Positions 1-64,000 of a DNA stretch of 64,000 nt are shown in pieces (position 1 is the first letter of the stretch; each line of letters starts with the position of its first letter). Location: assembly GCA_964006375.1 (NCBI GenBank), contig OZ023267.1:31725094-31789093 (forward strand), read 5' to 3'. The stretch comes from Tillus elongatus. Its lineage: Eukaryota; Arthropoda; Insecta; Coleoptera; Cleridae. A model generated the notes under the pieces. That model ran no database searches. It saw only the letters and a list, made by a program, of their open reading frames with translations, and was not told the DNA's origin. Made by a program: the position numbers and the translations under genes.

Positions 1-322
1 AAAGAAATACAACCAAAAAAAAACATTCTTAGACAATCGAAAAAAATCAGATCGTTTCGCTAGCAAAGTTAGCGTCATCAGAATGATAAGTAAACTAAGC
101 GAATGAAAACTAAAACAACTATTTGTATGTTAGTTGGCAAGCAGTTGCGAACAGCATCCTCTACAAAGGTATGCAGACAGACCCCCACTGTTGAGTCTCA
201 AATCCCTCTAATTAAAACTGAATACCTGCTTTTGTAGAATTGTGTGTCGTTGTCAAATATTATTTCAAAGAAGAATGCACTGATATAACCTGACCTACCA
301 TATTCATCGAAACATTTTTGTA

Positions 323-1105
323 GGCCTCAGTCTGCCTACTCCTTAAAGTGGTGGACAAAGGTGGGTAAAGGAAATATGTAAAGCCAATCTAAGGCCTCAA
401 TCTGCCTACTCCTTAGAGCGGTGGACAAAGGTGGGTTGGGTTGTTGTAGCTAGATTACGGGGCCTCAATCTGCCTACTCCCCAAATCTCGCCGGAGATCG
501 TCTGTGAGGTCTCAGTGTGTTCAACCCTAGGCCTTAGAGAGATCTGGCAGTTCGTTGCAAATCTTGTCTTATATATGTCGTTCGGTCTACATGCTCCCTT
601 ATCAGTGAAAGTAGTGGGGTCACCGTCAATTAAGTGGGGGGCTTTGGTCACGGTACTTAGAGGATGAGGAGGATTAAGAGAGTTACCGGCATTTGTTAAG
701 GCAGACAATGAGGCAATTCATTGATAACGAAGCAGGTAGACGGAACGACATATATAAGACCAGACTTGCAACGAACTGCCAGATATCTCTGAGGCCTAGG
801 GTTGAACACACTGATACCTCACAGACGATCTCCGGTGACATTTGGGGAGTAGGCAGATTGAGGCCCCGTAATCTAGATACAACAACCCAACCCACCTTTG
901 TCCACCGCTCTAAGGAGTAGGCAGATTGAGGCCTTAGAGTGTCCTTACATATTTCCTTTACCCACCTTTGTCTACCACTGTAAGGAATGGGCAGATTAAG
1001 GCCCTAGAATGTCCTTACATATTTCCTTTACCCACCTTTGTTCACCACTCTAAGGAGTAGGCAGATTGCGACCTTAGAGTGTCCTTATATATTTACTTTA
1101 CCTCC
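323..1105. repeat. Inner foldback with 70-bp tandem repeats in its arms
   Basis: Positions 393-592 and 736-934 are near-perfect inverted copies, so the same 58-codon open frame appears on opposite strands, as expected from a palindrome rather than a gene. Outside this core, both arms continue as 70-bp direct repeats: units start at 323 and 393 on the left, and at 911, 981 and 1051 on the right. Each contains a TAAGGAGTAGGCAGATTGAG-like block. Long terminal inverted repeats built from short direct repeats are typical of Foldback (FB/TU-type) elements. The loop is about 595-735. Confidence 0.75.
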
Positions 1106-1140
1106 TGAAAATGGCTCTAAAACAGGAGCCGAAACGTCGA
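1104..1140 (+). ncRNA. Degenerate hammerhead-like motif (Penelope-type)
   Basis: CTGAAAA is followed by GGCTC, a loop, GAGCC and GAAACGTC. The order matches a hammerhead core (CUGANGA, stem II, GAAAC, short stem III, GUC), but position G8 is A and one extra base precedes stem II. Stem I pairing is weak. Motifs of this layout occur in the terminal regions of Penelope-like retroelements, often next to (TA)n as here. Probably inactive. Confidence 0.3.
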
Positions 1141-1142
1141 AT

Positions 1143-1313
<171 letters not shown>

Positions 1314-1556
1314 TTGCACAAAAATCTTTCGATTGATAGGGTAGATCCGGTTCCATCTAGTCCATTGTTTCATCTTAGAAGGAATATTTTATAACGACAC
1401 ACAATTTCACAAAATCAGGTATACAGTTTTAATCACAGGGATTTAAATCTCAACAGTGGGGTCTGTCTGTATACCTTTGTAAAGGACGCTGTGCGCAACT
1501 GCTTGGCAACATATAAATAGTAGTTCCAGTTTTTATTCCCCAGTTTATTCATCGCT

Positions 1557-1583
1557 CTGATGACGCTAACGCTATTAGCGAAA
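1557..1583 (+). ncRNA. Hammerhead-like core in right outer arm
   Basis: CTGATGA is followed by CGCTAA, a 5-base loop, TTAGCG and AAA. An inverted homologue lies at 51-81 on the minus strand with CTGATGA, a GCTA stem and GAAAC. As in the 1104 motif, one base is extra between the CUGAUGA box and the stem if GAAA is kept. I see no convincing stem I. Best read as a relic of a Penelope-like terminal sequence. Confidence 0.25.
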
Positions 1584-1602
1584 TGATCGTCGGGTCTAAA
1601 AA

Positions 1603-1811
1603 CTGTATTGTGATGAATTGGGGGCTCCAAATTGTACTTATCAGTGCACATCACAGGTTCCAACATATGCTCATTTAACACATTCCGTGTGAGCCTCTGT
1701 TATAGCTTGAGTTTTTAAATCTGTATATCCTTTCTTAAATAATACGTAATGTAATTTGTGTTATTTGTGGTTATTTTCGACAGTGTAAACCTTTTATATA
1801 GTTACTGGTAT
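1603..1811. other. AT-rich spacer, nothing recognised
   Basis: No repeat homology, long open frame or RNA signal seen. Confidence 0.5.
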
Positions 1812-2178
1812 AGAACCTCGGTGGTTCAGGGGTAAGAACGTGTGCCTTTGAACCGAAGGGTACTGGGTTCGATCCCAGGGTACTCCTTTCACTTTTTCAG
1901 TACATACTGTAATATTAACATCAACCGAGGTTCTGGCATTGTATTTGAGCAAGTTGAATGTCTGCACGTTCCGCCCTTCGGAGGGGGCGTAAAGCCGTCG
2001 GTCCCGTGTCCATACGATGTTGGGCACGTTAAAGATCCCCACCCTCCTTACAGAAAGGCAGCGGTTCGGCACAATTTCCAGGATAGGGAGGTGAAACTGC
2101 TCCCTGGTGTCGGTGATTGGCCATAGTCGCGGAAATAGGCCGACGTTAAAGAAACAAAACACACACACACACACACAG
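1812..2178 (+). mobile_element. tRNA-derived SINE, full-length type
   Basis: The head (1812-1887) resembles a tRNA with an A-box-like GGTTCAGGGGTAAGAACG and a B-box GGGTTCGATCCC. It is followed by a body (to about 2150) shared with three other copies in this window, and a GC-richer middle block containing GGGCACGTTAAAGATCC. It ends in an (AC)n tail (2157-2178). The head lacks a complete cloverleaf and flows directly into the body, so it is a SINE rather than a tRNA gene. Transcription by RNA polymerase III from the internal boxes is expected for the family. Confidence 0.85.
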
Positions 2179-3054
2179 TTACTGGTATTTTTTATTGGTA
2201 TAATTTAACATCTATAATGTGCATATTTAATATATTGTAAATCTACTTGTTATCTATGACCCGTGGTTATGTAAGAATAATTGTTTTAAAAGGCCTTAGT
2301 TTGGAGATTTTAAATGGACATCATTGTGCGTTTTTAGACGCAAAAGCATAAAATTTTGTTGTCACTTTTTGAACTCATTGCACCAAAAAAAAAGGTAATT
2401 ATTCTCTGTAATAATCAATATACTTGGTATATGAATATAAAGGTATAGAGTTATTTTGAAAAGATTCTCCATTCCCATGCGAATAATTATTTTTTAAATA
2501 TTTAGAATTTTCTTTCTTTCCTTCTTCTTCTTTCGAGATGTGCATTTTTTAATATACCGTACGTAATACAGAAGGAACTTGCGTAAGAAATATAAAAAAT
2601 AACTTTTTATTTGAGAAAATCCCAAAATGAAACACAAAATTTTTCGGGACAATTTGGTCTAATTTTTTAAATAATAAACTTATCCAAGCGATTTGCAAAA
2701 GGAATATGCGTACCTAATTTCGCTCCATTATCTGTTTAGTTGTCATGGTGATATTCAGCATACGTAATATAAAAGAAACTTGCGTAACAAATATAATCAC
2801 CAGCTTTTTATTTCGAAGATAAGAAAACATTTCCGAAAGGAAACACAAAACTTTGCCGGCCAATTTGGTCTGATTTTCTTTTGAGTTATCGTAGTGACGT
2901 TCACTAAAAATACATTTGCCACGCTCCCTTGTACAATATTAACTGCGGTGAAGTTATGGTATTTGATCCACTTTAAATTAAAACTATACTGCCTTAAGTT
3001 CAAGTACACAATAGTTTTAAATTGTCATTGTTTTTTTATAATTTAATATCTGTA
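2179..3054. repeat. AT-rich region with two direct repeats
   Basis: Two related blocks at about 2558-2670 and 2758-2884 (offset near 200 bp) share GAAACTTGCGTAA-type, CTTTTTATTT and CAATTTGGTCT motifs. A piece around 2685-2705 (TATCCAAGCGATTTGCAAAA) matches the dispersed repeat that flanks (TA)n at 17.4, 57.4 and 60.3 kb. No gene seen. Confidence 0.5.
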
Positions 3055-3390
3055 TATTTTCGCGACTATGGCCAATCACCGACGCCAATGAGTAGTTTCA
3101 CCTCACTATCCTGAAATCTTTACCAAACCCCTGCCTTGGTGTAAGAAGGGTAGGGATCTTCAACGTGCCTAACATCGCACGGGCACGGGACCGACGGCAC
3201 TACGCCCATTCCCAAGGGTGGAATGTGCAGCCATTCAACTTGCTCGAATACAATGCCACAACCTCGGTTGGCGTTAATTTTACAGTACAGTATGTACTGA
3301 AAAAGTGAAAGTGGAACACTGGGAATCGAACCTAGTACCCCTCGCTTCAGAGGCACACGTTCTTACCCCTGGACCACCAGAGGCTCATAA
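3055..3390 (-). mobile_element. tRNA-derived SINE, minus strand
   Basis: Reverse-oriented member of the family at 1812-2178. The tRNA-like head is at 3300-3390 (B-box complement GGGAATCGAACC) and the body runs down to GCGACTATGGCCAATCACC near 3062. The middle GC-richer block is conserved. Divergence between the two copies is moderate, so they are old independent insertions. Confidence 0.85.
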
Positions 3391-3780
3391 GTTTAAAGTT
3401 TATAACATGCATGAACAATAGTGAGCAATCTATTAGTAGTTCTGCAATTTAGAATGGATTATTTCCAATTAATTTGAACACAAAGTAGCTTGTAGGGATA
3501 GAAAATTAAATTATTTGTTAATTTGGTTAAATTGGTAATCACTAATAAAATTAGGTCACGACTATCGATTTGTGTCAATAAATAGGGTTGCCTAAAGGAA
3601 AATTGAATTTCTTAATTTAGTCGCAACATTGTCGCGGTAAATAAGTAATAAAAATTTAAACCAGTCTTAAAAATATAGTAATAGGTTACGTGTGGTCAAA
3701 ATTGTCAGTGCTGCAAAATAATATACAGTAAAGCGTCAGTAAAGTTAACTGGTTACTGTAAATAGTATTTGCAGCTTATC
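3391..3780. other. AT-rich spacer, nothing recognised
   Basis: No open frame or repeat could be supported. Confidence 0.5.
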
Positions 3781-3789
3781 AAGTGTAGC

Positions 3790-6540
3790 GAATGGATAGG
3801 TGGTAGTGGACTTTTCGTTTACGTGATAGTAAATGACTTTTTTTCACGTCCGAGGAGGTACTTCCCCTTACATCAAGGTGCCAGTGAAGTCCCAACGGAC
3901 GTTTTCGGTTCTGGTGTATGAGTGGGTTTCCCTTATAAACAAAAATTGTGATGGCTCCTCCTTGTGCAAAAGATTCCGGAGATAAAATACCCATCCATTC
4001 GAATCTCTGGGAGAGCGGTGTGCACAGGGCGCCGGCATCAAGATTTAGCATATCCTTCTCGAATATATGTGGCCTAAATTATAACCTGAACTCCGTCCAC
4101 CATTTCCTCCGGGCTAATAAGCCCCAACTCCTCTTCCACACCAAAACCCAAATCAGTGCCAAACCAACCACCTTAATTTCCCGGGATATGAGCTCCTTAC
4201 TTCGTTTAGATTGCATGGAGGTGTGTGCGCATACGTCCGTAGCAATCTACCCTGCACCAGACTCCCCAATTTGGAAGCTGTAAGAAAAGATATATTTTGG
4301 ATGAAACTCTCTCTCAGGGCCGCAACTAAATTCATCTGTTGCATTTACCGGTCACCTTCCGACAACAACTTTGTCCACCTCTTCGACTACCTTTCTAAAC
4401 AAAAACGACCATCTGATTTTTGAATATCCTTCCTCCGAGGTCACTATTCTTGGTGACTTCAATGTCCATAATAAGGAATGACTGGGACCTTTAAAAACCG
4501 ATCCACAAGGGAGAGCAGCGGAGGCCTTTGCAGTCAGCAATTCTTTAACCAATATGGTTTAGCAACCTACGTACTTTCCTCGCATCCCAACACACAGCTC
4601 AATTACCTTGGATCTCCTTCTTACTACAAAACCTGAATGCTATAAGTCATCAGTCACCGCCCCCTTTGGTCTCTCAGACAACGGCATGGTCACTGATTCC
4701 TGCGCAATGCAACCCGAGGTCGCACCGTCATCACACCCACATATCGTTTGGCACTACAACTCCATGAACTGGGTCGAAATGCAGGATTACTTTTCCTCAT
4801 TTCCATGAGCGTCTGTCTGCTTCTCTCATCCTGATCCCTCTGATATCTCACAAAACGTCAGCGAAATTACCCAAGGTGGCATGGAATTATTTATTCCACG
4901 TACACAGAAAACCTATTCAGCCACTCACAAGCCCTGGTTCTCTAAATCCTATGACAAGGCCAGACTTGAAAAGGTCAAAGCTCACAAAACGCTTCTACAC
5001 AATCTCAGACAAGAAAACCGTCAAGCATTTAACGACGCAAAAAACCGCATTGTCCGTATTCTCTTTAAGGCAAAAATAACCACGTTTAATAACATCATCA
5101 AAAACAAAGCCATTTCAAGCTCCAACGACAGCAAACCTTTCTGGACTCTTGCTAAATCTATTAGGAATAATTTCTTCAAGAGCACGTTCCCACCTCTTGT
5201 TTTAGGGGATTAAATTATTTCTACCGCCCTGAGCAAAGCTGAACTTTTTGCCTCGTTGTTCGCCGGCAATTATGCTCTTAACCCACCTCCCAATGTTCAA
5301 CAACCAACAGTCTCCAATGTCGCGCATAAAATGACGGATATCATTTTCAAAACTAAAATGATACAATAGATACTCTCTTCTCTTAATACCAGGACAGCGT
5401 CTGGCCTTGACGAGATCCCAGCAATTCTTATCAAAAATGAGCACCAGAACTTGCTCCTGTCCGGACTCGTCTGTTTCAGATATCTTACAATAGACGCATA
5501 TTTCCTAGTAACTGGAAAACTGCTCCAGCACAACCCGTCCCCAAGAAAGGATCCAAAGCGCTTTCTAGCATCTATAGGCCTATTTCCCTCCTTTCAGTCG
5601 TCTCTAAAGTGATGGAAAAGTATATAAACACCGAGTTACTAAAATTTCTTGAAAAACACAGTCTAATCCACGACAGGCAGTATGGATTCCGTCAGCGCAA
5701 ATCAACTGCCGACCTCCTTTCCTTTGTCACCCATTCTTGGAACACGTCTATGGAACTACATGGTGAATTCCTTCCAGATCGTCGCTCTAGACATATCTAA
5801 TGCATTCGACCAGATCTGGCACGCAGCGCTGCTTAATAAACTTCCGGCCTATGGTCTCCCACTAAAACTCTGTACCTGGACAACAAATTTTCTCTCCAAC
5901 TGGACCATTTCTGTTGTGGTGGATGGACGTTCCTCTAAACTGTATCTAATTAATGCAGGAGTCCCTCAAGGTTCAGCTTTGGCCGCTACTTTCTTTCTTC
6001 TTCACATCAATGGCCTCTCTAGCACGTCCAACCCAGTTCACAGTTACGCGGACGACAGCACTCCCCACTTAAATATAGAATATTCTAAGCCTGTCTCTTT
6101 AGCCCAATTAGAAGAGGTTCGCAGACTCATAGAGAGTTCTGTCTCTGTAGATCTCCCAAAAATATTAGACTGGCGAAGTCAAAATATTGTACAATTCAAC
6201 TTCAAGTCTTGTTTTCTATCTCATAAGAGATACACCAGCCCTAGATACATCACAATGGACAACCAAGTTATTCAAAGTAATAAGTCATTTTCAGTTGTTG
6301 GAATTTCTGTGGATCAAAATCTCAATTGGCACCAACCTGTCACATCAATTGCAGAAGCGGCCGTTAAGAAATTAGGTTTCCTTTTCCGGGCTCGCAAATA
6401 CTTTTCACCAGCTAATCTCTATATTTTATATACTTCATAAATAAGGCCAAACCTCTAATACTGCTCCCACATCTGGGGTGCCGCTGCCGCGTCTACACTC
6501 AAACTAAATAAAACTCCCAAAGTCGTGATCTTGCACAACC
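3790..6540 (+). pseudogene. LINE (APE endonuclease + reverse transcriptase), broken
   Basis: A non-LTR retrotransposon read in several frames. Near 4060-4180 it encodes SNICGLNYNLNSVHHFL and a KTQIS segment, resembling the N-terminal APE endonuclease domain (usually TETQ). At 5600-6070 lies a reverse transcriptase: RQYGFRQRKSTADLL, ALDISNAFDQIWH, AGVPQGSALA and the catalytic YADD. From 5682 to 6440 one 252-codon frame stays open. Frameshifts and stops separate the domains (for example at about 4420, 5215, 5370 and 5800). The 3' end is truncated near 6540, so the C-terminal domain seen in the 30-kb copy is missing. The RT is of the jockey/I-like general type; the exact clade is uncertain. Not functional. 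Confidence 0.85.
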
Positions 6541-7640
6541 TTTTTTTTACTGAGATTAGTTTAGAAATGTTAAAATAACAGAACATTAACTTTCGGACCG
6601 ACTTTTACTAAAAAAAATATTGAGACATACAAAAAGAAATATATTTCGGTAACTTCCGCGGCCAACAATAATAACGAAGTGAAAATTGAGTAAAAGATGT
6701 TAAAATAAATACCACATTTATCCTAGATTTAGCCTAATGTGTCCCTAAAACAATAAGTTGGTTAAATTGCTACCTCTGCGGAGAGCGAAAACAATTACAA
6801 GATATTAGTTACTTGAGAGGTTCACAAGTCTTCATTTAGAGAATGTGAACATCTAATTCAGAGAGAATTCCGGAATATCACCCCTAACGCAATAAAATAT
6901 TCCCGCATTCCTAAATAGAACAAGAGGATGATATATAATCCACTCTTCTGGAAGTAAACCATACGCTATCCGCCGATATTGCAAAACAAAGACAACCTCA
7001 ATCCAGAATATTGAGCTTGTTATGTAAAACAGGTGAGGTTACAGAAATTTATGAACAAATTCTAGATATTCAATTTTACCTCTTTTATTTATTCGATTTA
7101 ATACCGAAATATATAATTCTTTCCAGATCAAAATATTCGTGCAGACATAGCGTAAGCCAAGTACAACAAATAAGGCTCTTTTATGGAATACTAAATTTTG
7201 TCTTATCCAAAACATATCAAATAAAAATGTCTCCATGCATCTCTATAAAACATACCATTGACTCTATAAAGGTAGGGTTTTGTTGAACAAAATATACAGG
7301 GTGATGATTTAAAAGTACTACAATCAGATATCTAAAAAAACACGCGGAGTATTTTGCTAAATATTTGATGCGGTGGAAAGTAGGCTGAGCGACACATTTT
7401 GAAATATTCTGATGCCGTATAATGACCCAAACATTAATCAAGGGCACATGTAGGGAACTTAATACATTATCCCAATTATGCTACTGACCTTTTAAGTACC
7501 TTGCGTAGTTAAAATACCATAAATCGGTCAAACGTCGTTAAAAGATAAAGACCTGTGGCCTCCAGCATCTTCGATTTTTGTTCCCATTGAAGATGAAGTA
7601 TCCTGATATCCATCAGCTTTCACTTCAGTGTCGTCTAACT
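6541..7640. other. AT-rich region, no gene seen
   Basis: Only short unsupported frames. At 7297-7310 ATACAGGGTGATG resembles the outer tip of mariner-like inverted repeats found elsewhere in the window, which suggests an eroded MITE or element end; no partner end was located. Confidence 0.4.
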
Positions 7641-7644
7641 TATT

Positions 7645-7712
7645 TGGTAGAGCTTTGATGAACCAGGGGTAAAAACCTGTGCCACTGAAACGAGGGGCTC
7701 CCCTCGTTTCAG
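7645..7712 (+). repeat. Possible decayed SINE head
   Basis: Weak resemblance to the tRNA-like SINE head (ACCAGGGGTAAAAACCTGTG). It is followed by a hairpin in which GAAACGAGGGG meets CCCCTCGTTTC. The B-box is lost. Low confidence. Confidence 0.25.
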
Positions 7713-7739
7713 TACATGACGGTGGATGAGCACAGACGC

Positions 7740-8850
7740 GCCGAGAACTAGAGTCGCGGTTAGAATACGTCTGGTAGCCTAAGAAGACAACATAGTGATC
7801 GAAAGAAAACGGCTAAAGCTTTAAGTCGGGTAGCTCGTGCACATGGTAGAATTGTTTGCAGTGTGTACGGAAGTGGAACAGGACGCCCCTCTTCAGGCTG
7901 GAACCGTCAACATCGCTTTCGACAGAAGACTCGCAATGAACATGCTCACCAGGAGGAAGGGGGGAAGCCCTACAGCCTCCACAGAAAGAACTTAGATATG
8001 GTGGAGCGCTCGGGAACAAAAATAAATCTGTGGTGGGGTTGCGACCAGTTCAAAGGTACGGCAAAGGTCGGCGCGTGGGAAAAAGCCACCAGAAGTAACC
8101 CCTTAGGTCAGGAGTGAGTTAAGGCTTCGGTGGCGAGTAGACTGTTCAAACGAAGCGCTAAGCAGAACACCAACGCAGAGTGGTACAAGCACTGGGACGA
8201 GGAAACAACTTGTAGGACCACTTATCGGCACATATAGAGTGTGGGTGCGAGCTCCAACGGCTGGGAGCCACAAGACGCTGAGTCTGTTGACTGGCCAAGG
8301 CCTTTTCGAGTGCTACTTTAGTAGGTTTTACCTAAGGCCCGGAACGGGAGAATGTGCATGCCCAGCATGGGATAGCAAGACATGTGCTAGATAACTGACA
8401 GGGAGAAAATCGTAGGGCGTAAAGAGAAAACTTTGCGAGGAACCAGAATAGGGTCGAAGGTTCCTACCCGCTTAAGGTGACCAGGGCTACCAAGATCGTG
8501 GAAATCAGGAATTTTAATAAATAGGCCGCGGAAAAGGAAACGCGGTGTACGGTTGGGGAAAACCGCAAAGACAGGGAGGGGCCGAAGATAAATTTATTAG
8601 ATTTCGGGAAAAGCGAGAGAGAAGTGAACGCTCGTTTGAATGTGAAGAGGGTTCTATGCGTCTAAGATTTTAAATTACCTACTGGGTTTTTGAGGGTGTG
8701 AAGGTTGCAGGGGTTCCTTTAAGGGTAGCTTCGACCTGATAGTGTGTCACGGATTTTCTTGATAAAAGAATAAAAGCTTGCCGGGCTTCTGGCCCGTCAC
8801 AATTTAGGAAAAAGGAAAAAAAAATAAAGAAGAAGGGAAACGGAAATTAA
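7740..8850 (+). pseudogene. Decayed LINE 3' region
   Basis: The segment is GC-richer than its flanks. Around 8255-8400 one frame reads KTLSLLTGQGLF then LRPGTGECACPAW, matching the C-terminal zinc-knuckle tail (LLTGHG..F / C-x-C) that follows RNase H in I/R1-group LINEs. Upstream, 7740-8130 may be the corresponding RNase H region but I cannot confirm motifs. Downstream to about 8850 is probably the 3' UTR. Multiple frame breaks; no intact protein. Confidence 0.5.
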
Positions 8851-9419
8851 ACAAAACACAGATAAGAGTAAAAGATAAAGAATAGAGAATCGTTTCACGC
8901 TACACCCGGGAATTGGGACTTCAGCGTCGGCAGTTGGTAGCAGGCTCCGTAGATAGGTCACGACTGCTCGCCTATTTCTAGTGACAAGTGCAACGTAAAC
9001 AGAAACAGATATACAAGAACAGTTTTAGGGTTAGTGATTTATAAATTATTCGACAGCTAAATAAATACAATGGTAAGTGAAATTTTAATCGCTGGATTTA
9101 CAACGATATAAGTGTGGAATGGTTTACATTAAGTAACTTTTGTCTTTTTAGGCTGACAGCGATGGTAAAAAGTGTGATACGGTGTCCGATATAAATGTTA
9201 ATTTCACTTATTCTAACAAAGACGTAGAAATCCTCCCGTACAGTTGACTGTTCGAGTTTACACACACAATTACAGAGTTCAAATATTATGGAAGAAAAGT
9301 TCAAACATTAACTTAAAGGCAGGTATGGCGTTATAGTCAGCTTATTGTAGTTGAAATCCAGAAACAGTTATACAGAACAGACAAACAAAATTTCGTGGAC
9401 TTATCTGGGTGTACGTCCG
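8851..9419. other. AT-rich spacer, nothing recognised
   Basis: No domain, repeat partner or RNA structure seen. Confidence 0.4.
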
Positions 9420-10330
9420 TGTCTTTTCACGTCTTTGGGCCCGCAGGTGTGAGTGACTGACCCAGTAAAGGTAGAAGACCACCAGACTTCAGCCCCCGAC
9501 AAGAAACCCTACAATGAATAAATGCTTTCCTTAGCAGGTATTACGTATTTTAATTTTTCTTGTTTTTATTAGGCCGAATAAATGTAAGGAAAATTTTATT
9601 AACTATAACAGCTTACCCAAAATAGATGAGGTTTCTTGTTCCACAAAAAAATAAACAATCTCCACTGAATAATCAAAGTTATTATTTGTAAATCAACAAA
9701 ATCCAGCTTCTAGCTGCAGTCAACCTTACCGTTCAGTTACAGGATTATTAATAAAATATCATTTCATGTGGATACTAATCATTTTTCAGAGAACAAAAAA
9801 CCTTTTGATAAGAAGTGATAAGAGATGTTGATTTTTCATTTTAAGTAAATTTTATTAAATTTCAGAATTATATCTGGTAGAAAGAGAGAGAATGAAAAGA
9901 TGACACTATACACTGAAGAGGGAGATAGACAAACATGGATAGTCAAAAGAGAGAAGAAAGGAGACAGTACATACATAAGGACAATTGCTTTTATTAAAAA
10001 CGTAAACAAAACCTCCAACTTATTTGTTTACATTTTGGACTTAGGTTAATTTTTACCAGTGAACTTAGATGAAGAGGGTTGTTTATTTGTATTTAACCTT
10101 AAGCTACAACAGAAGTGAAAGCGTAATTGGTGCATCTCTAAGGTTTTACAAGTGTGCAATACAAACAAACTATTTATAAAGCAAAACATGCAAACTGTTA
10201 TCTACAGAGTGTCCGCAAGTGATTATTATGCCCCTATATTTACTATGTTTTTTCACCCTGGAAGCTAACAAGCTGTCAGAAATCTTAAGAGAGGTTTAGA
10301 ACCGTCTCAAGTGTAAGAGGATACAAATGC
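9420..10330 (-). repeat. Dispersed repeat X, inverted homologue of 42.4-43.4 kb
   Basis: Read on the minus strand, this matches 42400-43420. Shared blocks include AACAAGAAACCCTACAATGA, a CT/GA-rich tract with ATAGTGTCATCTTTT, and AACAGCTTGTTA at the distal end. Divergence and indels are clear by eye. No coding potential and no identifiable termini. It may be a non-autonomous element. Confidence 0.7.
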
Positions 10331-10533
10331 CTAATGTCTTCGGACTCAAGATTGTCAACTGTTATGCATCTAGACCATACTCTGGTAGTGAATATTAAAT
10401 CAGATTTGTGAGTGCCTGTATGCCAGTTTGAATTTGAAAAAACTCAAACTGGCGTAACTCAGTTTTTTTAATGGAATATCCTGTATTTTGTGTTTGCACT
10501 GAAGAGAATACACTTTTCTTCAAATATTGTATG

Positions 10534-10668
10534 AGAGCCTCAGTGATCAGGTAAGAACGTGTGCCTCTGAACCGGGGAGCACTGGGTTCAATTTCCGTTT
10601 CATTTTTTAGTACATGCTGTAAAATTAACATTAACCGAGGTTGTGGCATTTTATTTGAGCAAGTTGAA
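10534..10668 (+). mobile_element. SINE, 5' part only
   Basis: Contains the tRNA-like head (GAGCCTCAGTGATCAGGTAA, B-box-like GGGTTCAATTTCC) and the first body block up to GAGCAAGTTGAATG. It lacks the GC-richer middle and the tail, so it is 3'-truncated. Confidence 0.75.
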
Positions 10669-11000
10669 TGAACAGTTATTACAGTGAGAGACGACATTAT
10701 TGGAATGGCTATCTTGTAAATAGTAACACCTGAAAACTGTGATATTTATGTTTTCTGTGTGTGTGTGCACGCTGGTGTCTTTGTAGATAAAATTGCTGAC
10801 TGCAGCTTTTAGAATTACTTAAAGAAACCTTTTCATTTTATTGTTGTTATTTTATGTTGCATTTTCATTTTAAACTCCTAATCATAAACTACTAAAAAGC
10901 TTTCACAAAACTGTTGTATAGTTGATTTATAAGAATAGTATAACAAATAGTCAAGTTTATTTTATAGCATAGTATGAGAACTTTAATAAAATTATTTTAT
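10669..11000. other. AT-rich spacer with short (TG)n
   Basis: A (TG)n tract lies near 10757-10768. Nothing else is recognised. Confidence 0.4.
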
Positions 11001-11001
11001 T

Positions 11002-11440
11002 ATGTCAGTGCTGGGGAAGTCAATAATTGACGGACCCAGTTCAAAGAGAGCTGTGGAGCTGCTAAACCTTAGCAGAGGACAGCTCAGAAACACAACAGGT
11101 CTCTTGACGGGACACATGGCCGTCAAGAAACACCTGCATAAAATGGGGCGGTTCGAAGGGGACCTCGCATGCAGACTCTGCGGCGAGGGGGAGGAATCAG
11201 CCCAGCACATCTTGTGTGAGTGTATAGCTCTGGACCGGAAAAGACAACTGATCTACGGTCACTCTAGACCGGAGACAGAGCAATATAAAACTTCACCCTA
11301 CCAATCGCTGTGCAGACTAGTTCAAGGCACAGTGATCTTGGAATGGGTGGAGTAAGACTAAGGGTATGCACAATCAACCAAGGGTTGCGGTGCTATCGGG
11401 GCGGCAAGGCCGCGGACGAGCCCTGAGGGAACAAAAAAAA
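11002..11440 (+). pseudogene. R1/I-group LINE C-terminal end and 3' UTR
   Basis: An open frame of 117 codons (11002-11355) encodes the C-terminal tail typical of RNase H-bearing LINEs: LNLSRGQLRNTTGLLTGH, then CRLCGEGEESAQHILCEC with a Cys/His spacing expected for the terminal zinc knuckle. The first Met is arbitrary because the element is 5'-truncated at about 11000. After the stop, 11391-11432 is a short GC-rich 3' UTR (CTATCGGGGCGGCAAGGCCG) followed by an A-rich tail near 11435. The same 3' end occurs inverted at 37090-37130, which identifies the family's 3' terminus. Confidence 0.8.
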
Positions 11441-11510
11441 AATTTCAGTGCTGACATTGTGTTAGAGTTGCAGTAATGTTTATAAAATTGGTTTTTAATG
11501 TTTACAAAAG

Positions 11511-11514
<4 letters not shown>

Positions 11515-11573
<59 letters not shown>
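11515..11573. repeat. (TA)n microsatellite
   Basis: Uninterrupted TA repeat of about 58 bp. Confidence 0.97.
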
Positions 11574-11575
<2 letters not shown>

Positions 11576-12504
11576 CGGAGACTAAGATATTTTATAAAAT
11601 GGTGCCGATTTTGGGTTTATAGCCGTTTTATCAACATACTGAAAACAATTCGGAGAGAGAGAGAGATGATTTCATAAACTTTTTGTCGAAAACGTTTTCA
11701 CAACTATAAAAAAATATATAATGCTAGTTAAGCTATCTCTAAGTGAATTTTCTTAACACAGAAGGTAAATAGCAGATACAACAGCAGGTAAAGTTCTCAA
11801 AAACCTGACACAGTCGATTAAATGCCGCAGATATAATGAAACCCAATTGTTGCTTGAGACACAAAATGCTATTGCGACGACAGGGCGACATCTCCCTTAG
11901 ACTGTGAAAATGCCTTTTAAATTGTGCTGTGCCATTTTGAGAGACTTGTATACATTAATGCAGGCTAGTAGCATTGTTAAGGCCAAATATCGAAGGACTT
12001 CGTTGAAAAAAGTAATACAGTGTAGCATATTGTAGTAGATGGTTATAAGGGCATAAAGGGGTGTGGTAGTGGACACCGAGGCAGCAATATTACAGCGATA
12101 TGCTAATAGGGTCCCACTGCCGACGCTTGATTGCAGCATTTACATACTTACTGCACCCACGCCGATGATACGTCCCAAATATACGATGTCAACCATCTAC
12201 ATTCTTCTACAAAGTTATAAAATCAGATGGGATGTTGATTTCCATTTACCCTTTAAACATTACAGCAATGTTATGTGGTTATAACATTGGACACATGGGA
12301 TTTTATTTTCCATTAGTTTTTCGAAAGTCAATCATATCGACTATTGTATCCGATTTTTTTAAGTCTGTAGGGAAGATTAGATCTGATCTCGCTCACAAAA
12401 CAGTGATTGAAGCAATTTCAAAAGGGTTTAAACATTTTTGTTGAACGATAATTGTATGTACCTTAACACTCCAGTCAAAGTCGTCTAGAATATTTACAAA
12501 GTGT
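11574..12504. other. AT-rich region, no gene seen
   Basis: Short frames only. A GA-rich hexamer run lies at 11653-11667. Confidence 0.4.
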
Positions 12505-12760
12505 GGGCGCAGCAAGTGCGCTATGGGAGCAAATTTTCTTTAAAATGTTTTAGTTGGCAAAACTGTATACTTTCTATTGAATAGCAGCAAATTTGGTTAG
12601 TATAACAATTATAGTAGAAACAATTTACCGTATTTCATTAAAATAACTTTACTGTTTGAAAAAATACAAAAAGTTTTCGAAAATAAACTTAAAATATTTT
12701 AATTTTAAAAAATTCGTCAGATTTTCGTAGGCAACGTACCCCTTATAGTTATTTACACCT
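12505..12760 (+). mobile_element. MITE (GCAGCAAGTGCG family), 3'-truncated
   Basis: Begins with GGGCGCAGCAAGTGCGCTAT and follows the internal sequence of the complete copies at 16347, 50843 and 62107 (for example TAGTAGAAACAAT and GAAAATAAACTTAAAAT). It loses the right inverted repeat just before the GC-rich LINE begins near 12900. Confidence 0.7.
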
Positions 12761-12894
12761 GATAAGGTATACACATATGAACAGGAAGCTTTTTGACAAA
12801 AATTCAAATTCTGGTATATCATCGGCAGCTTCTTCTTTGAGTTGTACAGTCGTTGGCTGCAGTTTAAGTGTTGATGTGTTTTTAGATATTTATA

Positions 12895-15340
12895 TATGCT
12901 CTCCCCGTAGTGTAGGGCCCTTTCCACCTTTCGCGTTACAGCGTGGAGCGCCGTCTCCGTTGATTTCCCCCGCTGGTACACGTGCTGACTTTTATGGAAG
13001 GGATGATCCATCAGGATCCCTCCCAACATAAACCTATCTACTATCTTTTTCAATGCCGTAAGCAGAAAGGATATAAGGCTGATTAGCCTGTACGCCTTGG
13101 CCAGCGTGTAGTCCTCTCTTCTTGGTTTGAGAATGAAGACCCCCCTAACCCGGCGCCAGGCCTTTGTGACATAGCCTCACTCCAGTCTGGCCCGAAAAAC
13201 CTCCCTTATGTTGGGAAGCAGTATATCTAGGAAGCAAACAAGTTCACCGCCCAGGTTATAGAGCCATCTGTGACTGCCCCTCCGCCAGCTGCCAGTCCGC
13301 ATTCGGGACCATCCACCGGCCCAGGGCGGCAGCCCCGTGGCGGCTCCACCGCCCGCAAGGTGAACTTCGGAGAGATGTCGCAAGGTTTCCTCGCCGGTGT
13401 TGGTCCAGCTCCCGTCCTGTTTCCTCAAGGATCCTACAGTACTACCTGACTCCTGGTTGAATATCCTTATCAGCCTGGCTGCGTCCGAGAGGGAGTTAAC
13501 TTCCCCGCAGTACGCGCGCCAACCAGCTCGTTTACTCCGTGGTAGTTCCTTCTTAAACTCCCTTCTGGCAGTTCTAAACTCGTCCCAGGCCGCCTCACCC
13601 GATTCTCCGAAAGCTCGTTTTAAGGCCCTCCGAGTCCGCCCATGTAGTGCGGCAGGCTCTCAGCTCTACCATCAAACTTTGATGGACGGCTCTCCCCTGA
13701 GTGGTGGCTCGGCCTCGTAGGCTGCCTTTATTTTACCTTCTAGGGCCTCGGACTCACTATCTAATATCTCTATACTCTCCCCTCTGGCCTCCTTGGCGAC
13801 CCATCGAGGCTTATTAGATAGGCATCCCAGTCGGTATTCCTTGGATTTCTCCTGGGGGGAGGACCCCCACGGTCCACATCCAGTTCAAAGCTGATCATAC
13901 GATGATCAGGCATTGATATGTGTTCCGTCACCTTCCATCTAGATATATCCTCCGTTATTCCTCAGCTCGCCAATGTGATGTCAATCACCTCCTGCCGGAT
14001 ACGATTGACAAACGTCGAAGCTGTACCTCTATTTAATATCTCCAGGTTTGTTGTAGCCAAATACTCTAGTGGAGTCTTACCGCGTGGGTTGATATTTGCG
14101 CTGCCCCACAATCTGTGGTGATAATTCGCGTAACTGCCTAAAATCTGTGGTAACCCATGTTCCCTCGCGAAATCGACGATACGCACCAGTTCCTCCGACG
14201 GAGGCAGACCTCGCCGATCGTAGAGAACATAAAGAGTGCACAACATAACCTCAAGCCTAATATTACTCACCTTATACTTTAGGAGCTGCTGTGGCGTCCC
14301 TGGACCCGAACTGCGGCAGCAACATCATGTCCAGATCCCTCGACGCCAGTATGCATGTCCTAGGTTGTTCTTCCTCTGCTTCGCCACCAACTAGGACGTT
14401 GAATCCGATTCCTCCAAGCCCTCTCACTTGCTTCCTATACACCTAAGGCTCTTGGAGGAGTTTTCCAGCTCCCCAGTGGCATCCCGGCTATGTTGGAGGT
14501 TGATCTGCCCACCCACAGCTGCCCCGTGAATTAATTGCCGCGCTGACGGGGTGAAGCCCCCTTCAGTGCCAGTCCGCATGCCTGCCGCGGGACGGGCGGA
14601 GGCGACCGCACTCCATGTCGGAACTCTGATTACATTCAGAGTCACCAACTCGAAGTAAGCCGCCAGCCTTGCCCGTCCAGTCCGCGAGCCACCCCGGGCC
14701 CAACCAAGAAGACTAGGCTCCATGCTCCAGGTCCTCCTGCCGTCTGCAGGTGCCGCCATTGCCCAACATTGAGCGAGCGGTTCTGAAGCGCAAGCATCCT
14801 GACCACTTCATCTAGGTCCACCTCTTGACTCCTGAGCCAGAAGCCGATCCGGACGGGCCAAGGGGCGTCTCCAGTCCTTGCAGCGCTGAAGACGATTTCC
14901 GCCACCGCCGCCCCGGACCAGCCGTTGACGAGCCAACTCAGGCACTCGCCATCCTCGGCGGTCACCAAGAACCACCCTGGATCAACTATCTCCGAGTTAC
15001 GGAAGCGGAGCTGCAACGCCCCGACGGATGCCGACATGGTGTCCAATATAACCGCCACCAAACTCCTCCTAATTAGCTCGACCTCTTCCGCCAGCACCCC
15101 GGTTAGAAGTGATGACCACCTGCATATCTCTCCTACCCGCCGGATCGGCCGTTTTCGAAGGGCCAGGGCCCGCACCAGCGGCGGGGGTCGCGGTAGCGTC
15201 TTCCACTTGGGAGAGTGGGGACACATTAGCCACCACCCTCTAGCCGCCGGCGCACACCCACCGCTAACCCTCTTGACCCGCCGCTCTGGCGGTGTTTTCT
15301 TTTCTGCCCTTGGACGCTTCGTATACACGCCCTGAGCTAA
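12895..15340 (-). pseudogene. Jockey-like LINE, GC-rich, broken
   Basis: Read on the minus strand. From 15328 to 14642 a 228-codon frame encodes the ORF1-type domain (DPGWFLVTAEDGE, WPVRIGFWL, then LALQNRSLNVGQW), resembling DUF4780 of arthropod retrotransposon ORF1 proteins. At 14270-13962 lies part of an APE endonuclease (RIVDFAREHGLPQILG, INPRGKTPLEYLATTNLEIL). At 13053-12900 is the start of the reverse transcriptase (QRGKSTETALHAV), cut off before the catalytic motifs. Frames shift between domains. The sequence is strongly GC-rich against its AT-rich surroundings, so it is probably a younger insertion or one with a different mutational history. It ends abruptly at the MITE border. Confidence 0.85.
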
Positions 15341-15494
15341 CAGCTGACTTGGGCCAGCCCGGCGGCCCCGACACCGGAGAGCCTGATGGTCCTCCCTGAG
15401 TTAGTGGCCGCCTGTTCAGCTTTCGTCCCTTTATTCTTCTTTTGTTTCTGGTGTACATTGCATGGTACACCAGATCGACGGATTTACAACCCCT

Positions 15495-15662
15495 TCGTGC
15501 CGATATTCAACTGGTTCAAACACAATGCCACAACCTCCGTTGATCTTAATTTTACAGTACCTACTGTAAAAGTAAAAAAAAAAAAATGAAACCCCGAGAA
15601 TCGAATCCAGTACTATTGTGTCCAGAGGCGCACGTTCTCACCACTGGACCACCGAGGCTCCA
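15495..15662 (-). mobile_element. SINE, 5' part, minus strand
   Basis: The tRNA-like head is on the minus strand (B-box complement GAGAATCGAATCC near 15597) and the first body block is at 15495-15570. An internal A-rich tract near 15582 on the plus strand separates them. The middle and tail are missing. Confidence 0.8.
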
Positions 15663-16346
15663 ACATTTTCTTCATAGTACCTATTGATATCTCATTCGTT
15701 ATCGTGACTCACTTGCTGCTTCCGTATTTTTAAATTTAGGTTTCAACTATGTCCGTATCGTATTCGTTACCATAACGCACTTGCTTCAAGTCTCGATCTC
15801 TTGAAAAGCAATTTTTTTACGAAGATTAACTAAAAAGCAAATATGCCTTTAGTTACAGGCAAGTTGGGTCTAATAAAGAAAATCGATAAAGAGTCAATTT
15901 AAATTATCAACGGAGTTGTCCTTTTAGAGGTTCTCTTTTAAATTGTGTGTGTATTTCCAAAAAAATTATTACAAATATCCATCAGCAATCACAGCAGGTT
16001 TTGTAGTTGTCGAAGTGTGTACAAAATAGAGAAAATGTTATAAATACTGCCCTGCTTTCATAAATCTGTGATCACAGACAATAATACGTCAGTGTGATAA
16101 AATTGGGGCTCCTCCAGACATGATTGATCACCTCTAGACCACAATCATTACTTTTTGCAAACACATTCCTGTATCATTTCGTTTTCCATCTCCGTTTTTA
16201 TCATCGCCTCAAATTGACCTAGATGAATTAGTAAGGTGCAACAAGATATATAATATATAAGCGATATATCATCCTTTTTGGTTATCATTGCGTGATATTT
16301 CATTAATACGAAAATTAGGTCAAGCTACGCAAGAAATAAAACCTCT
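15663..16346. other. AT-rich spacer with MITE-end traces
   Basis: CATAACGCACTTGCT near 15770 and ACTCACTTGCTGCTTCC near 15709 resemble right ends of the GCAGCAAGTGCG MITE. Nothing else is seen. Confidence 0.35.
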
Positions 16347-16659
16347 GGACGCAGCAAGTGCGTTATGGCAGTGAATTTTCATAAAAATGTTTTTAAATAG
16401 CAAATATGTGTGTTTTTTTATAAAGAAAGCAGGCGTCAAATTTAGTTACCAGTAAAACCTATATAGTAAAAACAATGTGCCGTGTTTCGTCAAAACAATT
16501 GTGTTGTTTGAAAATGTACAAAAATTTCCCAAAGAAAAAATTAATTGTTCCCGAAAAAAATGGTTTCCTGGTCAACCTTATAGGTTAATAGCAAATTTAG
16601 CTATTCAAATTTGAAGCATTTAATGAAAATTGGCTACCATAACGCACTTGCTGCGTCCC
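16347..16659 (+). mobile_element. MITE (GCAGCAAGTGCG family), complete
   Basis: 313 bp bounded by inverted repeats. The left end GGACGCAGCAAGTGCGTTAT continues about 45 bp and matches the reverse complement of the right end (CATAACGCACTTGCTGCGTCC), including the ATTTTCAT...AAATG block. No coding capacity. Ends and size fit a non-autonomous DNA transposon. I could not fix a target duplication, so the superfamily is unknown. Confidence 0.8.
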
Positions 16660-17459
16660 GAATTTCTTTTCTTGCAAAGATGTATTATATTTCGATGGAC
16701 AATGCAAAAATGCAATAACATAGGGCGTGTTCGATTAAAAAAATTCACTGAAATAAAGAAAATTTGAATCACCAACGACTTATGGGCCACTCTGTAATTG
16801 TGGAAATATGTTTTAAGATGTAGCTCAAGAGACCCTATAATTAATGTATACAACTTTTTTTCGTAACTTGCATAATAACGGATATATTGCGCTTTAATGA
16901 TTTTTTACGCAAATTCGACAAAAATGATATACCATTAAACGATAAACTCTATAGCCAACACTACTGAAAGGGTCTATTTGAAATGAATTTTGTGTAAGCA
17001 TTTTAGTAAATTGAAGGACAGTGACGATTAAAACAAAGAGTTCAGGCTTTGCAAAACATTATTCTTGAGACATTTTCCTTCCATAGATCATATTTGTTTC
17101 AGGTTCATTGCCTAAATATTAACAATTTTGACGTTTTAAATCGCGACTTTGACGTTTTGAGGAAAACCCAAATTTATTTTTCTTTAAATGCCTGTAACTT
17201 TTTTTTCCTTTTACCTACGGAGCTAAATTTTGGTAGGTAGCTTACCTATTATAATATAAACCCGTGTACCAAATTTCGTTGCACCTACTTTGTAAATTTT
17301 GGAGATATAATTTTTTTCGAATGAAAAGTCAAAATTTTCTAGGAAAACCTCGTCCGATATTTATGACTAAGGAACTTATCCAAGCCATTTACAAAAGAAA
17401 GGTACGTGCCAAATTTTGTCAAAATCGGCCCATTATTTTTTGAGTTATCGGTGTGATAC

Positions 17460-17558
<99 letters not shown>

Positions 17559-17700
17559 ATATAAAAATTGAAACTGACCCCGGATATGGGTTCTAAGGGT
17601 CCTAGTTCGCGCTCATTTGCAAAATTTTTTTTAAAATTCAAAAGTCGGGATCTCCCCATTAGTGAATTTTTTCTACGAAAATTCACTAAAATTGCATAAA
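16660..17700. repeat. Large dispersed repeat (unit R) fragment with (TA)n core
   Basis: Shares its full order of blocks with the 2.9-kb units at 50.5-63.2 kb: ACGACTTATGGGCCA, AAGATGTAGCTCAAG, then TTATCCAAGCCATTTACAAA, the (TA)n core at 17460-17554, and AAACATATAAAAATTGAAAC after it. The copy is clearly diverged. It directly follows the MITE, as in the other copies. Confidence 0.75.
17460..17554. repeat. (TA)n microsatellite
   Basis: About 95 bp of TA repeat inside dispersed repeat R. Confidence 0.97.
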
Positions 17701-18235
17701 AGTATACTATACTCGCTTTTTAAGAGACCACCATATAGTGTTGAAGCATTGCTCTGCAATTAAATAAATCTAAATCCAGGAAATACAATTTTAACAGGTC
17801 AGATAGCAGTTATCAATCACTTTTACAGGCCCTGTCATAAACACGGTTGTGTAATTCTTATATTTGTGGTATGTTAGAGGTAATACTAATGCATCAATAC
17901 GCTAAGGACTGTAACCTGTGGTAAGCACTGATAAATGCGCCTTGGAAACCCAAATCAAACCACACGTTTTTAAGGTCTGACTATCGTTTAGCTGATAAAG
18001 TTATTAATCCCTCTGGTTACGTCAAGTTTATTACCAGAACGATTGCCAGGTCTTCCGAAGTGTAATTCCTAATAATTACAGCTCTACAGGTGACTAAGGT
18101 TAATAATTCCTTTTAGAATCCCCCCCAAAGTTTCTATTCTGGTTGCTATTTAAAATAGCCCATTGTTACACTATTTTTTTAATTGAATTTGCAAAATCCA
18201 TGTGCTGTTTTCATTTTACATGCGATCAAATAATA
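17701..18235. other. AT-rich spacer, nothing recognised
   Basis: No gene or repeat partner seen. Confidence 0.4.
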
Positions 18236-18442
18236 ATTTTAAAAAAGTTTTGTGGTGTGCCTGCCTTTTTCAGGTTAAAATCCAGATAAATGTTATGAAC
18301 TCCCTCCCACGAAACCTTTATCGGCGAAACTTTCTTCATGTTTTCTGTACTGGTTAATGAAACACCCTGTATATTTTTTATGTGAAAAAATGTATACCTG
18401 TTGCGCGATAAAGCGGTATTATTGTTACTGTCCTTATTATTT

Positions 18443-18733
18443 TTATAATTCGGTGTTAAGCCACTGGCCGAGGCTCCGACATACTCTGTCCCACGATATT
18501 ACTTTCGTTCCAATGTTAGTAAGAGAATACGTGATCGGATATCGTCCATCAAAATTAAGTAAACAAAGGAGACGTAAAGGAGACCTTAGGGAAACATATT
18601 TTTGCACCATAATAGGTAGCAAATATACAGCGGAGTGGCAGGCAGGAAATTCCTCAAAGTCCTGCGGCAACGAATTGGGTACACTTAGTAAACACCCGAT
18701 AATTAGAGCGATAATTCGTAAGGTATGCTCCAA
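18443..18733 (-). CDS. Signal-peptide-like open frame in left arm, uncertain
   Basis: 96 codons starting with a hydrophobic leader (LRIIALIIGCLLSVPNSLPQ) that looks like a secretory signal. The counterpart in the right arm (near 21490-21780, plus strand) is broken by frameshifts and a stop, so it is not under clear selection. It may be a captured exon fragment or chance. I recognise no family. Confidence 0.15.
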   Translation of the reverse strand: MEHTLRIIALIIGCLLSVPNSLPQDFEEFPACHSAVYLLPIMVQKYVSLRSPLRLLCLLNFDGRYPITYSLTNIGTKVISWDRVCRSLGQWLNTEL

Positions 18734-20262
18734 ATTCCTAGATAAAGGTGCCTAAAGTCGACCATAATGTTTTTATCCTCAATTCGTTTTTCGTCTACCT
18801 TTTTCCCAATGTTCCTCTCAGCAGGTTCCGAGAACTCTCTAACGAAGGTCATTTTATTTTGCTTGCCGGGGAGGAGGATATTGTCAGGCCTATTAGCGGT
18901 CACCGGTCCGACAATGACCAAAAAATTCCAGCACATACAGCATCTGTCGTTATTCACCATGGAATGAAGATCATCTAGTTGGCAGGGCAGCATCGGTGTT
19001 TGGTCTAACCCATACGAGTGTCGAAGATGGTAATACAATACCCCAAGGGCCTTATTATGTCGACTCACGTTTAGACGCCATCACTTGAGGTGCACTCAAG
19101 AGGTGCATAAAAGTCTCCGGAGATTTATAAACGGTTCTATAGCCGTCATCTGCAACAACCAGGTGCATTGTGCGTTTTCTGTAGGCTAAGGTGTTAACAA
19201 CACCATCTTGTCAGGCCACGATAAACCCTTCAATCTTAAACCTGTAACCAGCTACTTTAAAAAAGAGAATGTCATGCTCCTCAGGTCAGGCCACGTCAGG
19301 TCAGGAGGCCGTGTTCTTCTTTATGCTGGAATAAAATTTCGTGTAAAGTCTAGTCAGCATGTTGCCCCGATGCTCTTGCAGGTATCTTTTATTTTAGCTT
19401 TTAAGATCTAAATGTCAAGCTCTCTGACCAAAGGATGATCGGTTTGTCTCGTTTCTGACCTTTAAGAAGCAAATGGGATTTCTCCTGTGGGAGAGATTCT
19501 ATGCCTTCTGAAAATGATACTTTAAGTTTAATCTGCCCCCAAACACCTGAATAAAATAGGTTATTCAGCAGCTGCATTAGGCTAGTGAATTCTGTCTTTA
19601 GCTATCTGCATTCTCAAATATTGGTTAATTATTCTAGGTCAGTATTGACCAACTTTATAACAGCATATTAATATGACAACACAGAAACTGTATCTATTTA
19701 CCAGCATTGAAATATAAATATAAAACTGCAATTATTTGTCTTTCTAATTCTTGTACCAGAGTAACACCTTCAAAGAAAAATCGAGGTGATCAACATGTAG
19801 AAAGTAATATTTAGAACTTTAAAATATTAGTTTTTAGATTTATCTTTTCGTTTAATAATTGTACCATACCATACCAATAAAAATAACGAAGGAACTACCA
19901 AAGTACTTGCACGCGCGCCAAATACATTTAAGAAGACAAACCCTGTAGCCATCCACCATGGTATTTTCCATTACATCCATTAAACCTCATGCGGTTTTTC
20001 TATTACAACGACCCATTAAGGAAAACGTTGCTGCAAATATTTTGCATATATGATTTAAAATTGCCAAAAGGAAACCAGAAAGTAAGCCATTTTCTTTAGA
20101 TAGCCAACCTAAAGTTATATAGATGCAGCAATGTACAGCTACACAAGTTAGTGACTTCCCGGTGGAGATTGGTATACATAGATGTAATAAATATGTATTT
20201 GTTTATATGAAAAGCGACAAGGATGGCTAAAGAAAAAACGTGTCCTAAAATTGGGTACTCAC

Positions 20263-20383
20263 AGACTGGACTAAGAGAAACGCTTGGCTTTTTAGGAATT
20301 CTTAAGGGGTATTTACCATAAAACCGTGGAACAAAAGCTGGGCACATAATTAGAATGACAATTAAAATTTGTGCCAAAGACAT
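20263..20383 (-). CDS. Possible captured first coding exon in the spacer
   Basis: On the minus strand an ATG at 20381-20383 opens MSLAQILIVILIMCPAFVPR, a good secretory signal-peptide shape, followed by a basic, proline-rich stretch with RFYGKYPLRIPKKP. After 40 codons comes GTGAGTAC (20262-20255), a canonical splice-donor context. A pyrimidine-containing TATCTACCAG lies just upstream of the ATG. The frame continues to 20096 without the splice. This resembles the first exon of a small secreted peptide gene, possibly carried by the inverted-repeat element. No family recognised; may be chance. Confidence 0.25.
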
Positions 20384-20684
20384 ACTTAAATGCTGGTAGA
20401 TAGATACAGTTTCTGCCTTGTCATATTAATATGCTGTTATAAAGTTGGTCAATACTGACCTAGAAGAATTAATCAATATTCGAGAATGCAGATAACTAAG
20501 TACACAATTTATTGGCCTAATGCAGCTGCTGAATAACCTATTTTATTCAGGTTTTTGAGGGCAGATTGAGCTTAAAGTACCATTTCCAGAAGGCATAGAA
20601 TCTTAGAATGTTTCCTATAGGAGAAATCCCATTTGCTTCTATAAAGGTCAGAAAGAAGACAAAGCGCTCATCCTTTGATCAGAG

Positions 20685-20978
20685 AGCTTGACATTTAGAT
20701 CTTGAGGGCTAAAATTAGAGATCCCTGCAAGAGCGTCTGTCGGGGCAACATGCTGACAAGACTTTACACGGAATTTTATTCCAGCATAAAGAAGAACACG
20801 GCCTCCTGACCTGATGTGACCTAACCTGGGGAGCTTAACATTTAGATCTTAAGTGATGAAATTAAAGACACCTGCAAGAGCGTCTGTCGGGGCAACATGC
20901 TGACAAGGCTTTACACGGAATTTTATTCCAGCATAAAGAAGAACACGGCCTCCTGACCTGACGTGGCCTGACCTGAGG
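20685..20978. repeat. 147-bp tandem duplication in right arm
   Basis: Two consecutive copies starting at 20685 and 20832 share CTGCAAGAGCGTCTGTCGGG and GGAATTTTATTCCAGCATAA. The left arm has only one copy, so this duplication arose after the arms formed. Confidence 0.85.
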
Positions 20979-22149
20979 AGCATGACATTCTCTTTTTTAA
21001 GGGAGCTGGGTACAGGTTTGAGACTGAAGGGTTTATCGTGGCCTGACAAGATGGTGTTGTAGACACCTTAGCCTACAGCAAACGCACAATGCACCTGGTT
21101 GTTGCAGATGACAGCTATAGAACCGGTTATAAATCTCTGGATACTTGTATGCATCTTTTGAGTGCATCATCTCAAGTGATGGCGTCTAAACGTAAGTCGA
21201 CCTAATAAAGCCCTTGGGGTATTGTATTACAGTTTTCGACACTTGGAAACTAGATGATCTTAATTCCGTGGTTAAGAACTACAGATACTCATGTCCTGGA
21301 ATTTTTTGGTCATTGTCGGACCGGTGATCGCTAATAGGCCTGATAATATCCTCCCTGGCAAACAAAATAAAATCACGTTCGTTAGAGAGTTCTCGGAACT
21401 TGCCGAGAGGAACGCTGGGAAAAAGGTAGACAAATAACTAACTGAGGATAAAAACATTATGGTCGACTTTAGGCACCTTTATCTAGGAATTTTGATCATA
21501 ACTTACGAATTATCGCTCTATTGGGTGTTTAGTAAGTGTAACCAATTCGTTGCTGCAGGATTTTGAGGAATTTCCTGCATGACACGCCGCTGCATATTTG
21601 CTACCTATTATGGTGCAAAAATCTGTTGCCCTAAGCTCTCCTTTACGTCTCCTTTGTTGACTCAATTTTGATGGACGATTTCCGATCACGTATTCTCTTA
21701 CTAACATTGAAACGAAAGTAATGTCGTGGGACGGATTATGTCGGAGCCTCGGGCAGTGGCTTAACAACGAACTAAAGAAATAATAAGGACAGTAACAATA
21801 ATACCGCTTTATCGCCCAACAGGTATACATTTTTTCACATAAAAAATATACAGGGTGTTTCATTAACCAGTACAGAAAACATGAAGAAAGTTTTCCCGAT
21901 AAAGGTTACGTGGGAGGAAGTTCATAAAATTTATCTGCATTTTAACCTGAGAAAGGCAGGCACAACACAAAACTTTTTTTTCTAATTTGAAAATAAGGAA
22001 GGTCTGCTGCGGTAAAGCATTCCAAGAGAATCATAACTTTCAGCAGTCATATACTTCACATGATCTCCAAAACTAAGCTCACAATAAATTATTAGCTGTG
22101 ATTTTTGTGCCAACTCTTAGAAAAACATTATCAATGTGAATAAGGATAA

Positions 22150-23745
22150 CAAATTCTGGACGCAAGTGCGTTATTATTTGTGAACTATATAAGGTATAGA
22201 GATTAGCTGGCGAAAAGTATTTGCGAGCCTGGAAGAGGAAACCTAATTTCTTAGGAGCCGCTTCTGCAATTGATGTGACATGTTGGTGCCAATTGAGATT
22301 TCGATCCACACAAATGCCAACAAGTGAAAGCGACTCATTACTTTGAATAACTTGGTTGTTCATGGTTATGGGTCTAGGGAAGGTGAAAATCTTATGAGAT
22401 AGCAAGCAAGACTGAGATTTGGTGGAGTTTAATTGTAAGAAAATTCTACTCTCCCAGTCTAATATTTGTTGGAGATCCACAGAGACAGAACCCTCCATGA
22501 TTCTACGATCCTCATCTAATTGGGCTTAGAATATTGTATATCCGCGTAACTGTGAACTGGGTTGGATGTGCTAGAGAAGAGGTCATTGATGTGGAGAAGA
22601 AACAAAGTAGGAGCTAAAGCTGAACCATGCGGGACGCCTGCATTAAGTTGATACAGTTTAGAGGATAGGCCATCCACGACAACAAAAATGCTCCGGTTGA
22701 AGAGGAAATTTGATGTCCATGTACAGAGTTTTGGTGGTAGGCCATGGACCGGAAGTTTATCAAGCAACGTTGCGTGCCAGACCTGGTCGAATGCTTTGGA
22801 TGTGTCTAGAGCGACAATCTGAGATTCACCGTGTAGTTCCAAAGACTTATTCCAATAATGGGTGACAAAGGAAAGGAGGTCGGAAGTTGATCTGCGCTGA
22901 TGGAATCCATACTGCCTGCCGTGGATTAGACTGTGTTTTTCAAGAAATTTTAGTAATTCGGTGTTTATATAATTTCCATCACTTTAGAGACGACTGAAAG
23001 GAGAGAAATAGGCCTGTAGTTGCTAGGAAGCGCTTTGGATTATTTCTTGGAGACGGGTTGTACTCGAGCAGTCTTCCAATTATTAGGGAATATGTATCTA
23101 CTGTAAGATGTCTGAAGCAGACGAGTCCGGACAGGAGCAAGTTCTGGTGCGCATAATTTGAGAACAATTGCTGCGATCTCGTCAAGGCCAGAGGCTTCTT
23201 TGGTATTAAGAGAAGAGAGCAACTTTCGTACCCTTTTAATTTAGAAATGATATCCGTCATTTTATGCGCGACATTGGGGACTGTTGGTGGTTGAACATTT
23301 GGAGGTGGGTTGAGAGTAGATATGCCAGCGCACAACGAGGAAAAAAGTTCATCCTTGCCCAGGGCGGTAGAAACAATCTCATCCCCTGAAAGAAGAGAGT
23401 CTAGAAGGGTCTGCTGCTGTTAGAGCTTGAGAGGAGTTTGTTTTTGATGTGGTTATTATTATTATTATCATTAAACGAGTTTTTTTGCCTCAGAAAGAAT
23501 GCAGGCATAGCGGGTTCTTACGTCGTTAAATGCTTGACGCTTTTCTTGACTGGAATTATGTAGAAGCGTTTTGTGAGCTTTGACCTTTTTAAGTCTGGCC
23601 TTGTCACAGAATTTAGAGAACCAGTGCGTATGAGTGGCTTAGGAGGTTTTCTGTGTACGTGGAATAAATAATTCCATGCCGGCTTGGATGATTTAGGTGA
23701 CGTTTTGTGAGATATCGGGATAAGAGGGAGAGAGCATCTCACTAC
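22150..23745 (-). pseudogene. LINE copy 2 (same family as 3.8 kb), minus strand
   Basis: Minus-strand copy of the 3790-6540 LINE, 5'-truncated near 23745. Successive fragments encode the linker before the RT, RT segments (VALDTSKAFDQVWHATLL, NAGVPHGSALAPTLFLLHIN) and the downstream domain (22498-22079, with QVIQSNESLSLVGICVDRN). A small deletion removes part of the catalytic YADD motif, leaving YAD followed by unrelated residues, and several frameshifts and stops are present. At the 3' side the element is cut and fused to a solo MITE end (GGACGCAAGTGCGTTA, 22153-22170). Confidence 0.85.
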
Positions 23746-24119
23746 GTTTTTATGATAAGTTTTATATTTTAGGTCAAATCCAGCCTAAGTATTGAGTTTT
23801 GAGTGTACAATACTGAAGATTATCTGTATACCTCTGGTCCTTTTCTAAGATTTCATGGTTTTCGTAACCTGAATGTATTGCTACACCCTAAGTCTTGTTG
23901 AAAAGGTTGGCGAATAGCATGCTCAGACGAGTGGCAGAAATCTGGTCTGAAATCGTGGTGGACCTACAAGATAATATGTTTACGTTCCTTCGTAATTGTT
24001 GCGTTATTCATTCATTCTGTCACCTATGTGCAAGTCACGTCTTGTATAATTAATAAAATAAAATTTTCGCTACAAACATGTTAGTTTGACTACTAAGAAG
24101 CAAAATTAATGACATCAAC
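23746..24119. other. AT-rich spacer, nothing recognised
   Basis: No repeat or gene could be supported. Confidence 0.4.
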
Positions 24120-24823
24120 CTAGTATACTGCGATACCAACAAAATCTCACAAACGTCCCGAAGTATTGAAGGTTTCTTAACTGCATACTCAAATTGCACC
24201 CAACTCAAACCCTGACCGTTTGTGTGTTGCCCGTTTTGCGAGAAAGTTAGAAGGCAACTTTGCTAACAGTAACGTAGTCGAATGCAGTATTTTCGAAATT
24301 CCAAAAACGCTGCGAGATGTAGAAAGATTCTTCAAAATGGAATACCAAAAATCAATGTAAACCTTGACGTTGGCCAATGATAAAAAAATAAGAAAAATTT
24401 ATTATATAAACATAGTGGGCTGCGATGTAAATAAAATCTCAGGAACGTCCCGAGGTATTAAGGTGTTCTTCTCAATCGCATACCAAAAGTTCACCAAACC
24501 CAACTCGTTAACGATTGAAATGCGTGTTTTGCGAAAAGTAATATGGTTAAAGGCAAATTTGACTTAAAATTGATGACGGAAACCTGGTGGAATACGATAT
24601 CAACAAAATCCTAAAGAAGGGACCGGGGGATAGAGACATTCTTCAGCACTGAAACTCAAAACGAACATAATCCGCTCCATCGACCAGTGGGGTCGCTTGC
24701 ATTTTTAACTACGCTGGACTTGACCAAAAATACAAAATTGATTATAAAAAACGCAGTGGGCTGCGATATTAATAAAATCTTGAAAGCGGCCAGTGGTGTC
24801 AAGGTATACTTCTAAATTGCATC

Positions 24824-24831
<8 letters not shown>
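24120..24831. repeat. Degenerate tandem satellite, about 170-bp unit
   Basis: Related blocks recur at about 24128, 24285, 24421, 24592 and 24761. Each reads roughly CTGCGAT-AACAAAATCT, a CGTCCCG-like block, then GGTATTAAGG-TTCTTC and a GCATACC-like end. Spacing of the last three is about 170 bp. Copies are strongly diverged, so the array is old. Confidence 0.6.

Positions 24832-24896
<65 letters not shown>
24832..24896. repeat. (TA)n microsatellite
   Basis: About 65 bp of TA repeat directly abutting the left end of a mariner-like element. Confidence 0.97.
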
Positions 24897-24899
<3 letters not shown>

Positions 24900-27280
24900 C
24901 GGTCACTTTTAAGTGGGCCACCATTGGGATCTCCCAAACTATAAGAGATAGGACGTCGGTTAAATTAGGAAAAATGTGTGCAATTTCAGTCAGTTTTAGA
25001 GGCTAAAGTCAAATTTCAGCTTGGATGATTGCTGAATTATCCCGACAAAACTAAAAAGGTAGCTTTTTTTATTTCCTCGATAACTTTTTGTTATATAATA
25101 GAATAATACTGAAGCTGGTAGGTTTCCATAACTCGCCACAAGCTATCAGATGTTGCTCTTAAGAAAATTTTAAGCCTACTAGATTTTCTTTGTCATGGCC
25201 AACTTTTCTTTTCTTATATATTGGATTTAGACATCAATGGGTAGAAAAAAAATACGAATTTAGTAGCATAATACAAATATATTATTTGTCTTAGTTATTT
25301 AATTTAAAGAACAATTAAAACTTTTCCCGGTTAGTATCAAGTTGCCATGAAAACATTAAATGAGTTTGACAGTTTATAAAAATCAGAAGATTAGTGTTGA
25401 TGTCAAATTACATACAAGTGTATGATTTGTTGCAAAAATAGTGAATTTTGTTGATTAATAATAATGTCAGCATACCCGATACAAGAAAAATTTAATATAT
25501 GCAATATTTATATTTATAAATACAGAAACTCTGTGGATGCATCTCGTAAATATGCAGATATGTATCCTGAAAGGCGGCAACCGAATAGAACCTATTTTCG
25601 ACGTCTATGTCAACAATTTAATGAAAATGGCACATTCAAAAACGTACGATCACGAATAACTAGTGAAACTTTGAATGAAGTTAATGTCCTGGCACAAATA
25701 AACATAAATCCAGAACCGTCTCAAAGAAGAATTTCAACAGAATGTAATTTATCAAAAAGTGGAGCCCAGAAAATTTTAAAGAGACATAACTACCATGATT
25801 ATAAATTTAAACCAACGCAACAATTACATCCAGGAGACGATGAAAAACGACTAGCTTTTTCTATATGGTTTCGTGAAAATGCGAGTCAAGATTTCAATTT
25901 TCCCGAAAAGGTACTATGGACCGACGAGACCCTCTTTACAAATTGCGGTATTTTCATAAGAAGTAATAAGCATTATTATTCAGTTGTAAATCCTCATCTC
26001 ATAGGCGAAGTTAGACCACAAATCCGGTTTTCAATTAATGTATGGTCTGGTCTGTTAGACAGTAAATTATTAGGCCCAAACTTTATGCCTATGCGTTTGG
26101 CTTCAGAGTTTTATTTGAATTTTCTAAGAAATTATTTTGAAGAAATGCCATGTAATGTTCCCCTGGCCAGTATTCGTAGACTAAAATGTATCCAACAAGA
26201 TGGAGCACGTCCCCATAGTGCCAGAATTGTTAGGGAGTATTTAAATGAATGATTTGCAAATGCGTGGATTGATGCTAAGGGTCCCGGGCCTTGGCCACCG
26301 GGATCCCCTTGCTTGAACCCGTTGGATTATTGTATTTGGGGCATTGCAAAGACCCAAGTCTATGACAGACCATCCGATAACATTAATGATTTCCAAGAAA
26401 AAATCAGAGAAGCATTCCACAGCATTGAACCAGATACTTTTAAGAATGCAGTGAATAGTTTGCAACGCAGAACTTTACCTTGTATAGAGCACAGGGGTAC
26501 ACAATTTGAACAGTTTATGTAGTTTAATTATTTATTCTTTTTGTCTCTGCGTAGGTGATTTGCATTTTCTACTTGTTATTTTTTTGTGATTAGTTTCTAA
26601 TAGAATAAATATTTTTGCACTAATTCTTATATTTTATTTCTTTGAGTTCGAGTGATAATATTAACGTTTTTAGACTTTACTATACAGTTTTCGTAAAAAA
26701 GAAATCGAGTTATTAATTGATTCTAGGTTAGGTAATTATTAAAGTGAGACCTAAGGTTGTCTGCGATTTAGCATACATTCTTATTAGCCGACAGTATACT
26801 GTAAGACATTTTTACTGACTTTTATAAACTGCCAAATTCATTAATTTTTTTCATGGCAACTTGAAAAGTAAACTAGTGAGCTAAATACATCATGTGTGCG
26901 ACACCAGTGAATTCGTAATTTTTTCTCTGTCCAATAATACCAATATGGCGTCCATAAGAAAAACAAAAGTTGGCCATGACAAAGTAAAATCTAGTAGGCA
27001 TAAAAAAATTTTAACACCATTATCTGATAGCTTGTGATAAGTTATGGAAACCCACCAACTTCAGTAATATTTAATTAAATTAAAAAAAGTTATCGAAGAA
27101 ATAAAAAAATAGAGCTTTTCAGTTTTTTCAGGATATTTCAGCAATCCCTAAAGCTATTTAAAATGAGACTTCATCTTCCGAAAGAGAATAAAATTGTGCA
27201 TATTTTTCCCAATTTGAGAAGCTTCGTATCTCTTTTAGTTTCGGAGATCCCAATGGTGGCCCACTTAAAAGTGACTCCCT
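24897..27280 (+). mobile_element. Mariner-like DNA transposon with very long TIRs
   Basis: The termini are inverted: TCACTTTTAAGTGGGCCACC at 24902 on the left recurs as its complement at 27258-27275. Similarity continues inward with GGGATCTCC-AAACTA, CTCGATAACTTTTT, GGTTTCCATAACT, AAGCTATCAGAT, CCTACTAGATTTT and GTCATGGCCAACTTTT, reaching CAAGTTGCCATGAAAA near 25345-25360. Each TIR is therefore about 480 bp, against the usual 30 or so for mariners. The left end follows a TA in a (TA)n array. On the right no clear TA duplication remains. The element is about 2.38 kb and holds one transposase gene. Confidence 0.85.
25464..26522 (+). pseudogene. Mariner-like (DD41D) transposase with one stop
   Basis: A 352-codon frame interrupted only by TGA at 26250-26252 (codon 263). 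The N-terminal third holds two helix-turn-helix-like DNA-binding regions (residues about 8-60 and 80-110). The catalytic core shows LWTDET (Asp154), QQDGARPHSA (Asp246) and SPCLNPLDY (Asp288), giving 41 residues between the second and third acids. The stop sits where relatives usually have Arg; a CGA-to-TGA change (methyl-CpG transition) would explain it. The Met start follows a long non-coding stretch inside the TIR and fits the family's N-terminus. Cut-and-paste transposition at TA targets is the family role. Inactive unless the stop is read through. Confidence 0.9.
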
Positions 27281-27551
27281 TCGTAGACTAATGGCCATGG
27301 TTTGAGATGTTACTGAAAACATCTACTTATATTTAAACCTGTGTATCATATCACGTAATTGATAATTTTGCTATTGTCTACCAATCAGAATCAACAAGAA
27401 ACATCGGTCAACAAGTAAAAATTATAGCAGATTTGGTGAACCTGTTTGTTGCAGTTCTCGTTACACCCCATAGTTTATTAGTAATTAAAAGTTACCCCAA
27501 TAAAACTTTATGACATTCATTTTTTTTACAAATACGTAATTTTTTATTTGG

Positions 27552-27620
<69 letters not shown>
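27552..27620. repeat. (TA)n microsatellite
   Basis: TA repeat inside a short inverted repeat. Confidence 0.95.
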
Positions 27621-27621
<1 letters not shown>

Positions 27622-27968
27622 CCAAATAAAAAATTATGTCAAACTAAAATGTCATTTTTGGTCGCGTACAAAATTTACAATTTCGGCAAAAATATGGGTA
27701 GTTGAGAAAGGTTTGCAGTTGGAAAAGTATTATGGAGTGATAAGTATTAATTGTAAATGGAGATATCAGGTGAAACATTAGAAGAACGAAATGGAAGAGA
27801 AAATAAATTTTTTGGAATGTCAAAATCTTAAGGTTGTTGAATTTGGAGGGTTGTCAAGCAGTTTTGGATGCAACTATGTATAAAATTATGTTAATATTCA
27901 CCACAAGTCTTAGACTTATTGAATAAACATGTTGTATAATTTTAAGCAATAAAGATAATAATTATAAT

Positions 27969-28074
<106 letters not shown>

Positions 28075-28190
28075 GCATAATCTTTAGAGCATACTAATAT
28101 ATGAGCAGTTCTCGTTACACCCCACAGTTTATTAGTAGTTAAAATTTACCCCAATAAAACTTTATGACATTCATATTTTTTATGAAGGAT

Positions 28191-29014
28191 GCAATTCATT
28201 AGGGAGTTGCACGTGCGCATGTTCAACTGTATAGATTTTCTTTAGAAGTAGAGTATTTGTCGCACAGAGGGCACTAGCATTTCATTCGACTTGCAGAAAG
28301 CCTTTTAAATTAATCTAAATTTCATAACTGGATATTTGCTACATATTAGACGTTGATATTAGACCATAGTTCGTAGCATTGCATTCTAGAATATTGTTTT
28401 ACCCAACATGTTACGAATTGGGAAGCAGCGTTGCTCCGACAAAACCGTATCGATTTATTTTCGAGTCTGCCTGCTGGAACATAGATGTCGCTGTCTAATT
28501 GCAACAGAAATCTTGAAGAGCGCAATTTCCTGTTTATAGAAAAATGTGTGGCTATATCCCTAAAACAGAAAACTTTCTCCTGAATCAATGACACATGGCT
28601 AAGGTGTTAGCTGAGAAAAAGCTTTAGCTTTATTACAGCTTCCAGCTTTATTACTGCATCCTCAATATAAGTCCGAATCGACAGTTAGATTTTTCCAGGT
28701 TACTACTACATGTGGAATAAAATACAGGATAATATAGGATTTCAGTCAACAGATAGAGCCAGATCAACATTTTGTTGATAATGAGTGTAGTAACATTTTG
28801 AAATTTTTAATTACCGCAAGACTTCTTTCTGATAGATTTGAGGGAAAAATAAAGAGGAAAATGTACTGATTTAAATCCCGATATACAAAAAATTGTTACC
28901 AAAATAATTATGCTTAATAAATTGGTCTAAACCATGGATACAAAATTTTATTACACGCATTTTTTTTACAAAAATTATATTTTATTTATATGAACATACG
29001 TACACACACACACA

Positions 29015-29073
<59 letters not shown>

Positions 29074-29444
29074 CTTAAAATATTATGGGATAGTAGCCGT
29101 TAGTTGCAAGATAAAAACCCTTTTTGTATATTCCCCAGCTTATGAAATTATTTATTCCATTACCAAGGCTACAAGATGAAAGGGAACATTACAATTTACA
29201 TAGGAAAAATACAAAAGCTTTAAATAATTAAACACTTACACATAAAGCGAGTTTCAAAATAGAACTTGAAAAATTATTAAATAACAAAAATATGTCAAAT
29301 AAGGATCGAGTTCATAAAAGTGAATCTGACATAATTTGTAAGCTAACTATTGTGCATTTAAATTTGTTATTTGTATTTTCCAAGGAAATATAAAAGAGAG
29401 TAGTATTTAAAAAAACTACCTGCGCGGTTTCACAAAGGCTGAAC

Positions 29445-29520
<76 letters not shown>

Positions 29521-29999
29521 TTCATACTGCGTGTATATATTTGGATAATGAATGTACATGAAAGAGTGTGGATGTGTGGGAATGTGTGAGTGTGAGTGCG
29601 CGTACGTGAGAGACTTGGTGGGTATTTAACTTGGTAAGTGAGTGTTATTTTCAATTGTGATTGGGTAGGTATATATTGAATCGGGAAACAAGTGGTTTAG
29701 TAATTTGTTGTAAATATCGGATCTTCCTCTTTCCTCCTTTTTATGGTGATGAGAGGGGAGTAGACTTTAATCACGGCTGATTGTAGAGATCATTTAATGG
29801 TAAATAATAGAGATAAGATTGGAGAACCGGATCATACGGACGTGATACGTCCTGTTGCACTGTAGCTGGAAAGATGCATGCAACTGCTCTGTAGAATATG
29901 TAGGAGGAGTTTTTCAGCACATACAAGTTCTTCTGAACTTACGTGCTAGTGTTCTTAATATTAGTCAGTAAGTATTATTGTATGTATGGAAAATAAATA

Positions 30000-30095
<96 letters not shown>
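28191..30095. other. AT-rich region with three (TA)n arrays
   Basis: Long TA tracts lie at 29019-29071 (preceded by an (AC)n run at 29002-29015), 29447-29518 and 30003-30094. A TG/GA-rich segment follows the second. No gene is recognised; open frames here are mostly repeat translations. Confidence 0.6.
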
Positions 30096-30097
<2 letters not shown>

Positions 30098-31486
30098 CTG
30101 AGGTCCCGTAAATTTCTTGTTTTCAAGAAATTCTTGGTGTGATTTGAGCATCCAGACGGGGTTGTAAGCATATTTAATTTTTATTTTTTAAACGGAATTC
30201 ATCTATGAAATTACAGGTTGCAGGCAAGTCTTTTTCCATGTTAATCGCTTGAATGATCGGTTTTAATCAAATCCTCAAGGTTCAGCTTTAGCCCCTACTT
30301 TGTTTCTTCTCCACATCAATAACATCATCTCTAGCACATCCAACCCAATTCACAGTTACGCGGACGAAATATACCACACACCACGAGGGTTCACAGTCTA
30401 AATACCATCGTGGTGGGTGTCGACAAGCAGGAAAGAGGCAACTTGTTAATTCTGGACTTGAAGGTTTGGAGGTTCGGAGGAGAAGGAAAAATATTTTCCG
30501 GCAAGGAATTCCACAACTTGGAAGTCCTCGGGACAAAAGAGCGGGCATAACAAGATGTTCTATGTCTGATGACCTGGACAGTAAAAGGGTGCATTCGCTC
30601 TCTTCCCCTGGTAGATCTGTTGAGGGCAGCAGGTGGAGGAACTATGGAAGTTCGCGTGCAGATACCTAGCTCTCTTCTGAATGGAGTCCAGGATAGCGAG
30701 TGTAGAAGCGGCAGCGACACCCCAGATGTGGGAGCAGTATTCGAGGTTTCGTCTTATTTGTGAAATATATAAGGTATAGAGATTAGCCGGTGAAAAGTAT
30801 TTGCGAGCCTAGAAGAGGAAACCTAATCTCTTAACAGCCGCTGCTGCAATTGATGTGACATGTTGGTGCCAATTGAGATTTCGATCCACAGAAATGCCAA
30901 CAAGTGAAAAGGACTCATTACTTTGAATAACTTGGTGGTTAATTGTGATGGTTCTAGGGCTGGTGTATCTCTTATGAGAAAGAACGCAAGACTGAGAATT
31001 GGTGGGGTTGAATTGTACAAGATTCCTACTTCCCCATTCTAATATTTCTTGGAGATCCACGGAGACAGAACACTCCATGAGTCTGCGATCCTCATCTAAT
31101 TGGGCTAAAGAGACAGGCTTAGAATAATGTATATTTGAGTGAAGGGTGCTTTCGTCCGCGTAACTGTCAATTCGGTTTAATGTGCTAGAGAGGATGTTAT
31201 TGATGTGGAGAAGAAAGAAAGTATGGGCTAAAGCTAAACCTTGAGAAGTTGATTAAAATCGATCATTTAAGCGATTAATATGGAAAAAGACTTACCTACA
31301 ACCTGTAATTTCATAGATGAATTTCGTTTAAAAAGTAAAAATAATATTTTCGGCAAATTTGCAGATTAGCAGATGGGAGGTGTTTAGAAAAATATTTTCT
31401 GAAATATCCTTACAACCCTTTCTGGATGCTCAAATCACACCAAGAATTACTTGCAAACAAGCAATTTACGGGAACAAGAGTGAATA
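30096..31486. mobile_element. Foldback element with LINE sequence in its arms and core
   Basis: The left arm (about 30096-30370) and right arm (about 31125-31486) are inverted copies. Both contain, from outside in, CTTGGTGTGATTTGAGCATC, a GAATTCATCTATGAAATTAC-like block, and the LINE RT segment ending in SYAD. The centre (30371-31125, minus strand) is the 3' part of the same LINE family as at 3.8 kb and 22 kb. The RT sequence thus occurs once in each orientation. The right arm is longer because of an AT-rich insertion near 31340-31410. Confidence 0.75.
30371..31244 (-). pseudogene. LINE copy 3, 3' part with C-terminal domain
   Basis: Minus-strand continuation of the LINE family. 31078-30809 encodes SVDLQEILEWGSRN and QVIQSNESFSLVGISVDRN. 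30720-30391 encodes the C-terminal domain missing from copies 1 and 2: SFVPRTSKLWNSLPENIF and LQTFKSRINKLPLS. This is the only copy here that reaches the family's C-terminus (stop near 30391). It begins in the middle of the RT. Confidence 0.8.
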
Positions 31487-33189
31487 GGGGTGCTGGGCGG
31501 AGAAGAACATAAAAAGGAAATGTGAGCGGAAAGTGCAAAAGAAACAGCTTAGTTGGACCACTTAAGCTGCCTTTATCCCATTTTGCAGCTATACCTCCTC
31601 AAAATCCTGTTTACCACGCGCGGAACCTCTATATTCACTGCAGATCTCGTAACTTTTTTAGGTGTTGCTCCAAAGGAATTTTTCCTGTATACATTGTTCT
31701 TGTTTATGCATTGAGGGTGATTGTAAGCATGCATAAGGGGAAGGAGAGCCTCCGCGACGAAGCATGGAATTAAGATTTTTAAGTGGTTAAATTGTTATCT
31801 CATCTCATTTTTTAAAATATTTTTCCAAAAATGATTTTGGGGTTGCCTTGTTTGTCAGTCTTACATAGTAAGTTGCAATATTTTATCATTTTCAAAAAGT
31901 ATGGATACAGCAACCGTAAATAAGTGTTGGAAAGGGTGTGTGTGCAGCAAGTATGTTACGGTAGAAAATTTTCGTAAAAATATTTCAAATCTGATAGCTC
32001 AATAAATTTCCCATTATGCTATAATCTTCAATCTTGTACTATAGTAACACCTATGTAAACGCACCGTGGGTACTAAATTAAAGAAAAATAACATAATGAG
32101 CTTCACGGATCCCAAGCAACAAATTAAGGCATGTTAACCAGCACTCGAGTGCAAATAACCTACCCAAGTTGTAATTTAGTAATAATTAACGAAAATGTTG
32201 CCTTGATTGTCATAATGACTACAAATTTGGAAATGCGGCTTCGAACTAGCCAATTTTTGACTATTAAAATTACTCCAAAGTCAGTAACTTACAAGTAACT
32301 AAACTGGGAAAAAAATTGGTTCAATTTTACTCATAAAATATACTTAAATATACTTTTGTGTTTCAATTCCAGAGTTGGTAACTTTTAGGTCGAAGTGTGC
32401 CCTAAATTGGACTGAATATCGACTATCAAGCCCAGATACCTGAAATACCCACTTTAAGGTAATTTATTACCTAATGTTAACCTGCAATATGTCTCTGTGG
32501 TATAGTCAATTGGAGGTCTTCTTATGAAGTCCAGCTTACATATATATTACCAATTTCATTGCAATACAGCACAGGAAATGTTTTGGGCACTGAGCTAAGC
32601 TAAAATGGCTTTCTGATCGGCTATAAAGTCATAATTACTGCATAAATGGTCTTCCAAGTCAAATTGCCTACCTTCAAGTTGAACATACCCATAAAATCTG
32701 ACTTGAAATAAAAATTGTCCTCAAAGTTCAAAGTGTACAGCAGTGAAATACATTTGTGAATCTTAAAGGTGTGTCAGTTGATACATTTCATCAATAAAAG
32801 TTTATTCTTGTTGTGAATGTGCGTGCACCAGTAACAAATATTGTGTTACAATGCCCCCTTTGAAACCAATAAAAGTTTACAGACATACTACAAATTATTA
32901 TAGAGTAATAAAGAATGCTTGTATTCAGTTCGCTTCATATTAATAATTATTATTTCGATAATGTTCTCTGTGTAAATCCTAAAAAAGTATGACAACTTTA
33001 TCGGCTACTACTACTAGGTATACGAAAGTAAAACTGAATTTCAATTATATGCTGGTATCAAATCAGCACGTTTCCCTCTTCAATATAATACATCCCTTTT
33101 CATGCCAAATGGAGTAAAGCATTAGCAACACAGTCAGCTGTCATGTTTATGTTTATTTACTTATTTTATTTTGTTTACATTTTCTATTA

Positions 33190-33258
<69 letters not shown>

Positions 33259-35630
33259 CGAATCAAAGGCCAAAAGCGCTGTATAATCATTCCTATATGT
33301 CTCTCGGCTGTGCACGGATATAAGTGATGTATATTTTTATAGATGAAAATGTTTCATTTCTAATAAATTCAAACAAAATTCGTTTACCATATAGTTGAAA
33401 TTCCCATAATAAGACAAAATGCCTTCAAAGTTTGGTTAGTTTGCCCTGTCATTAGGGATTGTGACTTATAGGTAAAAAAATAGGACAAAATTAACTTTCA
33501 GGTCAATAATGTTAGAAGGGCAGCCATATTAATTTAATTTTGCGGTATCCATATTGATTCTATTGGAAAATGAAAAATACTTTTTTGTTGAATAAAGTGT
33601 AATCAAATTTTAGTTCGAAAAAAACATTAAATAATGCTTGTATACCATGACGACAGGATAGTTTTGTGTTGTTTACATCACCAATCCTTCAAAATCAGAA
33701 TTTCAAGAATTTTGAAATGTTGTTCATTTTCACTAATTTTATCTTTCACACGGGCGCTCGAGTTTTATCGCAGTATCATCATCATGTTAACAGAAAAAAC
33801 ATAACCGCAGTGGTTTTTTCTTTATACAGTGCGAATCTCCTTTATGGTTGTTCCAAATATTTAAAGTAAGTTCTTTAATCATTCAAGATGTCATTTTTGA
33901 ACAAAGACAATATCTCTACTACTCTACTGTTTGTTTATACATACATAACCACAGATCCTACAGAACCGAATAATGTCACATGCGTAGTTCGTTGTTAAGA
34001 ACGTCATGGCACTCGGCGCCTAGATGTCAGATTCAAGTAAAGCGTAGCACATATTTACCAATATATTACGTCCATTGGCCCAATGTTGAATGAAAATGCC
34101 CTAAATATAATAAAACGCCTTGGTCTAAACGCCTTTCTGGACCTATTATCGACTTCCATATTACTTTGACTTTATTCCCCACATTGTTAATATACACTTA
34201 AATTTTACTTGAAAATGACCTGTGGTGATTTGGTCGCCGACCTATTGGTAGGGCGATTTTACGTCAATTTGACTTTAAATGTTGCTTGGGATAACTACAA
34301 ATTTGTTTTAAAGAACCTTTTTTGTTGTTTATCATTTGCAATGACTGGATGGGTTGACTAAAACAGAACTATCCAAGCAATCAATAAGGAAAATACCTGC
34401 AATATTTATAATCTGACAGGTACATTCCCTTTGTAAAAATTAATTTTTTTCTGAAAAACTTCCGTAACTTTAATGAATTTTGTAACACAATTTTTTTAAA
34501 GATACTTGCAGTAGTTACATATTATATCTGAGACCAAATTTTAATTTTTTAGCTCCATATAAAATATAAATTTTTCCAAATAATCGTTAACTGGGACTTT
34601 AAAACCAATCTCCAAGGTCCATTTAAATTCAAAGAATTAGTTTTACTAATATGTCTTACTAATAGTGTACAACTATTATGAAAATTCACTTCTATAACGC
34701 ACTTGGTGCGTTTCGAAATTTTTCTATATTCTGATGTCCCCTTTATAACTATAAGAATGGATTTGGCTTCAGAATTGTTACTTAAACAATTTTTGCATAA
34801 TCACCCTTTTATTTTAGCGTGAAAGCTAGGAATATGTAAAGTACAAACCACATTGCTATTTGCGTTTAATCCATCAGTGTATATTCATTTAAATGTACTA
34901 AAATTTTTTGGGTAGTTTTCTAAATTTGCCTGTTCATATCATAAAGCTCCGAATATTTTGGTATTGTGACAATTGGTTGCTATATTAACCCTTAAGAATT
35001 TACTTAAAACAGACACTTAAGTACCCAGCCTAAAAATATTTACCGCCGCCCATGTTTCCAGGAAGCATGAAGTTTTTTTCTGTTACAATTAAGGACGTAC
35101 AAACTGTGGATTGCCTAAATTATATAATTCACAATCATCATAATATTGTAGATTGACCAAAATGAACGTGACATTCCTATAATATTGACTCCTTGTTAAA
35201 TAAAAGAGTTGCAGTCATTTTGTATAAAAGCAATTTTAGGTTTCCGTCACACGAAATTAAATTTCAATTATAATAAGTAAATTACTTAACGATCCTCATT
35301 GCTATGGAATTATGAAAATAGAGTTTTATATCCATAAAAATGAGCTAATGAGGAAACAACTGAATATTCATAAATAATAATTGCCTTCCTTCAACGAAAA
35401 ACTTCCTTCTCCTTTAATTAGTGAATTTTATTTTGTCATCTTCGTCCTTTCGGATTTACGTATAAATATGCATGATTTAGTAGGGAGAAAGGCATGATGC
35501 ATATTATATTAAGAGAATGGAAATGTGTTTATATCTATTTATTTCTAAAATTATTATCAGTTACGAAAAAGAATAGAAAACTTAACAAAACCTATTTTTA
35601 TTAACACAATATATGTTTTAGTTTTCCGTG
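31487..35630. other. Long AT-rich region, no gene seen
   Basis: I find only traces. A decayed MITE left end (GCAGCAAGTATGTTA) lies near 31944, a right end (ATAACGCACTTGGTGCG) near 34695, and a (TA)n at 33193-33255. A block near 34360-34500 (CTATCCAAGCAATCAATAAG) weakly recalls dispersed repeat R. No long frame has recognisable motifs. Confidence 0.45.
33193..33255. repeat. (TA)n microsatellite
   Basis: About 62 bp of TA repeat. Confidence 0.97.
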
Positions 35631-35632
35631 CA

Positions 35633-35770
35633 AATAATCAGTTAAAAACTGGAAGTGCACCTGACCGCTAATACCACATATAATTCGTATAATTCGTTTA
35701 ATAATCAGCTACAAACTAGGAGTGCACCTGACCGCTAATGCCACATATAATTCGTATAATAGTCAGTAAC
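35633..35770. repeat. 67-bp tandem duplication
   Basis: Two adjacent copies starting near 35633 and 35700 share GTGCACCTGACCGCTAAT and CACATATAATTCGTATAAT. A third partial copy starts near 35757. Confidence 0.8.
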
Positions 35771-35849
35771 GATCTCTCGATTTCAGTAGTTTCAGATATT
35801 AGTTCCCAGGAAACTCGAACAAGCAAAAGGTGGTCCTATAAGGCCTATA

Positions 35850-37080
35850 ATAGTAGGTAAGATAGTATTAAAGACCTGAACAGAGCACTAGAAAGAGCGT
35901 TTGAGGTGTGCTTGAAGAGAAGCAGCAATACGGCAGTCGAAAAGATGCATATTGGTGGAATGAAGAGATCGCCAAAATCAGAACTGAGTCTACGAAGACA
36001 AGAGGAAAGGCCACAAGTCTCAACAGGAAAAAAACATCACAAGTAGTTATAGAGAGCGAGCACAGAATCAATACAGGAACAAAAGAAAGAAATTAAAGAC
36101 AGCAATAACAAAGGCAAAGAAACAAGCCTACGAAGATGTTCATAAAGAAATAGATATTGATATTTGGGACTAGGGTACATAATTCTTACGGGTAGAATTG
36201 GTACAAGAACACCAATGACAATAAGTTATGACGAACAGGTTAAGATAGCGCAGGAATTGTTCCCTAAACACGAAGTCAAAGATGACCGAGAGTGGAGCTA
36301 AAGTCAGAGGATATTCCACCTTGTGCAGATGAAGAAATAAGGAAAGCAGGCCAAAGGATGAAATCTGGTAAAGCTGCAGGCCCGGATAAAATACCGATCG
36401 AGGTTGTTAAGTCAGGAGCAGAACAGAAGCCCGAGATCTTGAAAGTTCTGATAAATAAACTAATCAGTCAGAATAGAAGACTGCTCGATTGGTGTTATTG
36501 TAGAAGCCACAGGAAACAGGAGGAAAGAAGCCATATTGAACTGTGTGCCTAGAAGATGGAATAGCAAAATTAAATGACTTATCAAAGAAACCGGGAGAAG
36601 AGGAGGGTTGACAGACAACCAATTTGGCTTTCGCAAGGGGCGCTCGACGATGGATGCTGTAAAGAAGGTACATACGTTGTAGGGAAAAAAGGCAATAAAA
36701 ACATATCTGTGGCCATGGTAACATTGGACGTAAAAATAAATTCAATACACCACCATGGAGAGGCATATAGGAAGAGTTAAGAAAGAGGCAAGTTGAGCCA
36801 TATCTGCTGAAAATGATGTGTAGGTACCTTGAAGGCAGACAGCTACTGACTGGACAGAAATATCGAACGCAAATTACATGTGGCGTACCTCAGGGGTCAA
36901 TCCTAGGATCAGCACTGTGGAATTTGTATTACGATAAGGTTCTTTAGTCTAGAGTCCGTAAACAACACGGCTATTATAGGGTATGCAGATGATTTGGCGC
37001 TGGTTTTAAGCGGGGAAATAAGGCAGACATAGAAGATAATAACAAGGTCAGTGGCAAATGTGGAAAACTGGATGGTCTAC
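35850..37080 (+). pseudogene. R1-like LINE, RT region, broken
   Basis: Pieces of a LINE polyprotein in shifting frames. Near 36165-36290 are GYIILTGRIGTRTP and AQELFPKHEVKDD. At 36292-36500 is the pre-RT segment GQRMKSGKAAGPDKIPIEVV. Near 36600-36780 are DNQFGFRKGRSTMDAVKKVH and VAMVTLDVK. Near 36885 is SGVPQGSILGSALWNLYYDKVL and near 36975 the catalytic GYADDLALVLSG. This order matches R1/LOA-type reverse transcriptases. Many frameshifts are present. It stops about 90 bp after the YADD motif, where an oppositely oriented LINE 3' end begins. Confidence 0.85.
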
Positions 37081-37084
37081 AGCT

Positions 37085-38065
37085 CGCTCCCTCGGGACTC
37101 GTCCGCGGCTTTGTCGCCCCGATAGCAGGAACAGTCTATTAGTGCATATATTTTTCCCTGAAAACAGCATACATCCATCCCGGTACTTCTCCCGGTTTTT
37201 CATTCCATCGTTTTTCCAGTTCATGCTTTCGGGCGAAAAATTTTAATTGGTTTTTGGTCGCCCTCTTTCCATCACTCGCTGTCTCCTCGATAGATAGTTT
37301 CACGCCTGGTCAGGCGGTTACCTATTGGGTTTTCATATTAAATATAGATTCCCCTACATCAAGCAGCCAGCTTGAATTTTTGGTTCTGACTTATCAGCTA
37401 ATTGACCCGTCATTCTATGAAGACTCAGCCTTCTTCTGCCATGATCTCAATTTGAAGTGGTAAGATGTTTAGAACTATCTCCATCGCCGGTATAAAAGTG
37501 GTTTTTGCTGTCCCTATATTTATAAACAAAAAAGTTTGTGTATCTTGCTTATTCCATTATGTTGCCTCTTGTATGACCACTGGCCACCATACCGAACGGC
37601 GTACGTTATAGCTGGTTATACCGACCTGGTATATAGCCGGTGTACCATCAAGGGTTCAAAATCACAATTTTTGTCGTACATTTGTTCGACCGTCATGAGC
37701 GTTGTAACCAATCTTTTGACAGTTTTCTCTATATGCTGATTCCAGGTAAGTTATTAGACTAGGATGACTCCTATATATTTTACATCTCCTGGTAGAGGAA
37801 TTTGATCATCCTGCAGAAACAGAGGACTTATTCCATCTACGTTTTCTTCTCGTCAACACTGGCTTTGCAGTATTGATTTCCCTCCTCGGTGGTCCATTAA
37901 GGATTAGGCCGGGTTGTGTGTCTTCTCGAATAGTCTCGGTGAATGTTCCTCTGACTGAAATAACCTGATCTTCCGCATAGCCTCTGGGGTTAAACGCCTC
38001 GTCACTGAGTTTTTTTAGCAGCCTGTTAAATATCAGCCTCTAAAACTGTGGTATACGGTACTGCG
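37085..38065 (-). pseudogene. R1/I-like LINE, YADD to 3' end, minus strand
   Basis: On the minus strand the sequence begins near 38065 with a GYAEDQVISVRG block (altered YADD) and continues with LFLQDDQIPLPGDVKYIGV, LTWNQHIEKTVKRL and YTR-V-PAITYAVR, the RT connection region of R1/I-group LINEs. Stops multiply downstream. It ends with a GC-rich 3' UTR (37090-37130) matching 11391-11432 in reverse, which fixes the element's orientation and 3' end. Confidence 0.75.
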
Positions 38066-38900
38066 ATACGTCCCCTGCAGCAGGGCTTCCCCAACTAATT
38101 TTTTGTATACCACCCTACCTTTCAGCTTACAAACCATCCATCTGCACAAAATCTACTCCACGCAAAGGTTCCTTGTGGCCCTGTTGATTGGAGGCGAGTA
38201 CATTTGCTTAGGTTTCATCAAAATTTAAATGTGGAGATGTCTTCAGTAGTTAATCTTTTCCAAACTTGATAATAATAATTAATTACCTACAGTCTCCGCT
38301 AAAAAAAAATTAACCTGAAGTTCTCGCGCGCGAAAAACTAAGTCAATTAATTCAACGAGATGCTACCTTAGTCAGAAACTACACATATTTTTCGTTGTTG
38401 TAGTGCACCTAATTAAAAGTGTCTTTTTTAAAACAGTTTTTTCACATATCGTTTTATTTATCACTGCGTACTTGACATTTATCGCATATGCCAGTACAAT
38501 ATAAAATTGGCCATGGTTATTTTAAAGAGGGCACGTGAGAAGAGAATATCATGCACATGAAGGCATGACGTCTAAGGATTCCTCATCTGACAACAATATA
38601 TGCTAAGTGACGTTCGAATAAAGAAGGCACTTCTGCTGAATTATTTATGAATAGATAACATAATTGTGAAGTGAAATAGTGTGTGGTCGGGCCGTTAGGG
38701 GGCGCTTTATAAACGGCATCCTTCTGTGCGTATGCAGTATTGCCAACGCTGTGGATTTTCCGTGAGATTTCACATTTAAAAATAATTTTGTATGCCTGTT
38801 TGGTCACTGAATGTTTAAAAAGCTGCCACTCAGGATCTAAAGCCGTAACACAAGAGTTTTAAACAGGGAGAAATCTTAGAGATTCAAGCGTCTGTTTGCA
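38066..38900. other. AT-rich spacer, nothing recognised
   Basis: No domain or repeat could be supported. Confidence 0.4.
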
Positions 38901-38924
38901 TAATTGTGAGGACGATTTTATTAT

Positions 38925-39118
38925 CATGGATGGGAAAGAAAATTGCTGATCTTGTTTATGCGGTGCAACCAACCACTGCAGAGGACATGATTCTTAGAAT
39001 TAGGGAAACATTCAACTCCATAACACCAGCAATATTGCAAAATGTTAGAAACTCTCTTAGACGAAGGGTGCATTTATGTCTGAAGGAAACTGGACGTAAC
39101 TTCGAACATCTTCTTTAG
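38925..39118 (+). pseudogene. C-terminal fragment of a mariner-like transposase
   Basis: The final 65 codons of a DD41D-type transposase: GKKIADLVYAVQPTTAEDM, RIRETFNSITP and VRNSLRRRVHLCL before the stop. The layout equals the last 65 residues of the transposase at 25464-26522. The catalytic part is missing, so the copy is 5'-truncated. Confidence 0.75.
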
Positions 39119-40110
39119 TTTAGTTTCATTCATATTTGTTATCTCATTGTTTGTTGTAGTTGTTCCAATCGTTTCAAAAGTTTTCAAGTTAATTTTTTTA
39201 TTGTTATCAAATAGGTACTATGCAAAACCTTTATTTAACGTATTATCTTTAAACTTTATGATTATATTTTTCAGTAAACCGCTTAATAATGTTTAAGGGG
39301 TTTTATTTGGCATTGTAAAGTATTCAAAGTTCAACTAATTAGCTTATACTGGGTCTTTCTTAACTCCTACACACGAACAGCCGTATAATTGGTTCTAAAT
39401 TTGCTGTTACCTCATATATCTCAAAATGTTTTAAGTTTTTGTTAGGTATGCATACATAGGATGAAATGTAATGAAATTTCAAGTTCAACGATATAGTAAT
39501 ATACAGGGTGTTCCATTTCACAAAAAAATAGTTTCTGATTCTTGAAGTTGTCAGAAGTTTTGTGAACTCACTGTATATCCAGTCACGCTTTAGTGTAATT
39601 ATGATAATCACAATATTATTGCGCACCAGCTTTGCTAAAATGATGGTCCTTTCTCTATCACTTACCAAGATAGAGACTTGTAAAATAAAGACCGCAAAGG
39701 CCATTATTTTTGAAAAAGAAGAAATAACTCAAAAATTGATGGGTTTCCGCTCATACTACCGTACAAATTTTCAACGAAGAATTACTCTAGGAATCCGAAA
39801 ATGTGAAAATATATAGGGTGTTCGGTTTAAAATAACGAAGTTGATGAGTGACTAGCTCTAACGGGACACCCTGTGTATTCGGAAATAATTTTATGTTATG
39901 AAGTATATGCTGCCTAGCGATTCTCTGACGTGAAATCTTTGCCAATGCCATCAGTGTAAGCACAGTCTAGCTTTACCAGCGAAATCTCGCACCCTCTGTA
40001 TATATAAACGTTTTGCTAACAAAAAATGACATTTTCAGTATTTCTTGAAAATATTTAATGCTTACTTAACTTTTGAGATGAACAAATTAAAAAATCTAAA
40101 GTAAATGCTC
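39119..40110. other. AT-rich region with mariner-type tips
   Basis: ATACAGGGTGTTCCATTTC (39502) and ATATAGGGTGTTCGGTTT (39812), plus ACACCCTGTGTATTC (39868) and CACCCTCTGTATATA (39990), resemble tips of mariner-like inverted repeats. 39812-39880 could be a tiny solo-TIR or MITE remnant. No gene. Confidence 0.4.
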
Positions 40111-40137
40111 GAATAAGCTCACTTGGACTTCTATGCA

Positions 40138-41460
40138 TTATCGCATACATCTTCGCAGATTGTTCGTAACAGCCCGGTGGATTATTCTTCCTCTTGCTCG
40201 TAGAGTTGTGAATTTTAACAGTAACTTTTGTCGCAAAATGTTTATATCATTTGAAAAAGTATCCTTGAATAAGCGATTTTTCAAGAATTGCCATAAAATA
40301 TAATCCAGCGGGGACAAATCAGGACTTCTGGCAGGCCAGCGCACCACTCCATGGTTTCCAATCCATTGATTGGGAAATGTTTCATTAAGAAACTCGGTTA
40401 CTGCCCTTTCATTATGGGGTGGCGCACCATCCTGTTACCACCACAGCTGCCGCAGCATATTCAACGGTTCATCTTTAAGCGCATCGAATATCTAATTATG
40501 GATTAAATTAAGATACCGTTCAGTATTTAAGTTTCCATCATAAATAATTGGCCCTACGATTTTGGTTCGATACATTTCAACCCAAACATTGAATGATTTT
40601 CGTCCCTGTCTTCGAACTCGCCGATTTTGGTGCGGATTTTCTACTGCATAATAATGCTCATTGTTTCTGTTAAAAAGGCCGCTTGTGGAAAAATTACATT
40701 CATCTGTCCAGATGATTTTATTTAAGAAAACATCATCTTGTTGCATTTTTCCATCAAGCCAATTGCAGAATTCAAGCCTTCTGTCCCTGTCTCCTGGTCT
40801 TAGTTCTTGGCAAACATGAAGTTTATAGGGATGATACTTATGTTTTTTGAAAACCCTCTGAATTCGGCTTCTGGTCATATTCAGTTCTGAAGAAAATTGC
40901 CGTGTTGAACCACGAGGATTTTCCGTAACCTTTAACAAAACGTTTTGGTGAAATATTTTTGACATGTTATCGCAAAATATTATAGCAATAAAAGATTGCC
41001 TAGCATCATTTTATAACGAAACTTACAGCATTTAAAATAGCTTCTTCATCGTCAGCTTCCATTCGTTGCCCGTCGAATTTCTAGGTTTACCAAAACTACC
41101 AAAGAGACCTAAATTTCTGTCCAAATTGTTAAAATATAAATAATGAGGTTGTTGACGCTCGGGGTATTGCTCTAAATACCGTTCACATGAAATGTGCAAG
41201 TATCTGTTATTACTATAATAAATCCGAAGCATATCACGTTTCTCGAAATTGCAAAACACAATTTTTGCTCTCTTAATGTTTATTTTGAAAGTTAAATTGT
41301 CAAAAGTTCTTGTATCATATTATGACAAGCAAGCTTGATATTTCTAAATATTTTGCTGAGCATCAAATTACGCAACTTTGCCATAATTTACCCGACGTTG
41401 CTTCTCTTACAGTTTCCGAGATCCCAATGATGAGGCTGGAATTTGAGCCACCCTGTACAC
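40138..41460 (-). pseudogene. Mariner-like (DD41D-type) transposase, broken
   Basis: Minus-strand element. The right end at about 41400-41458 carries TCCGAGATCCCAATG and CCACCCTGTACA, a homologue of the TIR of the 24.9-kb element. Coding pieces in order are the N-terminal HTH (41259-41032, with YLEQYPERQQPHYLYF) and the HTH2 plus core start (40965-40492), with HQELRPGD-like residues and IIWTDEC (first Asp). A disrupted middle follows, with a QDGAPPHN-like region near 40440-40400, and then WPARSPDLSPLDYILW (third Asp) at 40347-40138. Stops and frameshifts separate the parts. I could not find the left inverted repeat, so the 3' side may be truncated. Confidence 0.85.
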
Positions 41461-42245
41461 TTCGGCTGCAACGTCAAGTTGAAAAGATTTTACAAATCTT
41501 AAAGCTAGGTCGCGTGTGACAAATAGAAAAGAAATAGTATTTTATTTCAAAGGCTAATGATACTAGTGGTGATGATCATACTTATTAGCCTGACTCTTTC
41601 GCAATCGGCAACACAGCACTATTTTCTCCCTGTAGCTCAGTGCTGCCAATATAACGGGTAAATGTACGTCACGCGCGGCCTCTTCGCTTCGGCTATTCCC
41701 AAATGACTAGTTCATTTGAAATTTTGATATGCAGACAGAATGAAACGTGTTTATTTGTAGATTTAAATATATAAAGTATGTGTAATTCGATGAAAAGGAG
41801 AAACAGGCGTTTGGGAAGCATGTCACGGACTCAGGATCCGATAACAAATAAAATATAGTCAGAACGTGGTGACCTCAGCTATAACTCACACATATACAGG
41901 AGCTACGTGCAAAATATGGATACTTAAGACCGTTCCAAATTGCCTATTTTGATTTTTGCGCCTTCTTTATTCCATTCATCCATCATCTGTGTGTATTCAT
42001 TTTATGCCTTTCCATGCGTTCATGGCGATGATCGTAAACTTTTCTGGATTCAACTGCTTTGACTATTTCTTTCAATACAAAAGAATTGATTGTACGAATA
42101 CATTCTAATTGCGTTTATCATTTTAGGCGCCAAATGTCACACAGTTAATCAATTGTTCACTTAAATACACACCTAGAGGCTTTTCTTATGGCCATACAAA
42201 AACATGCATAGCTTTATTTGGTATACAGTGGTCTCACCAAGATAC
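41461..42245. other. AT-rich spacer, nothing recognised
   Basis: A small GC-richer patch lies at 41630-41700, without identifiable content. Confidence 0.35.
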
Positions 42246-42252
42246 GAGAGCT

Positions 42253-42400
42253 TTAATAATAATAATGATGATAATAATCTTTATTGATTCCTTAAGTACC
42301 CAGATGGGTGTCGAACACGTCGATAGGTATACAATACAATAGTCTGCTCAGCAAACAATAATGCAAGAGAATAAAAGATAATACACAATAAAATAAAAAT
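42253..42400 (-). repeat. Probable LINE 3' tail, minus strand
   Basis: On the minus strand it reads GACACCCATCTGGGTACTTA, then AATCAATAAAGATTATTATC and an (ATT)n-like run, the usual form of a LINE 3' end with a polyadenylation-like signal and microsatellite tail. The body is absent, so it is a very short 5'-truncated insertion. Confidence 0.5.
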
Positions 42401-43420
42401 GCAGCAGTTGAGGCGGTTTTAAACCTCTCTTTATATTTCTAACAGCTTGTTAACTCCAGGGGTGAAAAACATAGTTAATATATGGACATAATACTCACTT
42501 GTGAACACTCTGTAGCTTATAGTTTGCACGTTTTGGAAAATAAATAGTTTGCTTATAATGCACACTTGTAAAACCTTGGAAAAGTGCCAATTATACTTTC
42601 ACTTTTATTGTAGTTTAAGGTTTCATACAAATAAACAACCCTCTTTTTCTAATTTTACTTGTAAAGAATTAACCTAAGTCCAAAACAGTAAACGAGTTTA
42701 TATTTGAGGTTTTGTTTACATTTTTAATAGTAGCAATTGCCCCTCGGTATGTACTGTTTCATTCTTTCTCATGATAATCCATGTTTTTCTATCTCACTCT
42801 TTAGTGTATAGTGTCATCTTTTTCATTCTCTCTTTCTATCAGATATAATTTCTGAAATTAATAAAATTCATTTTTAAAGAAAATCTTAACATCTCTCTTA
42901 TAACTTCTTATCACATTCCAACAAGTTTTTGTTGTTTGGTTAAAGATTAATATTCGTATGAAATTATGATTTATTAAGATTCGAGTTACTGAACAATAAA
43001 GTTGTAGCAGTAAAAGGTGTTTAAAAATTGCCTTCAGCTATATACTGGATATTTAGCCTACAGCTTGCAAAAGTGGTTTTAAAGAACAGTGTTTGTTGTG
43101 TATTAAATTCCACATCAATTTTATTGAGAAATAAGTCAGTACGAATCACTATTTATATTTTTGTGAGAAAAGAAACCTCATCTATTGGGTAAGCTTCTAT
43201 TATTTATTTATTAAATTTTCTGTACATTCATTCTGTCTGATAATAATTCAAGTAAGTAGTACCTGCTGAGAGAGATATTTGTTCATTGTAGGGTTTCTTG
43301 TTTGGGTCTGAAATCTTCTGGAGTTTTCTGCTTGTTGTGTGTAATCGTCCGAAGCTGTACCTGTCGAGGTATCAGGCAGTCATCAACTTTACCTAACCTG
43401 TAATGAAGATTAAAAAAAAA
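42400..43420 (+). repeat. Dispersed repeat X (inverted homologue of 9.4-10.3 kb)
   Basis: See the partner at 9420-10330. The second half overlaps the 699-bp tandem duplication. Contains a CT-rich tract (42760-42840). No coding potential. Confidence 0.7.
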
Positions 43421-44337
43421 AAGAAAACGTAAAACAATATTTCCAAAACTAGTCTGTACGCATAAGAAGTTGTTCAATTTGAAAAAATTAATTTACGAGA
43501 GTTTGAATTTTTTCAAATTCAGTTACCGTTTGAGAGCGCTCTTTATACGGCATCTCGATTTTTTTCGACGAATAATATAAACTAAAACCTCTCTGAATGC
43601 GCCACTTTAATGAGACTCTCCTGTCTATTGGTAAAAACATAAAGATTAATATTCGTATGAAATTATGATTTATTAAGATTCGAGTTACTGAACAATAAAG
43701 TTGTAGCAGTAAAAGGTGTTTAAAAATTGCCTTCAGCTATATACTGGATACTTAGCCTACAGCTTGCAAAAGTGGTTTTAAAGAACAGTGTTTGTTGTTT
43801 ATTAAATTCCACATCAATTTTATTGAGAAATAAGTCAGTACGAATCACTATTTCTATTTTTGTGAGAAAAGAAACCTTATCTATTGGGTAAGCTTCTATT
43901 ATTTATTTATTAAATTTTCTCTACATTTATTCTGTCTGATAATAATTCAAGTAAGTAGTACCTGCTGAGAGAGATATTTGTTCATTGTAGGGTTTCTTGT
44001 TTGGGTCTGAAATCTTCTGGAGTTTTCTGCTTGTTGTGTGTAATCGTCAGAAGCTGTACCTGTCGAGGTATCAGGCAGTCATCAAATTTACCTAACCTGT
44101 AATGAAGATTAAAAGAAAAGAAAATGTAAAACAATATTTCCAAAACTAATCTGTACGCATAAGAAGTTGTTCAATTTGAAAAAAAAAGATTTACGAGAGT
44201 TTGAATTTTTTCAAATTCAGTCACCGTTTGAGAGCGCTCTTTATACGGCATCTCGATTTTTTCGACGAATAATATAAACTAAAACCTCTCTGAATGCGCC
44301 ACTTTAATGAGACTCTCCTGTCTATTGGTAAAAACGT
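42942..44337. repeat. 699-bp tandem duplication
   Basis: Copy one is 42942-43640 and copy two 43641-44337, starting at AAAGATTAATATTCGTATGA and ending at GTCTATTGGTAAAAAC. Identity by eye is about 97%, with a few substitutions and homopolymer indels, so the duplication is recent relative to the diverged parent repeat. Confidence 0.95.
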
Positions 44338-44459
44338 AATATAATTTTTGATCTGTGCCAAAAATGTGAAAGGTTGCAAAACAATTGAAATAACTCAAAA
44401 ACGATGAACGCTATCGATTTTTTTCGCTACAAGCATGCATTATAATACATAAAAAAGCA

Positions 44460-45150
44460 ATAATGGAATAATATAAGGGGTGTTCGAAACAAAGAAGGAA
44501 ATGTTATCACCAACGACTTATCGCCCAGCCTGTGATCGTGGAAATAATTTTGTAAGATGCAGCTCAATACTACCTATAATTAACGTGAAATATTTTTCAC
44601 GTCTCTTGTATAATTAAGTTTTACCGCAGAAATGCATCATCCTGTATATATGAGAATAGATAAAAACTAAAAATAACCCCGGATATGGGTTCAGCGGGGC
44701 GTAATTCGCCATCTTTTGAAGAAAACTTTAAAAATTCAAAAGTTTCGGTCTCCTTATAACCGACTTTTTTCTTAGAAAATTCGCTAAAAAATATAGAAAA
44801 TTAAACTATAAGCTCTAAAACTAAAACTATTGCCAAAACAGAGAAAGGGTCTATTTAGAATTAATTTTCTGGCTATATTTCAGTAAAAAGACAATGACCG
44901 CAGGGTTTGTAAAACACCTTTCTTTGAGATATTTTCTCTCGGTAGCCCGTATTGGTTTCAGAATCTTTGTCTAAATGTTGCCAATTTGGAAGTTTCAAAT
45001 CACGACTGTGACGAGGAAATCACAAAAAAATATTTCTTAAATGCCTATAACTTTTTTGTCTTTTAACTTGCAGATCTAAATTTTGGTACGTAATATACTT
45101 TTTATCATATAAACCAAATTCGTTTGCCCTAAAAAACCGGGGCCGATTTT
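44460..45150. repeat. Dispersed repeat R fragment without MITE
   Basis: Contains ACGACTTATCGCCCAGCCTG, AAGATGCAGCTCAA, CCTGTATATATGAGAATAG, CCCCGGATATGGGTTC and CTAAATTTTGGTACG in the order found in the 2.9-kb units. It lacks the MITE and the (TA)n core. Confidence 0.7.

Positions 45151-49651
<4,501 letters not shown>

Positions 49652-49721
<70 letters not shown>
49652..49721. repeat. (TA)n microsatellite
   Basis: About 68 bp of TA directly abutting the right end of the mariner-like element. Confidence 0.97.
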
Positions 49722-49723
<2 letters not shown>

Positions 49724-50489
49724 TCAAATGGACCTTGTATATGTGTTCTAGGGGCACTAATTAGCGCTTATTTGAAAAAAACCGAAAGTCTTACCGTTGT
49801 TAGCTCTCTATTAGTGAATTTTCTTTATGTAAATTCACTAAAAGAAACAAACGTCACATTAACCACTTTTAACTAAACGTTTAACAAAGCAATTGCATAT
49901 AAGACCCTGTATAGTTAATCAGAAAGGAGCTCATTCATATTGTCAACTACTGTTTATTTATCTATGTTTTCTCAGAGTAGCTGACTACAAACGAGCCACC
50001 TTGTCCACTGTTTACTAATAATCATTTTGTGCATACAGACACTTTATTTTAGCGCACAAAGTGAGATGCAGTAGCACAGTCTTGCAGACAAACCCCCTGA
50101 AAGCATACATTTTCCAGTATTATGCCTCGCAACCACCGTATAAAGACCGAGAGGAATTCAAGTTTCATGAACACGCAAAAAGAACCTTAACAATAGAGTG
50201 CAGCCATGTGTCAAACTGGTGCCTTGAATGAATTATTATTCAAATCCTCTGGCAAACTAATTGCAGTAAACAAGAAGAGGTCGGCAAAGTCCTAACAATC
50301 CACACTCACAATACCGAAAGTCGCACAAGAATAAATTACAACATAGAGTTGCTCAGGCTAGCATCTCTTGCATACCAAATCTCTGTTAGTAGTATAAACA
50401 TATTACACACAATCGCACAGCGGTTTTATTTCATGCTTGTGACTTTATAACGACTTCAAACAAACAGAGGAGAAGGCTTCGTTATAACA
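49722..50489. repeat. Dispersed repeat R fragment and spacer
   Basis: 49722-49860 matches the segment that follows (TA)n in repeat R (GTTCTAGGGGCACTAATTAG, CGCTTATTTGAA, TTAGTGAATTTTC). The rest to 50489 shows nothing recognisable. Confidence 0.55.
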
Positions 50490-50842
50490 AACGTTTTCCA
50501 TTCACTGTGTGGTCTTAGGGTTCTATTGAAACTAAGACAAAGCCGCGCTCGATGTCTAATTGAGTTAATGTAGGCATTAGGCAGAGGCATTCGTCAGGCT
50601 TAAAAGTGTTTGTTATATTAATGCAGCACTATTTACATTGAATTAAGACATTTAAACTACCAATTACAATACGCAAATATATCACAGAAATATGTAGGTA
50701 GGTGTTGGCAGCGGACCCTAAAATTGACGACGGGGTTGAGAATGCAAGAATTGAGGTATAATTTAACGGTAGAGGTTTATGCACGCGTGAATCGATACAT
50801 AGATATTAATATTACTAAAACAAATAAGTTAACAAAAAGTCT

Positions 50843-51136
50843 GGACGCAGCAAGTGCGTTATGGAAGGGAATTTTTGTAAAAATGTTTTTAATAGCAAAT
50901 ATGTCATTTTAATGCAAGCAGTCATCAATTTGGTTAGCAGTATAACCTATATAGTAGAAACAATGTGCCATATATAATCAAAATAACTTATTGCTTGAAT
51001 CTGTAAAAAAAATTCCGAAAATAAACTTAAAATGTTGGTTTCCTAGCCAACAAACCTTAGATTAATAGCAAATTGAGTTATTGAAATTTGAAGCATTTAA
51101 TGAAAATTTGATATCAAAACGCACTTACTGCGTCAC
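50843..51136 (+). mobile_element. MITE (GCAGCAAGTGCG family) in unit A
   Basis: Left end GGACGCAGCAAGTGCGTTAT, right end AACGCACTTACTGCGTCAC; same internal sequence as 16347-16659. Confidence 0.8.
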
Positions 51137-51774
51137 GATTTTTTTTTTTCTTAAAAACATATTTCGACAAACAATGCAATAAATAAGTGTGTTCGAAACA
51201 GAAATTGTATGATCACAAACGACTTATGGGCCAGCCTGTGATTGTCAAAATAATTTTATAAGATGCAGCTCAAGATACCCTATAATTGGATTATACAATG
51301 TTTTCTCGTCTCTTGTATAATAATAATTATATTGTGTTTTATCCTAGAAATGCGTCACTCTGTATATATGTAAACAGATAAAAACTGAATGTAAACCCGG
51401 TTATGGATTCTAGTTTGCGGTCATTTGAAGAAATATTTTTAAAATTCTAAAGTCGCGGTCTCCTCATTAACGGATTTTTTCTACGAAAATTAGCTAAAAA
51501 TTATAGACCGTTAAACCATAAACTTAGCTAAGACTACCGCCAAAGCATCGGAAAAAGGATCTATTTGAAATGAATTTTCTGAAAATATTTTAGAAAAATG
51601 AAGGACAATGACAGTTAAAGCTAAAACACAAAGGTTTTCAGAACACTCTTCTTGTGACATTTTTCCTACATAATTCGTATTTGTTTCAGGTTCTTTGCCT
51701 AAATGTTGCCCAAATTGACGTTTAAAATCTTTTAGAATGTTGCACTAGACTGTAATCGCTTTTAAATATACACT

Positions 51775-51932
51775 TTATTTGTCTGCTGTACTTTTTGTGA
51801 TTTTTTATTGGTTCGCACTGCAGTTTCGAACCATGCCGGTTGATCATCGGTAGCGTGCTGATAATGAACCGGGACGATTCGAAACTGCAGTCCACGCAAA
51901 CCATTAAAAAATCACAAAAAGTACAGCAAACA

Positions 51933-51937
<5 letters not shown>
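51775..51937. repeat. Hairpin of about 58-bp arms
   Basis: Arms 51775-51830 and 51878-51937 are inverted copies (CTGTACTTTTTGTGATTTTT against its complement, and CTGCAGTTTCGAA against TTCGAAACTGCAG) with a small indel. The 47-bp loop is GC-richer. Could be a small foldback MITE whose outer end touches (TA)n. Confidence 0.85.

Positions 51938-52005
<68 letters not shown>
51937..52005. repeat. (TA)n microsatellite
   Basis: Left half of a TA array interrupted by the pogo-like element. Confidence 0.97.
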
Positions 52006-52008
<3 letters not shown>

Positions 52009-54604
52009 GAAAGGTCCCTATATTGGACCACCTAAGAAAGAATCTCTATAAAATGGAAATTTTTGAACCAAATGGAAACAAAAAATTTGGAGGGGTACTC
52101 CTGTGTGTTATAAATGGATAAATTTTATAAAACAGGCAGAAAACCGTGCGGGTGGTGCGCAAAAAAAATCAAATCAAAATAGATCTATCGGTCCAATTTA
52201 GGATACTGGTTTCCTAATTTGAACCACAGGTCCCCTAAATTGGACCACGTCTATTTTTCATTATTTAGGGAGAGAACATTCATTAAAATGGTAATAACAT
52301 TTTATTCAGAACTGAACATATGATTCTGAGATGGATTAAGTAACATATTATAACAAAATATTAGGTATATAAAATAACACAATCAGTCACTGTCAGACTC
52401 ACAGTTTATACATTCATAGAAAGCAGTATTGCGGCCATTGGTGCACCTCAAGTGTGACCACTTTTTGCACGAAATACAGCGAATCCACTCTTCTCCTGGA
52501 TCGGATTGCGAAAATGGAGATAGACAAATAATACAAAGGCAATCTTCATCTTCGGATTCTGATTCGCTTGTTGAATGCTGTGGCAGAGGGCGCTTTCCCT
52601 TGTATGATTTAGACGCAGAAGACTTGCCTTTGAAATCTGGTTTTGAAGAAGAAAAAACCTTTTTGGCGGTTTTAGGAGGAGCCATTTTCTTACGTTGTTT
52701 TTCTTCAAGGTCATCCTTGTAGGGGCTACTAGTTATTATTGTGGTAGAACTAGAAGCAGGTGTGCGCGATTTTCGCTTTAAGATTGGCAGGGGAGATATC
52801 TCAGACACAGATTTTCTTTTTTGGAGAGAAGACGTGGAGCATTCTGCCTCTAATGTTCCTCCTACCGAAGTGTCTGTAGATGTGGATGCATGTTGGGTTA
52901 CATTGTTGATGTTAATGAGAGCACGATGGGTCACTTCGTTTGCTGAAGAGGTGTCCTCTGACGCATTCGTTGGATCCATATTCACATTGGGAAGACAAAC
53001 AAATTCACTATCATCAAACACATTTCTATCTAAAGGCCATATGCCGCATTTCGCAAAACCGCTTACAGCGTTTCCTACTGAAGCAGCTTTGGCATAGGCT
53101 TCTCCAAGTAATTTTGACACCTGAAACTGCGTAATATTTTGGTTAGGGTGCGTACGAAGCCATTTATCAGCTGCTTGGTTATAATACGAATGAGACGTCA
53201 CAGGGTTGCAACCTGTGGGTGGTGTGTGCTGGTAGCGACAACATGATTATTCCACTTTCCCTGGCTAACGTTATGGCTTCTAGATTTTTTGTATGGGTGG
53301 TATGACCATCCATTATTAAAAGTACCTTCTTATCTTTAGATGGCTTCGCAAAATTAATGAAATGCCTTAGCCATTTTACGAATAACTCACTTGTTATCCA
53401 GCCCGATTCTGAGCAAGCAAATTCTGTTTCTGGAGGTGCACCTTCTTTGAGTTCATCTTTGAATCTAATGCGCTTAAATATAAGCATCGGAGGGACGTAC
53501 ATACCAGCAGCATTAATGCAGCAAACACATGTCGTATTTACTCCACGCTCCCCGCTTGTAAGAGATCCTATTTGATGCTTACCCTTCTGTCCAATTATTT
53601 TTTGTGGTCTCTGGACTGTAGAAAGACCGGTCTCATCAACATTATAGATCTCAGATGGACTGAAGTTATGTTCATCGTAAAGAGCAGTGAGGCAATCAAA
53701 GAAAGCTTAAACTTTTTCTTTGCTGAACCCTAAAGCCCTCGCCGATGAAGTTGCCTCCGGTTGGCGGAGCGATAGCTCTTTGTGTCGAGACATGAAACAA
53801 TAGTACCACTTCTTGCCGGCTTGTCCATTCTTGAACCTATGAGGAATTCCATTTGCTTCTGCGACATCATATGCGAGTTTTCTCAAATCACTACGAGTGA
53901 TTCCAAACAGACTTCTTTCAAGCTGTAGTACATGGTTTACTATGTCTTCCTCTATTTCTGGTGGAATATCTGCGGCACGTCCAAATTTTTTCTCACATCC
54001 ATGAGCATTTTTGTTCTTATTGTCAATTCTGCGTTTTAAAGTTGCCTTTGGTATTTGATACTTTCTGGCTATTTTATTTAAACCCATAACACCACTTTGG
54101 TGGGCTATTAAGGCTTCCCTCATATTTTCCTCCACCCATTTCCCGTATTTCCCACGTTGTGACATATTCACCTAGAAAAAAGTGAGTTGCTTAATTTGGA
54201 CCGGTCCAACTTAGGAACTAGTAGGTGGTTCAATTTAGGAAACTATAACCTTACTTTGAAAACTTCTCTTTTAAAAGGGGTTTGTTGTGAAAAACAAATA
54301 AATTCTTGAACGATATAACAGATAAAAACTTGCTTGAAATGTATACCTTTGAAAAAGAAAAAGTTACTCACCAGTGAAAAAGTTATAGCTTACAGAAGAT
54401 AACAGCAAAATTGTATCAGACAGCACAAAAACATAACACATGTGTTTCCGCAAGTTACACGAACTGTACAGATCTCTCGTTCCGTGCTGCGACTAAACCA
54501 CGTATTAGCTGCAAGTACCAGCCAACAGAGGCCGCCTGGCACAATTAATATTCATATGAAAGTGATGGTCCAATTTAAGATCCGGTCCAAATTAGGGACC
54601 TTTC

Positions 54605-54607
<3 letters not shown>
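52006..54607 (-). mobile_element. Pogo-like DNA transposon
   Basis: 2602 bp bounded by inverted repeats GGGGAAAGGTCCCTA followed by A/T and TTGGACC on both ends, each directly next to TA. Motifs related to AATTTGGACC/GGTCCAATTTAGG recur just inside both ends (52192-52248 and 54190-54240), which may be transposase binding sites. The element contains one transposase gene on the minus strand. Flanks are (TA)n on both sides, and beyond them the two halves of repeat unit A. Confidence 0.9.
52383..54171 (-). pseudogene. Pogo-like transposase with C-terminal PHD finger
   Basis: Read from 54171 down. The N-terminal psq-type helix-turn-helix (GLNKIARKYQIPKATLKRRI) is followed by a CENP-B/Tigger-like second DNA-binding region (FRFKNGQAGKKWYYCFMSRH-like). 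The frame meets one TAA (53707-53709) but continues in the same frame through the catalytic DDE core: YNVDETGLSTVQ (first Asp), LLIMDGHTTHTKN (second), HRLQPCDVSF (third). Just after the third acid a frameshift near 53195 moves to the frame open to 52383. That part holds a Ser/Lys-rich linker and a final C4HC3-type PHD finger (CIICLSPF, CISCKKWSHLRC, CINCES). One stop and one frameshift make it a recent pseudogene. Confidence 0.9.

Positions 54608-54679
<72 letters not shown>
54608..54679. repeat. (TA)n microsatellite
   Basis: Right half of the TA array split by the pogo-like element. Confidence 0.97.
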
Positions 54680-54682
<3 letters not shown>

Positions 54683-56302
54683 TGAAACTCACTCTGGATA
54701 TTGGTTCTAGGGGGGCCATTTCGCGCTTATTTGAAGACATTTTTTTGAAAATGCAAAAGTCGGCATCTTTTCATTAGTGATTTTTTAAAGAAAATTCACT
54801 AAAAGGACTTATTTGATATAATTTTTTATATGGAAATTCACTACCGTCACACACTTTCTGCATCAAGACTTTTTTTGGTTTGATTAAAAGGTCACAAGAG
54901 ATATAATTTCCATAAGCTCAATTCTAAGATAATTCTTGAGAAACTGAGAAGATACTGACCATCGGCAGAAATAGCTGAATATAGCAGTAGGAAGTACCTA
55001 CCTATAAGTACATTTGTGAATTTGTGAAACTAAAAGGTCGCCCCTGTGTATATATTTGTATGTAATATGATTGGTTTCACCAAGTCAGAGTGCCCATCAC
55101 CAATAGAGTAGAAATACTTATTAGTTGTTAGTGTTCAAAAACTACGCTAGTATCTAGGTATCAGCTAAGCGTACCGGGAATACATTGCTCGAGTTCACTA
55201 GGCGCCAACAGTTTAATTTGGTGTGTAAGCGTATGCGTCCACCAGTCCCGCTGAGCTTTTTTTGGAACTTAACTATTGTCAATTTGTCCAAGCGGAATGA
55301 CAGACAAACGTTTTACAATAGTACTTTGAGTGAACTGTGCGTTCATCAGTCTCCAACCGCTGAAATAAATCAATAGTCAGCAGATGAGCGCTTAAACCCA
55401 GATGTTGGCGCCTGGTAAACTCTGTGTTTCGAAAAATTATATAAGCTCAAACCTGCAAGATTAAATAAAGTAGAAAAATTCACCACACAAATAAGCGAGA
55501 ATATTTTGTTATGGAGATGTTACATATATAGATAACACATAAAGCGTTTTAAAATCAACATAGGTATCTAATTGAAATAAGACGTGACTAAACAAAAACG
55601 TAACAAAAATTTAGGTTCTATTCATCATGAGCTCCATTTTAGATAAAATATGTTCTAACAAGCCTTTCGATTGATGTAATTTTGATCACAAAATGCCATT
55701 CTTTGCAATATAGATAAAGATTAGAGCACGCCACTAAAAATATTTTGATTTAAGTACAACCTAAGCGAATATAAAATAAACCTAAGTCTCTACAAAATAA
55801 TTCAATAAATCTGTAGACAGATGGAGAATGTTAAATAAACTGTAAGATAACTAACCTGCTGCATATCAGCCCTTTTGGTAAAACTTCCATCCTTTTTAGC
55901 TGTTGACAAAACATCACAAACACTGTTTAGTTCACTCACTAACATTAATAGTCGTCCATTCACTGTGTCGGCATTAGGGCTCTATTGAAACTAAGACAAA
56001 GCCGCGCTCGATGTCTAATTGAATTAATGTAGGCATTAGGCAGAGGCATTCGTCAGGCTTAAAAGTGTTTGTTATATTAATGCAGCACTATTTACATTGA
56101 ATTAAGACATTAAAACTACCAATTACAATACGCAAATATATCACAGAAATATGTAGGTAGGTGTTGGCAGCAGACCCTAAAATTGACGACGGGGTTTAGA
56201 ATGCAAGAATTGAGGTATAATTTAACGGCAGAGATTTATGCTCTCGTGGGTCGATAAATGGATATTAATATTACTAAAACAAATAAGTTAAAAAAAAAGT
56301 CT

Positions 56303-56596
56303 GGACGGAGCAAGTGCGTTATGGAAGTGAATTTTTATTAAAATGTTTTTAATAGCAAATATGTCTTTTCAATGCAAGCAGCCATCAATCTGGTTAGTAG
56401 TATAACCTATATAGGAGAAACAATGTGCCATATTTTATTAAAATAACTTATGGCTTGAAACTGTAAAAAAAATGCCGGATATAAACATAAAATGTTGGTT
56501 TCCTAGCCAATAAGCCTTAGTTTAATAGCAAATTGAGTTATTGAAATTTGAAGCATTTAATGAAAATTTGATACCAAAACGCACTTACTGCGTCAC
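56303..56596 (+). mobile_element. MITE (GCAGCAAGTGCG family) in unit B
   Basis: Same ends and internal sequence as other copies; the left end has GGACGGAG. Confidence 0.8.
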
Positions 56597-57480
56597 GATT
56601 TTTTTTTTCTTAAAAACATATTTCGACAAACAATGCAATAAATAAGGGTGTTCGAAACAGAAATTGTATGATCACAAACGACTTATGGGCCAGCCTGTGA
56701 TTGTCAAAATAATTTTATAAGATGCAGCTCAAGGTACCCTATAATTAGCTTATACAATGTTTTCTCGTAATAATTATATTGAGTTTTGCCGTAGAAATGC
56801 GTCGCTCTGTATATATGTAAACAGATAAAAACTGAATGTAAACCCGGATATGGATTCTAGGGGGCCTAGTTTGCGCTCATTTGAAGAAATCTTTTTAAAA
56901 TTCTAAATGCGGTCTCCTCATTAACGAATTTTTTCTACGAAATTAGATTAAAATTATAGATCGTTAACCATAAACGTAACTAAGACTACCGCCAAAGCAT
57001 CAGAAAAAGGATCTATTTGAAATGAATTTCCTGTAAATATTTTAGTAAAATAAAAGACAATGACAGTTGAAGCTGAACCCAGGCGTTTTCAGAACACTCT
57101 TCTTCCGACATTTTCCTTACATAATTCGTATTTGTTTTAGGTTCTTTGCCTAAATGTTGCCAAAATTGACGTTTAAAATCGCGACGTTTGAGATTTTGGG
57201 GAAAACCCCAATTTTGTTTAAATTCGGATAACTTGTTCTTCTTTAAACTTACAGACACAAGCTTTGGTACATAGTTCGCACTTTATAATACAAACACCAT
57301 TGCCAAATTTGGTTGCCCTTACTTTGTTGTTTCCAGAGATATATATTTTTTTGAAATACAAAATTTTCATGGAAACCTGGGACAATTTTTTATACTAACG
57401 AACTTATCTAAGCGACTTGCAAAAGGAAGGTATTCAGAAACTTTGATCAAAATCAATTATTTTTTGAGTTGTCGGTGTGA

Positions 57481-57483
<3 letters not shown>

Positions 57484-57567
<84 letters not shown>
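57484..57567. repeat. (TA)n microsatellite
   Basis: TA core of repeat unit B. Confidence 0.97.
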
Positions 57568-57571
<4 letters not shown>

Positions 57572-59205
57572 ATATAAAAATTGAAACTCACCCTGGATAT
57601 GGGTTCTAGGGGGCCTAGTTCGCGCTTATTTGAAGAAATTTTTTTCCATATTTAAAAGTCGGGATCTTTTCATTACTGATTTTTTTTTTAATTCACTAAA
57701 AAGACTTATTTGATATTAAAAACGTTTTTATGAAAATTTACTACCATCACACACTTTCTGCGTCCAAACTTTTTTTGTTTGATTAAAAGGTCGCAAGAGT
57801 TATAATTTTGATAAGCTCAATTGTGAGATAATTGTTGAGAAACTGAGAAGTTACTGGTCATCGGCAGAAGTAGCTGAATATAGCAGTAGGAAGTACCTAC
57901 CTATAAGTACATTTGTGAAACTAAAAGGTCGCCCCTGCGTATATATTTGTATGTAATATGATCGGTTTCACCAAGTCAGAGTGCCCATTACCAATAGAGT
58001 AGAAATACTTGTTAGTTGTTAGTGTTCAAAAACTACGCTAGTATCTAGGTATCAGCTAAGCGTACAGGGAATACATTGCCCAGGTTCACTAGGCGCCAAC
58101 AGTTGAATAGGTGTGTAAGCGTATGCGTTCACCAGTCCCGCTGAGTTTTTCCTGGAACTTAACTATTGTCAATTGGTCAAAACGGAATGACAGACAAACG
58201 TTACACAATAGAGCTTGGAGTCAACTGTGCGTTCATCACTTTCCAACCGCTGAAATGAATCAATAGTCAGCAGATGAACGCTCAAACCCAGATGTTGGCG
58301 CCTGGTAAACTCTGTGTTTCGAAAAATTATATAAGTTCAAACCTGCAAGATTAAAGAAAGTAGAAAAATTCACTACACAAATAAGCGCGAATATTTTGTT
58401 ATGGTGATGTCACATATTTAGATAACACATGAAGAGTTTTAAAATCAACATAGGTACCTAATTGAAATAAGACGTCACTAAACAAAAACCTAACAAAAAT
58501 GTAGGGTCTATTCATCATGAGCAAAATTTTAGATAAAATATGTTCTAACAAACCTTTCGATTTATTTAATTTTGATCACAAAGTGCCATTATTTGCAGTA
58601 TAGATGAATATTAGAGCACGCCACTAAATATATTATAATTTAAATACAACTTAAGCGAATAATAAATAAACCTAACTCTCTACAAAATAATTCAATAATT
58701 CTGTAGACAGGTGGACAGCGTTAAATAAACTTTAAGATAACTAACCTGTTGCATATCAGCCCTTTTTGTAAAACTTCCATCGTTTTTAGCTGTTGACAAA
58801 ACATCACAAACACTGTTTAGTTCACCCACTAACACTAATAGTCGTCCATTCACTGTGTCGGCATTAGGGTTCTATTGAAACTAAGACAAAGGCGCTATCG
58901 ATGTCTAATTGAGTATTAAATGCCTACATTAGTAGGCATTAGGCAGAGGCATTCGTCAGGCTTAAAAGTGTTTGTTATATTAATGCAGCACTATTTACAT
59001 TGAATTAAGACATTTAAACTACCAATTACAATACGCAAATATATCACAGAAATATGTAGGTAGGTGTTGGCAGCAGACCCTAAAATTGACGACGGGGTTT
59101 AGAATGCAAGAATTGAGGTATAATTTAACGGCAGAGATTTATGCTCTCGTGGGTCGATAAATGGATATTAATATTACTAAAACAAATAAGTTAAAAAAAA
59201 AGTCT

Positions 59206-59499
59206 GGACGGAGCAAGTGCGTTATGGAAGTGAATTTTTATTAAAATGTTTTTAATAGCAAATATGTCTTTTCAATGCAAGCAGCCATCAATCTGGTTAG
59301 TAGTATAACCTATATAGGAGAAACAATGTGCCATATTTTATTAAAATAACTTATGGCTTGAAACTGTAAAAAAAATGCCGGATATAAACATAAAATGTTG
59401 GTTTCCTAGCCAATAAGCCTTAGTTTAATAGCAAATTGAGTTATTGAAATTTGAAGCATTTAATGAAAATTTGATACCAAAACGCACTTACTGCGTCAC
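59206..59499 (+). mobile_element. MITE (GCAGCAAGTGCG family) in unit C
   Basis: Essentially identical to the copy in unit B. Confidence 0.8.
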
Positions 59500-60383
59500 G
59501 ATTTTTTTTTTCTTAAAAACATATTTCGACAAACAATGCAATAAATAAGGGTGTTCGAAACAGAAATTGTATGATCACAAACGACTTATGGGCCAGCCTG
59601 TGATTGTCAAAATAATTTTATAAGATGCAGCTCAAGGTACCCTATAATTAGCTTATACAATGTTTTCTCGTAATAATTATATTGAGTTTTGCCGTAGAAA
59701 TGCGTCGCTCTGTATATATGTAAACAGATAAAAACTGAATGTAAACCCGGATATGGATTCTAGGGGGCCTAGTTTGCGCTCATTTGAAGAAATCTTTTTA
59801 AAATTCTAAATGCGGTCTCCTCATTAACGAATTTTTTCTACGAAATTAGATTAAAATTATAGATCGTTAACCATAAACGTAACTAAGACTACCGCCAAAG
59901 CATCAGAAAAAGGATCTATTTGAAATGAATTTCCTGTAAATATTTTAGTAAAATAAAAGACAATGACAGTTGAAGCTGAACCCAGGCGTTTTCAGAACAC
60001 TCTTCTTCCGACATTTTCCTTACATAATTCGTATTTGTTTTAGGTTCTTTGCCTAAATGTTGCCAAAATTGACGTTTAAAATCGCGACGTTTGAGATTTT
60101 GGGGAAAACCCCAATTTTGTTTAAATTCGGATAACTTGTTCTTCTTTAAACTTACAGACACAAGCTTTGGTACATAGTTCGCACTTTATAATACAAACAC
60201 CATTGCCAAATTTGGTTGCCCTTACTTTGTTGTTTCCAGAGATATATATTTTTTTGAAATACAAAATTTTCATGGAAACCTGGGACAATTTTTTATACTA
60301 ACGAACTTATCTAAGCGACTTGCAAAAGGAAGGTATTCAGAAACTTTGATCAAAATCAATTATTTTTTGAGTTGTCGGTGTGA

Positions 60384-60385
<2 letters not shown>

Positions 60386-60470
<85 letters not shown>
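60386..60470. repeat. (TA)n microsatellite
   Basis: TA core of repeat unit C. Confidence 0.97.
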
Positions 60471-60474
<4 letters not shown>

Positions 60475-61743
60475 ATATAAAAATTGAAACTCACCCTGGA
60501 TATGGGTTCTAGGGGGCCTAGTTCGCGCTTATTTGAAGAAATTTTTTTCCATATTTAAAAGTCGGGATCTTTTCATTACTGATTTTTTTTTTTAATTCAC
60601 TAAAAGACTTATTTGATATTAAAAACGTTTTTATGAAAATTTACTACCATCACACACTTTCTGCGTCCAAACTTTTTTTGTTTGATTAAAAGGTCGCAAG
60701 AGTTATAATTTTGATAAGCTCAATTGTGAGATAATTGTTGAGAAACTGAGAAGTTACTGGTCATCGGCAGAAGTAGCTGAATATAGCAGTAGGAAGTACC
60801 TACCTATAAGTACATTTGTGAAACTAAAAGGTCGCCCCTGCGTATATATTTGTATGTAATATGATCGGTTTCACCAAGTCAGAGTGCCCATTACCAATAG
60901 AGTAGAAATACTTGTTAGTTGTTAGTGTTCAAAAACTACGCTAGTATCTAGGTATCAGCTAAGCGTACAGGGAATACATTGCCCAGGTTCACTAGGCGCC
61001 AACAGTTGAATAGGTGTGTAAGCGTATGCGTTCACCAGTCCCGCTGAGTTTTTCCTGGAACTTAACTATTGTCAATTGGTCAAAACGGAATGACAGACAA
61101 ACGTTACACAATAGAGCTTGGAGTCAACTGTGCGTTCATCACTTTCCAACCGCTGAAATGAATCAATAGTCAGCAGATGAACGCTCAAACCCAGATGTTG
61201 GCGCCTGGTAAACTCTGTGTTTCGAAAAATTATATAAGTTCAAACCTGCAAGATTAAAGAAAGTAGAAAAATTCACTACACAAATAAGCGCGAATATTTT
61301 GTTATGGTGATGTCACATATTTAGATAACACATGAAGAGTTTTAAAATCAACATAGGTACCTAATTGAAATAAGACGTCACTAAACAAAAACCTAACAAA
61401 AATGTAGGGTCTATTCATCATGAGCAAAATTTTAGATAAAATATGTTCTAACAAACCTTTCGATTTATTTAATTTTGATCACAAAGTGCCATTATTTGCA
61501 GTATAGATGAATATTAGAGCACGCCACTAAATATATTATAATTTAAATACAACTTAAGCGAATAATAAATAAACCTAACTCTCTACAAAATAATTCAATA
61601 ATTCTGTAGACAGGTGGACAGCGTTAAATAAACTTTAAGATAACTAACCTGTTGCATATCAGCCCTTTTTGTAAAACTTCCATCGTTTTTAGCTGTTGAC
61701 AAAACATCACAAACACTGTTTAGTTCACTCACTAACACTAATA

Positions 61744-63183
61744 GTCGTCCATTCACTGTGTCGGCATTAGGGTTCTATTGAAACTAAGACAAAGGCGCTA
61801 TCGATGTCTAATTGAGTATTAAATGCCTACATTAGTAGGCATTAGGCAGAGGCATTCGTCAGGCTTAAAAGTGTTTGTTATATTAATGCAGCACTATTTA
61901 CATTGAATTAAGACATTTAAACTACCAATTACAATACGCAAATATATCACAGAAATATGTAGGTAGGTGTTGGCAGCAGACCCTAAAATTGACGACGGGG
62001 TTGAGAATGCAAGAATTTAGGTATAATTTAACGGCAGAGGTTTATGCTCGCGTAAATCGATACATAGATATTAATATTACTAAAAGAAATAATTTGAAAA
62101 AAGTCTGGACGCAGCAAGTGCGTTATGGAAGTGAATTTTTATAAAAATGTTTTTAATAGCAAATATGTCATTTTAATGCAAGCAGTCATCAATTTGGTTA
62201 GCAGTATAACCTATATAGTAGCAACAATGTGCCATATTTTATCAAAATAACTTATTGCTTGAAACTGTAAAAAAAATCTGAAAATAAACTTAAAATGTTG
62301 GTTTCCTAGCCAACAAACCTCAGATTAATAGCAAATTGAGTTATTGAAATTTGAAACATTTAATGAAAATTTGATACCAAAACGCACTTACTGCGTCACG
62401 ATTTTTTTTTTCTAAAAAACATATTTCGACAAACAATGCAATAAATAAGGGTGTTCGAAACAGAAATTGTATGATCACAAACTACTTATGGGCCAGCCTG
62501 TGATTGTCAAAATAATTTTATAAGATGCAGCTCAAGATACCCTATAATTGGCTTATACAATTTTTTCTCGTCTCTTGTATAATAATTATTATATTGAGTT
62601 TTACAGTAGAAATGCATCACGCTCTATATATGTAAACAGATAAAAACTGAATGTAAACCCGGATATGGATTTTAGAGGGCCTAGTTTGCGCTCATTTGAA
62701 GACATCTTTTTAAAATTGTAAATTCGGTGTCCTCATTAACGAATTTTTTCTACGAAAATCAGCTTAAAGTTATAAATCGTTAAACCATAAACTTAATTAA
62801 GACTACCGCCAAAGCATCAGACAAAGGGTCTATTTGAAATGAATTTTCTGTAAACATTTTAATACAATGAAGGACAGTGACAGTTGAACCTGAAACGCAA
62901 GGGTTTTCAGAACACTCTTCTTCCGACATTTTTCTGACATAATTTGTATTTGTTTCAGGTTCTTTGCCTAAATTTTGCCAAAATTGACGTTTAAAATCGC
63001 GACTTCGGGAAAACACCAATTTTGTTTAAATGCGCATAACTTTTTTGTCTTTAAACCTACAGACCCAAATTTTGGTACGTAGTTCACGCTTTATAATACA
63101 AACACCGGTGCTAAATTTGGTTGCGCCTACTTTGTTGTTTTCGGAGATATATTTTTTTCCGAAATACAAAATTTTACAGAACA
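61744..63183. repeat. 2.9-kb repeat unit D, truncated
   Basis: The first roughly 250 bp are identical to unit C, then it diverges to about 93%. It stops near 63183, before the (TA)n core, where a different satellite begins. Confidence 0.9.
62107..62399 (+). mobile_element. MITE (GCAGCAAGTGCG family) in unit D
   Basis: Ends GGACGCAGCAAGTGCGTTAT and AACGCACTTACTGCGTCAC, internal sequence closest to unit A. Confidence 0.8.
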
Positions 63184-63480
63184 TAGTGTGATGTAAGACA
63201 GGAGTTGCGATCTCGTTGCGAAAGTAAGTAGTATGTTGTCACGACAGCTCCAGGTATCACAAAATGTTATAAAATAGAGACTATGTACAACCAACTAATA
63301 ATTTTGTGAATTGTCAGCCCTGGCCCATTTCTTTCCTAATATAGGGGTAATTTATGTAAGGCTAGATGAGCTGCTGTGACAACATACTACTTGGTTCCGC
63401 AACGAGAATGCGCCTTGTGTCATACATCTCACTATGTGCTGTGAGGTTGGCTACCATAGCCGCATAACTTTATAGGTGTT

Positions 63481-63559
63481 TTCTCGCTCTAATTAGTATA
63501 CCCTACTGACGAGCTCCAATTAGAGCGAAACCGGTCTACGGTTCTGATTGTGGTGAGAA
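63481..63559 (+). ncRNA. Type I hammerhead ribozyme, copy 1 (core intact)
   Basis: CTGACGA (63506-63512) is followed by stem II GCTC/GAGC (63513-63516, 63523-63526; loop CAATTA), GAAA (63527-63530), a palindromic ACCGGT stem III and the cleavage triplet GTC ending at 63536. Stem I has a proximal helix (63500-63505 with 63537-63542, one C-C mismatch), an internal loop, and a distal helix (63481-63493 with 63547-63559, with wobbles and one mismatch). All conserved catalytic bases are present. The very short loop-less stem III suggests cleavage as a dimer or in tandem transcripts, as reported for other animal satellite hammerheads. Self-cleavage would release unit-length RNA. Confidence 0.85.
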
Positions 63560-63760
63560 TACATCTAGAAATGGGCCAGGGCTCACAATTTATAAAATTG
63601 TTAGTTGGTTGTATGTAGTCTCTATTTTATAACATTTTGTGTTATTTGGAGCTGTCGTGACAACCTACTACTTGCTTTCGCAACGAGATCGCAACTCCTG
63701 TATAACATTTCACTATGCTGTGAGGTTCGCTGCAATAGCTGTATTACTTTATAGGTGTTT

Positions 63761-63837
63761 TCTCACTGCAATTAGTATACCGTACTGACGAGCTCCAATT
63801 AGAGCAAAAGCGCGATACGGTTCTGATTGTAGTGAGA
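63761..63837 (+). ncRNA. Type I hammerhead, copy 2 (core mutated)
   Basis: The fold is kept: stem I proximal ACCGTA/TACGGT is a perfect 6 bp (63779-63784, 63816-63821), distal TCTCACTGCAAT pairs with ATTGTAGTGAGA (63761-63772, 63826-63837), and stem II is GCTC/GAGC. The core is damaged: GAAA is AAAA (63806-63809) and the GTC site is CGA (63813-63815). It should not cleave. Confidence 0.8.
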
Positions 63838-64000
63838 TTACATCCAGCATAACACACATTAACCCTATATTAGGGAAGAAATGGGCCAGGGCTGACAATT
63901 TATAAAATTGACCAGGTTTGACAATTTACAAAATTGTTATTTGGCTGTACAGTCTCTATCTTATAACATTTTGTGTTATTTGGAGCTGTCGTGACAACAT

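Follow-up and report, generated by a model that had tools for sequence, protein, structure and literature searches.

At the right-hand edge of a 64,000-nucleotide stretch of DNA from the beetle Tillus elongatus (the window, meaning the whole of that stretch), a short run of repeats with hammerhead ribozyme motifs raises the question of what kind of element it is and by what machinery such elements spread. The initial annotation described it as a tandem satellite encoding a self-cleaving ribozyme. We think it rather probable that the feature instead represents a single inserted retrozyme of the animal (non-LTR) type, in which a non-coding unit of ~312 nt carries a type I hammerhead, and that this retrozyme is mobilised by Penelope-like machinery priming both ends of the target.

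Judged by its sequence, the hammerhead is real. Copy 1 (63481..63560, forward strand) has an intact catalytic core, and the core parts named in the initial annotation are located at 63506-63536: CTGACGA (63506-63512), a 4-bp stem II made by GCTC (63513-63516) and GAGC (63523-63526), GAAA (63527-63530) and GTC (63534-63536), with a predicted self-cleavage site (GUC / U, 63536..63537, forward strand) placed after 63536 by its position relative to the core. Together with a stem I open at its ends, these supply the CUGANGA sequence, stem II, GAA and NUH triplet by which a type I hammerhead is recognised. The initial annotation is supported in taking this for a short tandem repeat that, like an animal retrozyme, carries a type I hammerhead. 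The two-part stem I that had been described holds in its distal portion, where 63481-63496 and 63544-63559 form 15 of 16 pairs including G-U (hand count), but the proximal six base pairs are reduced in copy 1 to five of six by a mismatch between C63503 and C63539. Copy 2 (63759..63840, forward strand) keeps all six proximal pairs and is degenerate in its core, GAAA having become AAAA and GUC having been lost. Given the mismatch in the one and the broken core in the other, neither copy looks fully active. Stem I contains an internal loop (UAU/U) and loop II is present as well, the two being candidate elements of a loop-loop contact.

Helix III consists of ACCGGT (ACCGGU; 63530..63535, forward strand), a perfect palindrome without a loop, and does not close within one molecule; in the minimum-energy monomer folds of three copies, the ACUG/CUGA letters pair with the CGGU side instead. 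Because helix III is palindromic and loopless, cleavage probably takes two strands, and it would then be expected to depend on RNA concentration or on tandem transcripts. The best Rfam match of copy 1 is to HH9, an amniote intron ribozyme. At the gathering threshold Rfam gave zero matches in the window and in 17 other loci, so an E-value search was adopted, in which copy 1 is found by covariance with 29.2 bits (E=5e-5 in 1,001 bases) but stays under the gathering score of 52, and copy 2 has E=0.1. The motif shares with this model (RF02275, Hammerhead_HH9) the core, stem II and the CC/GG of helix III, whereas the 5-nt helix III loop of HH9 is absent here. At E up to 0.05 the model matches four of seven other loci (L004, L024, L026, L075) and none of L016, L096 and L102. 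MicroRNA matches of the long inverted arms are spurious.

The two hammerhead copies lie in an insertion of ~879 bp (63176 to ~64054; GC 0.40) in which an inverted arm stands head-to-head with about two direct units. The inverted arm occupies 63176..63371 on the minus strand (unit positions m123..m6), with a 3' terminus as its outer end (63176), which falls at site A, one of two preferred termini defined below; 63177-63332 is 89% complementary over 156 nt to 63567-63722. The direct arm, ~2 tandem units on the forward strand, occupies 63368..64000 and continues to ~64051-64054 (also L002 1432-2118), where it too ends at site A, which makes the element A/A, one of two such among the two-armed elements mapped. 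Repeat unit copy 1 (63437..63717, forward strand) measures 281 bp, ~30 fewer than the 312 positions of the family profile. The repeat spacings of 279-281 and 336 come close to the units of 281 and 334 bp originally given, but 63176-63371 is an inverted copy and no direct unit; likewise the array does run past 64000, as had been expected, but stops at ~64051-64054, ~50 bp beyond the window edge, where similarity to the unit ceases. No frame of at least 100 aa overlaps 63176-64000, and neither a reverse transcriptase nor an endonuclease is encoded there; a recognisable target duplication was not found around it, the longest flank match being 5 bp.

Directly downstream, L001 ~1400-3500 (window ~64400-66500) holds a broken transposase-like sequence, piggyBac-like by eye. 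Elsewhere the window contains an RVT_1 fragment, a ~2.57 kb direct duplication (56029-58597 and 58932-61500; 99.9% identity, offset 2903 bp), the second copy of which may extend beyond 61500, where the compared stretch stopped, and a tRNA-like sequence at 1815-1882 (20.2 bits against an Rfam gathering score of 29, E=0.5), perhaps a tRNA-derived SINE. A second inverted-repeat element, at 50-1588, has Penelope-type hammerhead motifs (CTGATGACGCTAAC..AGCGAAA) near both ends (81- and 1557+), a degenerate hammerhead motif at 1105 and, by eye, a Penelope-tail-like stretch after 1588; Rfam at E up to 1 listed no hammerhead within it. The TA microsatellites of the window were considered as Penelope targets and rejected, one of 16 arrays adjoining a Penelope-like end, at 1105.

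When the 1.72-Gb assembly was searched for the family, a 31-letter core pattern, CTGANGAGCTCYAATTAGAGCGAAACCGGTC, whose two degenerate positions were picked after copies had been viewed, gave 1,808 + 1,734 = 3,542 genome matches and the reversed control none, a copy number that sets the motif above chance; a search with the unit returned 3,701 first-look candidates, 40 of which were scored, with 84 matches. The family profile of 312 positions derives from 23 real units and was doubled for mapping. The family agrees with animal non-LTR retrozymes in its low-GC tandem units of between 150 and 450 bp with a type I hammerhead, in its many copies and in target duplications longer than 4 bp where these are present. 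All core letters are retained in 22 of 52 distinct copies, and the ACCGGT of helix III in 35 of them. Stem pairing over the 52 copies is 91.4%, which only equals the maximum of 200 column shuffles (mean 90.9%), and covariation within the family is weak, with C54-G114 / T54-A114 standing out (35 and 10 of 51). Position m91, the G of GAAA, is another letter in 28% of 82 copies, often A; as m91 lies in a CpG, decay of the CpG after insertion is possible.

Loci L001-L095, minus eight (seven overlapping others, and L027, which repeats the coordinates of L026), left 87 to be mapped, a non-random sample in which L002-L045 come from the unit search and L046-L095 are the first core-pattern places listed on contig C1. 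With five locus-edge clusters and four short ones left out, 93 elements in 84 loci passed. In orientation 45 are head-to-head (-+), 25 minus only, 23 plus only and none tail-to-tail (+-), and a hand count of core neighbours less than 1 kb apart among the 100 cores listed gives eight head-to-head, three same-strand and no tail-to-tail pairs. The tandem satellite array of the initial annotation thus gives way to a different picture: the 93 elements are dispersed, their same-strand arms are short (the longest of 139 is 829 bp, ~2.7 units), and the head-to-head inversions and, in some, target-site duplications therefore point to single insertion events.

These insertions have two preferred 3' termini, site A at the end of ..TTACATCTCACTATG and site B at the end of ..ACATCTAGCCTTACATA, separated by ~145/167 nt. 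The intervals assigned to A and B, which cover 68 of 312 positions and were set after some printed ends had been inspected, take in 107 of 138 3' termini (A 60, B 47, other 31) and 14 of 48 5' starts (A 6, B 8, other 34). In the hold-out L076-L095 (20 elements), unseen when the intervals were fixed, 23 of 32 3' termini (A 11, B 12, other 9) and two of eight 5' starts are at A or B, and the two-armed elements comprise four A/B, one A/A, four B/other, two A/other and one other/other. Because site A sits at the rotation point of the profile, the mapping was repeated with the profile cut at m215 and tripled, and the 92 elements of this control have 107 of 136 ends (A 59, B 48, other 29) and 13 of 48 starts (A 6, B 7, other 35) at A or B. 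The two ends of an insertion tend to differ: the 45 two-armed elements divide into 19 A/B, two A/A, one B/B, 13 A/other, nine B/other and one other/other, and where both ends are at A or B there is one of each in 19 of 22 (p=0.0012, shuffled labels), or 19 of 23 in the control mapping (p=0.003). The neighbourhood of the cleavage site (m95-106) holds only two of 136 ends, and 74 of the 139 arms exceed 312 bp, which makes it unlikely that these were copied from a cleaved monomer with priming at its own 3' end; as template, a circle or an uncut multimer would either of them do.

Target-site duplications accompany some of the copies. A stretch of at least 12 bp is common to both ends in nine of the 93 elements, as compared with three of 4,000 mismatched left/right pairs. 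Clean duplications of 12-15 bp are found in seven (L012, L018, L044, L056, L058, L075, L079), all of them two-armed and six of them A/B, and the other two are doubtful, L061 lying inside a TA microsatellite and the stretch of L055 overlapping the element. The remaining 84 have no common flank of at least 12 bp, which limits the duplication test and may be due to divergence.

The main rival to a Penelope-like mover is that a LINE-type reverse transcriptase moves the retrozyme and that the head-to-head elements are ordinary twin-primed 5' inversions, which we consider unlikely, if the least so of the alternatives. The length of the duplications and the 5' truncation fit it, the window holds the RVT_1 fragment mentioned above, and LINE twin priming would also give the pattern of the 22 of 45 two-armed elements with exactly one end at A or B; these elements count against the Penelope reading, as do the 31 of 138 3' ends at neither site, the window insertion itself, an A/A exception with no recognisable duplication, and an A-B spacing of ~145/167 nt where a Penelope tail has ~34 nt. 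Twin priming fixes one end only, however, whereas in a further 22 of the 45 neither end lies outside A and B, and most of these have one of each; moreover the printed ends have no consistent poly-A, though L047, L061 and L070 adjoin T or TA runs. Distinctly less probable is that retrotransposition proceeds as we propose but the inverted arm arises when cDNA or template primes itself at a palindrome, rather than by priming at both ends. Stem I of the hammerhead is a long near-palindrome (m38-130), and the arms meet within 20 unit positions at 12 of 45 head-to-head junctions (5.9 expected), so that self-priming could explain a minority; yet the other 33 junctions join unrelated positions, the median overlap is 2 bases, and an inverted arm made by self-priming would not have its outer terminus at one of the two sites.

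Two explanations remain, and both are largely refuted, the first of them for the loci sampled. A plain tandem satellite with a relic hammerhead, propagated through unequal exchange or by way of DNA circles, would agree with units standing in tandem and with an intact core in only 22 of 52 copies, but the sampled loci show short dispersed insertions with two preferred termini and clean target duplications in seven, and no long tandem array, which leaves this account very improbable there. Slighter still is the chance of a MITE-like DNA transposon with the inverted arms as its terminal inverted repeats and a hammerhead enclosed between them by chance: the ends of the window copy are indeed matching and inverted (63176 and ~64051), but 48 of the 93 elements are one-way, with 34 of their 48 5' starts outside A and B, and the ends are different in 19 of the 22 two-armed elements that have both at A or B. 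Given the A/B ends and the one-way elements, the family does not have the same inverted terminal repeats at both ends that define a TIR transposon.

Penelope-like elements, the source of the machinery we favour, are present in the same genome. Of 14,221 first-look candidates for the GIY-YIG domain, 150 were scored and all 150 exceeded the cut-off. A Penelope-like protein fragment found here has its best named relatives in Aromia moschata and Molorchus minor (~55% identity), both longhorn beetles. Among the 150 scored places there are, by eye, three pairs of opposite-strand neighbours less than 5 kb apart, all minus-then-plus; two of the three were examined, having been chosen for orientation, and the head-to-head form of L096 and L097 is consequently not independent. 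L096 combines inverted arms, whose longest ungapped piece is 1,233 nt (99%), with a GIY-YIG match (4.5e-8) and a YVDD motif, a reverse transcriptase signature; Pfam recognised no reverse transcriptase domain in the L096 fragment, while several relatives of the Penelope-like fragment do carry one. On one side the arm of L096 stops at ..GTGTACTTATT, on the other ~34 nt beyond that point (the 'tail'); the target duplication is 12 bp (TCTAATTATTGA), and each arm has its own minimal hammerhead, which includes the loopless palindrome ACGATCGT. The other insertion examined, L097/L100/L101, has the same short and ~34-nt-longer end types as L096, and a clear duplication is absent from it (5 bp).

A further insertion, L102 (149-1121), selected for its strand pattern among the listed places of a Penelope tail word, consists of 181-bp Penelope pLTR/tail units, about four in tandem, which carry a ACGATCGT-type hammerhead, and of an inverted head-to-head arm; its ends are unequal and have 15 bp of flank in common. 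The idea that its 181-bp unit forms a large family was rejected, the exact junction 38-mer occurring once in the genome. Three Penelope-derived insertions here thus have unequal ends like those of the retrozyme, in examples selected as head-to-head. The tail word itself occurs 2,207 + 2,270 times (reversed control 0), and opposite-strand neighbours less than 3.5 kb apart among 100 listed places comprise two minus-then-plus and three plus-then-minus pairs (hand count), so that tail words reveal no clear orientation rule for Penelope copies in general; such a count misses any arm that lacks a tail, the word being a marker of the tail alone. The Penelope 3' region has no similarity above shuffles to the A ends of the retrozyme, and short words that seemed by eye to be common to the ends of both were dropped for that reason.

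Our confidence in Penelope-like mobilisation is reduced because the examples were chosen by orientation and the orientation of the tail words is mixed. As we envisage it, the repeat would be transcribed, two hammerheads would pair through the palindromic helix III and then cleave, and the monomer would be circularised. A Penelope-like reverse transcriptase/GIY-YIG endonuclease would cut both target strands, and copying would begin from each target 3' end inside the RNA, mostly at site A on the one and at site B on the other; the two cDNAs, often of more than one unit, would join head-to-head, and repair would leave a duplication of ~12 bp. More tentatively, and with the balance slightly against it, we suggest that the retrozyme RNA, probably as a circle, serves the Penelope-like machinery as a dedicated substrate in which two start sites are programmed. 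Of the two reverse transcriptases in a single integration complex, one would initiate at A from its target end, and the other at B from the opposite one. A clean insertion would then be a head-to-head A/B pair, and L102 a circle-sized piece of Penelope inserted in the same way.

Purified Penelope-like protein behaves in a manner that bears directly on this scheme, since both strands of the target are cut and extended by it; synthesis begins internally on the RNA, at two neighbouring sites used alike on either strand, and what lies between these sites is the 'tail' (PMC11167929). In the same work the hammerhead cut only with protein present and insertion in vitro was unaffected by hammerhead mutants, from which it follows that cleavage may be unnecessary. 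According to PMC3846280, head-to-head copies of Penelope are the most frequent, with 8-10-bp duplications and the tail on one arm, and the inverted arms are there attributed to self-priming at palindromes. PMC7229834 and PMC7761336 both propose that animal retrozymes are moved by Penelope-like elements, on the grounds of co-occurrence and common hammerheads. PMC7761336 also cites earlier work in which the minimal hammerheads of Penelope cleave in dimeric form, and it terms those without helix III type I as well. Among titles and the openings of abstracts, in a search with most subscription papers outside it, we found no report of head-to-head retrozyme insertions or of two retrozyme start sites, and no beetle hammerhead appeared by title among the matches listed for hammerhead ribozyme, beetle and Coleoptera.

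Set beside known systems, the family resembles the animal non-LTR retrozymes of coral, mussel and axolotl, which (PMC7229834) are likewise low-GC tandem repeats of ~150-450 bp with a type I hammerhead and thousands of copies that coexist with Penelope-like elements. It differs from them in its loopless helix III (that of axolotl has one or two pairs with a tetraloop), in that about half of its mapped insertions are head-to-head and in its two preferred termini; the words 'inverted' and 'head-to-head' are absent from the main text of that paper as far as it was available. The cave-cricket repeat pDo500 (PMC2837043) likewise belongs to an insect and has a hammerhead, but it is described as a satellite and its stem III folds on a single sequence, whereas the present repeat is dispersed and its helix III loopless. 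With Penelope-like elements, built of a pLTR, an inverted copy and a 'tail' (PMC11167929, PMC3846280), the family has in common the head-to-head arrangement, duplications of ~8-12 bp, unequal 3' ends and a minimal hammerhead, the window copy being head-to-head but A/A; it departs from them in lacking, in the window copy, any frame for a reverse transcriptase or endonuclease, and in its two sites, which lie ~145/167 nt apart, not ~34. As to the agent that spreads animal retrozymes, the insertions described here carry a signature, namely head-to-head arms, two fixed sites and ~12-bp duplications, that fits the biochemistry of Penelope (PMC11167929) and makes the link testable with purified protein and short RNAs.
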